This document shows positions 1 to 64,000 of a DNA stretch of 64,000 bases, piece by piece. Below the pieces are notes generated by a model. The model was given only the letters and a program-made list of their open reading frames with translations. It was not told where the DNA came from and made no database searches. The DNA is from a virus. Location of the stretch: IMG/VR virus record IMGVR_UViG_3300031963_005661, positions 1 through 64,000 of that record; one strand, written 5' to 3'. The position numbers and the translations under genes are program-made. Numbering within the stretch: the stretch's first letter is position 1; each line of letters opens with the position of its first letter.

Positions 1-1591
1 TAGGACGATTTGCGAAGAATGATGCGAGGTTTGCATATTGCCAACGACCTGCGTATCCATTTACGAATGTGTATTGAATATTGTAGAACTCATTGTGAGT
101 ACCAGCGGTAAGGGTATGCTTCCCCATAGACCACGTGAGATTGTTGGTCACTTCATAGGTGCGAACTTTGGTACCATACACCACCCCTTCACGGTCACTA
201 CCTGCATTGATTTGACCAAACTGAATATCTTGGATTTCAATTTGTGGTGCGAACACATCACCATATGGATTTCTGTGGTCACGAACAAGTGAATATCCCA
301 ACAACAAACTATTGGATACTCCTGTTCCAAGTTGTGATTTCAATTCAGCAACGGTGTTGGTGGCTCTACTGAAATGGTCGAAATCTTGTGAGGCTAACTT
401 GGTAAGTGCTTGTCCACGTTCCAAGTTTCCTGCGACTGCATTGACAAGATTACTACGAACCGTCAGTATGGAGTTCCCAATATTCCAATCCACACGACCG
501 AAATACTTTTCACTATTTGCTTCAATGTCATATGCCCCAAAGGTTCCTGCATCAAAGTTCGGGACACCTGATTTTGCTGCGAATGATACAAGACTGTCAC
601 GGACCTGTTGTGCAACTGCTTCGGTTGCCAACACGCCTGGGTTGCCAGGTGCAAATAGGATAGGGTCTGTTCTACGTGCAATTTCAAAGTTCACAAAATA
701 AAACAACTTGTCCTTGATGATTGGTCCACCGACACGACCACCTGCTTGATATTCATTGAAGGTGGTTGGCATTTTACCAGAGATACCATCACCGATGAAT
801 TGTGGAACACGACCGAATGAGTAGATGGAACCTTCGGTGGTGTTGGTACCTGAACGAGTAACTGCATTCACACTACCACCTGTGAAATTACCAATCTTCA
901 CATCATATGGTGCGATGACCACCGATACTTGTTCAATCGCGTCAAGTGAGATGGGTTGTGAACGTGAAAGAGAACCAGGTGTTCCCGTTGGAACGGATGC
1001 GGTGGATTGACCTGATGATTGACTGAAACCGAACGCATCATTCGATGCTGCTCCATCAATCGTCAAGTTGTTATACCGATAGTTGGAACCCGCGAAAGAA
1101 ACCCCGTTACCTTGTGGGGTCATACGGGTCATATCTTGGAGACTACGAGATAGGGTGGGAAGCACTTGTAACTTCTCTTGATTCAGTTGTGCCACCGCAC
1201 CATCTTTACGTGCTTGTGCTGCTACGTCTGCAATAACCGATACTTGGTCTAATACAATAACAACCTTTTCCATCTCTATATCAGTTGTAGTTGCTTCACC
1301 TAAACGAACCGTTAAATTATCAGAGGACTTTGGACGGAACCCCAGTGCGGTCACCGATACTGTGTATGGACCGCCTGGTTTCAAATTGGATAAGATGAAG
1401 CGCCCTTCTGTTGTCGTTCTCGTAACAATTCGTTGATTCGTTGGAACAAACACGACTGTAACATTTGCATTTTCAATTGTACTACCTGTAACATCTTTAA
1501 CAGTACCACGAAGGATTCCGCTGGTGATTTGCGCGTAAGCGGAGGTAGACAACATCGCAGTTGCTAAAAGAATTTCCAACATTTTTCTCAT
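1..1591 (-). CDS. TonB-dependent outer-membrane receptor, Oar-like (partial, C-terminus outside window)
   Basis: Read on the minus strand from an ATG at 1591, the frame stays open to the left edge, giving 530 residues without a stop. The N-terminus is a Sec signal peptide (MRKMLEILLATAMLSTSAYA, cut before Q). A carboxypeptidase-regulatory-like beta-sandwich follows at about residues 22-110 (GILRGTVKD, GRFILSNLKPGGPYTV), then a TonB-box-like DQVSV. A plug domain follows (LQVLPTLSRSLQDMTRM, NNLTIDGA, IEQVSVVIAPYDVKIG, GGSVNAVTRSGTN), then the start of a beta-barrel (GRVDWNIG, HTLTAGTHNEFYN). The family imports substrates across the outer membrane of Gram-negative bacteria using TonB energy; Oar-type members occur in Bacteroidota, Gemmatimonadota and Myxococcota. 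Here the gene follows the phage DNA polymerase in the same direction, with phage-like composition and a phage-type upstream motif. The substrate is unknown. Such a gene is very unusual in a phage. Confidence 0.88.
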   Translation of the reverse strand, partial: MRKMLEILLATAMLSTSAYAQITSGILRGTVKDVTGSTIENANVTVVFVPTNQRIVTRTTTEGRFILSNLKPGGPYTVSVTALGFRPKSSDNLTVRLGEATTTDIEMEKVVIVLDQVSVIADVAAQARKDGAVAQLNQEKLQVLPTLSRSLQDMTRMTPQGNGVSFAGSNYRYNNLTIDGAASNDAFGFSQSSGQSTASVPTGTPGSLSRSQPISLDAIEQVSVVIAPYDVKIGNFTGGSVNAVTRSGTNTTEGSIYSFGRVPQFIGDGISGKMPTTFNEYQAGGRVGGPIIKDKLFYFVNFEIARRTDPILFAPGNPGVLATEAVAQQVRDSLVSFAAKSGVPNFDAGTFGAYDIEANSEKYFGRVDWNIGNSILTVRSNLVNAVAGNLERGQALTKLASQDFDHFSRATNTVAELKSQLGTGVSNSLLLGYSLVRDHRNPYGDVFAPQIEIQDIQFGQINAGSDREGVVYGTKVRTYEVTNNLTWSMGKHTLTAGTHNEFYNIQYTFVNGYAGRWQYANLASFFANRP

Positions 1592-1608
1592 AAGAGAGTC
1601 TCTATAAC

Positions 1609-1632
1609 CGAGCCCCGTCTGTGGGTGGCTCG
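1609..1632 (-). promoter_or_regulatory. Hairpin in the 5' leader of the TonB-dependent receptor gene
   Basis: CGAGCC and GGCTCG arms enclose a 12-base loop between the TAYTTATW motif at 1645 and the receptor start codon. No U-run follows it on the minus strand, so it does not look like an intrinsic terminator. It could be a leader structure affecting translation or mRNA stability. Confidence 0.35.
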
Positions 1633-1644
1633 ACGCTAGGGGTG

Positions 1645-1652
1645 AATAAATA
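1645..1652 (-). promoter_or_regulatory. TAYTTATW motif (putative phage promoter) before the TonB receptor gene
   Basis: TATTTATT on the minus strand, 53 bases before the ATG at 1591. It is one of 16 copies found upstream of minus-strand genes. Confidence 0.4.
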
Positions 1653-1656
1653 CATA

Positions 1657-4182
1657 TCAGAAACTAAACCATTCCTGAGCGTTCTGATTTACCTCTGTGG
1701 GGATGTTACCCCATTTTAACGCAGAATAGAAATCTTCCAGCTTCTTCTGCAATTCGTTCTCAAATAATGCATTATAATCAATATAAGTATTTACTATCTC
1801 AACGATTTCCCGCGGGTCATTATACCCCTTGACCGCCACCGCTTCGAGATTCCACGGGTTCTGTTTCAGATATAACCACTTGACCTTTTCCCCATCCGAA
1901 ATAGCTTCATACTTGTTTTGAATCTTGAAATGTTTCAACAAGGAATTATAGGTGATTGCCGCCTTTACGTGGGCGGGAGTTCCCTTACGGAAATCATTCA
2001 GCTTTCCCGTCCGTAAATCGTATTCAGAAATGTTCTTGACCGCCGTGTTTCTGGCGACATCCAGATACGACATACTATCCATTGAATCACGGAACGTCAG
2101 TACCTTCTGGTCAATCTCTTCCTTTGTTGCCTTATTCAAGATGTCTTTCATCATCTTGTTCATAAAGTCACGGAACGCCGGCGGGAAGCTGGAACGAACA
2201 ACGTCCAGTCCCTTGACCTTCATCTTATTTGCTACATCAAGATTGGATTCCAAATCATAGACCACATTCATCGCATATCGCTTCTTCGCAATCCAGATAG
2301 CGGTCTGAGCAACGGACTCACCCTTGATATACAGCCGATGATTCTTACAGAAGAACAGCTGTTCAGCCATTTCGTTATAATACTCGTTCAGCTTCTTCTC
2401 CATCGCACGAGCCAACTTGATAGTAAATTCTTTCTGCGATGCTGTTTCTGGCATTAATGGAGTTGCTGAGAAGTACAACGAATCGGTATCAATATACGTA
2501 CAATAATCTTTCTGCTCTTCCAGCTTTGAACAATACAAGTCATTGGCAAACGCCGCAGACTTCTTAATCACATCTTGACCAGAGGCGGTCACGGCAAGTG
2601 CGTTATCCAAATCGAAGAATCGGAAAATGGGAAGTCCCAACACACCATATAATGAATTCAGGAAAATCTTCTGAATGTGCTGGCGTCGGTCATAGAACTC
2701 AGCCAATTCAGCGTTTCCTTCGTTCTTATGCTTCTTCATCAGATTCTTATACTCGACACGTTCTGCGAACCACTTGTCGAGTACTTCTGGAATAATCCCC
2801 ACCGCACCCCCATTATATAGAACGCCATTGGAACTAATCATCAGACTTTCCATCTTCATATATTTCAAGAATGCTTCGCGGCTCAACCGTACCACTTCCT
2901 CATCGGTTGTACCACGAATCAAATATTCCTGCATATCACCAGCCGCATGCTTGTCCACATTCCAGTTGGTCACAAATCCAATCTTGGTTTCGGGACTGAT
3001 ATTGAGACTCATAATGATAGATGGATACAGCGATTGTAAGTCGAGGGAATAGACCCATTCATATAGACCGGGATTCGGTTCCTTCACGAACGCACCAGCG
3101 AATCCTTCTTCATCATTTTCTGCCTTGTTATCCATCATCTCACGACCACCAGCGGGTCGGTTTGTTACAATGATGCCCTTTCTATGAAGATAGGTTACAA
3201 TCGTGCCTTCCAAGAACTTCGAACTAAACCAATAATCTTCATATGAAACGTGACCCAAATGACAAATACCACGAACGAGCTCAATCAGCTTGAGCTTCTT
3301 GTCCATCTCTACGATGATGCGTACGTCTTGAAGATTGTACTCAATAAACTTCTCCAAATCATTACGGAACAATTCATCGAGCGACCCTTGATATTCGACC
3401 TTTCCCATGCCCACCTCCAACCGACCAATCGTATCTAAACGATAATTCGGCTGTTGAGTGTAGGTGAACTTCTTATATAATGTCAAATAGTCTAGCGAGG
3501 ATACGCCCGCAATCTGGTACCGACTACGGAACTTGGAATACTTAATCTTTCCAATCGGACTCAACCGACCGGCTGTATTTGGTCCACACTGCTGCTTGAT
3601 ACGATGATAGAGATATGGGATGTCGAAAAAGTCACTATTCCATCCAGTAACAATCGTCGGTCCAATCTGCTCATACAGGTCCAAAAATCCATAGAGCAAG
3701 TCCAATTCCGATGTATACATTACGACCTTAACATTATCATACTCACGACTTGGTTGAACTCCCGCCTTGTCCAGTACCAATACCGTATATTCCTGCGTCA
3801 CCGAGTCATATACCGCAATGGACGTAATTTCATTGTTCGGATTCTCAATATTTGGCACGCCATTTTCCATAGACACTTCGATGTCGAAAAACATCGTCTT
3901 ATGCCCTTGGGAAACGTTATCCTCGTTCAGATATAAATCGGTGAGCACGCGAGTCTCTTGGGGAAGGTCGCTCTCAAATAATGATGGGTCATCTCGCTTA
4001 TAGCGCTTGACCTTTGCCAACCGCACACCAGTCATGCTGATGAATTGCCCATTGCGGTCGGGCTTATACGCATAATCAAATTTATTATAAGGAATGGTCT
4101 GATACCCTAGCTCGTCATCCCATAAATGCACGGTATCGTTGCCAAATCCTTCACCACGTTCAATGTAAATTGCCTGATACAT
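1657..4182 (-). CDS. 43: Family-B DNA polymerase (T4 gp43-like replicase)
   Basis: 841 residues, close to the usual size for T4-type replicative polymerases. The 3'-5' exonuclease motifs are present: FFDIEV near 98-103, GWNSDFFDIPY near 180-190, and YNLQDVRI near 282-289. Palm motifs are complete: DLQSLYPSII (381-390), KIFLNSLYG (505-513) and YIDTDSL (563-569), so both proofreading and polymerase activities should be intact. This is the phage's main replicase. The start is supported by GGAGG six bases before the ATG and by a perfect sigma70 promoter at 4205-4233. The gene is not split by an intron, unlike some relatives. Confidence 0.97.
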   Translation of the reverse strand: MYQAIYIERGEGFGNDTVHLWDDELGYQTIPYNKFDYAYKPDRNGQFISMTGVRLAKVKRYKRDDPSLFESDLPQETRVLTDLYLNEDNVSQGHKTMFFDIEVSMENGVPNIENPNNEITSIAVYDSVTQEYTVLVLDKAGVQPSREYDNVKVVMYTSELDLLYGFLDLYEQIGPTIVTGWNSDFFDIPYLYHRIKQQCGPNTAGRLSPIGKIKYSKFRSRYQIAGVSSLDYLTLYKKFTYTQQPNYRLDTIGRLEVGMGKVEYQGSLDELFRNDLEKFIEYNLQDVRIIVEMDKKLKLIELVRGICHLGHVSYEDYWFSSKFLEGTIVTYLHRKGIIVTNRPAGGREMMDNKAENDEEGFAGAFVKEPNPGLYEWVYSLDLQSLYPSIIMSLNISPETKIGFVTNWNVDKHAAGDMQEYLIRGTTDEEVVRLSREAFLKYMKMESLMISSNGVLYNGGAVGIIPEVLDKWFAERVEYKNLMKKHKNEGNAELAEFYDRRQHIQKIFLNSLYGVLGLPIFRFFDLDNALAVTASGQDVIKKSAAFANDLYCSKLEEQKDYCTYIDTDSLYFSATPLMPETASQKEFTIKLARAMEKKLNEYYNEMAEQLFFCKNHRLYIKGESVAQTAIWIAKKRYAMNVVYDLESNLDVANKMKVKGLDVVRSSFPPAFRDFMNKMMKDILNKATKEEIDQKVLTFRDSMDSMSYLDVARNTAVKNISEYDLRTGKLNDFRKGTPAHVKAAITYNSLLKHFKIQNKYEAISDGEKVKWLYLKQNPWNLEAVAVKGYNDPREIVEIVNTYIDYNALFENELQKKLEDFYSALKWGNIPTEVNQNAQEWFSF

Positions 4183-4204
4183 AAATAACCTCCGTTATCC
4201 TTTA

Positions 4205-4233
4205 AGTATAACGGCTTCACATCCGTTTGTCAA
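4205..4233 (-). promoter_or_regulatory. Sigma70-type (early) promoter for DNA polymerase
   Basis: TTGACA, a 17-base spacer, then TATACT on the minus strand, 23 bases from the -10 box to the ATG of the polymerase gene. It is a near-consensus host promoter. Confidence 0.8.
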
Positions 4234-4610
4234 TCCAGCTTAATATTACGTTTTATTTTAGACCGCACAATCTTTGGGTTGTTACGAATGTCACTTTCCC
4301 ACAAACAAAGGAATTTATATCCCAATTTTTGGAAGTGTTCTTTCCGTTGATTATCACGTTCCCAGATTTCTTCTGCGGTTTTCTTTTTACCTCTATTAAA
4401 ATACGAAGAAGTATATTGATGGGGATTACAGTGCCAAAAGTCACCATAACACTCCACAATATACTTCTTGTCTACGAGAAAATCTACTGTATATCTATCA
4501 ATCGATACTTGTTGTTCGAACGGGACGTTCATTGATTCTAATATTGTCGCAACCTTTGTTTCTATGGTATTGACCTTGGAAACCTTCTTACCATTCTTAC
4601 GCCGTGACAT
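4230..4610 (-). CDS. Vsr-like (very-short-patch-repair fold) endonuclease
   Basis: 126 residues. The core VDFLVD (42-47), VECYGDFWHCNP (52-63) and the C-terminal FLCLWESDIR (100-109) match the Vsr/EDxHD nuclease fold. Candidate catalytic residues are D43, E53, H60 and H64. Family members include mismatch nicking enzymes and the EDxHD homing endonucleases that roam T4-like genomes. A free-standing gene between dut and the polymerase gene fits a homing endonuclease, but a role in repair or host DNA breakdown is equally open. Its 3' end overlaps the -35 box of the polymerase promoter. A TACTTATA motif lies upstream at 4645. Confidence 0.75.
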   Translation of the reverse strand: MSRRKNGKKVSKVNTIETKVATILESMNVPFEQQVSIDRYTVDFLVDKKYIVECYGDFWHCNPHQYTSSYFNRGKKKTAEEIWERDNQRKEHFQKLGYKFLCLWESDIRNNPKIVRSKIKRNIKLD

Positions 4611-4644
4611 AAACTCTCATGCGACATCTCGGTTGGGGGTTTCC

Positions 4645-4652
4645 TATAAGTA
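4645..4652 (-). promoter_or_regulatory. TAYTTATW motif before the Vsr-like gene
   Basis: TACTTATA on the minus strand, about 35 bases upstream of the ATG at 4610. Confidence 0.3.
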
Positions 4653-4660
4653 GTGTCTAC

Positions 4661-5107
4661 TCACTTGTATAAATCATGCGGGACTGCCGTGGTACCCGTA
4701 GACCCAAACCCACCAACACCACGTTGGTCTGCCGATACTAACTCGTCTACTTCTTCTATATCAAAACTTACCGTAGGAATAAGAACAAGTTGTGCAATCT
4801 TTTCACCAGGCGCTATATGAACTAAGCTATCGGTTCCGTTGTGAAGAGCTATGCAAATTTCACCAATATACCCATTATCAATAACCCCAGCCACAGTAAA
4901 CAATCCTTTCTTCGTAGCCACAGAGGAGCGGTCCTTGATAATCCCACCATATCCTGCTGGAAACTGAATAGCGATTCCTGTTTTAACCACTTTCGTTTCA
5001 CTTGGAAAAATTGCAGCGCCTTCACTGGCAAATAAATCATATCCTAAATCTCCAGCGTGTGCTTTTTGTGGCGGTGTTGCATTTTGTGATAATCGTTTAA
5101 CTTTCAT
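4661..5107 (-). CDS. dut: dUTP diphosphatase (dUTPase)
   Basis: 148 residues from the ATG at 5107, chosen over an upstream in-frame start at 5137 because GGGAGG stands 11 bases before it. All five trimeric dUTPase motifs are visible: AGDLGYDLFA (I), KDRSSVA (II), VIDNGYIGEI (III), KIAQLVLIP (IV) and RGVGGFGSTG (V). It hydrolyses dUTP to dUMP and pyrophosphate, keeping uracil out of phage DNA and feeding dTMP synthesis. It sits directly after the ribonucleotide reductase and thioredoxin genes, forming a nucleotide-metabolism operon, and overlaps the preceding thioredoxin-like gene by 11 bases. Confidence 0.95.
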   Translation of the reverse strand: MKVKRLSQNATPPQKAHAGDLGYDLFASEGAAIFPSETKVVKTGIAIQFPAGYGGIIKDRSSVATKKGLFTVAGVIDNGYIGEICIALHNGTDSLVHIAPGEKIAQLVLIPTVSFDIEEVDELVSADQRGVGGFGSTGTTAVPHDLYK

Positions 5108-5486
5108 GTAAATTAAAACCTCCCATTGTATCTTCAATTCCTTTTACTACTTCTACTATTTTTTCTTTAATATGATTTGCATCGTGATATACTCGCGTTT
5201 CTTCATCCAAGATATCACCATAATAAAAATATCTAAAAGTTGGAACACCTTTTGTATTTAGATTATGTTCATCAATAAAGGGTCTATACTCCTGCTCCCA
5301 TTGATGAAATCTATAAAACTTCACATTAGTAATATTGTGTTCATCAAAATGATTCGCCAATAATTCATATTGAGGCATGGTAACTTTGCATGGATTACAC
5401 GTTGCTCCATAATGCATTACCACGTGAAGCGGTCCTTCTTTCTTTATGTGCTGAAAGAAGGTTTCTGGCGTTAAATCAATTATCAT
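5097..5486 (-). CDS. Thioredoxin-fold protein with CNPC motif
   Basis: 129 residues with a redox-type CNPC (C30-C33) after the strand VVMHYGA and a cis-proline-like GVPTF further on. This is the thioredoxin arrangement, but the classical WCGPC is replaced. It lies between a second thioredoxin and dut, downstream of the class II ribonucleotide reductase, so it probably takes part in thiol-disulfide exchange there; that is inferred from position. SD GTGAGG stands five bases before the ATG. A glutaredoxin-like or scaffold role cannot be excluded. Confidence 0.8.
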   Translation of the reverse strand: MIIDLTPETFFQHIKKEGPLHVVMHYGATCNPCKVTMPQYELLANHFDEHNITNVKFYRFHQWEQEYRPFIDEHNLNTKGVPTFRYFYYGDILDEETRVYHDANHIKEKIVEVVKGIEDTMGGFNLHES

Positions 5487-5493
5487 AATAACC

Positions 5494-5799
5494 TCACTTG
5501 ATGCGATTTAGCTTCTGCTCTATCTTGGTCTTTTCATTCTTACCGTATAAGAATTCTCTTGTCCGGCCTTCCTTATAGAACATCAACATTGGAATAGCCT
5601 TAATTCGGTTCTTTTCTTTCAATTCTGGTTGCTCATCAACATTGACCTTATAAAAAGGAATCTCTGACTCCTTTGCTAATTCCTCTACGGTTGGTAACAT
5701 TTCGATGCAGGTTGGGCACCAAGGAGCCCAAAAATCTACGACAAAGGGTTCCTTGGATGCCAACTTTTCTTCAAACTGTTGTAACGTCAACTCCTGCAT
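5494..5799 (-). CDS. Thioredoxin
   Basis: 101 residues, a full-length small thioredoxin. The active site is WCPTC (C28-C31) after FVVDFWAP; the cis-proline is in AIPM near residue 70 and a GR pair follows. Its ATG overlaps the stop codon of the ribonucleotide reductase gene (TAATG), so the two are translationally coupled. Class II ribonucleotide reductases are recycled by thioredoxin, so this is the likely reductant. CPTC instead of CGPC should shift the redox potential. Confidence 0.9.
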   Translation of the reverse strand: MQELTLQQFEEKLASKEPFVVDFWAPWCPTCIEMLPTVEELAKESEIPFYKVNVDEQPELKEKNRIKAIPMLMFYKEGRTREFLYGKNEKTKIEQKLNRIK

Positions 5800-7649
5800 T
5801 ATTGCACCTCACACCCACCGCCACCACAAGCAACTTCACCTGCAAGGTCGGTATTATCTTCGACTTCAACTACCTTGGTTAAGTCAATCTTGTGTAAGTG
5901 ACCAACCATTTCGTTGTATTGTGCTTCATCAATATCTTCGAACGGTGCTTGCATATAGCTGTGGTCTGAGTATGGAAGAACTGACAATGCGGTGAAGTTC
6001 TCACGATTCTCCCACATCCATTCACCAACACCAACCCATTCATCTGGCTTGATGGTTACGGTGACAGATACGTTATTCTTGTTTTCACCCTTACGGTGGC
6101 CAGCCTTTACCCATTCCTTCCAGACCTTACTGGTACGAGCCAATAAGTCGAGTGCAGATTCTTGACGAGTGATAGCACCCTTTGGAGCCTTTTGTGGAAC
6201 GGAGATAACTGCTTGTTGCTTCGGCTTGAAGAATTCGTCCTCAACAATTTCTGGATGATTGTCAACCAAGTATTGGTAGATACTTTCGTTCTTTCCAACA
6301 CGGACACGACGAACATAGAAGTCGTTATGCCAAGCGTGAATACCAGAAGAAGTTCCTAATACTAGTGACGAGGTTCCTTCGGGCTTGACAGTGGTGGTTC
6401 GTGCAGCCTTGTTGGTCCCAATCACTTCCGCCACACGTGCGTTTTCTTCCTTCACAACATTAGCAGCTTCCTTCATATCCAAATTTAATACAGTACCCGA
6501 TGCAATACCCGTCATCGAAACACCGATAAGTGCTTCCTTTTCTGTGGTGCGTTTCCAAATATCACGGAGATAATGGAAGTTAGTATAACTTGCTTGAAGT
6601 GTTCCGATGAACGCTGCTGCCTTTGCACGGGCGTTGTAATCAGCTTGGTCCTTGATATCGCCAGCATTGATGGTGGTCAAGTTACAGAATTGGAACGGAC
6701 GGAGACTGATTTCTGCACAAGGATTTAATCCCCAATTTGCATCGTTCGTAAAGAAGAAGCCTGGTTCGCCTGAACCACTCATTTCAATCTTCTTCCACAA
6801 GTCTAAGAATACTTCTTGTTCAACCTTGTGACGAAGGATAACTGCTGAATTGTTTGAACGACCACGTTGTGGATTGGTTTCCCACCAGTTGCCGAACTTA
6901 CAAGTCAACATATCATCATCGTCCAAATCGAATAATGAAATCATTGCGGAACGACGAATACCACCAGACAATACTGCATCAGCGATGAAGCACAACATAT
7001 CGTGTACTTCAAGGGTACTGAGCTTATCGCCGTTTTGCTTACGGTCGAAAATCTTTTGGATATTGTGTAAGCAATCCTTGAGCGGTTCTGGACCAGGTGC
7101 CTTACCACCAGAGGTCAAGAGTAATGCGCCCTTTGGACGAACATCGCTAAAATCATAAATCGGAAGAGCCTTACCCTTCATATATGCAGCAATCATCACC
7201 TTCACTGCATCTGCCCAACCTTCGATACTGTCACCGACGAGGTAACGGCGGGACTTGGTTGGCTTATTAATTTCTGGTAACTTTTCTACGTGTGCACGCT
7301 GTACCGAATAACCTACACCTGTTCCAGAAAGAAGAAGGAACATCACTTCACTGAAAGCATCCGTGTGGTCGATTGGAAGGAAGCAGCAATTGTATAACCG
7401 AGCGTTATTGATTTCAATTGGCTTACCAGCAAATTGAAGTGAACGCATGGATGGAAGAATCTTCTTATCATATACGAATTGATATGCTGCTTCAATTTCT
7501 TGTGCGAGTTGTGGGAACTTCTTTAAATGCATCTCTTTGTTTCTATCAACTAACTCTTTCCAAGTCTCACGGCGTTGCTTCTTGGGCAAATACTTTGAGT
7601 ACTTCATAAAAGTTGTGATTTCAGAAAGAATTTTTGCTTCTAATTGCAT
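5799..7649 (-). CDS. Class II (adenosylcobalamin-dependent) ribonucleoside-triphosphate reductase
   Basis: 616 residues, similar to monomeric Lactobacillus RTPR-type enzymes. The radical site reads NPCAEI with C311 and E313, and FCNLT with C322; the 11-residue C-C spacing equals that of RTPR (C408/C419). The disulfide partner is in the NCC at 88-89. The C-terminal swinging pair is C608/C613 in ACGGGGCEVQ, as in RTPR. It converts ribonucleotides to deoxyribonucleotides using B12, without a radical-generating subunit. No nrdA/nrdB genes are seen here, which is unusual for a T4-like phage. Thioredoxin is encoded immediately downstream. GGAG precedes the ATG. The enzyme needs a host that makes or imports cobalamin. 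Confidence 0.9.
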   Translation of the reverse strand: MQLEAKILSEITTFMKYSKYLPKKQRRETWKELVDRNKEMHLKKFPQLAQEIEAAYQFVYDKKILPSMRSLQFAGKPIEINNARLYNCCFLPIDHTDAFSEVMFLLLSGTGVGYSVQRAHVEKLPEINKPTKSRRYLVGDSIEGWADAVKVMIAAYMKGKALPIYDFSDVRPKGALLLTSGGKAPGPEPLKDCLHNIQKIFDRKQNGDKLSTLEVHDMLCFIADAVLSGGIRRSAMISLFDLDDDDMLTCKFGNWWETNPQRGRSNNSAVILRHKVEQEVFLDLWKKIEMSGSGEPGFFFTNDANWGLNPCAEISLRPFQFCNLTTINAGDIKDQADYNARAKAAAFIGTLQASYTNFHYLRDIWKRTTEKEALIGVSMTGIASGTVLNLDMKEAANVVKEENARVAEVIGTNKAARTTTVKPEGTSSLVLGTSSGIHAWHNDFYVRRVRVGKNESIYQYLVDNHPEIVEDEFFKPKQQAVISVPQKAPKGAITRQESALDLLARTSKVWKEWVKAGHRKGENKNNVSVTVTIKPDEWVGVGEWMWENRENFTALSVLPYSDHSYMQAPFEDIDEAQYNEMVGHLHKIDLTKVVEVEDNTDLAGEVACGGGGCEVQ

Positions 7650-7685
7650 ACTACTGACTCCAAAATCGTTAGGGGTTAGTGGTTA

Positions 7686-7693
7686 AATAAATA
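7686..7693 (-). promoter_or_regulatory. TAYTTATW motif before the ribonucleotide reductase gene
   Basis: TATTTATT on the minus strand, 36 bases upstream of the ATG at 7649, in an 89-base spacer that holds no other clear signal. Confidence 0.4.
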
Positions 7694-7738
7694 CTACACT
7701 GCTTCTCGAAAAATACGGTGAATACCCAACGATATTTT

Positions 7739-9124
7739 TTAATCTTCTAAATCCATTTCTAACAACTTCTTAGCCAGATTTTGTTTCGTAACCGTTTCAC
7801 CATTTTGCATCTGTTTCTTTAACATAATACCTTTTGCTGACGCCTCATCAAAAATCTCAATCTTCCCGATACCGGCGTCAATAATCATCGGGAGCGTCTG
7901 ACCATCGGCCCCAAATCGGTTCTTAATAACGTGTGCTCGACCCGTCTTATGAACCTTATCTTCCAGCTTCCGTGAGATAGAGATAACCAAGTCAGCGGTC
8001 ATAATCTTGGCATAGGACTCAGCAATCTTATCTGCTTGAATGACTTCATCTTGGATACTGGACCGCTGGGTTTGCGAAGCCGTCCAAATAGGAACTCCCA
8101 ATTCACCAGCCAAGCCACGAAGTTCTTCATAGATAGCACCCAGCTCTTGATGTCGGGCGTCGGTACGAGCTGTGGCACTCATCAAATCCGCGTAATCTAC
8201 GATAATAACATCGGGCTTGAATCCCAGCGATGCCATCTGCTGAACGTGGGCCTGAATCGTATGTGAGGTAATGGTTCGAGCGGGATAATATTTAATAATA
8301 ATTTCACCCTTAATTTGCTCAACCAGCTCCCGAATGATTTCTGGGTGCTCTGGTACCTTACCTGGCTCAATCCCCGTATAAATCGTATCATATCGTAGAC
8401 CGACATAATTCTCATTTAATTCAAGAGTATAGTGGACCACCTTCTTCCCAGCCTTCAACGCATTAGCTCCAATAGTCGCCAATGCCCAACTCTTACCGAT
8501 ACCAGACGGAGCGATGACCACGCCCAGCTCACCGCCCGCCAATCCACCACCGATAAGAACGTCGATAGCATCCCACCCCGTAGCGATAGTATTACGGGCG
8601 TTCTTCATTAGACGAAGTTCAATATCCTTCTTCCAATCGTGACCGACCGTCTTGGGCTGACCACTTCGCATCGCACCATCAATAATGGTCTTGATTTCAC
8701 CATACTGACCCATCTGCAACAAATCTACTGACTTGATAATCGCAGACTTGAGCGTTTGGTTTTTGGCGAAATCCAAGAAACTATCCTTGATATAATCCAA
8801 ATCATTATCCTTCATCTTCTGGAAAATACCTCGGAGCGATTCAACGATTGATGTACGAAGAGTATCATCCTTGACCGACTTGTTCATCTCAACCTTAAAG
8901 ACTTCCAACGTCGGAAGCACCTTATAATCGTTGAAATATTCCAAAGTCGTTTCCACAATCCATTGATTCGCTTCCAACTCAAAGAAGTTCGGGTTGATAA
9001 CGTCAAACGATTGTGCCAAGAAATCAGGCGAGTTCAGCATCGCAGCCACAGCCTTGGACTGGAAGCTAGGACCGAACTTTGCCAGCGTATCTACATTCTT
9101 ATCGTATTGCTTATGATTTACCAT
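7739..9124 (-). CDS. 41: Replicative DNA helicase (T4 gp41 / DnaB-like)
   Basis: 461 residues. The RecA-like motor has Walker A APSGIGKS (205-212), Walker B DVIIVDYADL (305-314) and a motif-3-like IWTASQTQR, within the GWDAIDVLIGGGL context typical of DnaB family helicases. The N-terminal 160 residues form the helical collar region. It unwinds DNA 5'-3' ahead of the replicase as a hexamer. The start overlaps the end of the nuclease gene upstream by 14 bases. A sigma70-like sequence inside that gene (9190-9218) may give extra transcription. No primase (gp61) is visible in this window. Confidence 0.93.
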   Translation of the reverse strand: MVNHKQYDKNVDTLAKFGPSFQSKAVAAMLNSPDFLAQSFDVINPNFFELEANQWIVETTLEYFNDYKVLPTLEVFKVEMNKSVKDDTLRTSIVESLRGIFQKMKDNDLDYIKDSFLDFAKNQTLKSAIIKSVDLLQMGQYGEIKTIIDGAMRSGQPKTVGHDWKKDIELRLMKNARNTIATGWDAIDVLIGGGLAGGELGVVIAPSGIGKSWALATIGANALKAGKKVVHYTLELNENYVGLRYDTIYTGIEPGKVPEHPEIIRELVEQIKGEIIIKYYPARTITSHTIQAHVQQMASLGFKPDVIIVDYADLMSATARTDARHQELGAIYEELRGLAGELGVPIWTASQTQRSSIQDEVIQADKIAESYAKIMTADLVISISRKLEDKVHKTGRAHVIKNRFGADGQTLPMIIDAGIGKIEIFDEASAKGIMLKKQMQNGETVTKQNLAKKLLEMDLED

Positions 9125-10154
9125 AATATCTCGCTAGTGGACCAAATGAAAAAGTAATCCATTCATCGTAATTTTGGATAGATGATATAATCTTAGTCTT
9201 AAACATCAGCTTTGTCAAGTCCGCCTTCCGAAGCGGTGGACATCCTTCTTCAAACTTATGTAAGATTTTCATCTTTGCATCAACGTTAATATCTACATCA
9301 CGTAAATTCATTAATTGCAAATTTCTATTTACAATACTACTATTATCTAAAATGTTTTCTATCAGCTTAGGCTTCTTTTTACTATCAGCATATTTTTGTT
9401 CAATCAAGTCCAAATTGACCTCAACAGTCGGGTCAGCGAACTCTGGAATATACTTTAATATTGTCTTTTCCCCAGCCCCCTTGATTCCATCAATGTTGTC
9501 ACTCTTATCTCCAAGCAGTGACCGATAGAATACAAAGTTTGACGGATGTACGCCATAGGTTTCCAGAATTATATCAATATCAAATGTCTTTTTCTTGACG
9601 GGATTATAGACCTTGACATTCTCGTTGACCATCTGCATAAAGTCTTTGTCAGTAGAATAGATGATGGATGTACCACGATTCTTCGTAACTAACTCCGACA
9701 TATAGGCAATCGCATCATCTGCTTCAATATAATCTAATGCCAAAATAGATACGGGTAAGCACTCTACCATCTCTACCAATGACACTAGTTGCCACTTCAT
9801 ATTCTCTCGTTCTTGCTCATCCGTGGTCATATCATACGAACGATTCAACCGAGTCGGTGGCTTCCGATTTGCCTTATATTCCTTATAAATCTTCCGCCGA
9901 CGTTGTGACCCACCTTTACCATCAAAGACGAGTACAACTCTGGTAGGCTTGAAATTACGAATAGCAAACCCCAAAGATTTCATAAATCCCGCCATTCCAC
10001 CGATATGATTCCCATCTTCATCTAATGTGGGAATAGCGGCATAACTCCGCATGAATGTGTTAAGGGCATCTACGATAAGGACACGGGAGTTGTATCCAGT
10101 GCCCTTATCGCTATCGAAGTTCATACTATCGAAAACCTTCAGTAAATCAGTCAT
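9111..10154 (-). CDS. rnh: 5'-3' exonuclease / RNase H (T4 Rnh, FEN-1 family)
   Basis: 347 residues of the flap-endonuclease fold: N-terminal VLIVDALNTFMRSY with the first metal-binding Asp, VVLVFDGKGGSQRRRKIYKEYK, EADDAIAYMSEL, YSTDKDFMQMV, and the helix-hairpin-helix LLGDKSDNIDGIKGAGEKT. It should remove RNA primers and flaps from lagging-strand fragments. Its ATG overlaps the end of the recombinase gene by eight bases, so it belongs to the recombination/replication operon. Confidence 0.93.
   Translation of the reverse strand: MTDLLKVFDSMNFDSDKGTGYNSRVLIVDALNTFMRSYAAIPTLDEDGNHIGGMAGFMKSLGFAIRNFKPTRVVLVFDGKGGSQRRRKIYKEYKANRKPPTRLNRSYDMTTDEQERENMKWQLVSLVEMVECLPVSILALDYIEADDAIAYMSELVTKNRGTSIIYSTDKDFMQMVNENVKVYNPVKKKTFDIDIILETYGVHPSNFVFYRSLLGDKSDNIDGIKGAGEKTILKYIPEFADPTVEVNLDLIEQKYADSKKKPKLIENILDNSSIVNRNLQLMNLRDVDINVDAKMKILHKFEEGCPPLRKADLTKLMFKTKIISSIQNYDEWITFSFGPLARYYGKS
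9190..9218 (-). promoter_or_regulatory. Possible internal sigma70-like promoter for the gp41 helicase gene
   Basis: TTGACA, 17 bases, TAAGAT inside the 3' part of rnh, 66 bases before the helicase ATG. The spacer equals that of the other early promoters here, but the -10 is weaker and the site lies in coding sequence. Confidence 0.4.
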
Positions 10155-11310
10155 TTAATAGTTGCTTTTTAGATGGTGATACCTCGTCCTCATCCTCTGC
10201 TGATTCCTTGTTGACCGCAGATGGGTCGAAGTCCTTCTCGTACTTCATAATCATCGCTTCACAAATCTTATCGTACAAGTCAGCCTTCCGTTCTTGGTCA
10301 GCTTCAAGGAACGCTGGGAATTCCTTACTTTGGAACTTCTCATCATTGTATGAATACCATGCACCAGATTGCTTGATGATGCCGTTCTCCTTCAAGACAT
10401 CCAACCAACTGCTGTAATCATCAATACCACGATTGAAGTAAATATTGAATTCAGCTTCACGATATGGCGGGCCCAAACGATTCTTGGTGATGACCGCCTT
10501 CGTAGTGATACCAATGATGTTCCCAGCCGAATCCTTCAACTTACCGACTTGTGACAAACGAATACGAGTCGAAGCGTGGAATCCGATTGCCTTACCACCA
10601 GAAGTGGTGTAGGGGTCAGAGAACGCAGGAGCGTTCATCTTCAAACGGAGCTGATTGGTGAATACGAGAGCAATCTTTTCACGACCCAAAAGATTCGTAA
10701 TCTTTCTCATCGCCTTACTGATAATGATGGACTTTGCCGTTGCGTATCCATCCTTATTGAAGTCCGCAGCCATTTCCGTCTTGGTCGAAGCGGCGGCAAC
10801 AGAGTCAACAACGATAGTGACCAACTTATCCTTCTTTGCAGCGGAACGAACCTTCTCGATGATGTTCACAATAGAATCAAAGATATCTTCAACCGTATCG
10901 TGCTGAACGTAGACCAACTTCTTCATATCTACACCAACGGCAGAGAAGAATTCATCATTGACCGCATTTTCGGTATCAATAAGAACCGCAACACCACCAC
11001 GCTTCTGTGTGGTAGCAATAAGTTGTGCACCGACCAACGACTTACCCGATGCTTCTAATCCCGTCAACTCTGTGATACGACCGGCGGCAATACCACCGTT
11101 CGGACGATTACTGATTGCGATATCCAACATCGTATTTCCCGTTGAAATGAAATCGGTCAAATCAGTCGGGGTTTCCTCTTCTCCATCAAGGAAGTAGGCA
11201 ACTTGTCCATCCTTGTACAACTTGTTCAAGCTATCTGCGATAACTTGGGCCAGTTCATCGCGGTCAGCGGATGGCACTGGCTTCTTTGGTGATTTTGTTT
11301 CCTTAGCCAT
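10147..11310 (-). CDS. uvsX: UvsX/RecA-like recombinase
   Basis: 387 residues. RecA-family ATPase core: Walker A GLEASGKS (84-91), AVLIDTENA with the post-Walker acidic residue, Walker B TIVVDSVAA (165-173), and loop-2 context FTNQLRLKMNAP. The C-terminus is acidic (SAEDEDEVSP). It forms filaments on ssDNA for recombination-dependent replication and repair, working with gp32, whose gene lies immediately upstream. SD AAAGGA precedes the ATG. Confidence 0.95.
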   Translation of the reverse strand: MAKETKSPKKPVPSADRDELAQVIADSLNKLYKDGQVAYFLDGEEETPTDLTDFISTGNTMLDIAISNRPNGGIAAGRITELTGLEASGKSLVGAQLIATTQKRGGVAVLIDTENAVNDEFFSAVGVDMKKLVYVQHDTVEDIFDSIVNIIEKVRSAAKKDKLVTIVVDSVAAASTKTEMAADFNKDGYATAKSIIISKAMRKITNLLGREKIALVFTNQLRLKMNAPAFSDPYTTSGGKAIGFHASTRIRLSQVGKLKDSAGNIIGITTKAVITKNRLGPPYREAEFNIYFNRGIDDYSSWLDVLKENGIIKQSGAWYSYNDEKFQSKEFPAFLEADQERKADLYDKICEAMIMKYEKDFDPSAVNKESAEDEDEVSPSKKQLLND

Positions 11311-11326
11311 AATGTTCCTTTATGTA

Positions 11327-11379
11327 ACAAAACACGCAGGGGCTAGGTAGTTTTAAGGCTACCTAGCACCACAGCGTGT
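11327..11379 (-). terminator. Rho-independent terminator after gene 32
   Basis: Nested stems CTAGGTAG/CTACCTAG and, outside them, ACACGC/GCGTGT, then TTTTGTT on the minus strand. It lies between the gp32 stop and uvsX, and would let gp32 be made in excess as in T4. Confidence 0.8.
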
Positions 11380-11389
11380 CTTTGGTTAA

Positions 11390-12184
11390 TTAATCGTTGA
11401 ACAGCTCGTCAAACGCATCAACGGCGTTCTTGACGTTCTCCTTTGGAGCGGCAGCGGTAGCCGTAACAGCCTTCGGCTCCTCAGCCTCACGAGCGGGAGT
11501 GATGACCGCATTATCAGGGTCAAGATACTTCTCAAGCGTGACCTTCAGCTCGTTGTAGGTCGGCTCCGTATAAAGCTCCTTGATATCGGGCTGAGTGGTC
11601 ATCCACAGATTCGCCTGTGAAGCGTCCGACGAAAGCGGAGTCTGTGACGGCTTGACCTTTACCGAAGTCTTGGCGAAACTGGTATCCGACTTCTCCTTCG
11701 GAATGTACTCAACTACGATGTCACGACCAGTCTTAACATCGGTGATATCGCCGTAATCGGGGTCAGAGATGTAGGAAAGAAGTTCCTGATAGACCGTCTT
11801 ACCGAACGAGTAGAAGCGAACACCCTTATCCTCTTCACCACGAACGATGACAGGAATGTAGGTACGGAGCTTCGGCATAAACGGACGAGCCTCCGCATAC
11901 CGAGCCTTCGCATCGGGCTCACGCTGGGTATCATTCCGAACGGAATCAGCAAACTCCGCAATCGGGTCACGATTACCATACGAGAGAGGTGAAAGATAAG
12001 TCTTGTTGCCGAGATAGTGGAAGTAAAGTTCGATAAAGGGATTCGCGGGGTTATCCTTCCACGGGACGATACGGATGACCGTCTTGCCTTCCTTGGGCTT
12101 CCAGATAGCGGTATCGCGGTCCCCACCGCCGGTACGCTTGAAACTGTTCAGCTTGCTCTTTAGTGCATTAATGTCTAACGCCAT
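11390..12184 (-). CDS. 32: Single-stranded DNA-binding protein (T4 gp32-like)
   Basis: 264 residues. A basic N-terminus (INALKSKLNSFKRT) resembles the cooperative LAST region of gp32. The OB-fold follows (KTVIRIVPWKDNP, FIELYFHYLGNKTYLSP), and the C-terminal tail is acidic (VDAFDELFND), as needed for partner binding. The protein has no cysteine at all, so the zinc module of T4 gp32 is absent. A near-perfect sigma70 promoter stands upstream, AAGGAG precedes the ATG and a terminator follows: a self-contained, strongly expressed early gene. Confidence 0.92.
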   Translation of the reverse strand: MALDINALKSKLNSFKRTGGGDRDTAIWKPKEGKTVIRIVPWKDNPANPFIELYFHYLGNKTYLSPLSYGNRDPIAEFADSVRNDTQREPDAKARYAEARPFMPKLRTYIPVIVRGEEDKGVRFYSFGKTVYQELLSYISDPDYGDITDVKTGRDIVVEYIPKEKSDTSFAKTSVKVKPSQTPLSSDASQANLWMTTQPDIKELYTEPTYNELKVTLEKYLDPDNAVITPAREAEEPKAVTATAAAPKENVKNAVDAFDELFND

Positions 12185-12251
12185 TGTACTTCTCCTTGTG
12201 TTTAGAGTGTTTAGGGTGTTTATAACAAGTAGTTTACCCCAAGTGTCTTGA

Positions 12252-12280
12252 AGTATACTACCAAAAATTTAGTTTGTCAA
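12252..12280 (-). promoter_or_regulatory. Sigma70-type (early) promoter for gene 32
   Basis: TTGACA, 17 bases, TATACT on the minus strand, in the 103-base spacer upstream of the gp32 gene. Confidence 0.8.
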
Positions 12281-12287
12281 GTGCAGT

Positions 12288-12689
12288 TTAGAAATTCAGA
12301 ATTTGTTGTATTTTAGTACGAACTATTTTTAATTGGCCGTGGGCCGTAACTAGAATAGAATTCTTTAATTCATCCCAATTTACCCTATACGCCTTATCAA
12401 TAATACCACCATTCTTACTTGCGATAAGAGCATTTAATGCATTAATGGTGTATATTGTATTGGTTTGCTTTTTCCGATGTACGGAAATAGTGGAAGCCGG
12501 AGGTTGGTGTCCAGCCTTCAATGACCCCACAACAATATTATATGTTAAAATTAGTTGATTGGCGTCATCAACATTTTCTAACACATAGATATTATTAAAA
12601 GCCAATTTATAGGAATCTTGGATAGCCTTTACGTGCTGTTCCAATTCTGCGGCTGGAATAAACGTGCAAAGTAACTGAGTTTCGTTCAT
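12288..12689 (-). CDS. Conserved-looking hypothetical protein
   Basis: 133 residues, not recognised. It is predicted soluble, without signal peptide or membrane segment. A basic stretch (SVHRKKQTNT) is followed by a helical segment (TINALNALIASKNGG) and VNWDELKNSILV, so nucleic-acid binding is possible but unproven. It lies between the family-A polymerase-like gene and gp32, in the replication block. The upstream spacer carries a TACTTATT motif. Confidence 0.75.
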   Translation of the reverse strand: MNETQLLCTFIPAAELEQHVKAIQDSYKLAFNNIYVLENVDDANQLILTYNIVVGSLKAGHQPPASTISVHRKKQTNTIYTINALNALIASKNGGIIDKAYRVNWDELKNSILVTAHGQLKIVRTKIQQILNF

Positions 12690-12720
12690 ATGATACTCTT
12701 AAGAAGCGTTAATCACTTCA

Positions 12721-12728
12721 AATAAGTA
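12721..12728 (-). promoter_or_regulatory. TAYTTATW motif before the hypothetical gene at 12689
   Basis: TACTTATT on the minus strand, 31 bases upstream of the ATG, preceded by ACAATTTGA. Confidence 0.3.
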
Positions 12729-12748
12729 TCAAATTGTCTTTGATAAAC

Positions 12749-14023
12749 TTATATTTTATGTAAGAAAAGATTATCGTAATTAGCCCCACGATACTGACGA
12801 ACAGGAAATCCACCGGCGCTCAATATATTGGCCACGTTTTCCATAGAATCCAATTCAGTATTTGGGACATCCAATAGAATTGCATCATACGTGTATAGAA
12901 TGACTCTAGATTCATGCATTCCAAGGAAATTACAGACATCATACACCCGTTGGATGGCTTCTTCGGTTTCCGTCAACTGCATCATATAGTTGAATACCTT
13001 GTTCTTGGAAGCGTCCACCAAGGTCACTTTGCGACCCGTTCCTGACAATACAAATCCATTCTGACGGTATTCTTCCCACAGTTTGGAGGAATACCCCTTA
13101 ATCTTTTGGAAGAACTCTACGCCACCCGTATCGTCGGACTGACCATACATCAAGGCAAAGGTACGGGCCTTAGACTCCTCATACTGCTCTTCGGTCACTT
13201 CATCCACTCCATAATACTGCTGAGCGAGATAGGTGTGAAGTGAGGTGGGTGGGAGTTGGTAATCCATTAACTTCCCAGCCAACCGCAAGTGGAACGCCTC
13301 ATAATCGAACTGAACCAATGTTCCGTTTTCCCCGAACCGACTGACAAACTTCTCACGGGAACCATCGTTTTTGTTCAGAGCGGCAAAGTTGATGCCACCG
13401 AAGGCATTACTTGGACGGCCGGTAGACGTATAGATGTTATAATCGGAATATACGAAGTTATTATCGGTCGTATACAATCCAGACTTCTCAATACTGGCCA
13501 ACGTCGGAATCGTTATCTGGTTGATGAACTGGAACGCCGAGTCGTGTTCCGTGGACTCATATCGCTTGTAGAGATGTTCGCAATGTTGAAGGAACGCCTC
13601 TGCGGTTTCCACCCATGAAGTCAACGGGATACTATAGTGAAGATTCTTGAACTTGAATTGATTTTTAATCTGATGAATACCCATCGTATAGAATTCACGA
13701 TAGATAGGAATCACATCATAGTTAAGGTGTAGTATCGTAGCCAAATCTACAATGTTTACTGCATTAGTCAGATGACGCAGTTCCTTCTGGTGAAGGGTAA
13801 TTAACTTGTGTGCACGCTTCAAATCCATCTCAAAGTGTGGAGCGTCTGGATGGTTCACGGATACGGTATAGAACGTTCCATCGTCAAAACGAAAATGGAG
13901 TGATGACAACTTGTTCTGTACGGGATGCAGAAACGCATCAACCGCCACGGGATAGACGTACGCCGTCTCTTCCTCTAAGCGGTTGGTGAGTTGTATAATA
14001 TCGTCTAGTCGCGTGATAACCAT
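12749..14023 (-). CDS. Family-A DNA polymerase-like protein (polymerase domain only, divergent)
   Basis: 424 residues. Landmarks of the PolA palm and fingers are visible: TSTGRPSN (200-206) like the TGRLSS motif; motif A LVQFDYEAFHLRLAG with D240; an O-helix KARTFALMYG with K285, Y293 and G294; motif C LYTYDAILLDV with D380. The two metal-binding aspartates and the O-helix Lys/Tyr are kept. The Glu of motif A is His, the His-Asp-Glu of motif C is Tyr-Asp-Ala, and the O-helix Arg is missing. No 3'-5' or 5'-3' exonuclease domain precedes it. Since the genome has a full PolB replicase, this may be a specialised (translesion, gap-filling or primer) enzyme. A sigma70-type promoter lies upstream. 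Confidence 0.75.
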   Translation of the reverse strand: MVITRLDDIIQLTNRLEEETAYVYPVAVDAFLHPVQNKLSSLHFRFDDGTFYTVSVNHPDAPHFEMDLKRAHKLITLHQKELRHLTNAVNIVDLATILHLNYDVIPIYREFYTMGIHQIKNQFKFKNLHYSIPLTSWVETAEAFLQHCEHLYKRYESTEHDSAFQFINQITIPTLASIEKSGLYTTDNNFVYSDYNIYTSTGRPSNAFGGINFAALNKNDGSREKFVSRFGENGTLVQFDYEAFHLRLAGKLMDYQLPPTSLHTYLAQQYYGVDEVTEEQYEESKARTFALMYGQSDDTGGVEFFQKIKGYSSKLWEEYRQNGFVLSGTGRKVTLVDASKNKVFNYMMQLTETEEAIQRVYDVCNFLGMHESRVILYTYDAILLDVPNTELDSMENVANILSAGGFPVRQYRGANYDNLFLHKI

Positions 14024-14050
14024 TGGTTCCTCAATAATATATTTTAATTA

Positions 14051-14079
14051 AATATAATATTAAGTGGAACGGTTGTCAA
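14051..14079 (-). promoter_or_regulatory. Sigma70-type (early) promoter for the PolA-like gene
   Basis: TTGACA, 17 bases, TATATT on the minus strand, 27 bases before the ATG at 14023; the -35 lies in the end of the gene upstream. Confidence 0.75.
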
Positions 14080-14407
14080 CCCCTTGAAAATATTCTAACG
14101 GGTTGTATAAGAGCCGAGACAACTCAGGCATCTGTCTACTATAAAAATTTACGGTAACTTGATTTTTGTGCCGGGCACCATACACGGGCTTACCATCCAC
14201 GGCGGTAATATTGTTCGCATACCCCGAAATTAGCCACGGTAATTCAAGTGTTTGATAAAAAGCATTTTTCTTAAACTCATCGTATTGCTTCTTATCAACT
14301 TCAACCACCTTTGGGTCGGATATAAACTTGACAAAATATCTACTAACAAATCCTTTTTCAATATCCGTAGTTGTTATTTTTGGCTTGTTACTTAATGGTG
14401 CTTTCAT
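14060..14407 (-). CDS. Hypothetical protein, last gene of the baseplate operon
   Basis: 115 residues starting at the ATG (MKAPLSNK) that shares a base with the stop codon of the large hub gene (TAATG). It reads as a compact alpha/beta protein (RYFVKFISDP, AFYQTLELPWLISG, NQVTVNFYSRQMPEL) with no signal or membrane segment. The coupling suggests a baseplate or hub accessory protein. The family is not recognised. Confidence 0.8.
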   Translation of the reverse strand: MKAPLSNKPKITTTDIEKGFVSRYFVKFISDPKVVEVDKKQYDEFKKNAFYQTLELPWLISGYANNITAVDGKPVYGARHKNQVTVNFYSRQMPELSRLLYNPLEYFQGVDNRST

Positions 14408-17400
14408 TATTGTTCCCAAGGCTTGGGTACGCCTGTAATTTGGATTTTGGTAAAGTCTTGATTACGTACGCTTGCAGCAGATGGTGTAGTTGTTCGTCCT
14501 TGTGAAGCGTTTGGATTTTTAACTATACTGTTTGGTGGGGCGGACGTTGTTCCGGCCGGTGAAGTATCCTTACAGTGTGTGTATACTGCTCCCGGTTCTA
14601 ATTTTGATGTTGGACGATATCTAAAGCGTCCTTGAATTTGTGTAGTCCATCCAGTTTGTGCAGTAAACTTATGTATTACTTTAGTCACCACATAGAATCC
14701 TCGTTCTAGAATAGATGGCACGCGGTCTATCAAGAATGATTGAAACAAATTTATACCACCTATACCCGGCAACGTAACATCTGCGACGGTCTTTGTAAGA
14801 TTTGAACTATTAAATGCGTGTGCAATTGGTTCTACTCTACCGTTTTCTAAGTTAGTAGAATCTATATTTAACTGCTTCATCATTCGAGATGGATTAATTT
14901 CAATCAATTCCAAGGCAGTACCTAAATCAGCATATTCTCGAACAAAGTTCACTAGATTGGGATTTCCTAATGAAATAGTGGCATCACCCACATCTAATTT
15001 AGCCTGAATATCGTCTATAGTAGTTTGATATTTTCTAACGTCATCCCCGTATGGACCAGTATACGGATCTCTACTAACGATACGTTGCGCTTCGGTAGGA
15101 TTATATCCCGCGCTTTGTAGTCCACCTAATTGACGAAGCCGTGCATTTTCTAATCCTATTGATGCCAACCGTTGTTCTTCACGTAAATTTCTAAGTGCAT
15201 CGTCTTCGCACGCACTTTCTGAAATACAATCTTCATCGGGATTACACGGAGTAAACAAGTTCTGAATTAATGACAATTCTCTTAATTCTGGTACATTGAT
15301 AGATTGTAACGTTCCCTTTTGCGCAGGACCACCAATATTGGCAATAGCTTGCACCGCAATAACCTGAGGTAAGTTAAAATCTACTGCCAAGTCTAATAAA
15401 TCACTACCAAGTTCTCCATCTTGGAATAATTTAGTTTTTCTATTGAACATATAGATATAGTTAGCATCATCACTGTTCGGAGATGCTTCATATCTACTTA
15501 TTTTAATTCCAGATATATTGTCTAAAATATTATTCGATTGTAATTCTTCTAAATCGATACTTAGGTCTGTCTTACTCTCCTTACTTTCCAATCTGGTTAA
15601 TGGCTTTGACAAGCCCATATCAATAATATGCATGCCCGGATTAGTTACATCCGTTGAATAGACTTGTAAGTTCCAGTATCCTTCTGTTGCAGAATTCATC
15701 ATATTCAATAAATTACTGATTGCCGAACTGACTGTATCTGCCGATGTAAATGCCTGCTTAATAGCTTTCGTGTTTAACCACACTCCACGATACAGATATG
15801 AGGCGCCCGCTTGAGAATTTATATTGTTAAGTGTATTTTCAAACGGAACAGATGATGCATAAAATTGGTCAAGTAAGTTATTATTATTTAAAATTTCTAA
15901 TCGTTGAGATGCATCTGAAGATCCTGGTATTTCTGCAAAACGGATAATACTTCGATACCTACTCTTGTCTAATGAAGTTTCATACGCGGATTGAGCTCTT
16001 GGATTAAAGACCACCATAACTTCCGGATTAACTGACCGTAAATTTGGATGATATCCAACTTGATTAGCAATAAGACCTTTATTAGATTCTTCTTCAGTTG
16101 CTTCTTTTGAAATACGTAATACTGCCAAATCTGCTGCGGCCGAAGTACCTAACATACTGGCAATTCCGTAGGTTGTGTCATTTAATACTTTTTCTACGAA
16201 AAATCTCCAACTAATAAAATATTCGTTTTCTCTGGTACCGCCTTCCGAGCTGGCGGCACCGGTACTATTTGATTGTTGATTTCTAATTGGAATAATCTGT
16301 CCACTCCATGTATTATCTTCTAAATACTTGGACATTAACTTACTAAACGAATTTTGCTTCCAAGAATAGGCGTTATTAAAATATTCTTGAACATCCATAG
16401 TTTTACAATTTGTTGTTGGACTTGCACACGTAGATTTTACTCCCGTGTGCTTTGTTGGAACTTCAAATTGTTGAACAGAATGTACGGTTAGATTTATTTC
16501 GTATGTATTATTTTTGTTATACTTTAAATTAAAGTTGGCTACATAACAAATAAACAGTTCATAGTTACCATAATTGTTATAGATATATCGCTTGATAAAC
16601 TTCTTTTGTTTATCGGGATTGACAATTAGTTCACTAAATTCGTTTTGGATATCTTCCTTTGGTTGATTCCAATCATACGGGGTAATCTTAAACTCGTTTT
16701 TGTTTGATGACATTCTGCCTAACTCTAACACAACTCTAGTCGCCGGTCGTAGGAAATATGTAAGTAATGCATCTACTTGACCAACAGAGTACGCTGCAAT
16801 TTTTATGTTTGCTTTAAGTAGTCCACCACGAACTCCCATAGGGCCAGCGGTACTACGTTCCGCGTTTATTTCCGTGATGCCTGGGATAGGAATGTTACGT
16901 TGGTCGGTTGTGGCAGCACTACTAGACACCACAACAGGAATTCGTACTGGCGTCCCAGTGGTTCCATTTGATGTAGCATAGCCAATAATACTTCTATTAT
17001 CTTGTGGATAGTAGATGTCCTTAAATGAACTTTCAGGATTTCCGTGCATACCCAACGACGGACACCATGCCGCGCCTCTTGCCGTTAAATTACTACTCTT
17101 TACGTTCATCAGAGAAGTGAGCTTTACAAACGGCATATACGTATTAGCTGTTTCAGCCGCTACTCTCCGTCGTGTTAACTCATATTGAATTTTTGGATGA
17201 AATGATTCCAGTGACCCAATAAACGGAGTAATCGCTGAATTACCGAACTCTGGAGCGTTTGAAAGTGTAGTAACCAGTACCCCTTCTTGGGAAGGAATCC
17301 AATTGATTCCTACGGATAGCCAATATTCATTTACTCGTTGTCGAGCTCCTTCTTGGTTTTCATCATCCCACCTAGCTTTTCCATCCGTTGAATCCCAATA

Positions 17401-17931
17401 TCGGGCTTCATTTACAGCAATTTCTTTTATAATTGACCGATGTTGTCTGCTCTTTGCTCTAAGTACAACAAATGCCCGTTGTAAATCACTCTCTGTTATA
17501 TTTCTTTGTGTAACTTTACCGGAACTGGTTTTTGTTCCTAAATTTCCACCAATACCTGTGTATAGAGCGTTACTTGTCGCTGATCTAAATAATGGTCGGC
17601 CGGTAATAATATCACCGTGAGAAACGCCAGACCATGGGTTACTGGTGTAAGTTAATGTATTCCATTGTCCCGTCGTGGGGTCCGCTCTATTAAAAACGAT
17701 GATATCTCCGTCAACTAACTCTATAAATCGTCCTTGCCCACTCTGACCAGCGGGTATTATTGGATTGAGTACATCAAACGGATACGCTCTATTAGTTCGA
17801 ATTTCTTGTGCGTATTCGGTATGTGCAGTTTTATTTTGTGGAAAGGCTAATCCTGAAGTTCTTGCTATAGCTTGCTTAAGAACCCAAGATATAAACGCGG
17901 CACTCCAAGGTGCATCAGTTATAGTTGACAT
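14407..17931 (-). CDS. Large baseplate hub protein with N-terminal DUF2272-like domain
   Basis: 1174 residues. The first ~190 resemble DUF2272, a predicted NlpC/P60-related cell-wall hydrolase fold: PWSAAFISWVLKQA, FPQNKTAHTEYA, WNTLTYTSNPWSGVSHGDI. The usual nucleophile position appears as Ser (WS not WC), so activity is uncertain. The middle (about 380-500) has hub/tail-protein-like segments (AAYSVGQVDALLTYFLRP, YELFICYVANFNLKYN). The C-terminus (INLFQSFLIDRVPSI, FYVVTKVIHKFTAQ) looks like a beta-rich tail hub module. By position it could replace T4 gp5 plus gp27 as lysin and hub. No clear SD precedes the ATG, and a TATTTATT motif lies 14 bases upstream. Confidence 0.75.
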   Translation of the reverse strand: MSTITDAPWSAAFISWVLKQAIARTSGLAFPQNKTAHTEYAQEIRTNRAYPFDVLNPIIPAGQSGQGRFIELVDGDIIVFNRADPTTGQWNTLTYTSNPWSGVSHGDIITGRPLFRSATSNALYTGIGGNLGTKTSSGKVTQRNITESDLQRAFVVLRAKSRQHRSIIKEIAVNEARYWDSTDGKARWDDENQEGARQRVNEYWLSVGINWIPSQEGVLVTTLSNAPEFGNSAITPFIGSLESFHPKIQYELTRRRVAAETANTYMPFVKLTSLMNVKSSNLTARGAAWCPSLGMHGNPESSFKDIYYPQDNRSIIGYATSNGTTGTPVRIPVVVSSSAATTDQRNIPIPGITEINAERSTAGPMGVRGGLLKANIKIAAYSVGQVDALLTYFLRPATRVVLELGRMSSNKNEFKITPYDWNQPKEDIQNEFSELIVNPDKQKKFIKRYIYNNYGNYELFICYVANFNLKYNKNNTYEINLTVHSVQQFEVPTKHTGVKSTCASPTTNCKTMDVQEYFNNAYSWKQNSFSKLMSKYLEDNTWSGQIIPIRNQQSNSTGAASSEGGTRENEYFISWRFFVEKVLNDTTYGIASMLGTSAAADLAVLRISKEATEEESNKGLIANQVGYHPNLRSVNPEVMVVFNPRAQSAYETSLDKSRYRSIIRFAEIPGSSDASQRLEILNNNNLLDQFYASSVPFENTLNNINSQAGASYLYRGVWLNTKAIKQAFTSADTVSSAISNLLNMMNSATEGYWNLQVYSTDVTNPGMHIIDMGLSKPLTRLESKESKTDLSIDLEELQSNNILDNISGIKISRYEASPNSDDANYIYMFNRKTKLFQDGELGSDLLDLAVDFNLPQVIAVQAIANIGGPAQKGTLQSINVPELRELSLIQNLFTPCNPDEDCISESACEDDALRNLREEQRLASIGLENARLRQLGGLQSAGYNPTEAQRIVSRDPYTGPYGDDVRKYQTTIDDIQAKLDVGDATISLGNPNLVNFVREYADLGTALELIEINPSRMMKQLNIDSTNLENGRVEPIAHAFNSSNLTKTVADVTLPGIGGINLFQSFLIDRVPSILERGFYVVTKVIHKFTAQTGWTTQIQGRFRYRPTSKLEPGAVYTHCKDTSPAGTTSAPPNSIVKNPNASQGRTTTPSAASVRNQDFTKIQITGVPKPWEQ

Positions 17932-17932
17932 A

Positions 17933-18190
17933 TTAAATATTTGGAATAAATAAACTAGTTCCTGGCTGTACCGCTAAGCTTCCATTTACTAACAAATTTG
18001 CTTTAGCGATGACCCACCAGTTATCAGGTGTTTTGTAAAATCTATTAGAGATACTATCAAGTCTATCACCTTCTTGGACGATATAATAAAATGGAATATC
18101 TTCTAAAGGAATAGCTTTGGTCAATTCCGTGGTATAATACGGAATTTTCTTTGAGGAGTCAACCGATAGCGGTTTAACGTATCTATCCAT
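17933..18190 (-). CDS. LysM-domain baseplate protein (gp53-like)
   Basis: 85 residues. The C-terminal part is a LysM motif: YYIVQEGDRLDSISNRFY, WWVIAKANL, and a closing PGTSLFIP. T4 gp53 of the baseplate wedge carries a LysM-like fold, and small LysM proteins are common between tail-tube and hub genes of contractile phages. It may bind peptidoglycan or act as a structural clamp. GGAGG stands eight bases before the ATG. It lies directly between the tube-cap-like gene and the hub gene. Confidence 0.82.
   Translation of the reverse strand: MDRYVKPLSVDSSKKIPYYTTELTKAIPLEDIPFYYIVQEGDRLDSISNRFYKTPDNWWVIAKANLLVNGSLAVQPGTSLFIPNI
17945..17952 (-). promoter_or_regulatory. TAYTTATW motif before the hub gene
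   Basis: TATTTATT on the minus strand, 14 bases before the ATG at 17931, overlapping the end of the LysM gene; no Shine-Dalgarno is visible there. Confidence 0.3.
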
Positions 18191-18191
18191 T

Positions 18192-20135
18192 TTAGTTTCC
18201 TCCAGACAAATAATTGTTTATACATGCGTCTTTATCTTCCCCAGCGTCTTGACAAAATGCAGCTGCCGCAATACGCACAAAATTAGCATCTGCTTCGGTT
18301 CTCTCATATTGTCTGAGTGCAGACTTTATCTTCTGCACTTCAGTGTTATTAGGTAACGGAATTTGTCGAGGAGCCGGTATACGGAGAACACTTTCTGGTG
18401 CACGGAGGTTCCCGCTTACAACAGCTGAGGTCGCAAATCGAACTCTGTCTCGGAGTGATAATTCTACTCTTGTAACTCCTCTACGTGCGGCTTCCTTTAC
18501 CGCGGCATCAACTACATTATTAGATCTAATCGGCACAGTTGATGCTAGTCTTGCTGAATAATATGCTGGTAAATCTTCTGTAATCTTGTAGAATGGACTA
18601 TTATAGAACTTACTACGTTTTTCGAGTAGCGATATTGTCATAGTTACATTAATAGTTTGTGATACTTCTCTATCAACGTCAAATGTAATATTTTCATCTA
18701 TAAAATCAAAATCTAGTGTTTCGATGTAACACGGTTGATTATCATAAATACCACCCACGGTAATCTTAAATAATGGAGGAACCATAAATCCACTTTCGGA
18801 TACATCTGCTGGGAACGCCAATCCCGTAAGAAAGTTTACCTTTGTCCATGCATTAATTAATTCTTTTTGTGAGAACGCAGCGATATTAAAATTCATACTT
18901 ACTGACCGCTTTGCACCTCCATACGTTACAAATCGTTCAGTACGACCAACGTATCGTTGTTCATTGAATTCAGTCTTTGTTGATTCTTTTAATTGAGAAA
19001 TAAATGCTCTGAACTGTACATTATTATCGTTACTGTCTGTGAATACGAATCTTATAATGTCAACGCCTTTACCTTCGTGCTTGGTGTTTATACCACCGTA
19101 CCCTATTCTATCAGTTTTTCCTTGTTCCGTCCCCGCATCAGCAGACCCATCCAATCCAATATTCAATGGGTCAAGGACTGAGCCAGCACTTCCATTAATT
19201 ACAGGATTTATACCACTGGTTTCTACCACCGAGGTAGCTATATTTTGTTGATAAAATTGCTTTTCTGCAAAGAACTTACTATTAAATCTATCTTTAGTTC
19301 TTTTTAGTTGATTGTCTCTAAATTGTTCCGCTGCTCTAACAAAATCTGGAATCTTTTCTGGTTCCTTCAATGCCGCCGGAACTTGTATACGACCGCCCAA
19401 TTTACGTATTACACTGGTTGCTAACCCAGTAAGCGTAGTAGTTACTTTCTTTTGTACAATACTTTTAACCGTAGCCGTGGTAGATAATCTTGGTAATCCA
19501 CGTGAACTTAATGGTTGGGGGTCCACGATAACTGGACCGGATGATTTAGGTGTTAAAGTACCTCCAGTATAACCAAATGTTCTATATTCTGGTCTAGATG
19601 TCAAATAATTTTGTGGAAATGGGATAATCGTATTTGCTGCTTTCTTTAATTGTGTAGATACAAATGACCGTAGAGAAAGTGAAGGTAATGTTGGACCGCC
19701 TGTGGTAATAATTTTAATACGACCCGCGGTGTCCGACACAGTACTATTTTGAAGTAGTCCTGATGGATTTGGTACTATTGCGGACGTTACAATATGACGA
19801 CGAGCGTGCACGAACGGAACAGTATTTAATAGTACCGAGGCAGGATTGAATAGTTTCGTATTGACGAACGTATTACCAGTTTGCAACAACGTTTGTTTAG
19901 CAATAAAAAGAAGTCCATCGGACGATTTTAAAAATCTACTAACTCTTGTAACATCACGTTGAGTAGACACCACAGGAACAGATTGGCTATCGCTTTTAAT
20001 TCTACTACGAGAATCAGCGGTATCTGGAAGAATACTGATGTACGGTTGTCCATCAGGAGTTTGCCGAGTAGCGAACTTCCCGTATATTTCTTGCGACGAT
20101 TGGGCAAATCGGTCAGCTAATGTCGTAAATGCCAT
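18192..20135 (-). CDS. Baseplate/tail-tube junction protein (gp48/gp54-like)
   Basis: 647 residues. The long N-terminal half is low in recognisable motifs (NTIIPFPQNYLTSRPEYRT). The C-terminal half, about residues 350-540, reads like a tail-tube initiator: IIRFVFTDSNDNNVQFRAFI, QRYVGRTERFVTYGGAKRSV, FLTGLAFPADV, PPLFKITVGGIY, PCYIETLDFDF. In T4 the gene order 29-48-54 is conserved, and here the gene follows the tape-measure candidate, which supports the call. It would cap the hub and nucleate the tube. Confidence 0.7.
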   Translation of the reverse strand: MAFTTLADRFAQSSQEIYGKFATRQTPDGQPYISILPDTADSRSRIKSDSQSVPVVSTQRDVTRVSRFLKSSDGLLFIAKQTLLQTGNTFVNTKLFNPASVLLNTVPFVHARRHIVTSAIVPNPSGLLQNSTVSDTAGRIKIITTGGPTLPSLSLRSFVSTQLKKAANTIIPFPQNYLTSRPEYRTFGYTGGTLTPKSSGPVIVDPQPLSSRGLPRLSTTATVKSIVQKKVTTTLTGLATSVIRKLGGRIQVPAALKEPEKIPDFVRAAEQFRDNQLKRTKDRFNSKFFAEKQFYQQNIATSVVETSGINPVINGSAGSVLDPLNIGLDGSADAGTEQGKTDRIGYGGINTKHEGKGVDIIRFVFTDSNDNNVQFRAFISQLKESTKTEFNEQRYVGRTERFVTYGGAKRSVSMNFNIAAFSQKELINAWTKVNFLTGLAFPADVSESGFMVPPLFKITVGGIYDNQPCYIETLDFDFIDENITFDVDREVSQTINVTMTISLLEKRSKFYNSPFYKITEDLPAYYSARLASTVPIRSNNVVDAAVKEAARRGVTRVELSLRDRVRFATSAVVSGNLRAPESVLRIPAPRQIPLPNNTEVQKIKSALRQYERTEADANFVRIAAAAFCQDAGEDKDACINNYLSGGN

Positions 20136-20137
20136 AA

Positions 20138-21583
20138 TTATGCTCTCTCATTACGTGAGTACACACCAACCAAACTCATACGAGGAACCGTTCTCATTGT
20201 ACCGTCAATATTAATCGTAGTATTTGCGTTTTGTAATGTAGCGATTAATGTGTCAACTTTTCTATTCAACTCTGAGGTGTCACCCGGTTGCAGTGCTCCT
20301 TGGGACATCAAGCGAGTTCCTGCCAATACCGTATCATTATTGTTCAATGCTACCGCGCCGGTTGGAGTTACCAAGGTACGTTCACCGTACCCAGAGATTA
20401 CATCATCTCCCTTGAATAGACTGTATAGACCGTACCCTACCGCTGCGGTGGCTGCGACTGCTGCAATTTCCGGTGCGGCAAACGCAGCAACCGTACCACC
20501 TAATGCCTTTCCTAAACCTTTTAATGCTCCACCACCAATGGCAGTACCTGCCGCAGAAGCCACTATTTGCTTTGCTAAACCACCAAAACTTGAATTAACC
20601 GCATCAGCTGCGGAAGACAACGCCGCTAGTGCTTTGGAAGTCGCCGTAGCGTTAGTTCCTAGTTGGCTTAGCTGTGAGTCTAAATTATCAGCAGTAGTAC
20701 GTACTTGACCAGCTCGGAGTAATTGTTCAGACGATACTCCTAACTGTTCAAACAAAGCACGGAAGCTGGTGCTCTTAAAAAATTCTGATGGAACTGTTGC
20801 TCTAAGGTAAGCTAGTAACGCATCTGGTCCTTCTTGTTCTGCAATTCGAGTTAAGGTGCCAAAATCAATTTGCCCACCCAATTGATTTAATTGGGCTACG
20901 GTATCAATCGTTCCTTCTAAATTGGTAACCAATCCCGCTTGAGCTGATTGAATAGATGCCAAACTGATTCCAATCTTTTCTGCATCTGCTGCTGCCTTGG
21001 CAAATCTATTTCCATATAATAAAAATGATAAGGAATTTTTATTAACAATAGTAGCAAGTTGATTAGACGACAAACTTGCTCGACCGGTCGCTTGACGAAA
21101 CGCAGTAAATTGTTCTGTGGTGGTTGCCCCGATAACAGTCAATGCTCTTAGCGATTCACCAGTTAATTCAAATTCTGACCCGAATCCACCTTTTAAATTA
21201 CTTGCAAGTTGTGCTGCACCTTGTGCACTGAATTTAAATCCGTCGCGTACACCAATGAAGGTGTCTGCTAGAGATTTTTCAACTGCTTGAATTTGACTGA
21301 GTGACGCTGCGCGATTTGCTTCTAAACTAATAATTTGTCGAACGGCCTGTGCACGATTCTTAAGTTCTAATTCTATTCCTGAAGTAGCGGACACTCCGAT
21401 GGTTTGACCGAATTTTCTTCCAGCATCGGCTACCTTTAATAGTTCAGTACCCAGTCCAATCAAATTTTTCTTAAACTCTTTAGTACCCGCAGCAGTATTC
21501 TCTTGGCCTTTACCAAGTGCTTCTGTTAATGAGGCTATCGCACTGCTTAATGATGAAAAATCTTCTTGGGTTGGGGTTGCCAT
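20138..21583 (-). CDS. Tape-measure / baseplate hub protein (gp29-like candidate)
   Basis: 481 residues. The N-terminus is helical and rich in Ala, Gln and Glu (IISLEANRAASLSQIQAVEK). A hydrophobic Gly/Ala-rich stretch near 340-390 (GTAIGGGALKGLGKALGG, AAFAAPEIAAVAATAAVG) is typical of tape-measure proteins that may insert into the host membrane. The end carries ALNNNDTVLAGTRL, a segment common near tape-measure C-termini. Position between gp26/51-like and gp48-like genes matches T4 gp29. It is shorter than T4 gp29, which would predict a shorter tail if it sets length. Confidence 0.68.
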   Translation of the reverse strand: MATPTQEDFSSLSSAIASLTEALGKGQENTAAGTKEFKKNLIGLGTELLKVADAGRKFGQTIGVSATSGIELELKNRAQAVRQIISLEANRAASLSQIQAVEKSLADTFIGVRDGFKFSAQGAAQLASNLKGGFGSEFELTGESLRALTVIGATTTEQFTAFRQATGRASLSSNQLATIVNKNSLSFLLYGNRFAKAAADAEKIGISLASIQSAQAGLVTNLEGTIDTVAQLNQLGGQIDFGTLTRIAEQEGPDALLAYLRATVPSEFFKSTSFRALFEQLGVSSEQLLRAGQVRTTADNLDSQLSQLGTNATATSKALAALSSAADAVNSSFGGLAKQIVASAAGTAIGGGALKGLGKALGGTVAAFAAPEIAAVAATAAVGYGLYSLFKGDDVISGYGERTLVTPTGAVALNNNDTVLAGTRLMSQGALQPGDTSELNRKVDTLIATLQNANTTINIDGTMRTVPRMSLVGVYSRNERA

Positions 21584-21586
21584 AGA

Positions 21587-21754
21587 TTATCTCTTGGAAG
21601 GTTTACTACGTTGGTTTGACTTGACCAAATCTGCTTCTTTTTCTTTTGTTTCTTCTAGTTGCTTCATATAGAAGTTTCGTAAGTAAACCGGCATATTATA
21701 GACTTGTTCAAAGTTAAACGCACCATTACTATAATATGCTAATGTAAACAACAT
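21587..21754 (-). CDS. gp51-like hub assembly protein, or C-terminal half of a frameshifted gp26-gp51 fusion
   Basis: As a separate gene this begins at the ATG at 21754 (55 residues, MLFTLAYYSNGAFNFEQVYN) with a poor SD. The segment VYNMPVYLRNFYMKQLEE resembles short gp51/tail-chaperone C-terminal modules. The same reading frame is open upstream to 21838, overlapping the end of the gp26-like gene by 62 bases. A +1 (or -2) ribosomal shift at the T7 run at 21791-21797 would fuse the two into about 311 residues. The gene order 26-51-29-48 matches T4. Confidence 0.65.
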   Translation of the reverse strand: MLFTLAYYSNGAFNFEQVYNMPVYLRNFYMKQLEETKEKEADLVKSNQRSKPSKR

Positions 21755-21776
21755 TTTATGTATTTGAACCTTGTTC

Positions 21777-22523
21777 TCAGAAGTCAGGCCAAAAAAAGGT
21801 TGCCCCAATGGGCATCCTCGCTGCGGTAGTAGTGTCACATTGAGAACACGTAATATTTAAATTAAAATCTACATCAGGCGAAACCTTTTTCATTTGTTCA
21901 CGAAGTGCCCGAATATCACGGAGAATCATTGCATCTGCAAACTCTCTGATACTTTTCTTGTCCCGATTACCATTGACTGAGGTAATAATGTACTTTAATC
22001 GGGTCGATGTGTCACCTTCAATAGCCCCATTAATTTTCTTTAAGGATTCTACCTCAGCTTGAATATTTTTTTCATCGCCGCGGGTCAATAACTTAAAGGT
22101 AATACTAATTCCAGTGGGTAATACAAACGTATGTTCGCCGTTTGCCGAGTCACTTTCTGGAGTAACCATATCTAATTTTGAAAGGTCTACCACGTGGTCA
22201 ACCTTCTTACCACAAGATGAACATAATAGTTGAATTGGATAGTCTTTTCCATACCCAAGGATACGAGCCGCAACCATTACTGCGTTTAAATCCCCGACCA
22301 ATAAATCATCGGGTTTTACACCCTTGGTAACAATCAAACTTTCCATCAACTTATCAATTACCACGCCTTTCTGAATGAGATTGGTTGAAGTCAAGATATC
22401 TTCTTCCTTAGCGGTCATATACTTGATATCAATGGTCCCACTCCGTAACGGGCTTCCCTCTGGATAGAGTTTTCCACCACTTGGGAGGTCTATCGTTTCT
22501 GTCGGGAAACTATATTCTGCCAT
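21777..22523 (-). CDS. 26: Baseplate hub assembly protein (gp26-like, zinc-binding)
   Basis: 248 residues. N-terminal PTETIDLPSGGKLYPEGSP and MTAKEEDILTSTNLIQKG are hallmarks of the T4-type baseplate hub assembly family. DDLLVGDLNAVMVAARIL and YGKDYPIQLLCSSCGKK follow. CSSC and CSQC pairs probably bind zinc. It ends in PIGATFFWPDF. These proteins help build the hub and are often absent from the virion. AAGGAG precedes the ATG, and a TATTTATA motif lies 36 bases upstream. Its last codons contain the T7 run discussed as a frameshift site. Confidence 0.82.
   Translation of the reverse strand: MAEYSFPTETIDLPSGGKLYPEGSPLRSGTIDIKYMTAKEEDILTSTNLIQKGVVIDKLMESLIVTKGVKPDDLLVGDLNAVMVAARILGYGKDYPIQLLCSSCGKKVDHVVDLSKLDMVTPESDSANGEHTFVLPTGISITFKLLTRGDEKNIQAEVESLKKINGAIEGDTSTRLKYIITSVNGNRDKKSIREFADAMILRDIRALREQMKKVSPDVDFNLNITCSQCDTTTAARMPIGATFFWPDF
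21791..21797 (-). other. Candidate frameshift site (T7 run) between gp26- and gp51-like genes
   Basis: On the minus strand ACC TTT TTT TGG is the zero frame, ending five codons after the run at TGA (21777-21779). Skipping one base reads ACC TTT TTT GGC CTG ACT and stays open into the gp51-like module. Either programmed slippage or a one-base homopolymer error would give this picture. Confidence 0.5.
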
Positions 22524-22558
22524 AAATAACTCCTTAAACTATTTGGTTTTACCACCTA

Positions 22559-22566
22559 TATAAATA
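22559..22566 (-). promoter_or_regulatory. TAYTTATW motif before the gp26-like gene
   Basis: TATTTATA on the minus strand, 35 bases upstream of the ATG at 22523, at the start of the baseplate hub operon. Confidence 0.45.
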
Positions 22567-24456
22567 TTAATCTTCTATATTTTGAGTGGAAATATCTTGC
22601 TTATAAACACTATTAATTTTCTTCACAAATTCCTTAAAATAGGACTTAGAACGTTCAGGAGTGACTAACGCCCCATCCACCACTAAGTCTGCCACCTGCT
22701 GTTTCTCTTTGAGGATATCACGCATATATTCATCGATGGTATCGGCACATAACATATAATAAACTTGAACTTGTCCTTTTTGACCGATACGGTGGGTTCT
22801 GTCCTCGGCTTGTTCGTGATTCGCAGGAACCCAATCGCAATTCAGAAATACCACGGTATCTATCTGATGTTGGAGTCCGTCAATACCCATACCTGCTGCC
22901 ATCAGACTGAATAATCCTACTTTTGCTTCACCCTTGGTCAATCGGTCAATTGTGACTTGACGTTCCTTACTATTCATTTCACCCGTTAAGAGTGCTGCCT
23001 TGTCCCCATACTGTTCAGCCAAGAACTTGAGCGGAGCAATATAGTTACTGAAGATAAGGATAGGTTTATCGTTATCCAAGAACTCATCCACCATTTCTAC
23101 CAATCGTGGAATCTTCTTTTCAATCAAGAAGTTTTGAAGTTTCGGCATGTGACCGATGGTAGGTTTCTCTACCTTCCACCGACCAAAGACTTCTCGTAGT
23201 AATTCCTTGTATTGTTTCTGTTCGTCCTTCGTTAATTCTACATACAAGTCATTTCGTTGTTTTGCTGGAAGTTCAGTAAGAATCTGTTCCTTTTTACGAC
23301 GAATGACCAAATCTTTGGTACGGTCGTGGAGGTCTTGGAGATTACGGGGTGCTTCTCCCTTCCATCCCCCGTAACGTTGGGTAAAATGGAAGAAGTTGTT
23401 GAAACGTTCTTTGTCAAGGAAGTTCAACAAAGCGAACGCTTCGATTGGACGAGACATCACGGGAGTACCGGTGAGGAATAGGCAGTACTTCGTTTTGATG
23501 CCTGGATATTTGCGTCGTTCTTTATACGAACCCAGAATACTCTTTGCTCGTATAGTTTGTCGGTTCTTGAGATAGGTTGCTTCGTCACAGACTAATAGTT
23601 CAAATTCTTGCTTTCGTAAGTCACCGACAACCTTACCCACGGCGTCATAATGGACAATGTGAAACTGATTTGACAGCTTACCATCGTAACTCTTACTGTC
23701 CCAGATGGTCGCATCCTTCCCAGTAAACTTCTTGATTTCACGTTTCCAGTTGACCACAACCGACAACGGACAGACAATCACCGTCTTAAGCTGCTTGTGT
23801 TGAGCGAATCCGATAGCTTGTGCAGTCTTACCCAACCCAGGCGCATCTGCGATGAGACACCGACCATCTGCTCGTTCGACGAACTTGACGCCAACTTTCT
23901 GGTATGCGTAAAGCTGAAGTTGCATGCCATTGATGTCAAAATCAATATCATCTTTGACTCGTATCTCATCTAAATCTTCACGGCGGTCTTTGAGCTTTTC
24001 CAGTAACTTCAAGACTTTCTCATCACATTGGATATTTTCTTCGCCAAAGACCTTAAACACTTTCGGAAGATGAACTGCTGGAAACTCCCACGTTTTATTT
24101 TCCCCATTCCACTTACGACCGTCTACTTCGTACTTGAAACGTTCCATCAAGGGTGGATTATATGGCATAGCGACAGCCCCCGTTTTACTATCAACTAACG
24201 TAACGGTGACTTGAACTGATGTTGATGTTTGGGGCTTTTCTACCGCGGGAGTTTGCGTGGTACGGGCAATCTTTAAATGGGAAATGTCTTCACCAGCCAA
24301 TACCAGTTTGGCTGCTTCTTTCCAGACTTCGGGAATCCCAATCGTGGTGGTCATCCATTGGAGATATGATTGATTTCGATAATAAACAGTCGAAAGCGAA
24401 TATCCCTTGAATTTTCCCCACGTAAGTATTGCGGTATCAGCTGACGGATGTACCAT
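22567..24456 (-). CDS. SNF2-family ATPase with HARP-like domain (SMARCAL1-like annealing helicase)
   Basis: 629 residues. The N-terminal 60 include GKFKGYSLSTVYYRNQSYLQW, a DUF3820-like module found on DNA-processing proteins. At 97-140, PPLMERFKYEVDGRKWNGE and KTWEFPAVHLPKVFKVF resemble the HARP domain. The SNF2 motor follows: DAPGLGKT (204-211), a DEAT box near 289, LTGTPVM near 330, and C-terminal VVFLNCDWVPANHEQAEDR and HRIGQ. HARP-SNF2 proteins rewind DNA and regress forks; here it may replace T4 UvsW. The gene overlaps the small gene upstream by 20 bases and shares its sigma70-type promoter. Confidence 0.85.
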   Translation of the reverse strand: MVHPSADTAILTWGKFKGYSLSTVYYRNQSYLQWMTTTIGIPEVWKEAAKLVLAGEDISHLKIARTTQTPAVEKPQTSTSVQVTVTLVDSKTGAVAMPYNPPLMERFKYEVDGRKWNGENKTWEFPAVHLPKVFKVFGEENIQCDEKVLKLLEKLKDRREDLDEIRVKDDIDFDINGMQLQLYAYQKVGVKFVERADGRCLIADAPGLGKTAQAIGFAQHKQLKTVIVCPLSVVVNWKREIKKFTGKDATIWDSKSYDGKLSNQFHIVHYDAVGKVVGDLRKQEFELLVCDEATYLKNRQTIRAKSILGSYKERRKYPGIKTKYCLFLTGTPVMSRPIEAFALLNFLDKERFNNFFHFTQRYGGWKGEAPRNLQDLHDRTKDLVIRRKKEQILTELPAKQRNDLYVELTKDEQKQYKELLREVFGRWKVEKPTIGHMPKLQNFLIEKKIPRLVEMVDEFLDNDKPILIFSNYIAPLKFLAEQYGDKAALLTGEMNSKERQVTIDRLTKGEAKVGLFSLMAAGMGIDGLQHQIDTVVFLNCDWVPANHEQAEDRTHRIGQKGQVQVYYMLCADTIDEYMRDILKEKQQVADLVVDGALVTPERSKSYFKEFVKKINSVYKQDISTQNIED

Positions 24457-24652
24457 CTTCGACCTTGACGTATGTAAATGTATCTACGTCTAATCTCCAC
24501 CCATCGTTGGGGTCTAATCCTAATAGCCGCATCATTTCTTCGTTAGCGACCACTACTTTGGTGGTCAACTCTTGTTGATACGTTTTCAATAATTGGTTGT
24601 TACTTTCAATTAAATGGCGTAATGCCAATGGAACTGGAACCGTTGCTGTCAT
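24437..24652 (-). CDS. Small hypothetical protein upstream of the SNF2 helicase
   Basis: 71 residues, unrecognised. Helical N-terminal half (LALRHLIESNNQLLKTYQQE), then EEMMRLLGLDPNDGWRLDVD and an acidic end. Its 3' end overlaps the helicase gene by 20 bases, so the two are probably translated together. It is the first gene after the sigma70-like promoter at 24678-24706. Confidence 0.75.
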   Translation of the reverse strand: MTATVPVPLALRHLIESNNQLLKTYQQELTTKVVVANEEMMRLLGLDPNDGWRLDVDTFTYVKVEDGTSVS

Positions 24653-24677
24653 AATATCTACCTATGGTGTTTAATAA

Positions 24678-24706
24678 AATTTAAAATGCCGTTTAATATT
24701 TGTCAA
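24678..24706 (-). promoter_or_regulatory. Sigma70-like promoter for the small gene and SNF2 helicase
   Basis: TTGACA, 17 bases, TAAATT on the minus strand. The -35 is perfect and the spacer ideal; the -10 is weaker than in the other early promoters. Confidence 0.6.
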
Positions 24707-24708
24707 GG

Positions 24709-25161
24709 TTATGGAATAGCAGGGATGTTTGGATTTGATGATGTTGGTAAATAATCTGGACATCCTACGCTTGAGTATACATACCCAGCAGTTTCAATAC
24801 ATACGATACTGAATTGAGAACCAGACGCTCTGTTTGGGTTAACAAACAAAGATAATGAAGTAAATAATCCAGGACATTCTTTTGTTCCGGGAGGACACAC
24901 GGTATAACTACTACCCATATCACCTTGTTGACCGGTTACCCCTTGGGCGCCGACAGGCGAAGTACTTGTACAGTCTGACGCAGATTTGTGAACACCGGTC
25001 GTACCACTTGCTGGTGCATTAATGACTGATGTTACGAAAGACGCTGTTGGAACAACAATCGATGCAAATTGTGGTCTACTTGCCGTAACCGCAGATATCG
25101 AATAACTAACGTTTGTGTTTACCACTAAACTTGAATTACCAAATGGAAAATAATATGACAT
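24709..25161 (-). CDS. Small tail-fibre-like structural protein with short collagen-like segment
   Basis: 150 residues from the ATG at 25161, which overlaps the previous stop (TAATG) and gives the N-terminus MSYYFPFGNSS. It contains a short Gly-X-Y run (GAQGVTGQQGDMG) and several cysteines in CPPGTKECPG. The N-terminal pattern, an aromatic motif then YSISAVTASRPQFA, is shared in style with its two upstream neighbours, suggesting related small adsorption or whisker proteins. No enzymatic motif is seen. Confidence 0.75.
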   Translation of the reverse strand: MSYYFPFGNSSLVVNTNVSYSISAVTASRPQFASIVVPTASFVTSVINAPASGTTGVHKSASDCTSTSPVGAQGVTGQQGDMGSSYTVCPPGTKECPGLFTSLSLFVNPNRASGSQFSIVCIETAGYVYSSVGCPDYLPTSSNPNIPAIP

Positions 25162-25691
25162 TAGATGCTGCTCGCGCAAGTGTTGCCGGTGAGAGTGATA
25201 GTTCCAGCGCCATCGGTATTGAATATCGCGTTACTTGTTGGGTCTGATAAACTTGATAGGTTAACTGCGAGTGATGAACATGATGAATCATAATATAATA
25301 CTACTCCGTTCGTTAATGAACTCGCATTGGCGTAATAGGTTTGTGCAAATCCGTAATTACAAGTATAATTTACCCCATTAAATGTAGCGGTACCAAGAGC
25401 GTCTGTGGTGTAGCACACAGTATTAGACCCCGTACTTCTGGCTATAGATAACAGATACACACTATTTCCACGATATCCAGATGGGCCGGTCGATCCTTGT
25501 GGACCCGTTGCACCCGTCTTGGTATAGTTCGACCCACTAGCACCAGTAGACCCAGAAATATTAAGTGCCAAACTCGCGGTATTAATTGCTATGGTACCTA
25601 AATTATATAAAAACTGTGCCGTTTGTGTTAAGCTTGCACTTACCGCGGTATTGGTAATGCTTATTGGTACATTATGAGGAAAAAATTGCAT
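25161..25691 (-). CDS. Collagen-like structural protein
   Basis: 176 residues. N-terminal MQFFPHNVPISITNTAVSAS and a helical Ala/Thr/Ser region precede a Gly-X-Y stretch (GATGPQGSTGPSGYRG). The C-terminal domain has paired cysteines (YTCNYGFAQTYY, YDSSCSSLAV, TGNTCASSI) that could form disulfides outside the cell. It is the middle of three short collagen-like genes and probably part of the tail-fibre apparatus. Confidence 0.75.
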   Translation of the reverse strand: MQFFPHNVPISITNTAVSASLTQTAQFLYNLGTIAINTASLALNISGSTGASGSNYTKTGATGPQGSTGPSGYRGNSVYLLSIARSTGSNTVCYTTDALGTATFNGVNYTCNYGFAQTYYANASSLTNGVVLYYDSSCSSLAVNLSSLSDPTSNAIFNTDGAGTITLTGNTCASSI

Positions 25692-25699
25692 AAATAATC

Positions 25700-25942
25700 C
25701 TAGAAAGCGTCGGAAATACCACCGGGTGCTCCCGTTGGTCCTTTACTACCGGTTGCTCCTTGTGGTCCTTGTACATATATACAAATCCCATCAGAACCAT
25801 TTACACCAGCCACGCCTGTAATAGCTTTCGATGCCGTATAAACTCGTATAGCTGCACTCGCTGTTGCTGCATAACTAGCATACGAAGCAGTTAATACGGA
25901 TTGTAAATTTGCTGAACCCGACCCAAATGGATAAAATCTCAT
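25700..25942 (-). CDS. Short collagen-like structural protein
   Basis: 80 residues from the ATG at 25942 (MRFYPFGSGSANLQSVL), one base after the previous stop. It consists of an Ala/Ser/Tyr repeat (ASYASYAATASAAIRVYTAS) and a C-terminal Gly-X-Y run ([17 protein letters not shown]). The length suggests a trimeric stalk or peptide attached to a larger fibre. An upstream in-frame start at 25996 would overlap the preceding gene by 53 bases and is less likely. Confidence 0.7.
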   Translation of the reverse strand: MRFYPFGSGSANLQSVLTASYASYAATASAAIRVYTASKAITGVAGVNGSDGICIYVQGPQGATGSKGPTGAPGGISDAF

Positions 25943-25943
25943 A

Positions 25944-26759
25944 TTATTCTTCTGTGGAGAGAATGTAGAGTGACGCGGTGATATTTTGTGTAGCACCCGT
26001 TCTATTTTCTAATTGATACCCAAGCGTTCCGGTTCCAGTAGAAAGGTTTCCAGCTTCCCACGTGTAGGCTTCCAACACAGGAACAAACTTGTATGCAAAA
26101 CTTCCAGTATCAAAAATAACGTCTGCAATCAATTGTGATGCGGCCGACGAGGCCGTATCGAATGACCGCGTTTGTTCTGATGACGGAACATCTTCAATTC
26201 GTGTTGAATATAGTCTTAACCGTGATCCTGTTGTGGCGCTACCACTTAATATTATAAAACTCTTCTTTGTGGTAATACTACCAGACACGCCATACCCCGT
26301 AGTAGGGATAGATGACCGACTTATTATTAATGAAGTGCGGTCGGTGATACTATCTCCAACAACTCCAAAATCATATACTGTTAAGTTCACCGCTGTAGGA
26401 CCGAATGAACTACTAATATGATACCATACATCACCATTACTAAACGTGTTTCCGATAATAGGCGGATTTAAATCAAGGCTTAGACCAGTTCCTTGTATTA
26501 AAGAAATATCGGAGATTAATGCAACTGAATCGTTGAGATTGAAATCGGTAGGCCCTCTACTAGCATCAATATTGACACTAGCACTGTCCGAATATAATCT
26601 GATTCGCGTGGTCTTATTTGATTCTGCATTTAATAAAATAAATGCCCCACCGGGACGAGGTGCCATAGCCCCACTTACTATTCCTGCATAAAATGTAGGA
26701 ATAGTAAGTGTTCTTCTTGTAAAACTCGCCCCGGCCAATACTCGTTCTAAAATACCCAT
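25944..26759 (-). CDS. Virion structural protein with an internal duplication
   Basis: 271 residues. Two similar beta-rich units are visible: FILLNAESNKTTRIRLYSDS near residues 40-60 and FIILSGSATTGSRLRLYSTR near 167-187, each followed by a GTGL-like or D-rich loop. This suggests a duplicated jelly-roll or lectin-like domain. It precedes three collagen-like genes and probably belongs to the adsorption apparatus. A TATTTATA motif lies about 27 bases upstream. Confidence 0.72.
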   Translation of the reverse strand: MGILERVLAGASFTRRTLTIPTFYAGIVSGAMAPRPGGAFILLNAESNKTTRIRLYSDSASVNIDASRGPTDFNLNDSVALISDISLIQGTGLSLDLNPPIIGNTFSNGDVWYHISSSFGPTAVNLTVYDFGVVGDSITDRTSLIISRSSIPTTGYGVSGSITTKKSFIILSGSATTGSRLRLYSTRIEDVPSSEQTRSFDTASSAASQLIADVIFDTGSFAYKFVPVLEAYTWEAGNLSTGTGTLGYQLENRTGATQNITASLYILSTEE

Positions 26760-26785
26760 GTATGTCTCTTATGGAAAGGTACCAC

Positions 26786-26793
26786 TATAAATA
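26786..26793 (-). promoter_or_regulatory. TAYTTATW motif before the duplicated-domain structural gene
   Basis: TATTTATA on the minus strand, 26 bases upstream of the ATG at 26759, separating the glycosylation cassette from the fibre genes. Confidence 0.45.
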
Positions 26794-26820
26794 TCTAATT
26801 TAACCAATAATAGACAAATT

Positions 26821-27405
26821 TTACCGATAATGGTCACCACCAAGCCACAATACGAAGGACCGACGAGTTCCCTTAGTGACTGGGGCAACCCGGTGCATCA
26901 TATAGGATGGGAAAATAACCACATTTCCACGACCCCGTGGGGCTTGAAGTGGACCATCTCCACCCTGCCAGATTTCTAAATCACCGCCTTCATATTCATC
27001 TGGAGCAGCTAATTGTACGGTAATAGACACCTTTCGGAGTGATAACATGCCAGGTCCGATGTCTTGGTGCCATCCATAATGACCACCAGCAGAAGCGTGG
27101 TATTCGGTGTATTGAATTCCTTCTGGTGCGGTATGTAAATCGAAGTTCCAAAGTACATCATTAGCTTCGATAGCCATTCGCATCAACTTATCATATAGCC
27201 ATTCCCACTTTTCGGTTTGGGGAACCCACTTAATAGATGATGAGCGGATTTGCTTATTCCCACCAGCAGTGGTTGCTTCTTGGAATGGGATTTCGCCAAC
27301 TTCCCGATAAATCTTATCAAGCTCTTGGTCACTAAACCCTTTGTCAAACCAGTAGTAGTTCTGTGAATCTACGTGCTTTTTTGGGAAAATAAAAGTGTTT
27401 TGCAT
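26821..27405 (-). CDS. 2-oxoglutarate/Fe(II)-dependent oxygenase (PKHD / prolyl-4-hydroxylase-like)
   Basis: 194 residues. The iron triad is H113-x-D115 (GWHQDIGPG) and H171 (MMHRVAP), with R181 placed to bind 2-oxoglutarate. The core strands VSITVQLAAPDEYEGGDLEI and VVIFPSYMMHRV are typical of the PKHD family. These enzymes hydroxylate proline, lysine or small substrates. It is the last gene of a glycosyltransferase cassette, upstream of collagen-like fibre genes, so modification of those fibres is possible. However, most prolines there are in the Gly-Pro-X position rather than X-Pro-Gly. AAGGAG precedes the ATG. Confidence 0.9.
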   Translation of the reverse strand: MQNTFIFPKKHVDSQNYYWFDKGFSDQELDKIYREVGEIPFQEATTAGGNKQIRSSSIKWVPQTEKWEWLYDKLMRMAIEANDVLWNFDLHTAPEGIQYTEYHASAGGHYGWHQDIGPGMLSLRKVSITVQLAAPDEYEGGDLEIWQGGDGPLQAPRGRGNVVIFPSYMMHRVAPVTKGTRRSFVLWLGGDHYR

Positions 27406-27415
27406 ACATAACTCC

Positions 27416-28078
27416 TTAGTTAGAATATTTAGAAAAATATATTTCCTTGTCGTTTTCAGTAATCGGGGTAAATTCAGGTAATCTAGAGGTGATCGACCAT
27501 TCCGTTACACAAACATTTTTAATTGAATACACTACATCACTACGTTTTGTAAACTCTCTGGTTATAAAATCATCACCAAACCAGACTTTTAATTCATTTG
27601 GGATAGGCGTCCATCTGTCTCGCTTAAACATAAATAAACACCCCCACCCCGTACCTCGACCTTCTGTATTGACTACTTGAATTTCCGTATTGTGGACATC
27701 CGTAATCATATCTTCACATAAAAAGCAACTCGTAGATAATCCGTAGATTCCGTTTTCTTTATCAGCGTGCGATTGATGTGCAGTTAATATATATGGTATC
27801 GATGGATTGCACCATACATCGTCGTTTAGAATCATCACATATTCACTCGTAGAGATATCAACTCCTAAGTTCCACGCTGGGTTTACATATATATTTTCTA
27901 TTTGCTTGTTATACTGTAATTTACTTAAACCCGTTAACATTTCAGTTGGGCAAGAATTCGAATCATTATCTATCAAAATAATTTCATTAACCAAACTGCT
28001 ATTATTTAAATCAACTAGCACTTCTCTAAATCGTCCTAGGTGCTGCTTCCACATCGTGGGTATAACGATAGAGTACAT
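27416..28078 (-). CDS. GT2-like glycosyltransferase (small, GT-A fold)
   Basis: 220 residues. MYSIVIPTMWK at the N-terminus, IILIDNDSNS, and EYVMILNDDVW with the DxD-like NDD place it in the GT-A/GT2 group. WGCLFMFKRDRW and VWFGDDFI fit acceptor-site elements. It transfers a sugar from a nucleotide donor. It lies between a two-domain glycosyltransferase and the PKHD oxygenase; the acceptor may be a host surface glycan, virion protein or phage DNA base. Confidence 0.85.
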   Translation of the reverse strand: MYSIVIPTMWKQHLGRFREVLVDLNNSSLVNEIILIDNDSNSCPTEMLTGLSKLQYNKQIENIYVNPAWNLGVDISTSEYVMILNDDVWCNPSIPYILTAHQSHADKENGIYGLSTSCFLCEDMITDVHNTEIQVVNTEGRGTGWGCLFMFKRDRWTPIPNELKVWFGDDFITREFTKRSDVVYSIKNVCVTEWSITSRLPEFTPITENDKEIYFSKYSN

Positions 28079-28079
28079 T

Positions 28080-29900
28080 TTAATCCTCGTAAATGTAATT
28101 TACAAAGTTTTCTTCTGTTCCAAATCGACTTGGTACGCTTAACGGGTCATTTGGGTTGATTCGATATGGATAATCGTCTACGCCAAGTTCTGCGAATCTT
28201 TGTGCAATCCTAGCATTATAATGATACATAATTGTTCTAACTCTACGTTGAATATCTGCCCTCGACAAATCGTGTGTATTCTGACCCGTGTGATTATTAT
28301 AAATAAACTGAATGTATCCGAGCTTTGGTATCTTTACAAATTTAGTGTGTAGAAATGTTCGTACAATCAATTCATAATCATCTGCTATAGCCAAGTCTCT
28401 ATTGTGACCACCGACGGCGAAGTACACATCACGACGCCATACTCGTACGTGGTTCGGTACTCCAACAATATGACGAATTGTTTTTGGGTTGATGTTCGAG
28501 GTTAAAGCAACATCCCAATTACATCCCCGATAATTAACTTTTCTATACGTGCCATACCCAAGAGAGAATCCTTCCCCATATGTAAGCGATACCCAATCTT
28601 CGGTTACTTCGACGCTATCATTATAAATAAATCCAGCATCGGGAAACTTATTTGCTGCGTTCATCACATCCATCGAACAGTTGTCGGTTAATAAGTCGTC
28701 GTGGTCCAGTTCTGCGAGCCACTTACCCCGAGTCAAACACGCAGCTCTATATTTTGATTCCCCAATGATTCCCTTGGTCTTTTCTCTAAAATCATATACT
28801 CTAACTCTGGGGTCTTGTGCTGCGATTTGCTCTGCGATTTTTAACGTTTTACCACCATCGGATGAATCGTTAACCATCACCCATTCCCAATTTTGATAGG
28901 TTTGCTCTTTCAACGATTCGTATGTTCGGACTAGCTTAGTTCCTGTGTTATAAATTGGAGTAAAGTACGAAATCAAATGTTCATTACTTTGTTCAAGCAT
29001 TTGATTCATCGCACAATTATATGCGATATCTCCGATATTCTGTTGCGTTGGAGGAACAGTCATCCACTTTTTACGTACTTCTAAATTTGAATAACACAGA
29101 TTTGGAAACTTTTTATAATCATCCGATACGGTAATAATAGAATCGGGTTTGACGTTTATTAAAATATTGTTTAACTGTGCATCATCCTTGGCGTACGTGA
29201 CATCTAAACTAACATCTTCGTACCCCAAGTAATTTATACTTTCAAGCTTTGGCTCATCAGGACCAATATATAATACCTTTGGTACTCTAGCTTTCTTGAC
29301 AGCTGTTAAGTAGTTGTAAAAACACAGTACCTTGTGGATAAAGTGAAACTCATCGGGTACAAGATTATATAAAGGTTCAATAAATCGACCGTCCGCATCA
29401 TACCCACCTTCATATGTTTTTAGACTATACAGAGATGTATGTAAGGCATATTGGGCAGAATCTATATGACGGAGCTTCATATGTTCTGGGCCTACCTTAC
29501 GAATCTCTAATCCCGTAAAATCATTTCCACCGACATATTGTTCAAACACAAATCCTTTCTTGGTTGGATTTTGTTGAATCGCTTCCAGTAATTCAGTATA
29601 GAAGTCTGGGTGTAGGATGTTATCATCATCTAGAATTGAGACGAATCCTTCTTCAATCCCCGCCACTATCGTACTGATTTGCGGATAAAGATAATCAGTC
29701 CCATTACTTTTAAGAAAATAAAACCGTGTTTGGTTATTTTGCAGTCGGTTTAACAGCTCCGCATCAATATCCTTAAGTGTAGTAGTATCAAATAACAAAT
29801 GCCAAACCACATCAAATGGGCTTGGAAATACCGTTTGTTTAATTTTTTCTAGATTATGTAACCGAGTACATCTAGTAAATAAATGTAATTTTAACACCAT
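28080..29900 (-). CDS. Bifunctional/two-domain glycosyltransferase
   Basis: 606 residues with two GT-A-like halves. The N-terminal half has GFVSILDDDNILHPDFY, where the DDD triplet fits a metal site. The C-terminal half is a clear GT2: LISYFTPIYNTGTKLVRTYE, WEWVMVNDSSD, KWLAELDHDDLLT (DHDD) and DAGFIYND. Middle residues (VPKVLYIGPDE) link them. Such proteins build or extend glycans stepwise. It shares the operon and probably the early promoter at 31807-31835. Confidence 0.87.
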   Translation of the reverse strand: MVLKLHLFTRCTRLHNLEKIKQTVFPSPFDVVWHLLFDTTTLKDIDAELLNRLQNNQTRFYFLKSNGTDYLYPQISTIVAGIEEGFVSILDDDNILHPDFYTELLEAIQQNPTKKGFVFEQYVGGNDFTGLEIRKVGPEHMKLRHIDSAQYALHTSLYSLKTYEGGYDADGRFIEPLYNLVPDEFHFIHKVLCFYNYLTAVKKARVPKVLYIGPDEPKLESINYLGYEDVSLDVTYAKDDAQLNNILINVKPDSIITVSDDYKKFPNLCYSNLEVRKKWMTVPPTQQNIGDIAYNCAMNQMLEQSNEHLISYFTPIYNTGTKLVRTYESLKEQTYQNWEWVMVNDSSDGGKTLKIAEQIAAQDPRVRVYDFREKTKGIIGESKYRAACLTRGKWLAELDHDDLLTDNCSMDVMNAANKFPDAGFIYNDSVEVTEDWVSLTYGEGFSLGYGTYRKVNYRGCNWDVALTSNINPKTIRHIVGVPNHVRVWRRDVYFAVGGHNRDLAIADDYELIVRTFLHTKFVKIPKLGYIQFIYNNHTGQNTHDLSRADIQRRVRTIMYHYNARIAQRFAELGVDDYPYRINPNDPLSVPSRFGTEENFVNYIYED

Positions 29901-29907
29901 GCTCTCC

Positions 29908-30726
29908 TTATACTGAATAATAATACTCTGGCGTATTAAATAATTCTTTAAGCTCTTGCGTCAAGTTATCTTTGATTCCATACGTTACGGGTCTACCAAA
30001 AATATCTTCAAACTTTGAAATCTTATCTAAGAAATACTCATCTGGCTGATTTTGATAGTGCATTAGCTCAGAATGAGAAAAGTTGTTTAATTTCTTTCGT
30101 ATAGATGGTAACCCACCCAAATAACTGAAATGCCACGCTGCATCATAAATAATCTTCTTAAATCCCGACATTGGACTGTTTCTCATCCCTTGAACAGAAT
30201 TTAAATGTGCCGAATAATATTCAAATTCTGTACCCGCAAAATCATAATAATTCTTCTTAGTAAATAATTGCGGGCCTGGTATTGTCGTTTTATTATCTAC
30301 GTAATTTACATAAAAGTAATTGTTTGTCATCATAAACGTGACCGGCTTTCCGTGGTCATATATGAACCGCTTGTCGTAAAACTCATCCGTGTCACTTATA
30401 ATGATAATATCATCGTCCAGTTGGTCGGCGATAAATGAATTAAGCTGTTCTCGTAGCTTCCATTCATTTATCCACGGACCTTGTGGCCACGTATATTCAA
30501 TCCCTTTTGATACGTGTTCAAACTCACGATTAACCAAATATGTTATTTTGTCTTTATTTTTTAGTTCGTCACGAATTGTGGGAAATACCAATTCTCTATC
30601 TTCCCCATAAAAGTTTTTGTCTGCTTCACATATTACAAACTGGTCTACTTTGTCATCGTAATATGCCAGACGCTTCTTTAGTAAATCAACCTCGTCCGAA
30701 AAGATAACACAATCAATTACCTGCAT
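29908..30726 (-). CDS. GT17-family glycosyltransferase (beta-1,4-N-acetylglucosaminyltransferase-like)
   Basis: 272 residues. VIDCVIFSDEVDLLKKRLAY, VDQFVICEADKNFYGEDREL and IIIISDTDEFYD with its DTDE match GT17 landmarks, as does AWHFSYLGGLPSIRKKLNNF. GT17 enzymes add GlcNAc to glycans; phage and marine-virus homologues are frequent. Here it is the second gene of the cassette after the DUF6445 oxygenase gene. Confidence 0.85.
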   Translation of the reverse strand: MQVIDCVIFSDEVDLLKKRLAYYDDKVDQFVICEADKNFYGEDRELVFPTIRDELKNKDKITYLVNREFEHVSKGIEYTWPQGPWINEWKLREQLNSFIADQLDDDIIIISDTDEFYDKRFIYDHGKPVTFMMTNNYFYVNYVDNKTTIPGPQLFTKKNYYDFAGTEFEYYSAHLNSVQGMRNSPMSGFKKIIYDAAWHFSYLGGLPSIRKKLNNFSHSELMHYQNQPDEYFLDKISKFEDIFGRPVTYGIKDNLTQELKELFNTPEYYYSV

Positions 30727-30727
30727 T

Positions 30728-31669
30728 TTACCACGCTACATCAAAGAAGAACAGTTGGAAGAATCGAGCGGTTTCAATACTATCACCAAAGTAGTTAGTA
30801 GCAGCATGTAACGTCTTTGCATCGAACATTACCAATCGGTTATACACGTTTGCAATACTATCAACTAATTCGTAGGTACTATTGTCGTAGAAATTCATTT
30901 GACTTGACCGACCCTTAAATGTACGTTCATACAGTTCTGGATTGTCATCATAGTTGTCAAATCGGGTTGCTCCCGTAATCTTACTACGATACGTTGCGGT
31001 TCCAGAGTTTAATGGGGCATCGGGCGTGAGGTATACCATCGCAGCGTATGTTTGTGTGTCAACGTGGTATACAATCGGGTCTGTTGATGTGCAGTATTGG
31101 AACTTTCCATTTGCATATGACGGGTCATTCCAATTAATAATTTCTTTACCTAAGATACGCTCGAAAGCTTCCTTCGTTCCGTTTAGAATGAAACGTTCTT
31201 CACTACGCTTACCCCGATGATAATCCGAACCAGCGAATGTCAAATTATTCATTGCGAATGAACGAATCCAATCTGGATTGTCGTAGAAGTTATCGACGAC
31301 TACTACCCCTTTCTTTTGTATCGGATTAAATCCAGAATAAAATATCGCCCACTTCTCAAATGTACCAATATTCTGAACCGTTGACCCGTCCGCTAAAATA
31401 AGTCCTACGGAATCCTTGATTTGATTTCTATCGATTGTTACTTCGACGCCAACGTGGGGTGTCTTTAAAAATGGATACACCTTAACCACATCTGGTCGAA
31501 ATCCGATGGTCGTAAGGATTGGTTGGTTATTAAGTGTTATCGAGCTGATAGCTTGTTCTGTGTGAGCCAGCCATCCTTTGAATGTCAGCGCACTTCCGTT
31601 AACTTCTAGCGAATCCATATACCACAAGATACCGTTAACATTAGTAAAATGATTCATAATGTCTTTCAT
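30728..31669 (-). CDS. DUF6445-type 2-oxoglutarate/Fe(II) oxygenase-like protein with N-terminal domain
   Basis: 313 residues. Residues 1-105 form a beta-sandwich often seen beside glycosyltransferases (FRPDVVKVYPFLK). The rest is a double-stranded beta-helix: VVVVDNFYDNPDWIRSFAM, GKRSEERF, VYHVDTQTYAAMVYLTPDAP with H202 and D204, then H288 (TLHAATNYFG) and R302. This pattern recurs in T4-like phages. The substrate is unknown. AAGGAG precedes the ATG, and the sigma70 promoter at 31807 makes it the first gene of the sugar-modification cassette. Confidence 0.82.
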   Translation of the reverse strand: MKDIMNHFTNVNGILWYMDSLEVNGSALTFKGWLAHTEQAISSITLNNQPILTTIGFRPDVVKVYPFLKTPHVGVEVTIDRNQIKDSVGLILADGSTVQNIGTFEKWAIFYSGFNPIQKKGVVVVDNFYDNPDWIRSFAMNNLTFAGSDYHRGKRSEERFILNGTKEAFERILGKEIINWNDPSYANGKFQYCTSTDPIVYHVDTQTYAAMVYLTPDAPLNSGTATYRSKITGATRFDNYDDNPELYERTFKGRSSQMNFYDNSTYELVDSIANVYNRLVMFDAKTLHAATNYFGDSIETARFFQLFFFDVAW

Positions 31670-31693
31670 AGAAACTCCTTAATTGGTGTAAAA

Positions 31694-31748
31694 CAAAACG
31701 TATTCATACCAACATATAAGAAATTCTCATATGGCAGTATGAATACGT
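31694..31748 (-). terminator. Long-hairpin terminator after the large collagen-like fibre gene
   Basis: A 12-bp stem ACGTATTCATAC/GTATGAATACGT is followed by TTTTGTTTT on the minus strand, with an inner CATAT/ATATG pairing. It lies downstream of the cassette promoter at 31807, so transcripts from that promoter must read through it or be attenuated. Confidence 0.7.
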
Positions 31749-31806
31749 GTGTTTATTTTTATTGTAATATAACTCATTTATAGTCCTTATGCGTTGTAAC
31801 CTATTT

Positions 31807-31835
31807 AGTATACACCTTTACTCGTCTGTTGTCAA
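31807..31835 (-). promoter_or_regulatory. Sigma70-type (early) promoter for the glycosyltransferase/oxygenase cassette
   Basis: TTGACA, 17 bases, TATACT on the minus strand. The -35 lies in the last codons of the fibre gene and the -10 just after its stop. A hairpin terminator follows before the first gene, which could act as an attenuator. Confidence 0.75.
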
Positions 31836-34800
31836 GTCCTTATTCTTTAATTTTTCAATTTCTAGGTCTAATTCCTTGATTGCTTGAATTAATAGGGCGA
31901 CAATCTTTTCATAACGAACGGCCATATACCCATTTTCTCTGGTGATAACGACTTCAGGAATGACTCTTTCAATTTCTTGAGCGATAACACCGATGTCGTG
32001 ACCATAGTTTTCGTGAATACCTTCCATCGGTATCCAATCAAACTCATATCCACCCAATTGACGAATCTTTTCAATTGCACTGGCAATAACTTGCTTATTT
32101 TTCTTTAATCTAGCATCTGATGAATAGTAGGCAACAATGTCGTTAGTTGCACGAATATTACCAGCCGTACCCGATGCAGCTGTGCCAACGCCTAAAGAGT
32201 TTACTTGGGCGTTAGAGTTTGTAGTAAATCCACCAGCTGCACCTTGTGGTCCGGTTGGACCTTGGTTCCCCTGCGGGCCTTGGCGGCCTTGTGGTCCGGT
32301 TGGACCTGCACCGCCGGTTGGTCCGGTTGGGCCTTGATTGCCTTGTGGACCAGTACCACCTGTATTTCCGGTTGGGCCTTGGTTCCCCTGCGGGCCTTGG
32401 CGGCCTTGTGGTCCGGTTGGACCTGCACCGCCGGTTGGTCCGGTTGGGCCTTGATTGCCTTGCGGTCCGGTTGGGCCTGTACCGCCGGTTGGTCCTTGAT
32501 TACCTTGTGGTCCGGTTGGGCCTGTACCGCCGGTTGGTCCTTGATTGCCTTGTGGACCAGTGCCACCTGTATTTCCGGTTGGTCCTTGATTGCCTTGTGG
32601 GCCTTGGCGCCCTTGTGGTCCCAAATTTCCTTGTGGTCCTGTTGGTCCTTGGTTTCCTTGTGGTCCGGTTGGGCCTTGATTGCCTTGTGGGCCTTGATTG
32701 CCTTGTGGGCCTTGTCGGCCTTGTGGTCCGGTTGGACCTGTACCGCCGGTTGGACCTTGATTACCTTGTGGGCCTAATCCTTGCGGTCCTTGATTGCCTT
32801 GTGGACCAGTAGCACCACTTGGACCTTGGTTTCCTTGTGGACCGGTACCACCTGTATTTCCGGTTGGACCTTGGTTCCCTTGTGGACCTAAATTACCTTG
32901 TGGACCTAACGGACCCTGGTTCCCTTGTGGTCCAGTACTACCCGTGTCACCGGTTGGTCCTTGATTACCTTGAGGTCCAGTTGGTCCTTGGTTTCCTTGT
33001 GGGCCTAGGTTACCCTGCGGTCCTTGGTTGCCTTGTGGCCCTTGGTCCCCTTGCGGGCCTTGATTACCTTGTGGACCTGTGCTTCCAGTTGACCCCGTTG
33101 GGCCTTGATTACCTTGTGGGCCTGTACTTCCGATTGGACCCTGGTTTCCCTGTGGGCCGGTTGGACCTTGATTACCTTGTGCCCCAAGTCCTTGCGGTCC
33201 TTGATTTCCTTGTGGACCCGTGCCACCAGTTGGGCCTTGGTTGCCTTGCTGACCTAAGTTTCCTTGTGGTCCTTGATTGCCCTGTGGACCTTGATTGCCT
33301 TGTGAACCAATTGGACCTTGATTACCTTGCGGACCAGTGGTACCCGTATTTCCAGTTGGACCTTGGTTACCTTGTGGTCCGGTTGGTCCTTGGTTTCCTT
33401 GTGGGCCTTGATTGCCTTGTGGTCCGGTTGGTCCTTGGTTGCCTTGCGGACCCTGGTTTCCCTGTGGGCCTTGATTGCCCTGAGGGCCTTGGTTCCCTTG
33501 CGGTCCTTGGTTCCCTTGTGGCCCTTGGTTCCCTTGCGGGCCCTGGTTTCCTTGTGGGCCGGTTGGACCTTGATTACCTTGATTGCCTTGTGGCCCAGCA
33601 ATACCCTGTGGTCCTTGGTTGCCTTGTGGCCCTTGGTTACCTTGCTGACCCGTTGGACCTTGATTACCTTGTGCCCCAAGTCCCTGCGGACCTTGATTAC
33701 CTTGTTGTCCACTTGGTCCTTGATTGCCTTGAGGGCCTTGGTTACCTTGTGGACCTTGATTGCCTTGTGGTCCTTGATTGCCTTGTGACCCCGTTACCCC
33801 CGTTGGCCCTTGATTACCCTGTGGACCGGTGGTACCTGTATTTCCAGTTGGTCCTTGGTTACCTTGCGGACCCTGATTGCCTTGTGGACCTTGATTGCCC
33901 TGCGGTCCTTGATTGCCTTGCGGACCCTGATTGCCTTGTGGACCTTGATTACCTTGATTCCCTTGAGGGCCTTGGTTGCCCTGTGGACCTTGATTACCTT
34001 GCGGACCCTGATTGCCTTGTGGTCCTTGTGGAGTTAGGGCAAATGATGCAGTTTGTGCATAAGAAGCAGATACTGCAAAACTACTGGTCCCAAACAATGA
34101 TCCTGTAATACCTTGGGAAACGTTTAGTGACCCCGTAACTACGATACCACTTTGTGATACTAATAGTGACCCCGTAATAACCGCACTCCCAGAGAATGGG
34201 AATCCAGAGCCACCCGCATTTAATGCGTACGAGGCAGTAAGTGCTTGTGATGCGGAAACTGCCCAACTACTGGTACCGTACAGAGAACTGGTAACCGATA
34301 CGGACGTAATACCATCGTTCGTAGTCAAACTACCTGTCAATATGTAATTTCCATTCAGCGTCTTGGTATTATGCCATATAGCACCATCATATACTAACAA
34401 GTCACCCACAGCAGGACTTGTAATTCCTACATCAGATAGTGAAGCTAGTGTGGTTGATGCTGGGGTAACACCAGATGCTCCTATACCACCAACACTACGA
34501 AAAATGCCGCCTTGTACGATTGCTGACGTTGCACTATCTGTTAAATTGGTACAATCTTTTCTAACGATTAAATAACCTAAGAATATTGCATTGAGTGCCG
34601 TATTCGGTGCTTCCGAGAACGGTTCGGTATCAATACCATTCCGTGCGTCAAGTAGCGTGGCATATTCTGCATTACCGTAATAAACAATAAATGCACTTGT
34701 TGGGGAGTTTGGAACCCAGAATACACGTTGAACAGTCCAGCGATTTGTAGCTGGACTAGTTCCTGTTACTGTGGTTAATTGTCCCGTAGCAATGTTTACA

Positions 34801-35948
34801 TATTGTGTTGGGTCAATGACCGTATATCCTGCTGCGCTAACGCCTGTATCAATGATTGGTGTGGATCCGGATAGGTAATACCGATAAATTTTTGAGGTCG
34901 TCGTTGCAGCTTCTGTAACCGTGGATGGGTGGTTTGCATTAATTGTATAATTTGAGCCCTCACGGAATGCCGTTCCTGCGGTTCGATTAATTCCTAAACT
35001 TGACCCACTTGCGGTTAGTGTATGCCCCGTTACCTTTAATGGACCGAATGCTCTAATAAAGTCATCATTCTTTTGAAATCCACCATAGGAAATTTGTGGG
35101 GAATTAAACACCCCAGTGGATACACTACCACTTAAATGCAATACTACCCCGAGGAAGATTTCTGTATCCCATTGGTCGATATTTGTTGACCCCCACGCGG
35201 CGGTTTGTTGTACCACATCGCCATTACTATCTAATCCAACGTAGGTAATCTTTGCGGAACCCGAGTACGTGATAGGAACATTTGTCTTATTTCCCCATAC
35301 GACATATTTTACTGCGGGGTACGGTTCATTTGCAAGACTTGCATTTTGTGTAACGATAAGACCAGACCCCGACGTGATACTAAATGTCGTTGACCCCAAC
35401 GAAGACGACATAACACCACCATTTAGCAAACCCGTATATAAATTTGATTCTAACCACCGTAACCGTGTGGTGTTAAAGAATCCGCTTCCATTTTGTGTGA
35501 AATATAAGTCATTGGTTGACCCACTGACGTAGATGTAGGATGCACTAATACCTGAATCAATATTTGTAGTCGTAGGATTGAATCGTATATATCCTGTTTC
35601 TTGTAGGTCGCCGTATATATGTACGGACGGATCGGTAACCCCGAGCGCACTTGATACTATCAATGTTCCCGATAATAGTGTGTTTCCTGCTAATGTATTA
35701 TTACCAATTTGTGTGGTTGACCCCGTAATGTTCAAACTACCGGTAACAATTTGATTACCTCTAAAGGTATTTGACCCCGTAGTGGCAATCGTCTGAATAC
35801 CGGTGGTATTACGAACATCAATTTGCGCAGACGACGATACCACACCTGGCGGTATGGAGGACGAGACTTCTGCGGAAAAGTTATTAATTGCTGATGTGGG
35901 AATACTACCGGTCTTGATTAAAACCCCAGATAAACGTGTTTCGGCCAC
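31818..35948 (-). CDS. Long collagen-like tail fibre with C-terminal S74 (endosialidase-type) chaperone
   Basis: 1376 residues from a GTG ([10 protein letters not shown], read as Met). Three parts: residues 1-635, beta-rich, with repeated ITGSL and [12 protein letters not shown] motifs; about 638-1236, a continuous Gly-X-Y stretch mostly GPQGNQ and GPTGPQ; the last ~110, a peptidase S74 chaperone ([38 protein letters not shown]) ending in a coiled coil. S74 domains trimerise the fibre and often cut themselves off. It is probably a host-contact fibre whose collagen stalk can change length by repeat slippage. Two TATTTATA motifs lie upstream. Confidence 0.9.
32235..34035 (-). repeat. Collagen-like Gly-X-Y tandem repeat region
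   Basis: About 1.8 kb of 9-base periodicity (codons for Gly-Pro-Gln, Gly-Asn-Gln, Gly-Pro-Thr), with a higher-order 18-base unit encoding GPQGNQ. Repeat DNA of this kind is prone to slippage and misassembly. Confidence 0.92.
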
Positions 35949-35979
35949 TACTCCACTCCGGTTAAATTAAGAACTATCA

Positions 35980-35987
35980 TATAAATA
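35980..35987 (-). promoter_or_regulatory. TAYTTATW motif (proximal) before the long fibre gene
   Basis: TATTTATA on the minus strand, about 31 bases upstream of the GTG at 35948. Confidence 0.45.
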
Positions 35988-36007
35988 GATGCTATATGAA
36001 ATCTTAG

Positions 36008-36015
36008 TATAAATA
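36008..36015 (-). promoter_or_regulatory. TAYTTATW motif (distal) before the long fibre gene
   Basis: TATTTATA on the minus strand, a second copy 28 bases further upstream, just after the terminator at 36037. Confidence 0.4.
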
Positions 36016-36036
36016 TCATTTTTTTATCCAATAAAC

Positions 36037-36068
36037 AGAAAAGACACGCATTCTGGCGTGCCTTTTCT
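36037..36068 (-). terminator. Rho-independent terminator after the gene at 36086
   Basis: Stem AGAAAAGGCACGC/GCGTGTCTTTTCT with one mismatch and a six-base loop, followed by GTTTATT on the minus strand. It ends the short early transcript and insulates the fibre gene. Confidence 0.8.
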
Positions 36069-36085
36069 ATCTATACGTTATTATT

Positions 36086-36493
36086 TTATGCGTCTGTTAA
36101 TATAGGAGCAAGGGCAAGAAGTGCCGTAGGTTCTAATTCCATTGAGTCTGGAAAATCCGACAGCTTTAATCCGACATTACTGACTTCGACCACTTGGGAC
36201 AATAATTCATCTAATTCCATATTAACCAATTCAATCTTGTCATTCGGGATTGTGATAGTGTTTGGAATTACCTTACCATCCTTATCCAACGCTTCGACCA
36301 AATTATCTAAATGGTCCCGCTTGGCGTACTTTAATCGGATTTCCTTCATAGGTTCTTCCACTGCTTTTGCAAATGGTTCAAGAGTACGAACCGCAGTGGT
36401 TACCTTCCATGCCAACTTAATTGGAAGCTTGTGTTGGCTGACCGTACTAAGTGCCGATAAAATATTCAAAACCTGTACATTTGTTAACTGCAT
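36086..36493 (-). CDS. Hypothetical protein (DUF1617-like helical protein)
   Basis: 135 residues, mainly helical: VLNILSALSTVSQHKLPIKL, AVRTLEPFAKAVEEPMKEIR, then a ValLeu-rich C-terminus. The layout loosely resembles phage DUF1617 proteins, of unknown role. It has its own sigma70-type promoter (36524-36552) and a terminator, so it forms an independently expressed early unit between two late fibre genes. GGAGG precedes the ATG. Confidence 0.75.
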   Translation of the reverse strand: MQLTNVQVLNILSALSTVSQHKLPIKLAWKVTTAVRTLEPFAKAVEEPMKEIRLKYAKRDHLDNLVEALDKDGKVIPNTITIPNDKIELVNMELDELLSQVVEVSNVGLKLSDFPDSMELEPTALLALAPILTDA

Positions 36494-36523
36494 GGTATAA
36501 CCTCCAAATAATTTAATATATCA

Positions 36524-36552
36524 AATATATGTTAAAACTATGAATTTGTCAA
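36524..36552 (-). promoter_or_regulatory. Sigma70-type (early) promoter for the gene at 36493
   Basis: TTGACA, 17 bases, TATATT on the minus strand, 30 bases upstream of the ATG. Confidence 0.75.
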
Positions 36553-36560
36553 GGACCGGT

Positions 36561-36932
36561 TTATACCGAACCACTTACGGTTGGTGTTGGTCCTCCAAGA
36601 TTTTGTCCCCACGGAGTTTCCATTACGTCAGACCACGGGTCATTCTTCTTGGTGATTTGCTTTTGAATTTGTTCATTTACGTGTTGTTCATAGGTTCCCA
36701 CCACAACAGCTTGAACCCATCCCAAGACTTGTTCTTTTGTTAATTCTTCATATGGAGTAAAGCTACCACTTGCTGGCAGTGAAAGTGGGGTTGCACCTTG
36801 GAATACTCCCGTAGTACCATTTTCATCTGTGCCTGTCTTGCTCCAACGCACATGAACAATTACGTTGCTCAATCCGTCGAGTGTTGGTGCCTTCCGCATA
36901 TTGGTGATGTCCCATGTGTATGTTATTGCCAT
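36561..36932 (-). CDS. DUF7936-like phage protein
   Basis: 123 residues. YTWDITNMRKAPTLDGLSNV, VIVHVRWSKTGTDENG, FTPYEELTKEQVLGWVQAV and a C-terminal PWG follow the pattern of a small protein family often found beside tail-fibre genes. Its role is unknown; it may be a fibre-associated or assembly protein. It directly follows the second S74 fibre gene. AGGAGA precedes the ATG. Confidence 0.78.
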   Translation of the reverse strand: MAITYTWDITNMRKAPTLDGLSNVIVHVRWSKTGTDENGTTGVFQGATPLSLPASGSFTPYEELTKEQVLGWVQAVVVGTYEQHVNEQIQKQITKKNDPWSDVMETPWGQNLGGPTPTVSGSV

Positions 36933-36970
36933 TGTGTTCTCCTACCAGGTCATCTGGTTCTGTTTGAGAG

Positions 36971-39900
36971 TTATGAGTTATTTATACGATTTTCCAGCTC
37001 TTCTATTTTTGCTTGTTGTTCCTTGATGGCTTGCACCAAAATAGGAACCAACCGAGTGTAATTCAAAGTGAGATAGTTTTCACCTGACTTGGACACTCTG
37101 CGAGGATTGGTTTCATCACTGAAATCATTTTCCACGTCGAATGGTGCCAGTTCCACGAGTTCAGGATAGAATGCTTCCACTTCTTGGGCACTCAACCCAA
37201 TTTGTGTTTTATTGCTACCAAAGTTGAAACTGTTGGCCAAGGCGTTGTCCACATATTTGAAGGGTGTCCAGGACTTGATGGCATCTAATGCACCCACAAG
37301 TGTTCCTGTTTTCTCCTTCAATCGTTCATCTGAGTAATATTGTACTAAGTCTTGCCAGACATAGAATCGTTTATCATAGGTGGCTTGAGCACCCACTTGA
37401 CGATTTTGCGGATAACTATTTCCTACGAACCCAGTTTCAAACGATGTGGTGATGGAGGCAATCGTCAACCCACCGCCAGAAGTGAAGTAGATTTGTGCAT
37501 CGTTCGTGCCATCGTTACTTTGGTCACCTCCGTAAAACAACATACGTCCTTGGAAGATGGTTCGATACATGTAACTGGTACTGGCTGGGTCAACATAATA
37601 TCCCGTGTCATTTTGGTCATAGAACAGAGGCGCACGTGCACTTCCTGCCATAACAGTAAATCCGTAATCAATATAAAATGCGCTACCATTCCAATACCAG
37701 ATCCATCCACGGCTGTTATCATGCACCCCTACGTTATCACCTGTGGTGGACATGAACACGTGACGAGAACCGATACCCCACCCACTCCATCCGTTACGAC
37801 CACCGCCGTATGTGGTGGCGTTTCCGTAACTATTACCTGCAGAATCAGCCGCCCATATACCACGACCATATGATTGGAAATACAATCCACAATCTCCTTG
37901 TGGTCGGAACCAATCGTTTGCCAATACATAAGATAATTGTGAAGTACCAGCGGGGTCTATGTAATAGCCGGTATTGTTGTTATCATACATAATGGTATAA
38001 TAAGCTGCTCCACCTCCATAGGTAGCCGCCCCGTTACGATATATGTCACCATACAACCACTGTGTTCCACCCGAGTAAATGCCACTTGGGTGCCATGATG
38101 CTGCCCCGGTACCACCTACGTTACCATTACCTTGATAGGAGTACGTTTGTAATGCGTTGAGATTAGAGGTACTTGCGGGGTCGGTATAGTATCCTGTATT
38201 ATTGCTATCATAGAAGATGGGAGCACGAAATGAGCTAGCAACCCAATTGTTACCAGACATATCCAGTTCCCATCTATTAAATCCAGCAGACCATCCACCA
38301 ATGCGCATCACGTTGTCGCTGTCGAGTCCCATATTGACAGCGTAATAGCCGCCACGATGGAACGACATAATTGCGCCGCTTCCGTTGTTTGAATACGCTT
38401 GAAGCGGCGGACTATCGGAAGTCGTATTTCGATTAGCGACAAATGTATTAGCACCAGTCCATGAATTATTTGTGCCTAAAATACTAGCGCCAGATGGGCC
38501 CGTTGGTCCTGTTGGTCCGGTTGCACCAGTCGGTCCTGTTGACCCAGGAGAACCCGTTGGGCCAGTTGGTCCTGTTGCTCCTGTGGGGCCTGTTGCGCCT
38601 TGTGGGCCGGTAGATCCTGTTGGTCCGGTTGAACCAGTCGGCCCGGTTGGTCCCGCCACGCCTTGTGGTCCTGTTGGTCCTGTTGGGCCAGTTGCTCCGT
38701 TAGAACCAGCTGCGCCTTGTGGGCCAGTTGGCCCCGTAGGTCCAGTTGGGCCAGTTGCTCCATTAGAACCAGTTGCACCTTGTGGACCTGTTGAACCTGT
38801 GCTTCCAGTTGGACCTTGGTTGCCTTGCGGACCTTGGTTACCCTGAGCTCCTGTTGGCCCTTGGTTGCCCTGAGGGCCTTGGTTGCCTTGTGCACCAGTC
38901 AATGATAAGTCTGAACGTTTCTTGATACTACCGTCTGCGTTCAATACTAAGATATTATTTTCTGTGGTACCAGTTGGGGTTGACGGAAGAATGAGTGACC
39001 CCGTAAGTGCTAATGATCCTGTGAAAGTGTGCGTATCATCAATACTGTCACCAAACTTTGTAGACCCAGACCTATAGATGACCGATGAAGAAATAAATTC
39101 TGTATGAAATTCTTCTGCGGTAATCCGTCCTGCAACGGTAAGATTTTGTGGGAAGGTAAAGTCACTATTACCGAATGTTGTTCCAGTAAGACCGCTAAGT
39201 TGAACTTGTGCGGAATGTGATACAGTTCCTACTGGAAGAAAATCTCGTACTTGTGTAGAATGAGAAACAATGTTTGCTGGAATACTTGAAAGCTGTCCGT
39301 ATACAACTTGAGAAGAATGTGATACTGATCCTTCTGGAAGAAATGCTTTGACTTGTGCAGAGTGTGATACAATATTAGCGGGAACTTGTGCTAGCGTGGT
39401 ATATGGAACGTTAACAAGATTTATCCCACTACCAGAGTATGATCCCGTGAATGACCCCGAGAAGGCAGAGTGCGATTCGTCGTCATCTATTAATTCCCCT
39501 TCGTTGGCAGCGTTTTGTCTAGTTCTTTTAACAGATAGTGCTCCGTCCTTTTCACTAAGTCTAATATTGCCCATATAAATGGTGGACCCACTGATATACA
39601 GCGAGCGCCATCTATTGGTGGCAGACCCTAAGTCATATTGTAAATTGTCGGTTGGAACAAAGTGTCCGGATGAAGAAAGTTGCGCAATGCCAAGGAATGA
39701 CCCACTAAAGGTTCCCGTGGACCCACTGCTGTTATTAACAAGTGCGCGAATCCAAATGGTGGATGATGATGGAGGCGCTGATACGAATGTTAATATACTT
39801 GAGGAAAGAGTATAGTCATTTGCATAACTATAACTTAAACCATCTACTGCAACAAATAAAGAAGAGGAATGATATGGTGTAGTTAAATTGTATTGCGTTT

Positions 39901-40078
39901 GTACCCCATCGCTGGTGTATCCAAACGAATCAATTTTTGTAGTCGCTGATACCTGGGCCGTTGGAAGATTGGTTAGTTGACTACCATCTCCCTTAAAATA
40001 TGATGCGGTGACCGCATTAGTAATGTTTGCACTGCCAGAAACTATCAGCCCCTTTCTGGCTACGAATTCATTTGCCAT
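36971..40078 (-). CDS. Collagen-like tail fibre with S74 chaperone (second fibre)
   Basis: 1035 residues. The N-terminus [16 protein letters not shown] is shared with the next gene upstream and probably docks to the same baseplate site. A Gly-X-Y stretch at about residues 393-530 is followed by three tandem units: [54 protein letters not shown]. The end is an S74 chaperone ([40 protein letters not shown]) with a C-terminal coiled coil. Probably a receptor-binding or side fibre. GGGGA precedes the ATG. Confidence 0.88.
38487..38902 (-). repeat. Collagen-like Gly-X-Y repeat region in the second fibre
   Basis: About 415 bases of 9-base periodicity encoding Gly-Pro-Thr and Gly-Ala-Thr triplets, with GPQGNQ units at the N-terminal end. 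It is a shorter relative of the repeat in the fibre at 31818. Confidence 0.85.
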
Positions 40079-40138
40079 AATTCCCCTTCTTCATTATCCA
40101 AAGGTTTATATTAAATTGTAAATAACCGTTAGTTTATA

Positions 40139-41980
40139 TTATAATGCGCGAACAGCGGTTTTGACTATCCAGTTATCAGAATTAACTGTTGCTTTTAGTC
40201 GTGCATTGCCTGAAAGAATGTCTGCACTTAACACGACATCGTTTGTGTTCCCCAAATCGTTTGTAGATGTATCAGTAAATTCTACATTACCCGTTTGGTC
40301 CCATACTACCATTACCGTGCCTGCACGATAATTGGTTGTTTTCTTGATGACATAATCAAAGAATGCTGCATCATAACTACCCGTGGATACAGTAGCAACT
40401 ACTTCGGTGCCAGTATCTACATCAAGGTTACTTGCTGATGCGAATAACACACCTTGAATGATTGCCCCACCTTGTAATGAAAGTTGGTCGGTGGTCGTTG
40501 CTCCATATGGAGTAATATTTTGAAGACCAAACGAATAACTGCTGCCAAGATTAAGTGGTACAGTATTAAAGGTAATCGGGTACGCGGTAATATGTCCAAG
40601 CGATGATGAAAAGTTTGCCGTATCGAATGATGCGACACCCTTATTACTTCCGTTTGCTAATTCACCACTAATGGTAAGCGTTTGATTACTAACACTAAGA
40701 TTAATACCTTCACTTGCGCTGACGATAAGTGCTTCATTCTTAAGATTGACGTATCCGTTTGTAGTTGTAGTATCATCAGATCCCGAAATGATTAAGGTAG
40801 TAACGATACCCGACAAATTACTACCGTCGCCGGAGAAGAATGATGCGGTAAGTGACCCAGTTACGTATACATTTTCTTCTGCATGTAATGTATTACCAAC
40901 AATACGAAGTGGAGAATATCCTGGTCGATTATCGATGTGATTTCCTTCCGTTGCTACTACGACACGACCATCAACGAGTTGTGCTTCGTTACCCGTGGTA
41001 GTAGTATTTTCTGGACCGAGGATTACGATACCACTGGTAATTGATGACCCAGAGATATTTTGTGCTAACCAACGATTGGTGTAACTGTCCCAATATAATG
41101 AGCCAGTTAATGGAGTTGCTGAACCAGAATCAATAACTGACATACCACCAAATCTAGTGGCGTTTGTTGCATTTAGAATAATTTCATTATCAGCAACTAC
41201 AACTTGGGATGATGTAACATATTGGACAGACATTGATGTTACAGTAAATAATCCTGTAACATTCAAACTTCCAGAAATGTTTACATTCTTTGCAATTCCA
41301 ACACCACCCTGAACAATTAAAGCACCGTCAGTGAAATTTGTACTATTGGTGGTGTCACTAATCGTTTGAATACCCGTAAAGGTATTTGAACCAGTAGTTG
41401 CTAATGTAGAATAATTTGTTGTTTGTGTGACATCGATTTGCGCAGAACTACTGACTACTCCATCTGTATTGAGCTTTTTCTTAATACCATCAGTAAAATG
41501 AGTAGACCCCGTGTCAAGCGTTAACGTGCGGGTAGTTGTAATATCACCACCACCAGTTAAACCATTACCTGCTGTAATACTGACCGTTGAGTGGTCAACG
41601 TGTTGGTTTGCTACATAATTAGTGGTAGCGTTATGGTCTACTTGTGATGAAGCAGAGACAGTTCCTAATGGAATGCCGATAGTTACGGTGTTATTGGTGA
41701 CTACCGTGGTAACACCGTTTGACCCACTAAGAGTTAATGTATCTGTTAATAAACTGAGCGTGTCATTTCCCGTTGACCCACTAATACGAAGGTCAGTGAC
41801 AAGTCCCGTTAATTGTGACCCGTCGCCTTTAAATGAGCCGGTAAATGAACCAGTGGCGCCCGCTGATGCGGTGACTGGGCCATAAAATATACTATTACTG
41901 GAAACTTCAAGCGACCCAGTAATTTTTGCACCGTTATTAAGGACTATTAGACCTTTACGGGCAATAAATTCATTTGCCAT
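40139..41980 (-). CDS. Tail-fibre-like structural protein sharing the MANEF N-terminus
   Basis: 613 residues. MANEFIARKGLIVLNNGAK matches the start of the neighbouring fibre; repeated [29 protein letters not shown] and NVTGLFTVTSMSVQYVTSSQ follow. Beta-helical fibre shafts commonly show such ITGS-rich repeats. It lacks a collagen stretch and an S74 domain, and ends in a beta-rich head (AGTVMVVWDQTGNVEFTDTS). It is likely a proximal fibre segment or connector. Confidence 0.82.
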   Translation of the reverse strand: MANEFIARKGLIVLNNGAKITGSLEVSSNSIFYGPVTASAGATGSFTGSFKGDGSQLTGLVTDLRISGSTGNDTLSLLTDTLTLSGSNGVTTVVTNNTVTIGIPLGTVSASSQVDHNATTNYVANQHVDHSTVSITAGNGLTGGGDITTTRTLTLDTGSTHFTDGIKKKLNTDGVVSSSAQIDVTQTTNYSTLATTGSNTFTGIQTISDTTNSTNFTDGALIVQGGVGIAKNVNISGSLNVTGLFTVTSMSVQYVTSSQVVVADNEIILNATNATRFGGMSVIDSGSATPLTGSLYWDSYTNRWLAQNISGSSITSGIVILGPENTTTTGNEAQLVDGRVVVATEGNHIDNRPGYSPLRIVGNTLHAEENVYVTGSLTASFFSGDGSNLSGIVTTLIISGSDDTTTTNGYVNLKNEALIVSASEGINLSVSNQTLTISGELANGSNKGVASFDTANFSSSLGHITAYPITFNTVPLNLGSSYSFGLQNITPYGATTTDQLSLQGGAIIQGVLFASASNLDVDTGTEVVATVSTGSYDAAFFDYVIKKTTNYRAGTVMVVWDQTGNVEFTDTSTNDLGNTNDVVLSADILSGNARLKATVNSDNWIVKTAVRAL

Positions 41981-42006
41981 ACATTTCTCCCAACGGGGTT
42001 ATCGTA

Positions 42007-42014
42007 TATAAATA
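42007..42014 (-). promoter_or_regulatory. TAYTTATW motif before the fibre gene at 41980
   Basis: TATTTATA on the minus strand, 26 bases upstream of the ATG; GGGAG follows in the leader. Confidence 0.45.
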
Positions 42015-42026
42015 TTAAATACTTTT

Positions 42027-42761
42027 TTAAGGATTCAAATTAGGAAACAATTTAAATAGACTTTGTACAGTCCATGCTCCGCTTCCTGATCCTTCACTGC
42101 TAACCCGTAACCGTAGTTCGTTTGAACTACTTAAAAACTTAAAGGAAATATCACTTGTATCGCCAATATCGGTAGTAGATACGTCAGTAAAGATTACACT
42201 CGCAGTATTTAACCACGCTGCCATAATAATCCCCATCCGACATGCGCCTGTACGTTGAGCAAGATACTCTACTACCATCCCAGAATATCGAGTCGTAGAG
42301 ATATACGGGTAAATATATTCTGATACTCCAAATATACCCGTGTTAATTGACCCAGTAAATAATACAGTAAATTGTCCAGCATTTATTTCTAATTGACTAG
42401 ATTGAACCGATCCATATAATGAACTTGTAACCGATGTTGCTGTGACTGGACCATCAACTTGTAATGATCCTGTAATAACAGCGGACCCACTAAATGGAAA
42501 TCCAGAGCCAGCTCCAGCATTCAAGGCGTATGACGCAGTTAATGCATACGAGGATGATATTGCGGTAAGCGCTACATCAGCAATGCGATTCCACGACCCT
42601 GTTCTGATAGGCGTGACCGCAGTAGGGACAATATTTACATTATAATCGGTGTTCTTTTGAATATTAACGGATATACTTGGTACATCTAGAGCTAAATTAT
42701 CGTCCGTGTTCTCCCGAATCACAACCCGTATATTTGGTATACCGGTACTGAAATCACTCAT
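42027..42761 (-). CDS. Virion structural protein, fibre-related
   Basis: 244 residues. Middle residues [15 protein letters not shown] and [13 protein letters not shown] are nearly the same as a segment of the long fibre (protein region encoded around 34180-34250), showing module exchange. The C-terminal ~110 residues form a beta-rich head (YIYPYISTTRYSGMVVEYLA). It lies between a small baseplate-like gene and a fibre gene, suggesting a fibre connector. Confidence 0.75.
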   Translation of the reverse strand: MSDFSTGIPNIRVVIRENTDDNLALDVPSISVNIQKNTDYNVNIVPTAVTPIRTGSWNRIADVALTAISSSYALTASYALNAGAGSGFPFSGSAVITGSLQVDGPVTATSVTSSLYGSVQSSQLEINAGQFTVLFTGSINTGIFGVSEYIYPYISTTRYSGMVVEYLAQRTGACRMGIIMAAWLNTASVIFTDVSTTDIGDTSDISFKFLSSSNELRLRVSSEGSGSGAWTVQSLFKLFPNLNP

Positions 42762-42764
42762 TTA

Positions 42765-43103
42765 TTATCTCGTCGATGCTGGGCGTACTACAAAATATCC
42801 TTCAAGAATACGTCTGGTGATTGAACCACTAGTCATATTAACATCGTATACGTATTTACGTTGTGTAAATGTACTTGTTTGAGCTGGAGTAAGTTCTAGG
42901 AAAAAACTTCCCGAAGCGTTAGGGGCCAGTTTGGTGATAGTAAATGAAGCGGCAATTTCATCAGTATTATAATTTTCTCTAACTTGGCCAGCAAAACTAT
43001 AATTTGTAATATCCAAATACCCGCCTTGGTCTACGTTTTCCACGCTAGCCAATACTTTGAAAGTTTCACCTTGACCGATATTAAATTCAGTAATGTCTGC
43101 CAT
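42765..43103 (-). CDS. Small beta-rich structural protein
   Basis: 112 residues: FNIGQGETFKVLASVEN, YSFAGQVREN, TPAQTSTFTQRKYVYDVNMT and ILEGYFVVRPAST. The pattern resembles small upper-baseplate or fibre-attachment domains seen next to fibre genes in many phages, but no exact family is claimed. It is the first gene after the terminator at 43173, with a TACTTATA motif upstream. Confidence 0.72.
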   Translation of the reverse strand: MADITEFNIGQGETFKVLASVENVDQGGYLDITNYSFAGQVRENYNTDEIAASFTITKLAPNASGSFFLELTPAQTSTFTQRKYVYDVNMTSGSITRRILEGYFVVRPASTR

Positions 43104-43130
43104 AATCTTCCTCGAAAAAATACACCTTTA

Positions 43131-43138
43131 TATAAGTA
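43131..43138 (-). promoter_or_regulatory. TAYTTATW motif before the fibre operon
   Basis: TACTTATA on the minus strand, 28 bases upstream of the ATG at 43103, within ATACTTATATA, which also occurs before 60114. Confidence 0.4.
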
Positions 43139-43172
43139 TCATAAATTCTTGGTATACAGTAATTTCCAACAA

Positions 43173-43199
43173 AAAACCCCACCTTTTGAGTGGGGTTTT
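43173..43199 (-). terminator. Rho-independent terminator after the tail tube gene
   Basis: AAAACCCCAC/GTGGGGTTTT stem with a short loop, ending in TTTTTTGTT on the minus strand. Confidence 0.9.
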
Positions 43200-43220
43200 G
43201 TGTCCTGTGACGAACTAGTA

Positions 43221-43709
43221 TTAGTAGTTAAGGATGCAGTAATCTGGTTGGATACTGAGTGAGATTACCATTGGGTCATCCTTTTCCCAAGTCATTTCAC
43301 CGAATTCAATCTTAGTGATTTGGCATCCCTTGAGAATCCATTCTTCAACCTTATCACCGACTGGTCCAAGCACGTTGATGATAATGTCCTTCTTATAAAA
43401 TTCTGCATATCCGTCACGACCGGTAACTGATTCGTGGTGGAGACGAACCCATTCCATTACTGCTTGTGCGCCTGATGGAACGATTGGGTCATATAATTCA
43501 AGGTTCATTTCTTCCCAAATCGTCTTACCCTTGACATAGCGTTGAAGATTGATGTGGTCAAGCTTCTTCTTTTCTTGGGTTAACTTTGGACGGTCTGCCT
43601 TCTTGATGAGATAAGAAGGAACACCATCTAACAACATTATATACCGATTCGCAGTCTTTGGTTCGAATGCGGTAAAAAATAGTTCTTGTTCATTGACCAA
43701 ATTTGCCAT
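43221..43709 (-). CDS. 19: Tail tube protein (T4 gp19-like)
   Basis: 162 residues from the ATG at 43709 (MANLVNEQELFF), preferred over an upstream TTG. RYIMLLDGVPSYLIKKADRP, WEEMNLELYDPIVPSGAQ, VMEWVRLHHESVTGRDGYA and ILKGCQITKIEFGEMTWEKD follow the gp19 plan of a six-stranded barrel. It polymerises as stacked hexamers to form the inner tube. It directly follows the sheath gene as in T4, has GGAGAG before the ATG, and is followed by a strong terminator. Confidence 0.95.
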   Translation of the reverse strand: MANLVNEQELFFTAFEPKTANRYIMLLDGVPSYLIKKADRPKLTQEKKKLDHINLQRYVKGKTIWEEMNLELYDPIVPSGAQAVMEWVRLHHESVTGRDGYAEFYKKDIIINVLGPVGDKVEEWILKGCQITKIEFGEMTWEKDDPMVISLSIQPDYCILNY

Positions 43710-43738
43710 ATGGCTCTCCAAATATAGATTGGTACTTT

Positions 43739-43746
43739 AATAAATA
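43739..43746 (-). promoter_or_regulatory. TAYTTATW motif before the tail tube gene
   Basis: TATTTATT on the minus strand, 29 bases upstream of the ATG at 43709. Confidence 0.45.
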
Positions 43747-43766
43747 GTTGTTATTGAAAAAACTGA

Positions 43767-46073
43767 TTAGATGGTATCGAAGGTTGCACCAGTTGGGAGA
43801 ATGTTGAAGTCCAACTTGATGAATTCTGCGGTACGGGTTGGTTGGAGATAGATTGCACCAGCCAAGATGTTGCGGTCAATGATGTCTGGTGTATTATTGG
43901 TTTCATCCATTACCACACGGAATGCGGTCAACCCAGAACGTTGTTGGATACCTGCGAGGTATGGGTTGACGATGTTCAAGAAGCGAGTACGTGTTGCTTC
44001 GGTATTTTGTTCGAATACCAAGTAACGTGCTGAACTTGCGATATACTTCTTGACAGTGATAAGTAAGCGACGAACGTTTACGCGGTCAAGTGCTGATGCT
44101 CTACGTTGTAATGTCTTTTGACCCCAAACACAGATACCTTGTCCTGGGAACTGTGCGATTGGATTGACCTTTGATTCGTATAATTCATCACGTTGTGCTT
44201 GGTTCAAACGAGTCTTGACACCAACTGCGCCTGGGATACCACCACGATTCAATCCTGCTGGTGCGAACCATTCTGCGCCTTGTTGGTCAGAGTATGCGTA
44301 TACTTCTGGGAGAACCACAGATGGTGGAGCCCAGATAAACTTACCAGTGATATCGTCTAGTACACGAACCCAAGGATAGTATGCTGCTGCATAATTTGTG
44401 TCAAGGAGTTCAGCTTGAGTAGTAACTGATGAAAGTGTTGCATCAAGTGTATCAAGGTCAGCGATGTAGAAGCAATCACCGCGGGATTCACAAAGGTCAA
44501 TGCCAGTTTGTACTACATAACTGTGTTGTGAGTAAATTGCTCCTGGAATTGCTAAGAGATTGAAATCTACTCTATCTGGATTACTTAATTGATTTAGTGC
44601 TCTCTTAAATTCAACTGAACCAGATGCTGCTGCGTTTGAAAGGTTGAATCCTTGACTATTTGTTGCAGTGATTGACCCACCCAATGCGATGTAGCGGTTT
44701 GGCTTGAATCCATCAAATCCACCTTGAAATGGAACAGAGAAGCGACGATATGTTACGTGGTCACGGTTGGTAAGAGAAATTGCCGAACCACCAACTTCAT
44801 TACTTGCTAGGTTTTCGATATTGAATTCAGATCCAACAACGTTATTTCCTACGAGTGGTCCAAGATATGAAAGACTAGTGGTGTTTGAGAAATCAAATCC
44901 GTAGTAATTGGTGTTTGGACCAACAGCGTTAGATGCTACATACCCAGGAGTACTTCCACTGGTCCAACGACTGTTGACGAATGACCCCGTTGCAAATTCT
45001 CCAGAAGAACCAGATACAGTTGAATTTAGTTGAGCAAATCCATATGGAACTGAATTATCTGGAATTACGTCTGCACTCATTTCGATACGAATATACTTTG
45101 AATTATTTACAAAGTCACCTTCGTAATTTGTTTCAAGTGTTGTTGAATTGTAAGTTGGAACACTGTTTCCAATTACACGTGCGATATAATTTGGACTGGT
45201 TGGGTCAAGATTTAAGTTGTTGAAACTTTCAAGTACGTTTGGTGACTTATCGGTGTCATTAAAATCACGTACAAGAAGTGAGAATGAACCAAAGTCACTA
45301 TCTGGGTCGATACTTGGTGAGATACCAGTGATAGAAATCTTTACTTCCTTGTTTGCACCAGTACCGTCACTTAAAGTATGAACCTTAAAGAGATTATACT
45401 TTGAACCACCGATGGTTTGTGAACGAATCCATGGGGTAGTTGCGTTATTATATTGAGTAAGAAGACTCAAGGTCGAAGTGGTTGCAGTCATTGTAACGTT
45501 TGCACCAGCTTGAGCAATTGCGTCTGGGAACACTGCGTATACATACCCTGGAAGGGTTGAGTCACCATTTTGTGGGTTAGTTCCAAAATATGAACTAATG
45601 AATGATGTACTAGTTTCAGTAGAACTTAGTGCACTTGCTGAAACATTCTTATTACCAGAACTACTGACGAGTAAATTGAAACTCGTTGCACCACCAGTAG
45701 CGGTTGCACTTGTAATCGTACTTCCTGATACGGTTGGATGAAGCACTGCAAAAATCTTACTACCCGATGAACCGGTAGCGTAGATTGTTGATGCGGTGGT
45801 AAGATATCCACCTAGTCCAAGAACACGAACAACTGTAGCACTACCTGCTTCTTGCAAGTAGTTCTTAACGGTATATCCCATATAAGAAGTGCCGTCAGGT
45901 TCACCGAAGTTAGTTACGAACCCGTCGATGCCTTGCACTGTGGTCGGGATAAATGCTGGTCCTTTTGTGGTTGGACCAACAAATGCCGCACCAATTTCAG
46001 CTACTCCTTGTGCGAGGAATGTTTGGTCGCGTTCTTGTGTAAAGACACCAGGCGACACGATTCTTTCTGCCAT
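43767..46073 (-). CDS. 18: Contractile tail sheath protein (T4 gp18-like)
   Basis: 768 residues, long for the family. The N-terminal MAERIVSPGVFTQERDQTF, GAAFVGPTTKGPAF and NFGEPDGTSYMGYTVKNYLQ are typical, as are the C-terminal ICVWGQKTLQRRASALDRVN and RRLLITVKKYIASSARYLVF. The central ~400 residues form surface domains that vary among phages. It contracts to drive the tube through the envelope. GGAGAA precedes the ATG. Confidence 0.96.
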   Translation of the reverse strand: MAERIVSPGVFTQERDQTFLAQGVAEIGAAFVGPTTKGPAFIPTTVQGIDGFVTNFGEPDGTSYMGYTVKNYLQEAGSATVVRVLGLGGYLTTASTIYATGSSGSKIFAVLHPTVSGSTITSATATGGATSFNLLVSSSGNKNVSASALSSTETSTSFISSYFGTNPQNGDSTLPGYVYAVFPDAIAQAGANVTMTATTSTLSLLTQYNNATTPWIRSQTIGGSKYNLFKVHTLSDGTGANKEVKISITGISPSIDPDSDFGSFSLLVRDFNDTDKSPNVLESFNNLNLDPTSPNYIARVIGNSVPTYNSTTLETNYEGDFVNNSKYIRIEMSADVIPDNSVPYGFAQLNSTVSGSSGEFATGSFVNSRWTSGSTPGYVASNAVGPNTNYYGFDFSNTTSLSYLGPLVGNNVVGSEFNIENLASNEVGGSAISLTNRDHVTYRRFSVPFQGGFDGFKPNRYIALGGSITATNSQGFNLSNAAASGSVEFKRALNQLSNPDRVDFNLLAIPGAIYSQHSYVVQTGIDLCESRGDCFYIADLDTLDATLSSVTTQAELLDTNYAAAYYPWVRVLDDITGKFIWAPPSVVLPEVYAYSDQQGAEWFAPAGLNRGGIPGAVGVKTRLNQAQRDELYESKVNPIAQFPGQGICVWGQKTLQRRASALDRVNVRRLLITVKKYIASSARYLVFEQNTEATRTRFLNIVNPYLAGIQQRSGLTAFRVVMDETNNTPDIIDRNILAGAIYLQPTRTAEFIKLDFNILPTGATFDTI

Positions 46074-46097
46074 ACGGTATTCTCCAAACTAAATTTG

Positions 46098-46364
46098 TTA
46101 TTTCTCTGATGTAAATTCGCCGGTTTCAAAATTAATCGACCCAGCACCATACTTGTCCGATAACCGTTTAATTAATGTTTGTTCTTCTTCGAGTAGACTT
46201 TTAAATAGTTTGGTTTGTTCACCAAGCTTGTCATTCAGTTCTGCGATATCTGATTGGAGCAGCTGAATCTGTAATGTTAGCTGTCCGGCGTCAGAGACTA
46301 CCGATGCGAGTTTGTTACGCAAAACACTAATTTCTTCCAATTCTTCCTTGGTAATTTCCGCCAT
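46098..46364 (-). CDS. Small coiled-coil protein
   Basis: 88 residues, almost wholly a heptad coiled coil (EISVLRNKLASVVSDAGQL, LLQSDIAELNDKLGEQT, LIKRLSDKYG), with a short C-terminal tail. It lies between the gp15 and sheath genes; similar small coiled-coil genes occur here in other T4-like phages of environmental origin. Possibly a tail assembly factor. GAGG precedes the ATG. Confidence 0.8.
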   Translation of the reverse strand: MAEITKEELEEISVLRNKLASVVSDAGQLTLQIQLLQSDIAELNDKLGEQTKLFKSLLEEEQTLIKRLSDKYGAGSINFETGEFTSEK

Positions 46365-46396
46365 AATAACCTCTTGGAGTATAATACAACTCGTAT

Positions 46397-46404
46397 TATA
46401 AATA
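46397..46404 (-). promoter_or_regulatory. TAYTTATW motif before the small coiled-coil gene
   Basis: TATTTATA on the minus strand, 32 bases upstream of the ATG at 46364, at the start of the sheath transcript. Confidence 0.45.
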
Positions 46405-46431
46405 TCTGTTTTTTTACCTAAACATCAATTA

Positions 46432-47211
46432 TTATCCTTCTATTTCACTAAAAGTGACCACTTTTTTGACCCCGTATCGCTTCTTAGTCAATAATCCTCT
46501 GTTTAATCCAGCATCAAGTTGTGTTTCTGGAAGGAGATATGCGTATACGGTCATATCGAATTGTGTTCTGACTACTCTATCCGCATCGTTAGGCAATTCT
46601 GTGACTGGCTCAAACGACTTAATAATAGTACGGAATTTATACTGATTTGGTTCTCCCCAGAATTCATCACTTTCGAATGAGATATTTTCTACGATAGAAT
46701 TCATTTGTTCCATATATTCGGTCCATACCATACAGCGATATGTTATTTGATAATAATCTGGGGCTGCTGTGGTATTATAATATTCCCGGCTTGGAACTAT
46801 TTTATTTGCTACACTAAACTGGTCATATGGTGTTCTACGATTCCAACCAGTATAAAATGTACGGTCATAGTATTTGTTGACCGCAGAGTTGATTTCTGTT
46901 TGTTTATTCATCGCCGTGCGGCGAAGCATGATGATTGGAAGTTGAATCTTTCCAATGGAATCACGTAATACTCCGTCTTTTTGTGCAGACTTCCAACGTT
47001 CAGGACTGCCATAAATTATCGGCACACGTACTTGAACATTTTGTTGGGTCACTATCGGCTTAATACGTTCAGACATATACTTTAGAATAGCATTATCTAT
47101 CGTATATAAGGTAACTGATATTGGTGGAGCAGTAGTTTGCGTATCGTCTGCCCGATTTTGTAGCCGTGGTGATTGCTGATTGTCGTTTACAATCTTAGTT
47201 TCATCTGTCAT
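46432..47211 (-). CDS. 15: Tail sheath stabiliser / completion protein (T4 gp15-like)
   Basis: 259 residues. ITYRCMVWTEYMEQMNSIVE, VQVRVPIIYGSPERWKSAQK, IQLPIIMLRRTAMNK and the aromatic AYLLPE near the end match the gp15 pattern. It caps the finished tail and joins it to the head neck. The start codon overlaps the end of the gp14-like gene. Confidence 0.88.
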   Translation of the reverse strand: MTDETKIVNDNQQSPRLQNRADDTQTTAPPISVTLYTIDNAILKYMSERIKPIVTQQNVQVRVPIIYGSPERWKSAQKDGVLRDSIGKIQLPIIMLRRTAMNKQTEINSAVNKYYDRTFYTGWNRRTPYDQFSVANKIVPSREYYNTTAAPDYYQITYRCMVWTEYMEQMNSIVENISFESDEFWGEPNQYKFRTIIKSFEPVTELPNDADRVVRTQFDMTVYAYLLPETQLDAGLNRGLLTKKRYGVKKVVTFSEIEG

Positions 47212-47666
47212 ACTTGAGCCTCTTCAATGTCAATACTTGTACGACGAGTGAGGTGAGCGATACAAATAACTGCGGTATTAAAACCAGGCTTTCCTGCAAT
47301 TAATTGAGTTTCTGTAATGTTATTGACTTCATAATAATGATTATTATATCCGATGACATCGCCAATTTCTGGATATGTACTTACTTCTTGTAGCATACGA
47401 CGAGCGAATCTGAACTCAACTTGTTGTCGTTGGTTTATTCCAAAGCCATCATCATTGTTAACTATGTTCTTATCATATTTGACAATCGCATTTACTTTAA
47501 CGGGAGTATATCGTGGCTTAGCTGAACTTTCTCCGTAAATGTTTACTCTAGCCGACGCCACGACAATCTTATATAAAATAACGGCAACATCCATTGTCTC
47601 GTCAATTAATTCCCGAGTAATGTGTTGAATAAATTCAAAGTCACGTTGTGTAACGAAGCGTGCCAT
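47208..47666 (-). CDS. 14: Neck protein (T4 gp14-like)
   Basis: 152 residues. FIQHITRELIDETMDVAVIL, VVASARVNIYGESSAKPRYT, EISTYPEIGD-like VSTYPEIGDVIGYNNHYYEV and a basic tail fit the head-completion protein that joins gp13 and the tail. It lies in the order 13-14-15 as in T4. It is shorter than T4 gp14 but similar to those of other environmental T4-like phages. Confidence 0.8.
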   Translation of the reverse strand: MARFVTQRDFEFIQHITRELIDETMDVAVILYKIVVASARVNIYGESSAKPRYTPVKVNAIVKYDKNIVNNDDGFGINQRQQVEFRFARRMLQEVSTYPEIGDVIGYNNHYYEVNNITETQLIAGKPGFNTAVICIAHLTRRTSIDIEEAQV

Positions 47667-47669
47667 TTA

Positions 47670-48824
47670 TTAACCTATGTAGATGAGAGTTGGAACATTA
47701 CGGAATGTTTCTTGCATTGCCTTAGAATTTTCAGCTTGCTTTTTCATTTGAGCTTGGAGTCCAGTTTCTTCAAGGGTTTCTCTAAGTTCTTTAATCAATG
47801 CTTCCTTTTCTGCTACTGCTTCTCTGCGAAGAATTTCCCCGTCTAAACGAATTTGTCCATCTGGGTATGGGATATTTTCAAACTTGGAACGAATGATACC
47901 AAGGAGTTCTTTTGCTAACGCCAGCGTGTACTTAAATATCCACGTACGAGACATATCATTTGTTTTGGTATACGATATGTGAGTATATGGAACATTTGAA
48001 AGGTCACTAGCAATGTTACTTCCAGATTGTAATAGATTTGCTTTCTTATCACTCTTTACAATATAATCAAAGTAGACAATTGAATCACGCTTAAATATTG
48101 GTGAGAACTTAATAATATTATTAGAGATTTCAAATCCATATTGACTCTTACGAACCATATCATTGATTTCAATTGCTTGAATACGGAGTAAATCTTCATA
48201 AGCTGGCATCATCACGAATGTGACTGGCGGTGAGTATCCGTCAAATCCGAATTCTGCCATCAAGTTAGTCAATCCAAGACCAGTAGTTGCAAATGGGTCA
48301 TAGTAACGTGCGACGGCTGGAGGCATATAGTGATAGACCCGACGAATTTCAATCGCTGAGCCGCTTTCATATGGGTCTGCCCACAATGATTTTAAGTCGT
48401 ATGATTGAGTTGAAATAGATGCAGAAATCCACCCACGCTTTACTTCAACATTTCCGCCGGACTGTGCTTCAACGCCGTAGTCATTTGCAATATTGATTAA
48501 TTGAGGAATTGGTGACCCAATAATATTTCGTTGAGTTGCGCTAGTAGCCGTCGTTGCACCTTGCAACGTCATCATATATTCACGCGCATTAAATTGATTG
48601 ACTTGATTTCCATAAGTCGTAATGGCTTCTTCAAAACAAGCATAAATTTGCTTGTCAAGTAGTTCCACTTCTACAACAGGATATCCTAACTTTCTAGCAA
48701 CGAATTCGGCTGCTCTTGGGGCATCTGTTTGAAATTGGGAATCACTATCAAAGAATCCAAATGGAGTAATACCCACTGGACTTCTAGGAACACCATCGTA
48801 AAAAATTGGTTCTTGTGTTTCCAT
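47670..48824 (-). CDS. 13: Neck protein (T4 gp13-like)
   Basis: 384 residues. FYDGVPRSPVGITPFGFFDS at the N-terminus, ARKLGYPVVEVELLDKQIYA, ACFEEAITTYGNQVNQFN and IRRVYHYMPPAVARYYDPFA match gp13-like neck proteins. A C-terminal helix-rich tail (EAVAEKEALIKELRETLEE) extends beyond the T4 length. It seals the portal after packaging. It is the first gene after the capsid terminator and has a TATTTATT motif upstream. Confidence 0.85.
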   Translation of the reverse strand: METQEPIFYDGVPRSPVGITPFGFFDSDSQFQTDAPRAAEFVARKLGYPVVEVELLDKQIYACFEEAITTYGNQVNQFNAREYMMTLQGATTATSATQRNIIGSPIPQLINIANDYGVEAQSGGNVEVKRGWISASISTQSYDLKSLWADPYESGSAIEIRRVYHYMPPAVARYYDPFATTGLGLTNLMAEFGFDGYSPPVTFVMMPAYEDLLRIQAIEINDMVRKSQYGFEISNNIIKFSPIFKRDSIVYFDYIVKSDKKANLLQSGSNIASDLSNVPYTHISYTKTNDMSRTWIFKYTLALAKELLGIIRSKFENIPYPDGQIRLDGEILRREAVAEKEALIKELRETLEETGLQAQMKKQAENSKAMQETFRNVPTLIYIG

Positions 48825-48848
48825 AATTCTCTCTAAATAGGGACTAGT

Positions 48849-48856
48849 AATAAATA
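48849..48856 (-). promoter_or_regulatory. TAYTTATW motif before the gp13 gene
   Basis: TATTTATT on the minus strand, 25 bases upstream of the ATG at 48824. Confidence 0.45.
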
Positions 48857-48889
48857 GTTTTATTTAATCATTAAGTTGTATTTTTGAGG

Positions 48890-48924
48890 CACAGAAAATA
48901 AAAAGGGTGACCTTTCGGCCACCC
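48890..48924 (-). terminator. Rho-independent terminator after the capsid gene
   Basis: GGGTGGCC/GGTCACCC stem (one G-U pair) with a GAAA tetraloop and a TTTTTATTTT tail on the minus strand. Confidence 0.9.
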
Positions 48925-48949
48925 AATTTATTATCCCGTTAATCTAAGA

Positions 48950-50521
48950 TTAGATTAAGTTTAATCCGTCGATGTAAATCTTACCGAAGAATTCTGGACG
49001 TACAACCTTCTTCGCATAACGGGTCATCACACCACGGCGTGGGGTGAAGTTATTTGGGTCATAGACCAATGGTGTTAATACGAGTGGGATGTATGGAGCG
49101 TAGACTGCACCAGTTTCGAGGAAGTTACTTCCACGGAAGCCCATTAACAATACATTTTCCTTCATGTATGGGTTCTTGTAAATGGTGAAGCGGTTTTGGA
49201 ATGAACCAACCTTACTTACGCCACCTGCGAATTCCATCTTGTCACCATCGGTTCCAGCCATAAAGCCTGGGATGGTTTCAAGGATTGTTGCGACGGTTGG
49301 TGAACATACTGCGAAGTTTGCACCACCACGCATGGTAAGTTGGTGAATCTTGTTACTGACCTTTTGCATCTTTTGACCGAGTGTTTGGAACCAGGTCATG
49401 TTGGTCCATGCAGTTCCAGTGAATGAGGAAGCTGCGAATGCTGAACCATTCCATACCTTACCAATTTCTGTTGACCAGAATTCAGTGGTTTGAGTTGGAG
49501 CTGCTTGGATTAACATATCAACGATTTCGAGGTCGATTTCAGTTGAGATGTAGTCACTTAACATTGCTGTTAATTCAGCTTCTGCATCAACACTGTGGTA
49601 TGCGTTCAAGTCTTGTGCGAGTTCTGGTGACCATACTGCCTTCAACTTACGGGTCTTAGCAACGATGGTTTCTGACTTGAGTTCAAGGTCGATTTGTGGA
49701 ATTGCTAAATCGGTTGAACCATCACGATCTTCGAAGTCACCACGGGTGGTGTCGGTTGGTTGCTTGACGTACTTGAGGGTGGTTGCTGAACCTGCGGTGG
49801 TGGTTCCAACAACGAAGGTGATGTTGGTTCCGTCGTACTTGGTGAATTCTGGAAGAACTTGTGCTGCGAAGTCAATTCCTGAACCGGTGATTGAGAATGC
49901 ACGTACTGCTAAGAAGTCACCAGCTGATGCTGATACTGCTGGTACTACGTACTTGGTCAATGATGCGGTGTTGTACAAGTTGTTGTAGTTAACGTCTGCC
50001 CAACTTACTGATGCAGATGCAACTGCTACGATGGTTGTACTTACGTCATTGATTGAGTAACCGAAAGCACCTGCGCCGTAGAGGCCGCCTGCATCTTGGT
50101 TACCGAATGAGGTGAAGAGGTTACTTGAACCACTGCCGTAGAGTGATTGACCAGCGACCTTTCCGTTTACTGAGTTGCCGTACTTGAAGTCCATGTAGAA
50201 CACAAGTCCTGAAGGAAGGTTCATTGGTTGGACTGATACGAAGTTCTTACTTGCGATACTTCCGAAGACCTTACGGACTAATGGAAGTGCGACACCTGCC
50301 CATTGTTCACCTGAGGTGCCTGCTGAGTTGGTGTATGAGTTTTCTGAGAGGAGTTGTGATGCTTGGTTTTCAAGCATTACTGCCATCCCTTGGCGGTCTG
50401 CGCCCTTCAAGCCTTCGAGAAGGCCTGACTTTTCCCACTTGCCCGCTAACTTGCGGGATTCTTCAGTGATTACCTTGTGTGCTGAACCGGCTTCACTGAT
50501 AAGGTTCATTACGTCGGACAT
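48950..50521 (-). CDS. 23: Major capsid protein (T4 gp23-like)
   Basis: 523 residues, close to T4 gp23. N-terminal ~60 residues form a likely cleaved propeptide (KWEKSGLLEGLKGADRQGMA). WAGVALPLVRKVFGSIASKN, VSVQPMNLPSGLVFYMDFKY, KLKAVWSPELAQDLNAYHSV and the closing TRYAKKVVRPEFFGKIYIDG match the HK97-fold capsid protein of T4-like phages. It builds the head lattice after gp21 cleavage. AGGAGAA precedes the ATG. Confidence 0.97.
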   Translation of the reverse strand: MSDVMNLISEAGSAHKVITEESRKLAGKWEKSGLLEGLKGADRQGMAVMLENQASQLLSENSYTNSAGTSGEQWAGVALPLVRKVFGSIASKNFVSVQPMNLPSGLVFYMDFKYGNSVNGKVAGQSLYGSGSSNLFTSFGNQDAGGLYGAGAFGYSINDVSTTIVAVASASVSWADVNYNNLYNTASLTKYVVPAVSASAGDFLAVRAFSITGSGIDFAAQVLPEFTKYDGTNITFVVGTTTAGSATTLKYVKQPTDTTRGDFEDRDGSTDLAIPQIDLELKSETIVAKTRKLKAVWSPELAQDLNAYHSVDAEAELTAMLSDYISTEIDLEIVDMLIQAAPTQTTEFWSTEIGKVWNGSAFAASSFTGTAWTNMTWFQTLGQKMQKVSNKIHQLTMRGGANFAVCSPTVATILETIPGFMAGTDGDKMEFAGGVSKVGSFQNRFTIYKNPYMKENVLLMGFRGSNFLETGAVYAPYIPLVLTPLVYDPNNFTPRRGVMTRYAKKVVRPEFFGKIYIDGLNLI

Positions 50522-50540
50522 TGGTTATTCTCCTATGAGG

Positions 50541-51752
50541 TTAGATAAGACCTGCTAATTGTTGTAAGCGCTTTGCAATGGAGTTTTCTGAGATTACTTC
50601 CATTGCTGCTGCCTTTGGTGCGGTGCTTGGGGTTGCCTTACTTGCAAATCCTTCTGCAACGACCTTTGTTGCCTTTGTAGACTTAATTGTTTTTGCTGTT
50701 GAAGTTAATGTTTCAACAAGAACTGTGTATACCATCTTGACTTCACGAACTGAGGTTGCACGGTCAAAGTTTTCAATGACTGACACCTTTTGTTCGGTGG
50801 TCAAACCTTCCTTACGGAAGATTTTGTTGGTATATAAGAGTTTTGCGTTGAGAAGATTTACTTCATGTAGCTTGCCTCGTAGGAGCTTTACAGCCTGACG
50901 ATATTCTGCAAGTTCTTTTTCAAGGGAAGCCATTTTTTCAGATGATTTCTTTTCCATTTCATCTTCGGCTTCGAGTTCCTTGAGGATTGCTTCTAAATCC
51001 AATTCTTCTTCTTCGCCTTCTTCTTCGTGACCTTTCATTTCTTCGCCTTCTTCACCTTCCATCTTATTTACATCTGATGGTTCGGTTACGAAAGTATTTA
51101 CATTGGCTGCATCTTCTGCGCCTTCTGCGGTTCCGATATGTGATGTCTTTGCTGGAATTTCAGGCTTTTCAACACCAGCTTCTGGGTCTTCTGCTGGATA
51201 TGCTTCGTCAGCCATTTCTTCTTCCTTATCTTCTTCGTCTTCTTCTTCGCCTGACATCTTCTTCATGTCTTCTTCGAGTTCCTTGATTACTTCGTCAAGG
51301 TCGAAGTCAGCTTCTGTCCAATCTTCGTACCAATCGGTTTCACCTTCACCTGCATCTTCACCACTTTGGTCATCTTCTGCGGAATCAAATGCTGCTGCTG
51401 AAGGTTCCTTGTTGTCAGAAGCGCCGATATCTGATGTAGCGAGGTGCATATCAGACTTACCAGTTGGTTCTGCTTCGTGTGCGTCCATTTCCTTAGCAGT
51501 TTCCATCTTTGGTTCGGCGGTAGCTGCCATCTTTGGAGCTTCCTTTTCTGCTTCTGGTGCTTCCTTTTCTTCTTCTGGTTCTTCCATGCCTTCTGCTTCG
51601 GCACGAAGTCTACGAGAAATCATAGACTTAATTTGGGGTGTGAACGTTTCTTCTAATGAAAGCTTTGCATTTTCAATAGCAGTTTGACGAACTGCTTCTG
51701 CGTCTGCGATAGCTTCTCTTAAAAGCTTGTTCGTGAATTCGAACTCTGCCAT
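50541..51752 (-). CDS. 22: Prohead core scaffold protein (T4 gp22-like)
   Basis: 403 residues. The N-terminal helix (LREAIADAEAVRQTAIENAK) is followed by a very acidic, Glu/Asp/Ala-rich middle (EEPEEEKEAPEAEKEAPK, EEEDEEDKEEEMADEAYP) and a coiled-coil C-terminus (ASLEKELAEYRQAVKLLRGK). This composition and the place between the bS21 and gp23 genes fit the internal scaffold degraded by gp21 during maturation. It is longer than T4 gp22 because of the acidic insertions. AGGAGAG precedes the ATG. Confidence 0.9.
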   Translation of the reverse strand: MAEFEFTNKLLREAIADAEAVRQTAIENAKLSLEETFTPQIKSMISRRLRAEAEGMEEPEEEKEAPEAEKEAPKMAATAEPKMETAKEMDAHEAEPTGKSDMHLATSDIGASDNKEPSAAAFDSAEDDQSGEDAGEGETDWYEDWTEADFDLDEVIKELEEDMKKMSGEEEDEEDKEEEMADEAYPAEDPEAGVEKPEIPAKTSHIGTAEGAEDAANVNTFVTEPSDVNKMEGEEGEEMKGHEEEGEEEELDLEAILKELEAEDEMEKKSSEKMASLEKELAEYRQAVKLLRGKLHEVNLLNAKLLYTNKIFRKEGLTTEQKVSVIENFDRATSVREVKMVYTVLVETLTSTAKTIKSTKATKVVAEGFASKATPSTAPKAAAMEVISENSIAKRLQQLAGLI

Positions 51753-51813
51753 AAAAGTGCTCTCCTATGAGAATAAAAATGACTATTCAGAGCCATTACA
51801 AAGTAATATATAC

Positions 51814-51840
51814 AACAAAATCACACCCCAAATGAGGTGT
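51814..51840 (-). terminator. Rho-independent terminator after the bS21 gene
   Basis: ACACCTC/GGGGTGT stem with an ATTT loop and ATTTTGTT tail on the minus strand. The 133-base spacer downstream also has an AT-rich TATATATTA that might be part of a promoter for gp22. Confidence 0.8.
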
Positions 51841-51885
51841 ACTTTAAATATATATTAACGTTTTCTTAAAAACATCATTTTTTAG

Positions 51886-52101
51886 TTAGAATGTATTATT
51901 CTTCTTCTGGGCCTTACTCTCTTCCCGCTTCCGTCTACGGAACGCGTCTTGACTCTTCTTTTCAAGTCTTTTAGATTTCTTTAAGTAGAACTCTTTCTTC
52001 TTTAAATCTTCCATTAATTCAGCCCGCTTAACTTGCTTGACGAATTGTTGGAGGGCCCGTTCTAAATCAGACTGCTTATCGCCTTTTACTTCAACGTACA
52101 T
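51886..52101 (-). CDS. Ribosomal protein bS21 homologue
   Basis: 71 residues, the same length as E. coli S21. MYVEVKGDKQSDLERALQQF then VKQVKRAELMEDLKKKEFYL aligns with the bS21 core (alternating basic heptads, the KREFYxK motif), and a basic tail (RKREESKAQKK) follows. bS21 sits at the 3' end of 16S rRNA and aids initiation; phage copies are known from uncultured and marine phages and may favour phage mRNA translation. It lies between metallopeptidase and scaffold genes, with GGAGG before the ATG and its own terminator. Confidence 0.85.
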   Translation of the reverse strand: MYVEVKGDKQSDLERALQQFVKQVKRAELMEDLKKKEFYLKKSKRLEKKSQDAFRRRKREESKAQKKNNTF

Positions 52102-52113
52102 ACTGCCTCCGTT

Positions 52114-52680
52114 TTACCGAGTAACTAATTTATATGCGAGGGTGACCATATCACCAATCGATTCATTATAAAACTTCTTTCTATTTTCTGGGGAAAGTTT
52201 GTGAGCCACCGTCACCAATAATTTTGCGGTAAACCCATCCACGTACTGTTCATCAATCTTTTCTGGTTCACCCGTCTTAGCAACGTGTAAAATCTTCTCA
52301 ATCTTATTGTTTTCCATATTTGTATGAAATCCCCAAGGACCAACGTTAAATATTTCTGGGCGAACTGTTCTAAACTTTCTCATCAATTCACCAGCCTTTG
52401 CGTTTGCTTCATTTTCAGTATTTGACCCATCTTCACCATTTAATTCTTGACCATCTTCACGTTGCTTGTGATGAACTAATTCATGTGCTAATGTACGAAG
52501 AACATCGACGGGATGACGTTGCCCTTTAACAACAACAACTTCATCAGTAGAAGGATTGTATGTTCCAAAAGTCAAATGTTGAGCAGAATAATCATCACCT
52601 TCGAACTTAATGCTCTTAGGTAATGATTTTAATCCCAATTCTTTAACGGTGAACTTAACAAATTCCTTCGCTAATTTCAT
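52114..52680 (-). CDS. Zinc metallopeptidase-like protein (HExxH) in the head cluster
   Basis: 188 residues. LRTLAHELVHHKQ (HELVH at 66-70) with TENEAN near 88-93 supplying the third ligand is a gluzincin signature. The C-terminal half is helical. It may cut a head protein during assembly or be an inactive structural relative; neither is proven. The ATG overlaps the stop of the gp21 gene (ATGA). Confidence 0.78.
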   Translation of the reverse strand: MKLAKEFVKFTVKELGLKSLPKSIKFEGDDYSAQHLTFGTYNPSTDEVVVVKGQRHPVDVLRTLAHELVHHKQREDGQELNGEDGSNTENEANAKAGELMRKFRTVRPEIFNVGPWGFHTNMENNKIEKILHVAKTGEPEKIDEQYVDGFTAKLLVTVAHKLSPENRKKFYNESIGDMVTLAYKLVTR

Positions 52681-53264
52681 TTTACTTCACTTAAGAAATC
52701 GTATACAAGTGAATCGATACGTGAATATGGGGTAATGATTTGACTCTTAGTGTTTTCATTGATGAAAGCGCCGTGAGTACTTGGGTTACTGACGATATCG
52801 AAACAGATGAGACTGAAATCGTCTTGTACTTCTACCGTACTTTCGCCCATTTGACGAACCGACCCCATACCACGTGATGAGACACCGAGACGAATATTGT
52901 TCTTGATAAGTTCACGAACGATATTGCCAGATGGGGTTGAAAGGATTTCGATATTTCCTCGAACGTCTTGACCTTCAAACCAAAGGTCGGTGACGTTACA
53001 GCATACATTCTTTAAGTTAACAACTGGACTTTCTGGATGGTCGAGTTCCCCAAGTGCCCGGCGTTGTACAACGAAATTTTCTTTGTATAGTCCTGCTTCT
53101 CTCGAAAGAATTTCCCGAGGATAAATACGCCCATTTTGATTCTTTGCTTCAGCACGTTGAAGAAGTACATTCTTTAACATTAATGGCTTAGTAACATCGG
53201 CTGCTTCAACTAGAAGGTCTTTACCGTATTCGATAACGTTGTATTCAACTAATAGGTTCTTCAT
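52677..53264 (-). CDS. 21: Prohead protease (T4 gp21-like, S77 family)
   Basis: 195 residues from the ATG at 53264 (MKNLLVEYNVIEYG), one base after the previous stop and with AGAGGAAAG before it. GELDHPESP (H76) and LGVSSRGMGSV (S129 or S130) carry the catalytic pair of the S77 protease fold, and NVCCNVTDLWFEGQDVRGNI is conserved. It degrades the scaffold and matures gp23. Confidence 0.95.
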   Translation of the reverse strand: MKNLLVEYNVIEYGKDLLVEAADVTKPLMLKNVLLQRAEAKNQNGRIYPREILSREAGLYKENFVVQRRALGELDHPESPVVNLKNVCCNVTDLWFEGQDVRGNIEILSTPSGNIVRELIKNNIRLGVSSRGMGSVRQMGESTVEVQDDFSLICFDIVSNPSTHGAFINENTKSQIITPYSRIDSLVYDFLSEVK

Positions 53265-53265
53265 A

Positions 53266-53769
53266 TTACTTTCCTCTGATGTCACGGACTTTGCCGGCTA
53301 GATGAATCAACCGAGCTTCCAACTTTAATAATCCTTGTTGGGTCCGGCGATATAATGCCTCACTGGCAATTCCAGACTCACTTTGTAAACGGGCGTTCAT
53401 TTTAATCATCCGTTCAACTTCTTGAAGATTCTTATTGACTTCTGAGATGGCCTTTGCAATCTTTTGATGTGGAGTCGCACTTTCATCTTTCTTATATTCG
53501 TGATACCGCATTTTTGCTTCTGCGAGGTTTTCTTTTTGCAATTGTTCCATCGTGTCTGCTCTACTCTTTAATTCTTCTTCCCCACGATGTGACAACGTAT
53601 ATCCCAATTGAGTAGCAACATTCTTCATCTTTGCAATATTTTGTTTAATATTTCCACGGAATGCTTTTGCTGTTAAATAAGCTCCAGCCCCTGCAGAAGT
53701 ACTAATTTCATTTAATTCTTCTTCAATAAGCTTACGGATATATGCTCTGAGCTTTTCTTCGTTGGTCAT
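53266..53769 (-). CDS. Helical virion-assembly protein of unknown role
   Basis: 167 residues. MTNEEKLRAYIRKLIEEELN is a charged helix recurring in related phage genes; TSAGAGAYLTAKAFRG and a long coiled coil (LQKENLAEAKMRYHEYKKD, INEVNKNLQEV-like SEVNKNLQEVERMIKMNARL) follow. It lies between a helical head protein and the protease. Its stop is one base before the gp21 ATG, suggesting coupled translation. Confidence 0.75.
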   Translation of the reverse strand: MTNEEKLRAYIRKLIEEELNEISTSAGAGAYLTAKAFRGNIKQNIAKMKNVATQLGYTLSHRGEEELKSRADTMEQLQKENLAEAKMRYHEYKKDESATPHQKIAKAISEVNKNLQEVERMIKMNARLQSESGIASEALYRRTQQGLLKLEARLIHLAGKVRDIRGK

Positions 53770-54653
53770 AGGGACTTGAGCTCCTTAAGGATTTCGTATC
53801 CAATTAACATAGCCGTCATATGATTTTCTTTGATGGTTGTCGCGTTTTGGATACGTTGTAATTGTGTAACAACTTCTGCTAATTTAATACGAACGACCTT
53901 ATCGGAGACTTTCTTAGCACGTTCTGAAATTTCTTTTGCCAATCTACGACTTTCTGACATTGTGTACTTCTTTAAATTACCAGTATTAGAAATATTATAG
54001 ATATATTCTTGGAGAAGCTTCTTTTGTGCTTCATCCAATCCCTTATACTTTTCGTTAAAACGTTCAATTAAGATTCTGTAGGAAAGGAAACGAATATCAT
54101 CGTCTTGACTGCGGATGATAGATGCCAGTTCATTGTGTTCCTTGATTTCTTTTGTGACAGCCTTACCAGACAAATGTTCTACAATCGTAAATTGACTATT
54201 TGCTAATTCTTCAATGGTTGTGACATCACCGACGCCATTGACCGCTGCATCAAAATTCTTATAGATTGATGCGTAAATTTTATATGATGGAACGCGAGCT
54301 GCGAAAAATTCTTTCAAATCAAAATTCTTTTTAATTTCTTTAATTAAAAGGTATTTTTGTGTATCTAACGTATGTTGGTCAAGATTCTTTCGTTGTTCAC
54401 TGACTAGCTTCAATAATTGAAATGCCTTCTGTTCAGATAAGTTTTGAACATTAAAGAATGCGCGATACAACATCAATTCCTTTCCTAATTCTTTCTTAGA
54501 ATTGAAGAATTCACGCATTAACTTGACGGCTACTCCGTTTTGTTTGTTTTCCATTACGTCAGCTGTAATTTGACGTACTAGAAGTTCAAACAAAATGCCG
54601 GTGTTTCTCAACTTATTGTGTTTGATACTAGATTTCATAAGATAATCCGCCAT
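53766..54653 (-). CDS. Helical head-cluster protein of unknown role
   Basis: 295 residues, almost wholly helical (LRNTGILFELLVRQITADVM, QKYLLIKEIKKNFDLKEFF, AKKVSDKVVRIKLAEVVTQL). It follows the portal gene, a common place for such proteins in environmental T4-like phages, and overlaps the next gene by four bases. A TATTTATT motif sits only about six bases before its ATG, between a possible AAGG and the start, an odd place for a promoter. Confidence 0.75.
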   Translation of the reverse strand: MADYLMKSSIKHNKLRNTGILFELLVRQITADVMENKQNGVAVKLMREFFNSKKELGKELMLYRAFFNVQNLSEQKAFQLLKLVSEQRKNLDQHTLDTQKYLLIKEIKKNFDLKEFFAARVPSYKIYASIYKNFDAAVNGVGDVTTIEELANSQFTIVEHLSGKAVTKEIKEHNELASIIRSQDDDIRFLSYRILIERFNEKYKGLDEAQKKLLQEYIYNISNTGNLKKYTMSESRRLAKEISERAKKVSDKVVRIKLAEVVTQLQRIQNATTIKENHMTAMLIGYEILKELKSL

Positions 54654-54658
54654 AAGTG

Positions 54659-54666
54659 AATAAATA
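54659..54666 (-). promoter_or_regulatory. TAYTTATW motif very close to the start codon at 54653
   Basis: TATTTATT on the minus strand ends five bases before the ATG; as a -10 element it would give a nearly leaderless mRNA. Confidence 0.25.
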
Positions 54667-54705
54667 CCTTATCATATATTAAATAGTATGATATTTCCTA
54701 GTTCG

Positions 54706-56574
54706 TTAGTTTTCTATGTCTAAAATGTTATCTTCACTTAAGATACTAGGTTGTGCTGTACCAGATTTATGTGCGTTTAATTGTTTAATGAGGTTAGAAA
54801 CTTCGTGATTTTCTAAGGATAATGGTGACTTTTTGGTTGGCTTACGTAATTGTCCTACTCGTAAAGCTCCCAAGTTTTCCTTATGCCCAAGCGGGTCGCG
54901 GCCCCGTGGGTGACTATCTTGACCATACTTTTGACCTTCTTTTGGACGACCTATCTTGGCTTCTTCTAATTCAGAGTCGTCACCACCTTCATCTTCAGTT
55001 GGCATATCTTCCAATGAAGCCAAAACATCAGCTACACTATCAATCTTTTGGTCTTCCGGAGCAGGTTCTTCTGCGGCTGGAGTTTCTGCTGGTTGTGTTG
55101 GTTGTTCTGGTTGCGTTGGTTGTTGTTGAGCTGCATCTAACTTTGCCAACATTTGCATATCTTGTTCAACTTTCTTTTGTTCTTCCTTCGCATCATCTTG
55201 AGCGATTTGAAGAATATTATGATATACCCAATCACGGGAAAGGAACTTACTATTAGCAATTTGTTCTGCTAAGGAGACTTTTTCCTTCCACAAGTTTAAC
55301 TTTTCTTGTTCGTAAATGACCGATGGTGAAGTCATTTCAAGCTCAAAGTCAATCAATTCTTCGTCGGTAAATCCTTGAACATATAAGTGAATAATTGCAA
55401 TCTTGGTGAGTTCTGATACGACAATACGTTGAATGCGTTCGATGGTACGAGCGAACCGAACGTCTTGTGCTGCCAATGATGCCTTACCACTATTATCTTC
55501 TTCGTACCCCAAGAATGACTTTGGTACCTTGAAGGCTGCCATCAACTTATTACGGAGATATTCGATATCTTCAATAGCGTTGAATTGGAGGCCTGGGAGA
55601 TTGGTAATATCTGTTCCAGAATCCTTACCACGAACTGGAAGATAGAAATCTTCCGTGATGTTCATCATATTGTAACGAAGATTGTAGTCACCCGTCTTTG
55701 GGTCCACTAATGGTACTTTCTTCATGCGGTCAATGATACGTTGCATATGCGTATCAATTTCAGCTGGTGGGATATTACCGATATCTACCAAGACCTTACG
55801 CTTGTCTGGTGCTCTCATAATACGATGAATTAACATCGCGTCTTCCATCAATTGAAGTTGCTTCCAAATACGACGACCGCCTTCAATCATCGCCTTTCCG
55901 TATGGAAGGAAGTTCGTATCAGAAAGGAGACGGAAGTGTGCGATTTCGTAATTATCAAATTCCTTCTTACCTAGTGCTAAGAAGTCATTTTCAATCTTGA
56001 ACTTGACTGAGAATGGATTGCCTGGGTCTTGGCCTTCTACACGGATGGTTTCATAGATGGAAAGTGGAATAGCGTTTACCACACCGTACTTTTCATCGAT
56101 GTCAAGGAATAAAAAGAAATCTCCATACTTAGCCATATTTCTGACCCATGGCCAGAGATTGAATTCAACATTCAATACATCATAGAATAAGTTATGGAGA
56201 ATATCTTGAATTTGTTGGTTTTTTGAACGGATACTAAGTACTTGTCCGAATTCATCTTTTACAGTTGATTCGTCGGCGTAAATGTCCATAACCGATGAAA
56301 TGATAGGGTCATTATCCATCATATCATAGTCACGGAACAATTGAAGGCGTGACCCTTGGAATGCTGCTGACGATTCGTAACGACCACCAGCTGCACCATA
56401 TCCTCCCGTCATTGATGAATAGACGCGGTGGTATCTATCAATACCGCGTCTATTGATAAACGACTGGATATTGTCGGTGTCAGCGACTTTTAATCTTTTA
56501 CCGCCTACATTACGGACAACTGTATTTGTTGAAAACAGTTTCCGTAGGCGACCAAACACACTAGTATCTGCCAT
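54706..56574 (-). CDS. 20: Portal protein (T4 gp20-like)
   Basis: 622 residues. FRDYDMMDNDPIISSVMDIY, YADESTVKDEFGQVLSIRSK, LPYGKAMIEGGRRIWKQLQL and HRIMRAPDKRKVLVDIGNIP are core portal segments; YNLRYNMMNITEDFYLPVRG, LAAFKVPKSFLGYEEDNSGK follow. The C-terminal ~120 residues form a Gln/Pro/acidic tail longer than in T4. A dodecamer of this protein forms the DNA entry vertex and starts head assembly. GAGGGG precedes the ATG. Confidence 0.96.
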   Translation of the reverse strand: MADTSVFGRLRKLFSTNTVVRNVGGKRLKVADTDNIQSFINRRGIDRYHRVYSSMTGGYGAAGGRYESSAAFQGSRLQLFRDYDMMDNDPIISSVMDIYADESTVKDEFGQVLSIRSKNQQIQDILHNLFYDVLNVEFNLWPWVRNMAKYGDFFLFLDIDEKYGVVNAIPLSIYETIRVEGQDPGNPFSVKFKIENDFLALGKKEFDNYEIAHFRLLSDTNFLPYGKAMIEGGRRIWKQLQLMEDAMLIHRIMRAPDKRKVLVDIGNIPPAEIDTHMQRIIDRMKKVPLVDPKTGDYNLRYNMMNITEDFYLPVRGKDSGTDITNLPGLQFNAIEDIEYLRNKLMAAFKVPKSFLGYEEDNSGKASLAAQDVRFARTIERIQRIVVSELTKIAIIHLYVQGFTDEELIDFELEMTSPSVIYEQEKLNLWKEKVSLAEQIANSKFLSRDWVYHNILQIAQDDAKEEQKKVEQDMQMLAKLDAAQQQPTQPEQPTQPAETPAAEEPAPEDQKIDSVADVLASLEDMPTEDEGGDDSELEEAKIGRPKEGQKYGQDSHPRGRDPLGHKENLGALRVGQLRKPTKKSPLSLENHEVSNLIKQLNAHKSGTAQPSILSEDNILDIEN

Positions 56575-56584
56575 AACCCCTCAC

Positions 56585-56920
56585 TTAGTAAGTAAGAATT
56601 AAATCGACCGCCTTCATAATTGGGAAGAAGTCGATTTCTTTATTATCTTCTGCGATATCTTCAAGAACAAGTCGTAATTCAGCGACCTTGCCTACCAATA
56701 CCATCTTTAATAACTTCCAGTGGTCGTGATTGAAGATAGTATATGGAGTTTCGTTTAGTGCTGTTGCTAATGTCTTTAATTCAACATAGGCGCCAGCCAA
56801 TTTGTTTTGTTCGGCTTCACTTAATTGTGGTGCCAAATTTTCTAAAATAGCTTCAATACGCGTTAAACTAACGCGATTTTCTACGTTTTCTGACAATAAG
56901 TCCTTTAACTTTGTACTCAT
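56585..56920 (-). CDS. Small helical hypothetical protein
   Basis: 111 residues from the ATG at 56920 (MSTKLKDLLSENVENRVSL), with GGAG eight bases before it and one base after the previous stop. Helical throughout (LTRIEAILENLAPQLSEAEQ, LLKMVLVGKVAELRLVLED). It is the last gene before the portal and may be an assembly helper; family not recognised. Confidence 0.75.
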   Translation of the reverse strand: MSTKLKDLLSENVENRVSLTRIEAILENLAPQLSEAEQNKLAGAYVELKTLATALNETPYTIFNHDHWKLLKMVLVGKVAELRLVLEDIAEDNKEIDFFPIMKAVDLILTY

Positions 56921-56921
56921 T

Positions 56922-57137
56922 TTATTTCTCCACATACTTCTTAAGTAATGTATAATATTTTGGGTTCTCTGTCAAGTGGGCCGCGGCAATTTTTGCCGTC
57001 ATTACCACGTTTCCATTCGTAACATCTTTGTGTTCCATTTCTACATTCATTCCCATATGGAATTCTTTAGGGTCGAATGTATAACCCATTTTCTTTAATA
57101 CAGCGTCGGAAATCTTCCGTGAGACTTTTTCTTTCAT
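56922..57137 (-). CDS. DUF5661-like small protein
   Basis: 71 residues from the ATG at 57137 (MKEKVSRKISDAVLKKMG). FHMGMNVEMEHKDVTNG and AKIAAAHLTENPKYYTLLKK match a small conserved family seen in phages and some bacteria. Role unknown. The coding end contains TTGACA with a -10-like TACATT 17 bases on, which might add transcription into the portal gene. Confidence 0.78.
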   Translation of the reverse strand: MKEKVSRKISDAVLKKMGYTFDPKEFHMGMNVEMEHKDVTNGNVVMTAKIAAAHLTENPKYYTLLKKYVEK

Positions 57138-57138
57138 A

Positions 57139-57555
57139 TTACCACTTCCGGCAAGACCAGTATCTTGCCTTAGTACGTGGACCTGGATTTGCGCAGTTGT
57201 GTCTTGCACGGAATGACTTACGACGAGCTGGATTAGACTTCTTAATTCTCATCGTCTTGTCACCAAAGTTGACCTTCTTAACGTTACCAGTGCTTGGGTC
57301 TTTTACGAATACTTTGAACTTTTTAACGTCACCCCGCATTGGTTTTCCAAGAGGAACTTTACGACCGTGGTATTCGGCCTCTTCAAGAGGTTCTGTAGCC
57401 GACCGTAAAATTTGCATTGCCAAGCACCGTGGACAATAATCTTCAATAATATCGTCTTCATTGATAGGAACGCAGTTTGGGACCATTTTGCCACTTTTGT
57501 CTTTCATCCCAACTTGCTTATATCCTTCCCAACAGGCTTCAGTAATATTTTCCAT
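57139..57555 (-). CDS. Small basic Cys-containing phage protein
   Basis: 138 residues. EACWEGYKQVGMKDKSGKMV, CPRCLAMQ, HGRKVPLGKPMRGDVKKFKV, FGDKTMRIKKSNPARRKSFR and a final RYWSCRKW form a pattern repeated in environmental T4-like phages. The net charge is strongly basic. A CPRC pair suggests zinc. Start overlaps the previous stop (TAATG). Possibly a DNA-binding internal head protein. Confidence 0.75.
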   Translation of the reverse strand: MENITEACWEGYKQVGMKDKSGKMVPNCVPINEDDIIEDYCPRCLAMQILRSATEPLEEAEYHGRKVPLGKPMRGDVKKFKVFVKDPSTGNVKKVNFGDKTMRIKKSNPARRKSFRARHNCANPGPRTKARYWSCRKW

Positions 57556-57890
57556 TATTCTTCTTCCTTCTTAAACGTGGATACCATTGTTGGTTTCCCA
57601 CCCGGATTTCCTGCTTTACGTTTACGAGTGACTGCTGACCGCTTTTCACCCTTACTCATTGCTGCCGCAGAACGTGCTGGACGACACTTTGGATATTTAC
57701 GTGACCCAGATGAACCACGTTCTCCCTTACCAGCAGAAGCTCCACACGGTGGATGCTTGCCGGTCTTTGGGTCTTTACGAGAAATATCAACCCACTTTTG
57801 ACGAAGCCACTTACCAAGACTTCCCTTGGTTTTATACTTTTCGTCAAGGTCAATAGATACTTCAACTAATAAGTCGGAAAGTCGTGTCAT
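57555..57890 (-). CDS. DUF5872-like basic protein
   Basis: 111 residues. KGSLGKWLRQKWVDISRKDP, KHPPCGASAGKGERGSSGSR, YPKCRPARSAAAMSKGEKRS and a basic tail match DUF5872. Very rich in Lys and Arg, so nucleic-acid binding is likely but unproven. Its start overlaps the stop of the gene upstream (ATGA). Confidence 0.75.
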   Translation of the reverse strand: MTRLSDLLVEVSIDLDEKYKTKGSLGKWLRQKWVDISRKDPKTGKHPPCGASAGKGERGSSGSRKYPKCRPARSAAAMSKGEKRSAVTRKRKAGNPGGKPTMVSTFKKEEE

Positions 57891-58222
57891 ACTGGTTTTG
57901 ATTTAGTTATGCCGCCACTTTTTCGCTTTTTGCGACCAGCACAATGTGCTCGTTGACTAAAACCTTTTGGATTACTACAATCGATAGACTTCTTATATTT
58001 CTTTGTCCACTTTTCATCTATGGAATCTAACCCAACTCTTGCCATAAACTCTTTTGGATTGATTTCAATTTTACTTTGTTTAAAATCTTTTAATCTATCC
58101 ATTGCCATTTCTTTTCTATTATCGATATCTTTTACTTGATTAAGCATATCAACAACCCCGTCAATCATCTCTTTTTGATGAGGTTGTTCTTCTTCAAGTA
58201 AGATATCCATTAACTTAATCAT
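57887..58222 (-). CDS. Small basic protein with C-terminal CxNPKGFSQRAHC motif
   Basis: 111 residues from the ATG at 58222 (MIKLMDILLEEEQPHQKEM), overlapping the previous stop as ATGA. The N-terminal half is an acidic helix; the end has KKYKKSIDCSNPKGFSQRAH then CAGRKKRKSGG, where two Cys and one His might bind zinc. This basic motif recurs in environmental phages next to terminase and portal genes. Confidence 0.72.
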   Translation of the reverse strand: MIKLMDILLEEEQPHQKEMIDGVVDMLNQVKDIDNRKEMAMDRLKDFKQSKIEINPKEFMARVGLDSIDEKWTKKYKKSIDCSNPKGFSQRAHCAGRKKRKSGGITKSKPV

Positions 58223-58524
58223 TTTTTTCCCTTCTTCCAACCACCACCCATACTCTTATATTTCTTTGCTGCCCATAAGTTAGCGTATGCAGATGGATAG
58301 ACCTTGAACTTTGAACGTGCTGCTGCCTTAGCCTTTGCCCACTTGTCTGGGCTAGTTGGGATATTCCGTTCTAAGATATCACTGATACGTGCAGTACGGA
58401 TTGCTAAATCTTTTGGGTCAGTGGAAGGCATTTCTTCTGGTTGTTCTTGACCAAAATCTCCTTTGGTTTGGTTGAATACCGCCCCATCGGAATATCCTTC
58501 TGGAAAAAAGTCTCTGTATCTCAT
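58219..58524 (-). CDS. Small phage protein with DKWAKAKAAAR motif
   Basis: 101 residues. The C-terminal WAKAKAAARSKFKVYPSAYA then NLWAAKKYKSMGGGWKK is a strongly conserved module of unknown function in environmental T4-like phages. The N-terminal part is loosely structured. No clear SD precedes the ATG, so it may be translated by coupling to the gene upstream, three bases away. Confidence 0.72.
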   Translation of the reverse strand: MRYRDFFPEGYSDGAVFNQTKGDFGQEQPEEMPSTDPKDLAIRTARISDILERNIPTSPDKWAKAKAAARSKFKVYPSAYANLWAAKKYKSMGGGWKKGKK

Positions 58525-58526
58525 TT

Positions 58527-58889
58527 TTACTTTAAAAATTTAAGCTTGTAATGTGTACTGGAAATTAACCCTGAAATTTCATCAATCGTGTTATTAAGTT
58601 CACCGTCTTGTGGTAAATCTTTACGAGCGTTATCCACATATGACAATAAACCTGCAAAATATCGAAGGGTTGAATCATCTTCAAAGATTTGGGTAGTTGG
58701 CTTATATCCCTTCAAAATACCATACCGACCTTGATATGATTCTACATAAGTGTCAATTAAGTCCACGATACCTTCATAATACCCTTGTAATGCCTTATGT
58801 TGGGCATATGATTGGGTTTGAAGATGGAAGATATGTGCTTGTTCCCGGCTAGCGAGAAGCACTGAAATGAATTTTGCGACGGATTCCAT
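58527..58889 (-). CDS. Ferritin-like/Dps-like helical protein (DUF5856-like)
   Basis: 120 residues from the ATG at 58889, which overlaps the previous stop (TAATG). FISVLLASREQAHIFHLQTQ, HKALQGYYEGIVDLIDTYVE and a long C-terminal helix read like the four-helix Dps/ferritin-like pattern, but the iron ligands are incomplete. The role in a phage is unknown. Confidence 0.72.
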   Translation of the reverse strand: MESVAKFISVLLASREQAHIFHLQTQSYAQHKALQGYYEGIVDLIDTYVESYQGRYGILKGYKPTTQIFEDDSTLRYFAGLLSYVDNARKDLPQDGELNNTIDEISGLISSTHYKLKFLK

Positions 58890-59779
58890 TATTCTTCCTT
58901 TTTTTGTGAGTGATATCCTTTCTTCTTCATCCAATGTGCAAGTGCCCAAGGATTATCAATTTCCTTATGCTTCTTCATAGCGAGAACAGTTTTTTCCCAA
59001 CCTTCTGGAGCTGCTTCACTGACTTCTTCCTTCATTGCTGCCATATCTTGGTCTACTGGGGCGTCGGTCTTTTCTTCTTCGCCGTATTCGTGATATCCAG
59101 TATTTGCTTGGTCAAGATTGTTTTCAGCAACAGCGATATGGTCTTGAATCCATGCTGGAATGTCCTTTTCTTCCATTCCAAGCTTACCCTTTAATTCAGT
59201 TGCGTGTTTGATGATAGAGTCGAGGGTCTTAATTCCCATTGATACTTCATGATCTTCCCCAACTGCTTCATCAGCTTTCTTACCAGCACGAAGTTTTGCT
59301 AAGTCATCACCTTCAATCTTGCCGTCTCCATCAACGTCAAGTTTCTTCTGACCAGCAGTTAATTCTTCCATTTGAACCAAAAGCTCATCAACCTTCTTTT
59401 CTTGGTCTGGGGTCATTTGCATTCCCTTGAGCTTCTTTAATTTCATTCCAACCAACGACTTTTTATCAACAGCTGCAGTTGGAGCTGGTGTTGGTTCTTC
59501 GTGTGATTCTTCTTTAAGTGGTGTTATGGACGGTACTTCAACAAGCCCCATTAATCTAATCATATCAGTCTCCAACTTCGGTGTAGAAAAGTCTGTTTCT
59601 TTGTTACTCTTTTGTGCCGATTGATATTGCTTATACAGTCTTCGTTTTGCCATTATATACTTGTCATTTTTATCAATCTTACCATCATTGTTTACATCCG
59701 CATCTTCTGACCCAGGTGGATCGTGACGCTTATGTGAATGCTTATATTGCTCAAAATTAAAAAATAACTTATATTGCAT
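58889..59779 (-). CDS. EF-hand/dockerin-like calcium-binding protein
   Basis: 296 residues from the ATG at 59779 with GGAAGT before it. Two DxDxDG loops: DADVNNDGKIDKNDKYIMAK near residue 25 and LDVDGDGKIEGDDLAKLRAG near 170, typical of EF-hand or dockerin calcium sites. Between them lies a Pro/Ala/Lys-rich linker. The end has IDNPWALAHWMKKKGY, another module shared among phage genes here. It may be a calcium-stabilised virion or scaffold component. Confidence 0.75.
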   Translation of the reverse strand: MQYKLFFNFEQYKHSHKRHDPPGSEDADVNNDGKIDKNDKYIMAKRRLYKQYQSAQKSNKETDFSTPKLETDMIRLMGLVEVPSITPLKEESHEEPTPAPTAAVDKKSLVGMKLKKLKGMQMTPDQEKKVDELLVQMEELTAGQKKLDVDGDGKIEGDDLAKLRAGKKADEAVGEDHEVSMGIKTLDSIIKHATELKGKLGMEEKDIPAWIQDHIAVAENNLDQANTGYHEYGEEEKTDAPVDQDMAAMKEEVSEAAPEGWEKTVLAMKKHKEIDNPWALAHWMKKKGYHSQKKEE

Positions 59780-59781
59780 TA

Positions 59782-60114
59782 TTACTTCCGTTTGTCGTCG
59801 CTCTTCGTAGAACCACTTTGTCTGAATGCGGCCGAGGATGCTGCTGCCCAAAGATAATCTTTCCATTCATCACCATACTTCTTTCTGAACTTACTGACTT
59901 TCTTTTCGTCACGCATCATAGCTTGACCAATCTTCTTACGAAGGTCAACTTGAGACTTACTCATTTTACGAGCAGTCTTACGATTATACGGTTGTGGGAC
60001 GGACTTTTCGTCTAAACATCCCTCACCTTCACAGATTTCTTCTTTTTCCATTCGTGATTTGATTGCTGCTTCTAATTCTTCACGAATTATACGACGAATA
60101 TCTTCTGCCTTCAT
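59782..60114 (-). CDS. Small basic phage protein upstream of the EF-hand gene
   Basis: 110 residues. N-terminal IRRIIREELEAAIKSRMEK helix, a CEGEGC pair, then KTARKMSKSQVDLRKKIGQA and KKYGDEWKDYLWAAASSAAF, the last a module common in this gene neighbourhood of environmental phages. Role unknown. It is the first gene after the terminase gene and has a TACTTATA motif upstream. Confidence 0.74.
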   Translation of the reverse strand: MKAEDIRRIIREELEAAIKSRMEKEEICEGEGCLDEKSVPQPYNRKTARKMSKSQVDLRKKIGQAMMRDEKKVSKFRKKYGDEWKDYLWAAASSAAFRQSGSTKSDDKRK

Positions 60115-60153
60115 AGGAATTCTCGAAAAATATTGTATAAAATGACACTACTA

Positions 60154-60161
60154 TATAAGTA
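60154..60161 (-). promoter_or_regulatory. TAYTTATW motif before the small-protein cluster
   Basis: TACTTATA on the minus strand, 40 bases upstream of the ATG at 60114. Confidence 0.4.
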
Positions 60162-60169
60162 TAAGACAA

Positions 60170-61753
60170 TTATAGTAACCACCGTAAATTTTCCTTTTCT
60201 TGACCAATTTGCATCTCATACGGGTTCTGGTTCATATTATTGGAACTATACACCATGGTTCCGAGTTGATATTTTGCTTTATCAATCGCTATTTTGGTCA
60301 ACTCTATCCCTTCTTGACGTAATCTGAGAGCGGTGTCACGTACCCATAATCCGATACAAAGCGCTAACACTAAGTCGTCGTTGTACCCCGACAACGCTTC
60401 CGGCCGACCATTCTTCCAAATAAACGTTTCCAGTTCTGCAATCATACGTGGGGAACGAATGGTGAATGAGGTTTCCAACATATATTCCTTTAATCTGGCG
60501 ATAATCAATGGACGAGTCCGTTGCGAAATCATAAATCCAGGTACCATGCTCTTTTCTTCTTTATAATATTTTCCAGATATTTGGTGTTCTACGTCCACAT
60601 ATTGTAAATCTCTGGACATATAAAAGAGATTTTTGTACCCACGGTCGATAATTTGCTGGATAGCGTTCCACCCAATACTACTGTTGTCCGGAATAAGGAG
60701 GGCGTCATTATATTGCGTGGCAATTGACACCAACATATTTCCGAATGCCTTCGTTTCAATTTTCCCCTTGTATTCCGCAACTTGGGTGGACGATTCTACA
60801 TCAATTACGTGAAAGGTTGAATAGTCCTCGCCGTCGCCGCGGGAAACGTCAGCGGCGACAATATATGACTTGGATGGATGTGGATATTCCCAAATCCAAA
60901 AGTTTCCATCAAACCCTGTCTTTTCCATCGGCTCTTGAACATACGTCTTTTTATAGAATTCAAGGATTTCCGGCGGAACTACAGTATTACCCGAAAAAAT
61001 GAATGATGCATCGTGTTCTTGTGCCGATTGCATTTCGCCCATCAATTCTGTCTGACGGTCACGCCATGCTTGGTCACGTTCTGGATGAACTCTCCAATCT
61101 AATAATATGGTATTAAACCCGTTGGTCTTGGCCTCTGCTTGTTGCCACATCTTATGGAAGAAGTTACCAACGCCGTTTGGAGTAGATAATAGGATTGCTT
61201 TACCACCCGTGGATAGCGTGCTGGATGCTGCGGTCCAGATGATATCTGCGTCATCGATGAACGCACATTCGTCCAGAATCAACAGAGAAAGTGCTTCAGA
61301 ACGACCTGCATCTGGACTTGACGCAACTGCCTTAATCTGTGACCCGTTAGAGAATTGTAAAGAAAGTTTATTATCTGTCGTGACTTGTCCCCGCAACCAA
61401 ACTGGAAGATTTTGATGCATGAACTTTACCTTAGTGACCAAGTTCTTTGCGGTTTCTTGTTTGGTTGCGATAACGAGGATATTTTTATCTTTGTGAAATA
61501 ACATTAACCACAGAGAGTATCCCGCGACTAACGTGGAAATACCAATCTGACGACCTTTGAGAACGATATTATAATCATTCTGTTCAAAGTCAGTTAATGC
61601 GTTTTCTTGATATTTGTATAAATCAAACAACACCCGACCACGAATCGGGTGTTGAATGTATGAGTATCGTGATAAGAAGTATGCGGGGTCTACTGCACAT
61701 TTCTTAAATTCTTCTTTAATTTTTTCACGTAACTGTTGTGCTGTCGCGTTCAT
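60170..61753 (-). CDS. 17: Terminase large subunit (T4 gp17-like)
   Basis: 527 residues. ATPase: Walker A KGRQIGIS (66-73), VIATKQETAKNLV and LLILDECAFIDD with the Walker B and catalytic Glu; ILLSTPNGVGNFFHKMW is motif III. The nuclease half has VAADVSRGDGEDYSTFHVID, DNSSIGW and GYNDDLVLALCIGLW with the acidic residues. It cuts and pumps DNA into the head through gp20. GAGG precedes the ATG. Confidence 0.97.
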   Translation of the reverse strand: MNATAQQLREKIKEEFKKCAVDPAYFLSRYSYIQHPIRGRVLFDLYKYQENALTDFEQNDYNIVLKGRQIGISTLVAGYSLWLMLFHKDKNILVIATKQETAKNLVTKVKFMHQNLPVWLRGQVTTDNKLSLQFSNGSQIKAVASSPDAGRSEALSLLILDECAFIDDADIIWTAASSTLSTGGKAILLSTPNGVGNFFHKMWQQAEAKTNGFNTILLDWRVHPERDQAWRDRQTELMGEMQSAQEHDASFIFSGNTVVPPEILEFYKKTYVQEPMEKTGFDGNFWIWEYPHPSKSYIVAADVSRGDGEDYSTFHVIDVESSTQVAEYKGKIETKAFGNMLVSIATQYNDALLIPDNSSIGWNAIQQIIDRGYKNLFYMSRDLQYVDVEHQISGKYYKEEKSMVPGFMISQRTRPLIIARLKEYMLETSFTIRSPRMIAELETFIWKNGRPEALSGYNDDLVLALCIGLWVRDTALRLRQEGIELTKIAIDKAKYQLGTMVYSSNNMNQNPYEMQIGQEKENLRWLL

Positions 61754-61760
61754 AAAACCT

Positions 61761-62429
61761 CTACTTGATTACAAGGACTCCTGCTCCGATACCCATTGCT
61801 AATCCAACCGCAAAGGATGCCTTTCGACTTGGTAACTTGATTCCAAACATACGGTTAGGATTCTTTGGGGCAGGTGGGATAAGATTGATAACTGCTTGGA
61901 GACTATCACCCCGCATCATCGCCATACGCAATGCATTATCTTTGCTTAACAATGCACCTTCAAGTTCTGTTACTTGGGTACCTTGTGTGGCAATGGTTTC
62001 TTTTTGTTTTGCGATAATAGAATCTTTAAGTGGTAAGATTTGACGAGCTAATTCTAACGTGTCAAGTAATGTTTCTTTCATCACTTCCGCCCGTTCTTCC
62101 ATACTTAATGTTTCGTTCTGTAGTACACTGACTTGACGACTTAATACTTTGGCACGACCTTCAGCTGCTCGGGACTCATTGTCGGCAATAACAATTTCTT
62201 GTGACAAACTATCGGCTAGTTCTGTCGCTTGTTCAGCCTTTGCTTGAAATACCTTGTATTCGGCAATATATTTGTCCATTTCATCTTCGGTCTTATTAAC
62301 CTTGAACATCATTACTAATGACAATACACCGGCCGCTACTAATGCAATTTTAGCGAGTGGCAGTACCGCCGTGATAGTTTCAGCTATTAACTTCGTCCGT
62401 TCCAGTAACGACTTCGTTTTTCGTTTCAT
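61761..62429 (-). CDS. Membrane-anchored coiled-coil protein (possible spanin or virion membrane protein)
   Basis: 222 residues from the ATG at 62429 (MKRKTKSLLERTKLIAETIT), with TGGAGAAG before it. A first membrane segment (VLPLAKIALVAAGVLSLVMM) is followed by a 120-residue coiled coil (YKVFQAKAEQATELADSLSQ, LEGALLSKDNALRMAMMRGD), then a Pro-rich turn (IPPAPKNPNRMFGIKLPSRK) and a C-terminal segment (ASFAVGLAMGIGAGVLVIK). The layout resembles i-spanins but with a second hydrophobic end. It overlaps the gene upstream by 50 bases. Confidence 0.7.
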   Translation of the reverse strand: MKRKTKSLLERTKLIAETITAVLPLAKIALVAAGVLSLVMMFKVNKTEDEMDKYIAEYKVFQAKAEQATELADSLSQEIVIADNESRAAEGRAKVLSRQVSVLQNETLSMEERAEVMKETLLDTLELARQILPLKDSIIAKQKETIATQGTQVTELEGALLSKDNALRMAMMRGDSLQAVINLIPPAPKNPNRMFGIKLPSRKASFAVGLAMGIGAGVLVIK

Positions 62430-63018
62430 TATCTTCTCCAGTACCAAATTCTGTAATTGTATCATCTAACATTTTTTGCAAATTCGCAATATCTGCCCGA
62501 AGGTCAGACTTTACTTTTTCAATATCAACGTCCCACTTTTCAATCATCAAAATTTTTGTTTCGTCAGCGTTCACGAATTCTGGTTTGGTGACGGTATCGT
62601 GATAGTCTTGAAGTTCTGCAATAGTGTCTCTGAGTTTAGCTATGTAATTTCTCAGTAATGTCTTGTGTTCAAATTCTTGCCATTTTCCTTGACGACGAAG
62701 TTCCGTTTCAGCTTTAATGTTACAATCAAAGCAATGACCACGGATTCTCCAAAATTTAATATCAAATCTATGATTCATTGGCTTACTGCACTTTGGACAC
62801 CAATAGGGAGTCTTTGCAGAATCCAACTTTGTAACGGATTGGCGGATACCACCCTTGATTGTCCATTTCTTTCCATTAACATCTACCCACTCATCGCCTT
62901 CCTTTCTAGTGGGTTCTGGCTCTCCTCGCCATCCAAATATTAACTTGTCACCATCCTTCTTCATTTTTTCTGCAACTTTTCTACGAACATCATTTAATGC
63001 TTCTTCATTTTTAAACAT
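62380..63018 (-). CDS. Zinc-ribbon hypothetical protein
   Basis: 212 residues. A four-Cys zinc ribbon: WCPKCSKPMNHR and GHCFDCNIKAE near residues 72-104. The N-terminal VRRKVAEKMKKDGDKLIFGW is basic, and the C-terminal half a coiled coil (AKLRDTIAELQDYHDTV) with an acidic tail. Nucleic-acid binding or a terminase partner role is possible from position, but the family is not identified. Confidence 0.72.
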   Translation of the reverse strand: MFKNEEALNDVRRKVAEKMKKDGDKLIFGWRGEPEPTRKEGDEWVDVNGKKWTIKGGIRQSVTKLDSAKTPYWCPKCSKPMNHRFDIKFWRIRGHCFDCNIKAETELRRQGKWQEFEHKTLLRNYIAKLRDTIAELQDYHDTVTKPEFVNADETKILMIEKWDVDIEKVKSDLRADIANLQKMLDDTITEFGTGEDNETKNEVVTGTDEVNS

Positions 63019-63024
63019 ATAACC

Positions 63025-63996
63025 TCACTTGGTTGCGAATATCTGTGCCTTGTCTTCTGTACCGAAGTACTTAATTTGACCCTTCTTATTTTTACCGCCA
63101 AAGTTACCACCGGCGGTTTGCCACGTTTCGCCTGGTTGGTATTGAGATGCGTCATTACTTGTATTAGTATCTACATTTGGCTTGTCCTTTGGTTGCTTTT
63201 GTGCTGGAGTTACCGGCATTACTTTTCCTTTTGTTGGTTCTGTAAACTTGTTGGTAATTTTCAATTCTTCTTCTGATTTGGTTGTGGTTTTTATAACCTT
63301 ATCGAAGATATCTTGGTCAAACTTACCGTATACCTTTGCGAAGATTTCTTGCTTGACTTCATCGGTGATATTTGGATTACCAAAAATTGCTCGAAGTTGT
63401 GTTCCACTAATATTCTTCCCATCAATATCAACCTTCAATTCTGGAGCGACCATAAAATATCCTTGGTCGGCAAATCCTTTCTTTGGACCCTTTTCATCGT
63501 ATGGTTGGAAATACTTTCCACCTAAACGCTCCGCGTCCTTTTGACTGACGGCAGTAACGTATACGGTTTCTGGTGGTAATTTTTCAAGAATTTCTTTTGG
63601 TGCGTATGGATTCTTGACTTGAACCACCATATCTTCTGGAATATCAAACATCTGGGTCATAATCTGCTTCTTATCGTTGAATCTGAATGGAGACTTCCCA
63701 GCTTCGGTCTTGTCACTTGTTGCGATGTATACGTTTTCCTTACCAAACTTATCCACCATTGACTTGTAGATACTATAGTGACCAGCGTGGAATGGTTGGA
63801 AACGTCCGGTAAAGATAGCGACAGTACGTTGTTCACCTTGAGCTGGTTTTGTGGTTGGTTCTGTTTTTGGTGTTTCTTTTGGTTCATCAACTAACTTTGC
63901 TTCGCCCTTATCAAACTTTAACGTACCTAAAATTTGATTTACTGGAGCGAATGTTCCGGTGAACTTGTATGGCTTACCCTTGTACATAAAGACCAT
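63025..63996 (-). CDS. Nucleotidyltransferase-like protein (NMN adenylyltransferase fold), possibly incomplete
   Basis: 323 residues to the first ATG seen at 63996, four bases from the window edge; the real start may lie outside. FTGRFQPFHAGHYSIYKSMV (HxGH type) and KNISGTQLRAIFGN (ISGTxxR) are the signature motifs of NMNAT/cytidylyltransferases. An N-terminal ~55-residue module (YKGKPYKFTGTFAPVNQIL) precedes the enzyme domain and a Lys/Thr/Pro-rich tail with GNFGGKNKKGQIKYF ends it. It probably transfers AMP to NMN or a related nucleotide; a structural role for a fused domain is not excluded. Confidence 0.78.
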   Translation of the reverse strand: MVFMYKGKPYKFTGTFAPVNQILGTLKFDKGEAKLVDEPKETPKTEPTTKPAQGEQRTVAIFTGRFQPFHAGHYSIYKSMVDKFGKENVYIATSDKTEAGKSPFRFNDKKQIMTQMFDIPEDMVVQVKNPYAPKEILEKLPPETVYVTAVSQKDAERLGGKYFQPYDEKGPKKGFADQGYFMVAPELKVDIDGKNISGTQLRAIFGNPNITDEVKQEIFAKVYGKFDQDIFDKVIKTTTKSEEELKITNKFTEPTKGKVMPVTPAQKQPKDKPNVDTNTSNDASQYQPGETWQTAGGNFGGKNKKGQIKYFGTEDKAQIFATK

Positions 63997-64000
63997 ACCT

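Follow-up and report, generated by a model that had tools for sequence, protein, structure and literature searches.

A T4-like phage genome whose assembled end falls within a gene for an outer-membrane receptor raises the question of whether the virus owns this receptor and, if so, for what purpose. The window analysed here, a stretch of 64,000 nucleotides, starts at base 1 of record G000 (IMG/VR IMGVR_UViG_3300031963_005661; 90,856 bases). Its first frame (2-1591, minus strand) begins with ATG, encodes 530 amino acids and is open at the contig end according to the ORF listing. G000 is a T4-like phage, with PHROG matches to terminase, portal, major head protein, tail sheath, ssDNA-binding protein, UvsX, helicase and dUTPase. 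A preliminary description, made from the letters alone, had placed the receptor frame 65 bases behind a DNA polymerase gene (polB) of the same direction and downstream of a phage-type motif. The spacing corresponds to positions 1592-1656, and the motif, TATTTATT at 1645-1652 on the coding strand, is real in G000. Its core TATTTAT occurs 29 times on the coding strand of window positions 1-64000 vs three times on the other strand and lies within 120 nt upstream of 13 genes, and may thus act as a promoter in this phage. Feature coordinates are given in Table 1.

Table 1 Features of the receptor locus in the window and mini-TonB genes in contigs of marine phages.
Feature	Position	Strand	Basis
Type I TBDT gene (Oar-like), residues 1-530 of ~1,045	2..1591	-	ORF, Pfam, full-length homologues
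Signal peptide (MRKMLEILLATAMLSTSAYAQ)	1526..1591	-	By eye; model has helix at residues 2-12
CarboxypepD_reg N-terminal domain, residues 27-108	1268..1513	-	Pfam PF13620
TonB-box-like segment (putative), residues ~112-121	1229..1258	-	Alignment with bacterial boxes
Plug domain, residues ~133-245	857..1195	-	Model and alignment
Beta-barrel, first part	2..856	-	PF25183, structure model, Foldseek
Leader hairpin CGAGCC-N12-GGCTCG	1609..1632	-	Covariation, model matches
Promoter-like motif TATTTATT	1645..1652	-	Strand bias of TATTTAT
Family B DNA polymerase polB (T4 gp43-like)	1657..4182	-	Pfam
dUTPase	4661..5107	-	phrog_135
Thioredoxin-like protein (WAPWCPTC)	5494..5799	-	By eye; without PHROG match
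Adenosylcobalamin-dependent (class II) ribonucleotide reductase (RNR)	5799..7649	-	RNR-II_ins_dom; TIGR02505 below cut-off
Mini-TonB	L349:12494-12799	-	TonB C-terminal domain
Mini-TonB	L350:7946-8260	+	TonB C-terminal domain
Mini-TonB	L351:1498-1866	-	TonB C-terminal domain
Mini-TonB	L353:1498-1833	-	TonB C-terminal domain

The frame is the 5' portion of a TonB-dependent receptor (TBDT) gene truncated by the contig end. Pfam identifies a carboxypeptidase-regulatory-like domain at residues 27-108 (CarboxypepD_reg, E 9e-19) and the OMP_b-brl_4 barrel family (E 5e-16), both above cut-off. The complete gene, termed type I, encodes 1,045-1,051 amino acids in relatives and ends with the usual C-terminal F. 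Its N-terminal PF13620 domain and Oar-type barrel PF25183, again both above cut-off, place it in the Oar-like subclass. A signal peptide is recognizable by eye in every full-length copy, and a putative TonB box lines up with '..LSEVVVTG' of bacterial boxes. PF07715 matched the plugs of the type II and III receptors described below, and the type I plug was assigned from the structure model and alignment alone. This model, of moderate confidence (pLDDT 72.5), retrieved TBDTs as its best Foldseek matches, and the barrel is presumed to have the 22 strands of the family; a PDB sequence search returned nothing beyond a carboxypeptidase D domain. The parts that had been read from the translation, i.e., signal peptide, carboxypeptidase-regulatory-like domain, TonB-box-like segment, plug and start of a barrel, are recovered, the TonB box as a putative segment placed by alignment. 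This is also the set of parts shared by the Oar-type transporters (Myxococcus xanthus Oar and Bacteroidota homologues), from which the present protein differs in being phage-encoded, in its ~40% identity to any bacterial sequence found and in its tie to replication genes.

An IMG/VR scan with type I revealed the same protein, at 73-100% identity, in 11 further contigs. The gene is complete in nine of them and forms an intact frame of 1,045-1,051 amino acids in eight; the copy of L004 (in G010; 10001-13138) carries a single in-frame TAG at codon 176. Phage genes flank the receptor gene on both sides in these relatives, in keeping with the preliminary description of a receptor encoded in a T4-like phage genome. 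Nine other contigs run through the receptor gene; wherever they extend further, phage genes continue, and the bacterial chromosome that might have followed does not appear. Three sites are occupied: behind polB in the window's lineage (A), between RNR and a thioredoxin-like gene in lineage B, and, in L004, downstream of phoH and an exonuclease gene. Three contigs (G000, G005 and G011) end within the receptor gene, so that the break at the window edge is taken as an assembly effect. The same three ends are what might suggest an assembly chimera or host contamination; the probability of either is virtually nil, and both were ruled out because the full gene lies between phage genes in independent contigs, assembled repeatedly and from other metagenomes, which represent several lineages and three different sites. 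The TBDT is established as phage-owned. Matches in INPHARED were confined to unannotated faecal fragments labelled phage and uncultured megaphages.

The gene evolves as phage genes do. Pairwise dN/dS values of type I are 0.05-0.11, compared with 0.05-0.09 for polB and 0.05-0.10 for RNR in the same genomes. Between lineages A and B the receptor is 74% identical in amino acid sequence (26% different), polB 70% identical (30% different) and RNR 17% different; since the divergence of the receptor tracks that of polB, it has resided in the phages about as long as the polymerase. As a gene of host type that is fixed in phage genomes and kept under selection, type I is a phage auxiliary metabolic gene. 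The plug is 94% identical between the two lineages, and within the barrel the long loops (76%) are as conserved as the strands (78%), with no hypervariable outer loops. As judged from these comparisons, such conservation of plug and loops favours an unchanging ligand over an arms race. The type III receptor is somewhat looser (dN/dS 0.09-0.22 vs 0.05-0.12 for its RNR) and clearly under purifying selection.

Related phages carry unlike receptors in the same surroundings. The polB of L018 shares 88% identity with that of the window and 95% with that of L011; the slot behind it holds a different TBDT of 905 amino acids (type II; Plug, TonB_dep_Rec barrel and OMP_b-brl_3). Marine relatives, with polB ~45% identical, carry a third type of ~910 amino acids (type III; CarbopepD_reg_2 and Plug) between RNR and polB. 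At least 184 contigs encode a relative of type III, and among the best 77 with an upstream gene, this gene is RNR on the same strand in 72, the gaps being mostly 30-90 nt. Starting instead from RNR, and considering the 80 closest of 597 RNR loci (71 with downstream sequence), a TBDT comes next in 63 of 71; as only the closest loci were covered, phages farther removed may show a lower rate. RNR is followed by glutamine synthetase and then a TBDT in 3/71, and by glutamine synthetase in 5/71, with polB directly after in three of the latter (Pfam). Examples of glutamine synthetase replacing or preceding the TBDT are L325:7022-8008 and L304:7018-8022. The alternation of TBDT and glutamine synthetase behind RNR marks the slot as a place for nutrient-supply genes. 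In L187, L207 and L232, type III lies behind a membrane-protein gene in another phage context rather than behind RNR; in L027 (883-2320 and 3612-4562), RNR and the preceding gene are interrupted by homing-endonuclease-like insertions recognized by eye. Three unlike TBDT types share one replication cluster among related phages, to which such receptors have been recruited repeatedly.

A conserved leader separates polB from the type I or II gene and consists of GCGTC, a 6-bp stem with a 12-nt loop, and GGTTAWAGAGA. It precedes the type I genes of lineage A and the type II genes, and in L004 it accompanies the receptor gene although the upstream gene differs. Among seven leader sequences, four of them closely related, compensatory double changes occur at four of the six stem pairs, and 97.6% of cells pair vs at most 59.5% in slid controls. 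The exact pattern occurs eight times in all viral contigs, corresponding to the seven leaders and one chance match within a coding region of L149, which was rejected. Comparison with Rfam gave no credible match, the leader is absent from 396 Bacteroidota genomes, and it was not found in lineage B or in the marine phages. Similarity between types I and II spans the leader and the signal peptide and then ends, a pattern that suggests exchange of receptors beneath a common 5' module.

A possible partner of these receptors is encoded in four marine T4-like phages (G711, G712, G721 and G741). This mini-TonB of ~101-122 amino acids lacks a membrane anchor and a linker, and its TonB C-terminal domain exceeds the Pfam cut-off; three of the four as called also show an apparent signal peptide, and in three of four the gene adjoins that of the ssDNA-binding protein. 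From what is known of TonB biology, the mini-TonB should not transmit energy by itself; competition for TonB boxes, or assistance in targeting the phage receptor, are conceivable functions. No TonB_C domain was found in the lineage of the window. Type IV pilin-like proteins with an N-methylation motif are encoded next to the mini-TonB in L349 (14055-14492 and 14525-15172, both minus strand), where several signal-peptide proteins also lie nearby. In L350, a CobS-like ATPase (6068-7243; phrog_249, porphyrin biosynthesis) is near the mini-TonB.

Clues to the substrate come from cellular relatives, which for types II and III were searched in Bacteroidota; the nearest cellular receptors found belong to this phylum. 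Bacterial relatives of type III, from 198 Bacteroidota genomes, are 46-52% identical over the full length. A PF01663 nucleotide pyrophosphatase/phosphodiesterase gene directly adjoins them in 13 of 20 loci, a number in which shared ancestry lowers the count of independent cases. As those genomes hold about one strong full-length PF01663 gene each, adjacency by chance would be expected in roughly one genome in a thousand. The best bacterial matches to type I are ~40% identical. In the tree, the phage type I clade is placed beside the L052/L142-144 group at high support, both branches being long; this group has a PHO4 phosphate transporter gene 10 bp downstream, clustered with radical SAM and methyltransferase genes. 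Phosphate genes are nearby in just 8 of 80 type I bacterial loci, which show no other consistent neighbours. Bacterial relatives of type II (~35%) mostly have, as the next gene downstream, one that is lipoprotein-like and without a Pfam match. In Flavobacterium johnsoniae, phosphate starvation induces TBDTs including Fjoh_3841 (pf13620 only), Fjoh_0545 (pf07715, pf13715 and pf14905), which is followed by lipoprotein FII, and Fjoh_1368 and Fjoh_3857 (pf07715 and pf13715) (PMC8115612). The architectures of these Pus and phosphate-starvation TBDTs are those of phage types I, II and III, a likeness by Pfam architecture only. Unlike the Pus systems (PMC8115612), the phage genes have no phosphatase or lipoprotein gene beside them; Pus-type linkage to a phosphatase, phosphodiesterase or Pi transporter is seen in the bacterial relatives and not in the phages themselves.

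Type I may be viewed as a working, phage-owned outer-membrane transporter in the nucleotide-and-replication module of the phage. We infer that the receptor would be made during infection, inserted into the host outer membrane and powered by host TonB-ExbB-ExbD. It would import phosphorus-rich molecules, such as nucleotides, nucleic-acid pieces, other organic phosphate or phosphate, to feed dNTP synthesis by the adjacent RNR and polymerase. Placement next to RNR suggests that the host is made to import something the virus needs for building DNA, and the receptor probably helps to supply DNA synthesis. The best-supported guess for the substrate, with about an even chance of being correct, is phosphorus or nucleotides; the assignment is drawn solely from the neighbours of distant bacterial relatives of ~40-50% identity. 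Taken as a whole, the account of a phage TBDT importing phosphorus-rich molecules for DNA synthesis is equally balanced between right and wrong. Of the roles proposed in the preliminary description, nutrient uptake fits best, and the cobalamin it gave as an example is less supported than phosphorus or nucleotides.

Cobalamin uptake, in which the TBDT would import B12 for the adenosylcobalamin-dependent RNR, is the main rival of the phosphorus reading. In the window RNR the RNR-II insertion domain is recognized, and the RTPR model TIGR02505 is its best NCBIfam match, below the cut-off that the marine RNR clears, so that the coupling involves a B12-dependent enzyme; lineages A and B and the marine phages all have RNR of this type. 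This coupling, the tightest linkage seen in the phages, is real and much stronger in the marine relatives than the window alone could show. The receptor directly downstream of RNR in 72/77 marine contigs and in freshwater lineage B, and the CobS-like gene beside the mini-TonB of one marine phage, also agree with this possibility, as does the proposal that cobS of cyanophages serves a B12-dependent RNR (PMC2984593). It is nevertheless considered unlikely. No Rfam match to a cobalamin riboswitch was found in G000 or beside any of the 29 bacterial relatives tested, and neither such a riboswitch nor nearby btu genes point to a BtuB-type transporter. The bacterial neighbours are instead phosphodiesterase or phosphate genes, the slot is also used by glutamine synthetase, which is unconnected to B12, and the lineage A receptor lies several genes away from RNR.

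TBDTs commonly serve as phage receptors, and exclusion of rival phages had also been put forward: the receptor or mini-TonB would tie up TonB or alter the surface, thereby blocking other phages or bacteriocins. Unlike receptors at one locus in close relatives would suit such a role, and the anchorless TonB_C domain of four marine phages could compete for TonB boxes. Conservation of the plug and outer loops makes this role less favoured, however, since loops no more variable than strands and dN/dS values low throughout are unlike an arms race. The receptor genes are placed among nucleotide metabolism, the window's lineage yielded no TonB_C domain, and a surface change leaves the RNR coupling unexplained; we regard the idea as quite improbable. 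Export of a protein or signal, as by the Myxococcus Oar needed for PopC secretion, would be consistent with an N-terminal domain of the same class as in Oar (PMC6434023). TonB-dependent protein secretion has been shown for M. xanthus Oar alone (PMC6434023), export by Oar is known for a single protein, and no candidate substrate gene is linked to the phage receptor, which renders export very improbable indeed.

The host may not be a typical member of the phylum of the nearest receptors. Shine-Dalgarno sites precede 28 of 58 G000 genes (6.5% expected at random) and genes at 3 of 34 Bacteroidota loci, a difference that makes a Bacteroidota host of the usual kind doubtful; a search for tRNAs as a host clue found none.

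A SusC-like TBDT in megaphages Mar_Mega_1 and LR745206 was interpreted as an auxiliary metabolic gene (PMC9723777). This is likewise a TBDT in a phage genome, but as a single annotation, whereas the T4-like phages described here have three families, a fixed RNR/polB place, selection data, a leader RNA and the mini-TonB. A literature text search for phage-encoded TonB or TBDTs, with most subscription papers and preprints outside its coverage, returned nothing besides PMC9723777, and no earlier description of the RNR coupling, swap locus, leader hairpin or mini-TonB was found. TBDT-like proteins already stand unnamed in PHROGs, as phrog_5687 (unknown function) matches parts of types II and III, and not type I. 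Host-derived cobS, phoH and pstS of T4-like cyanophages are thought to lift cofactor or phosphate limitation in infection (PMC2984593). None of these is an outer-membrane receptor, unlike the phage TBDTs.

A broader scenario, tentative and on balance doubtful, is that a large T4-like clade remodels host outer-membrane uptake. Exchangeable TBDTs would occupy a fixed place in the nucleotide module and stand behind a dedicated RNA leader in one freshwater lineage. Some members would also secrete a TonB domain, directing host TonB to the phage receptor at the expense of host receptors. To our knowledge, known phage nutrient genes mostly work within the cell or periplasm. If import by a phage-owned receptor is true, infected cells would be re-equipped to import building blocks from outside. 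This amounts to a testable claim about the factor that limits DNA synthesis by phages of lakes and seas, and it would affect how TBDT counts and transcripts in viromes are read.
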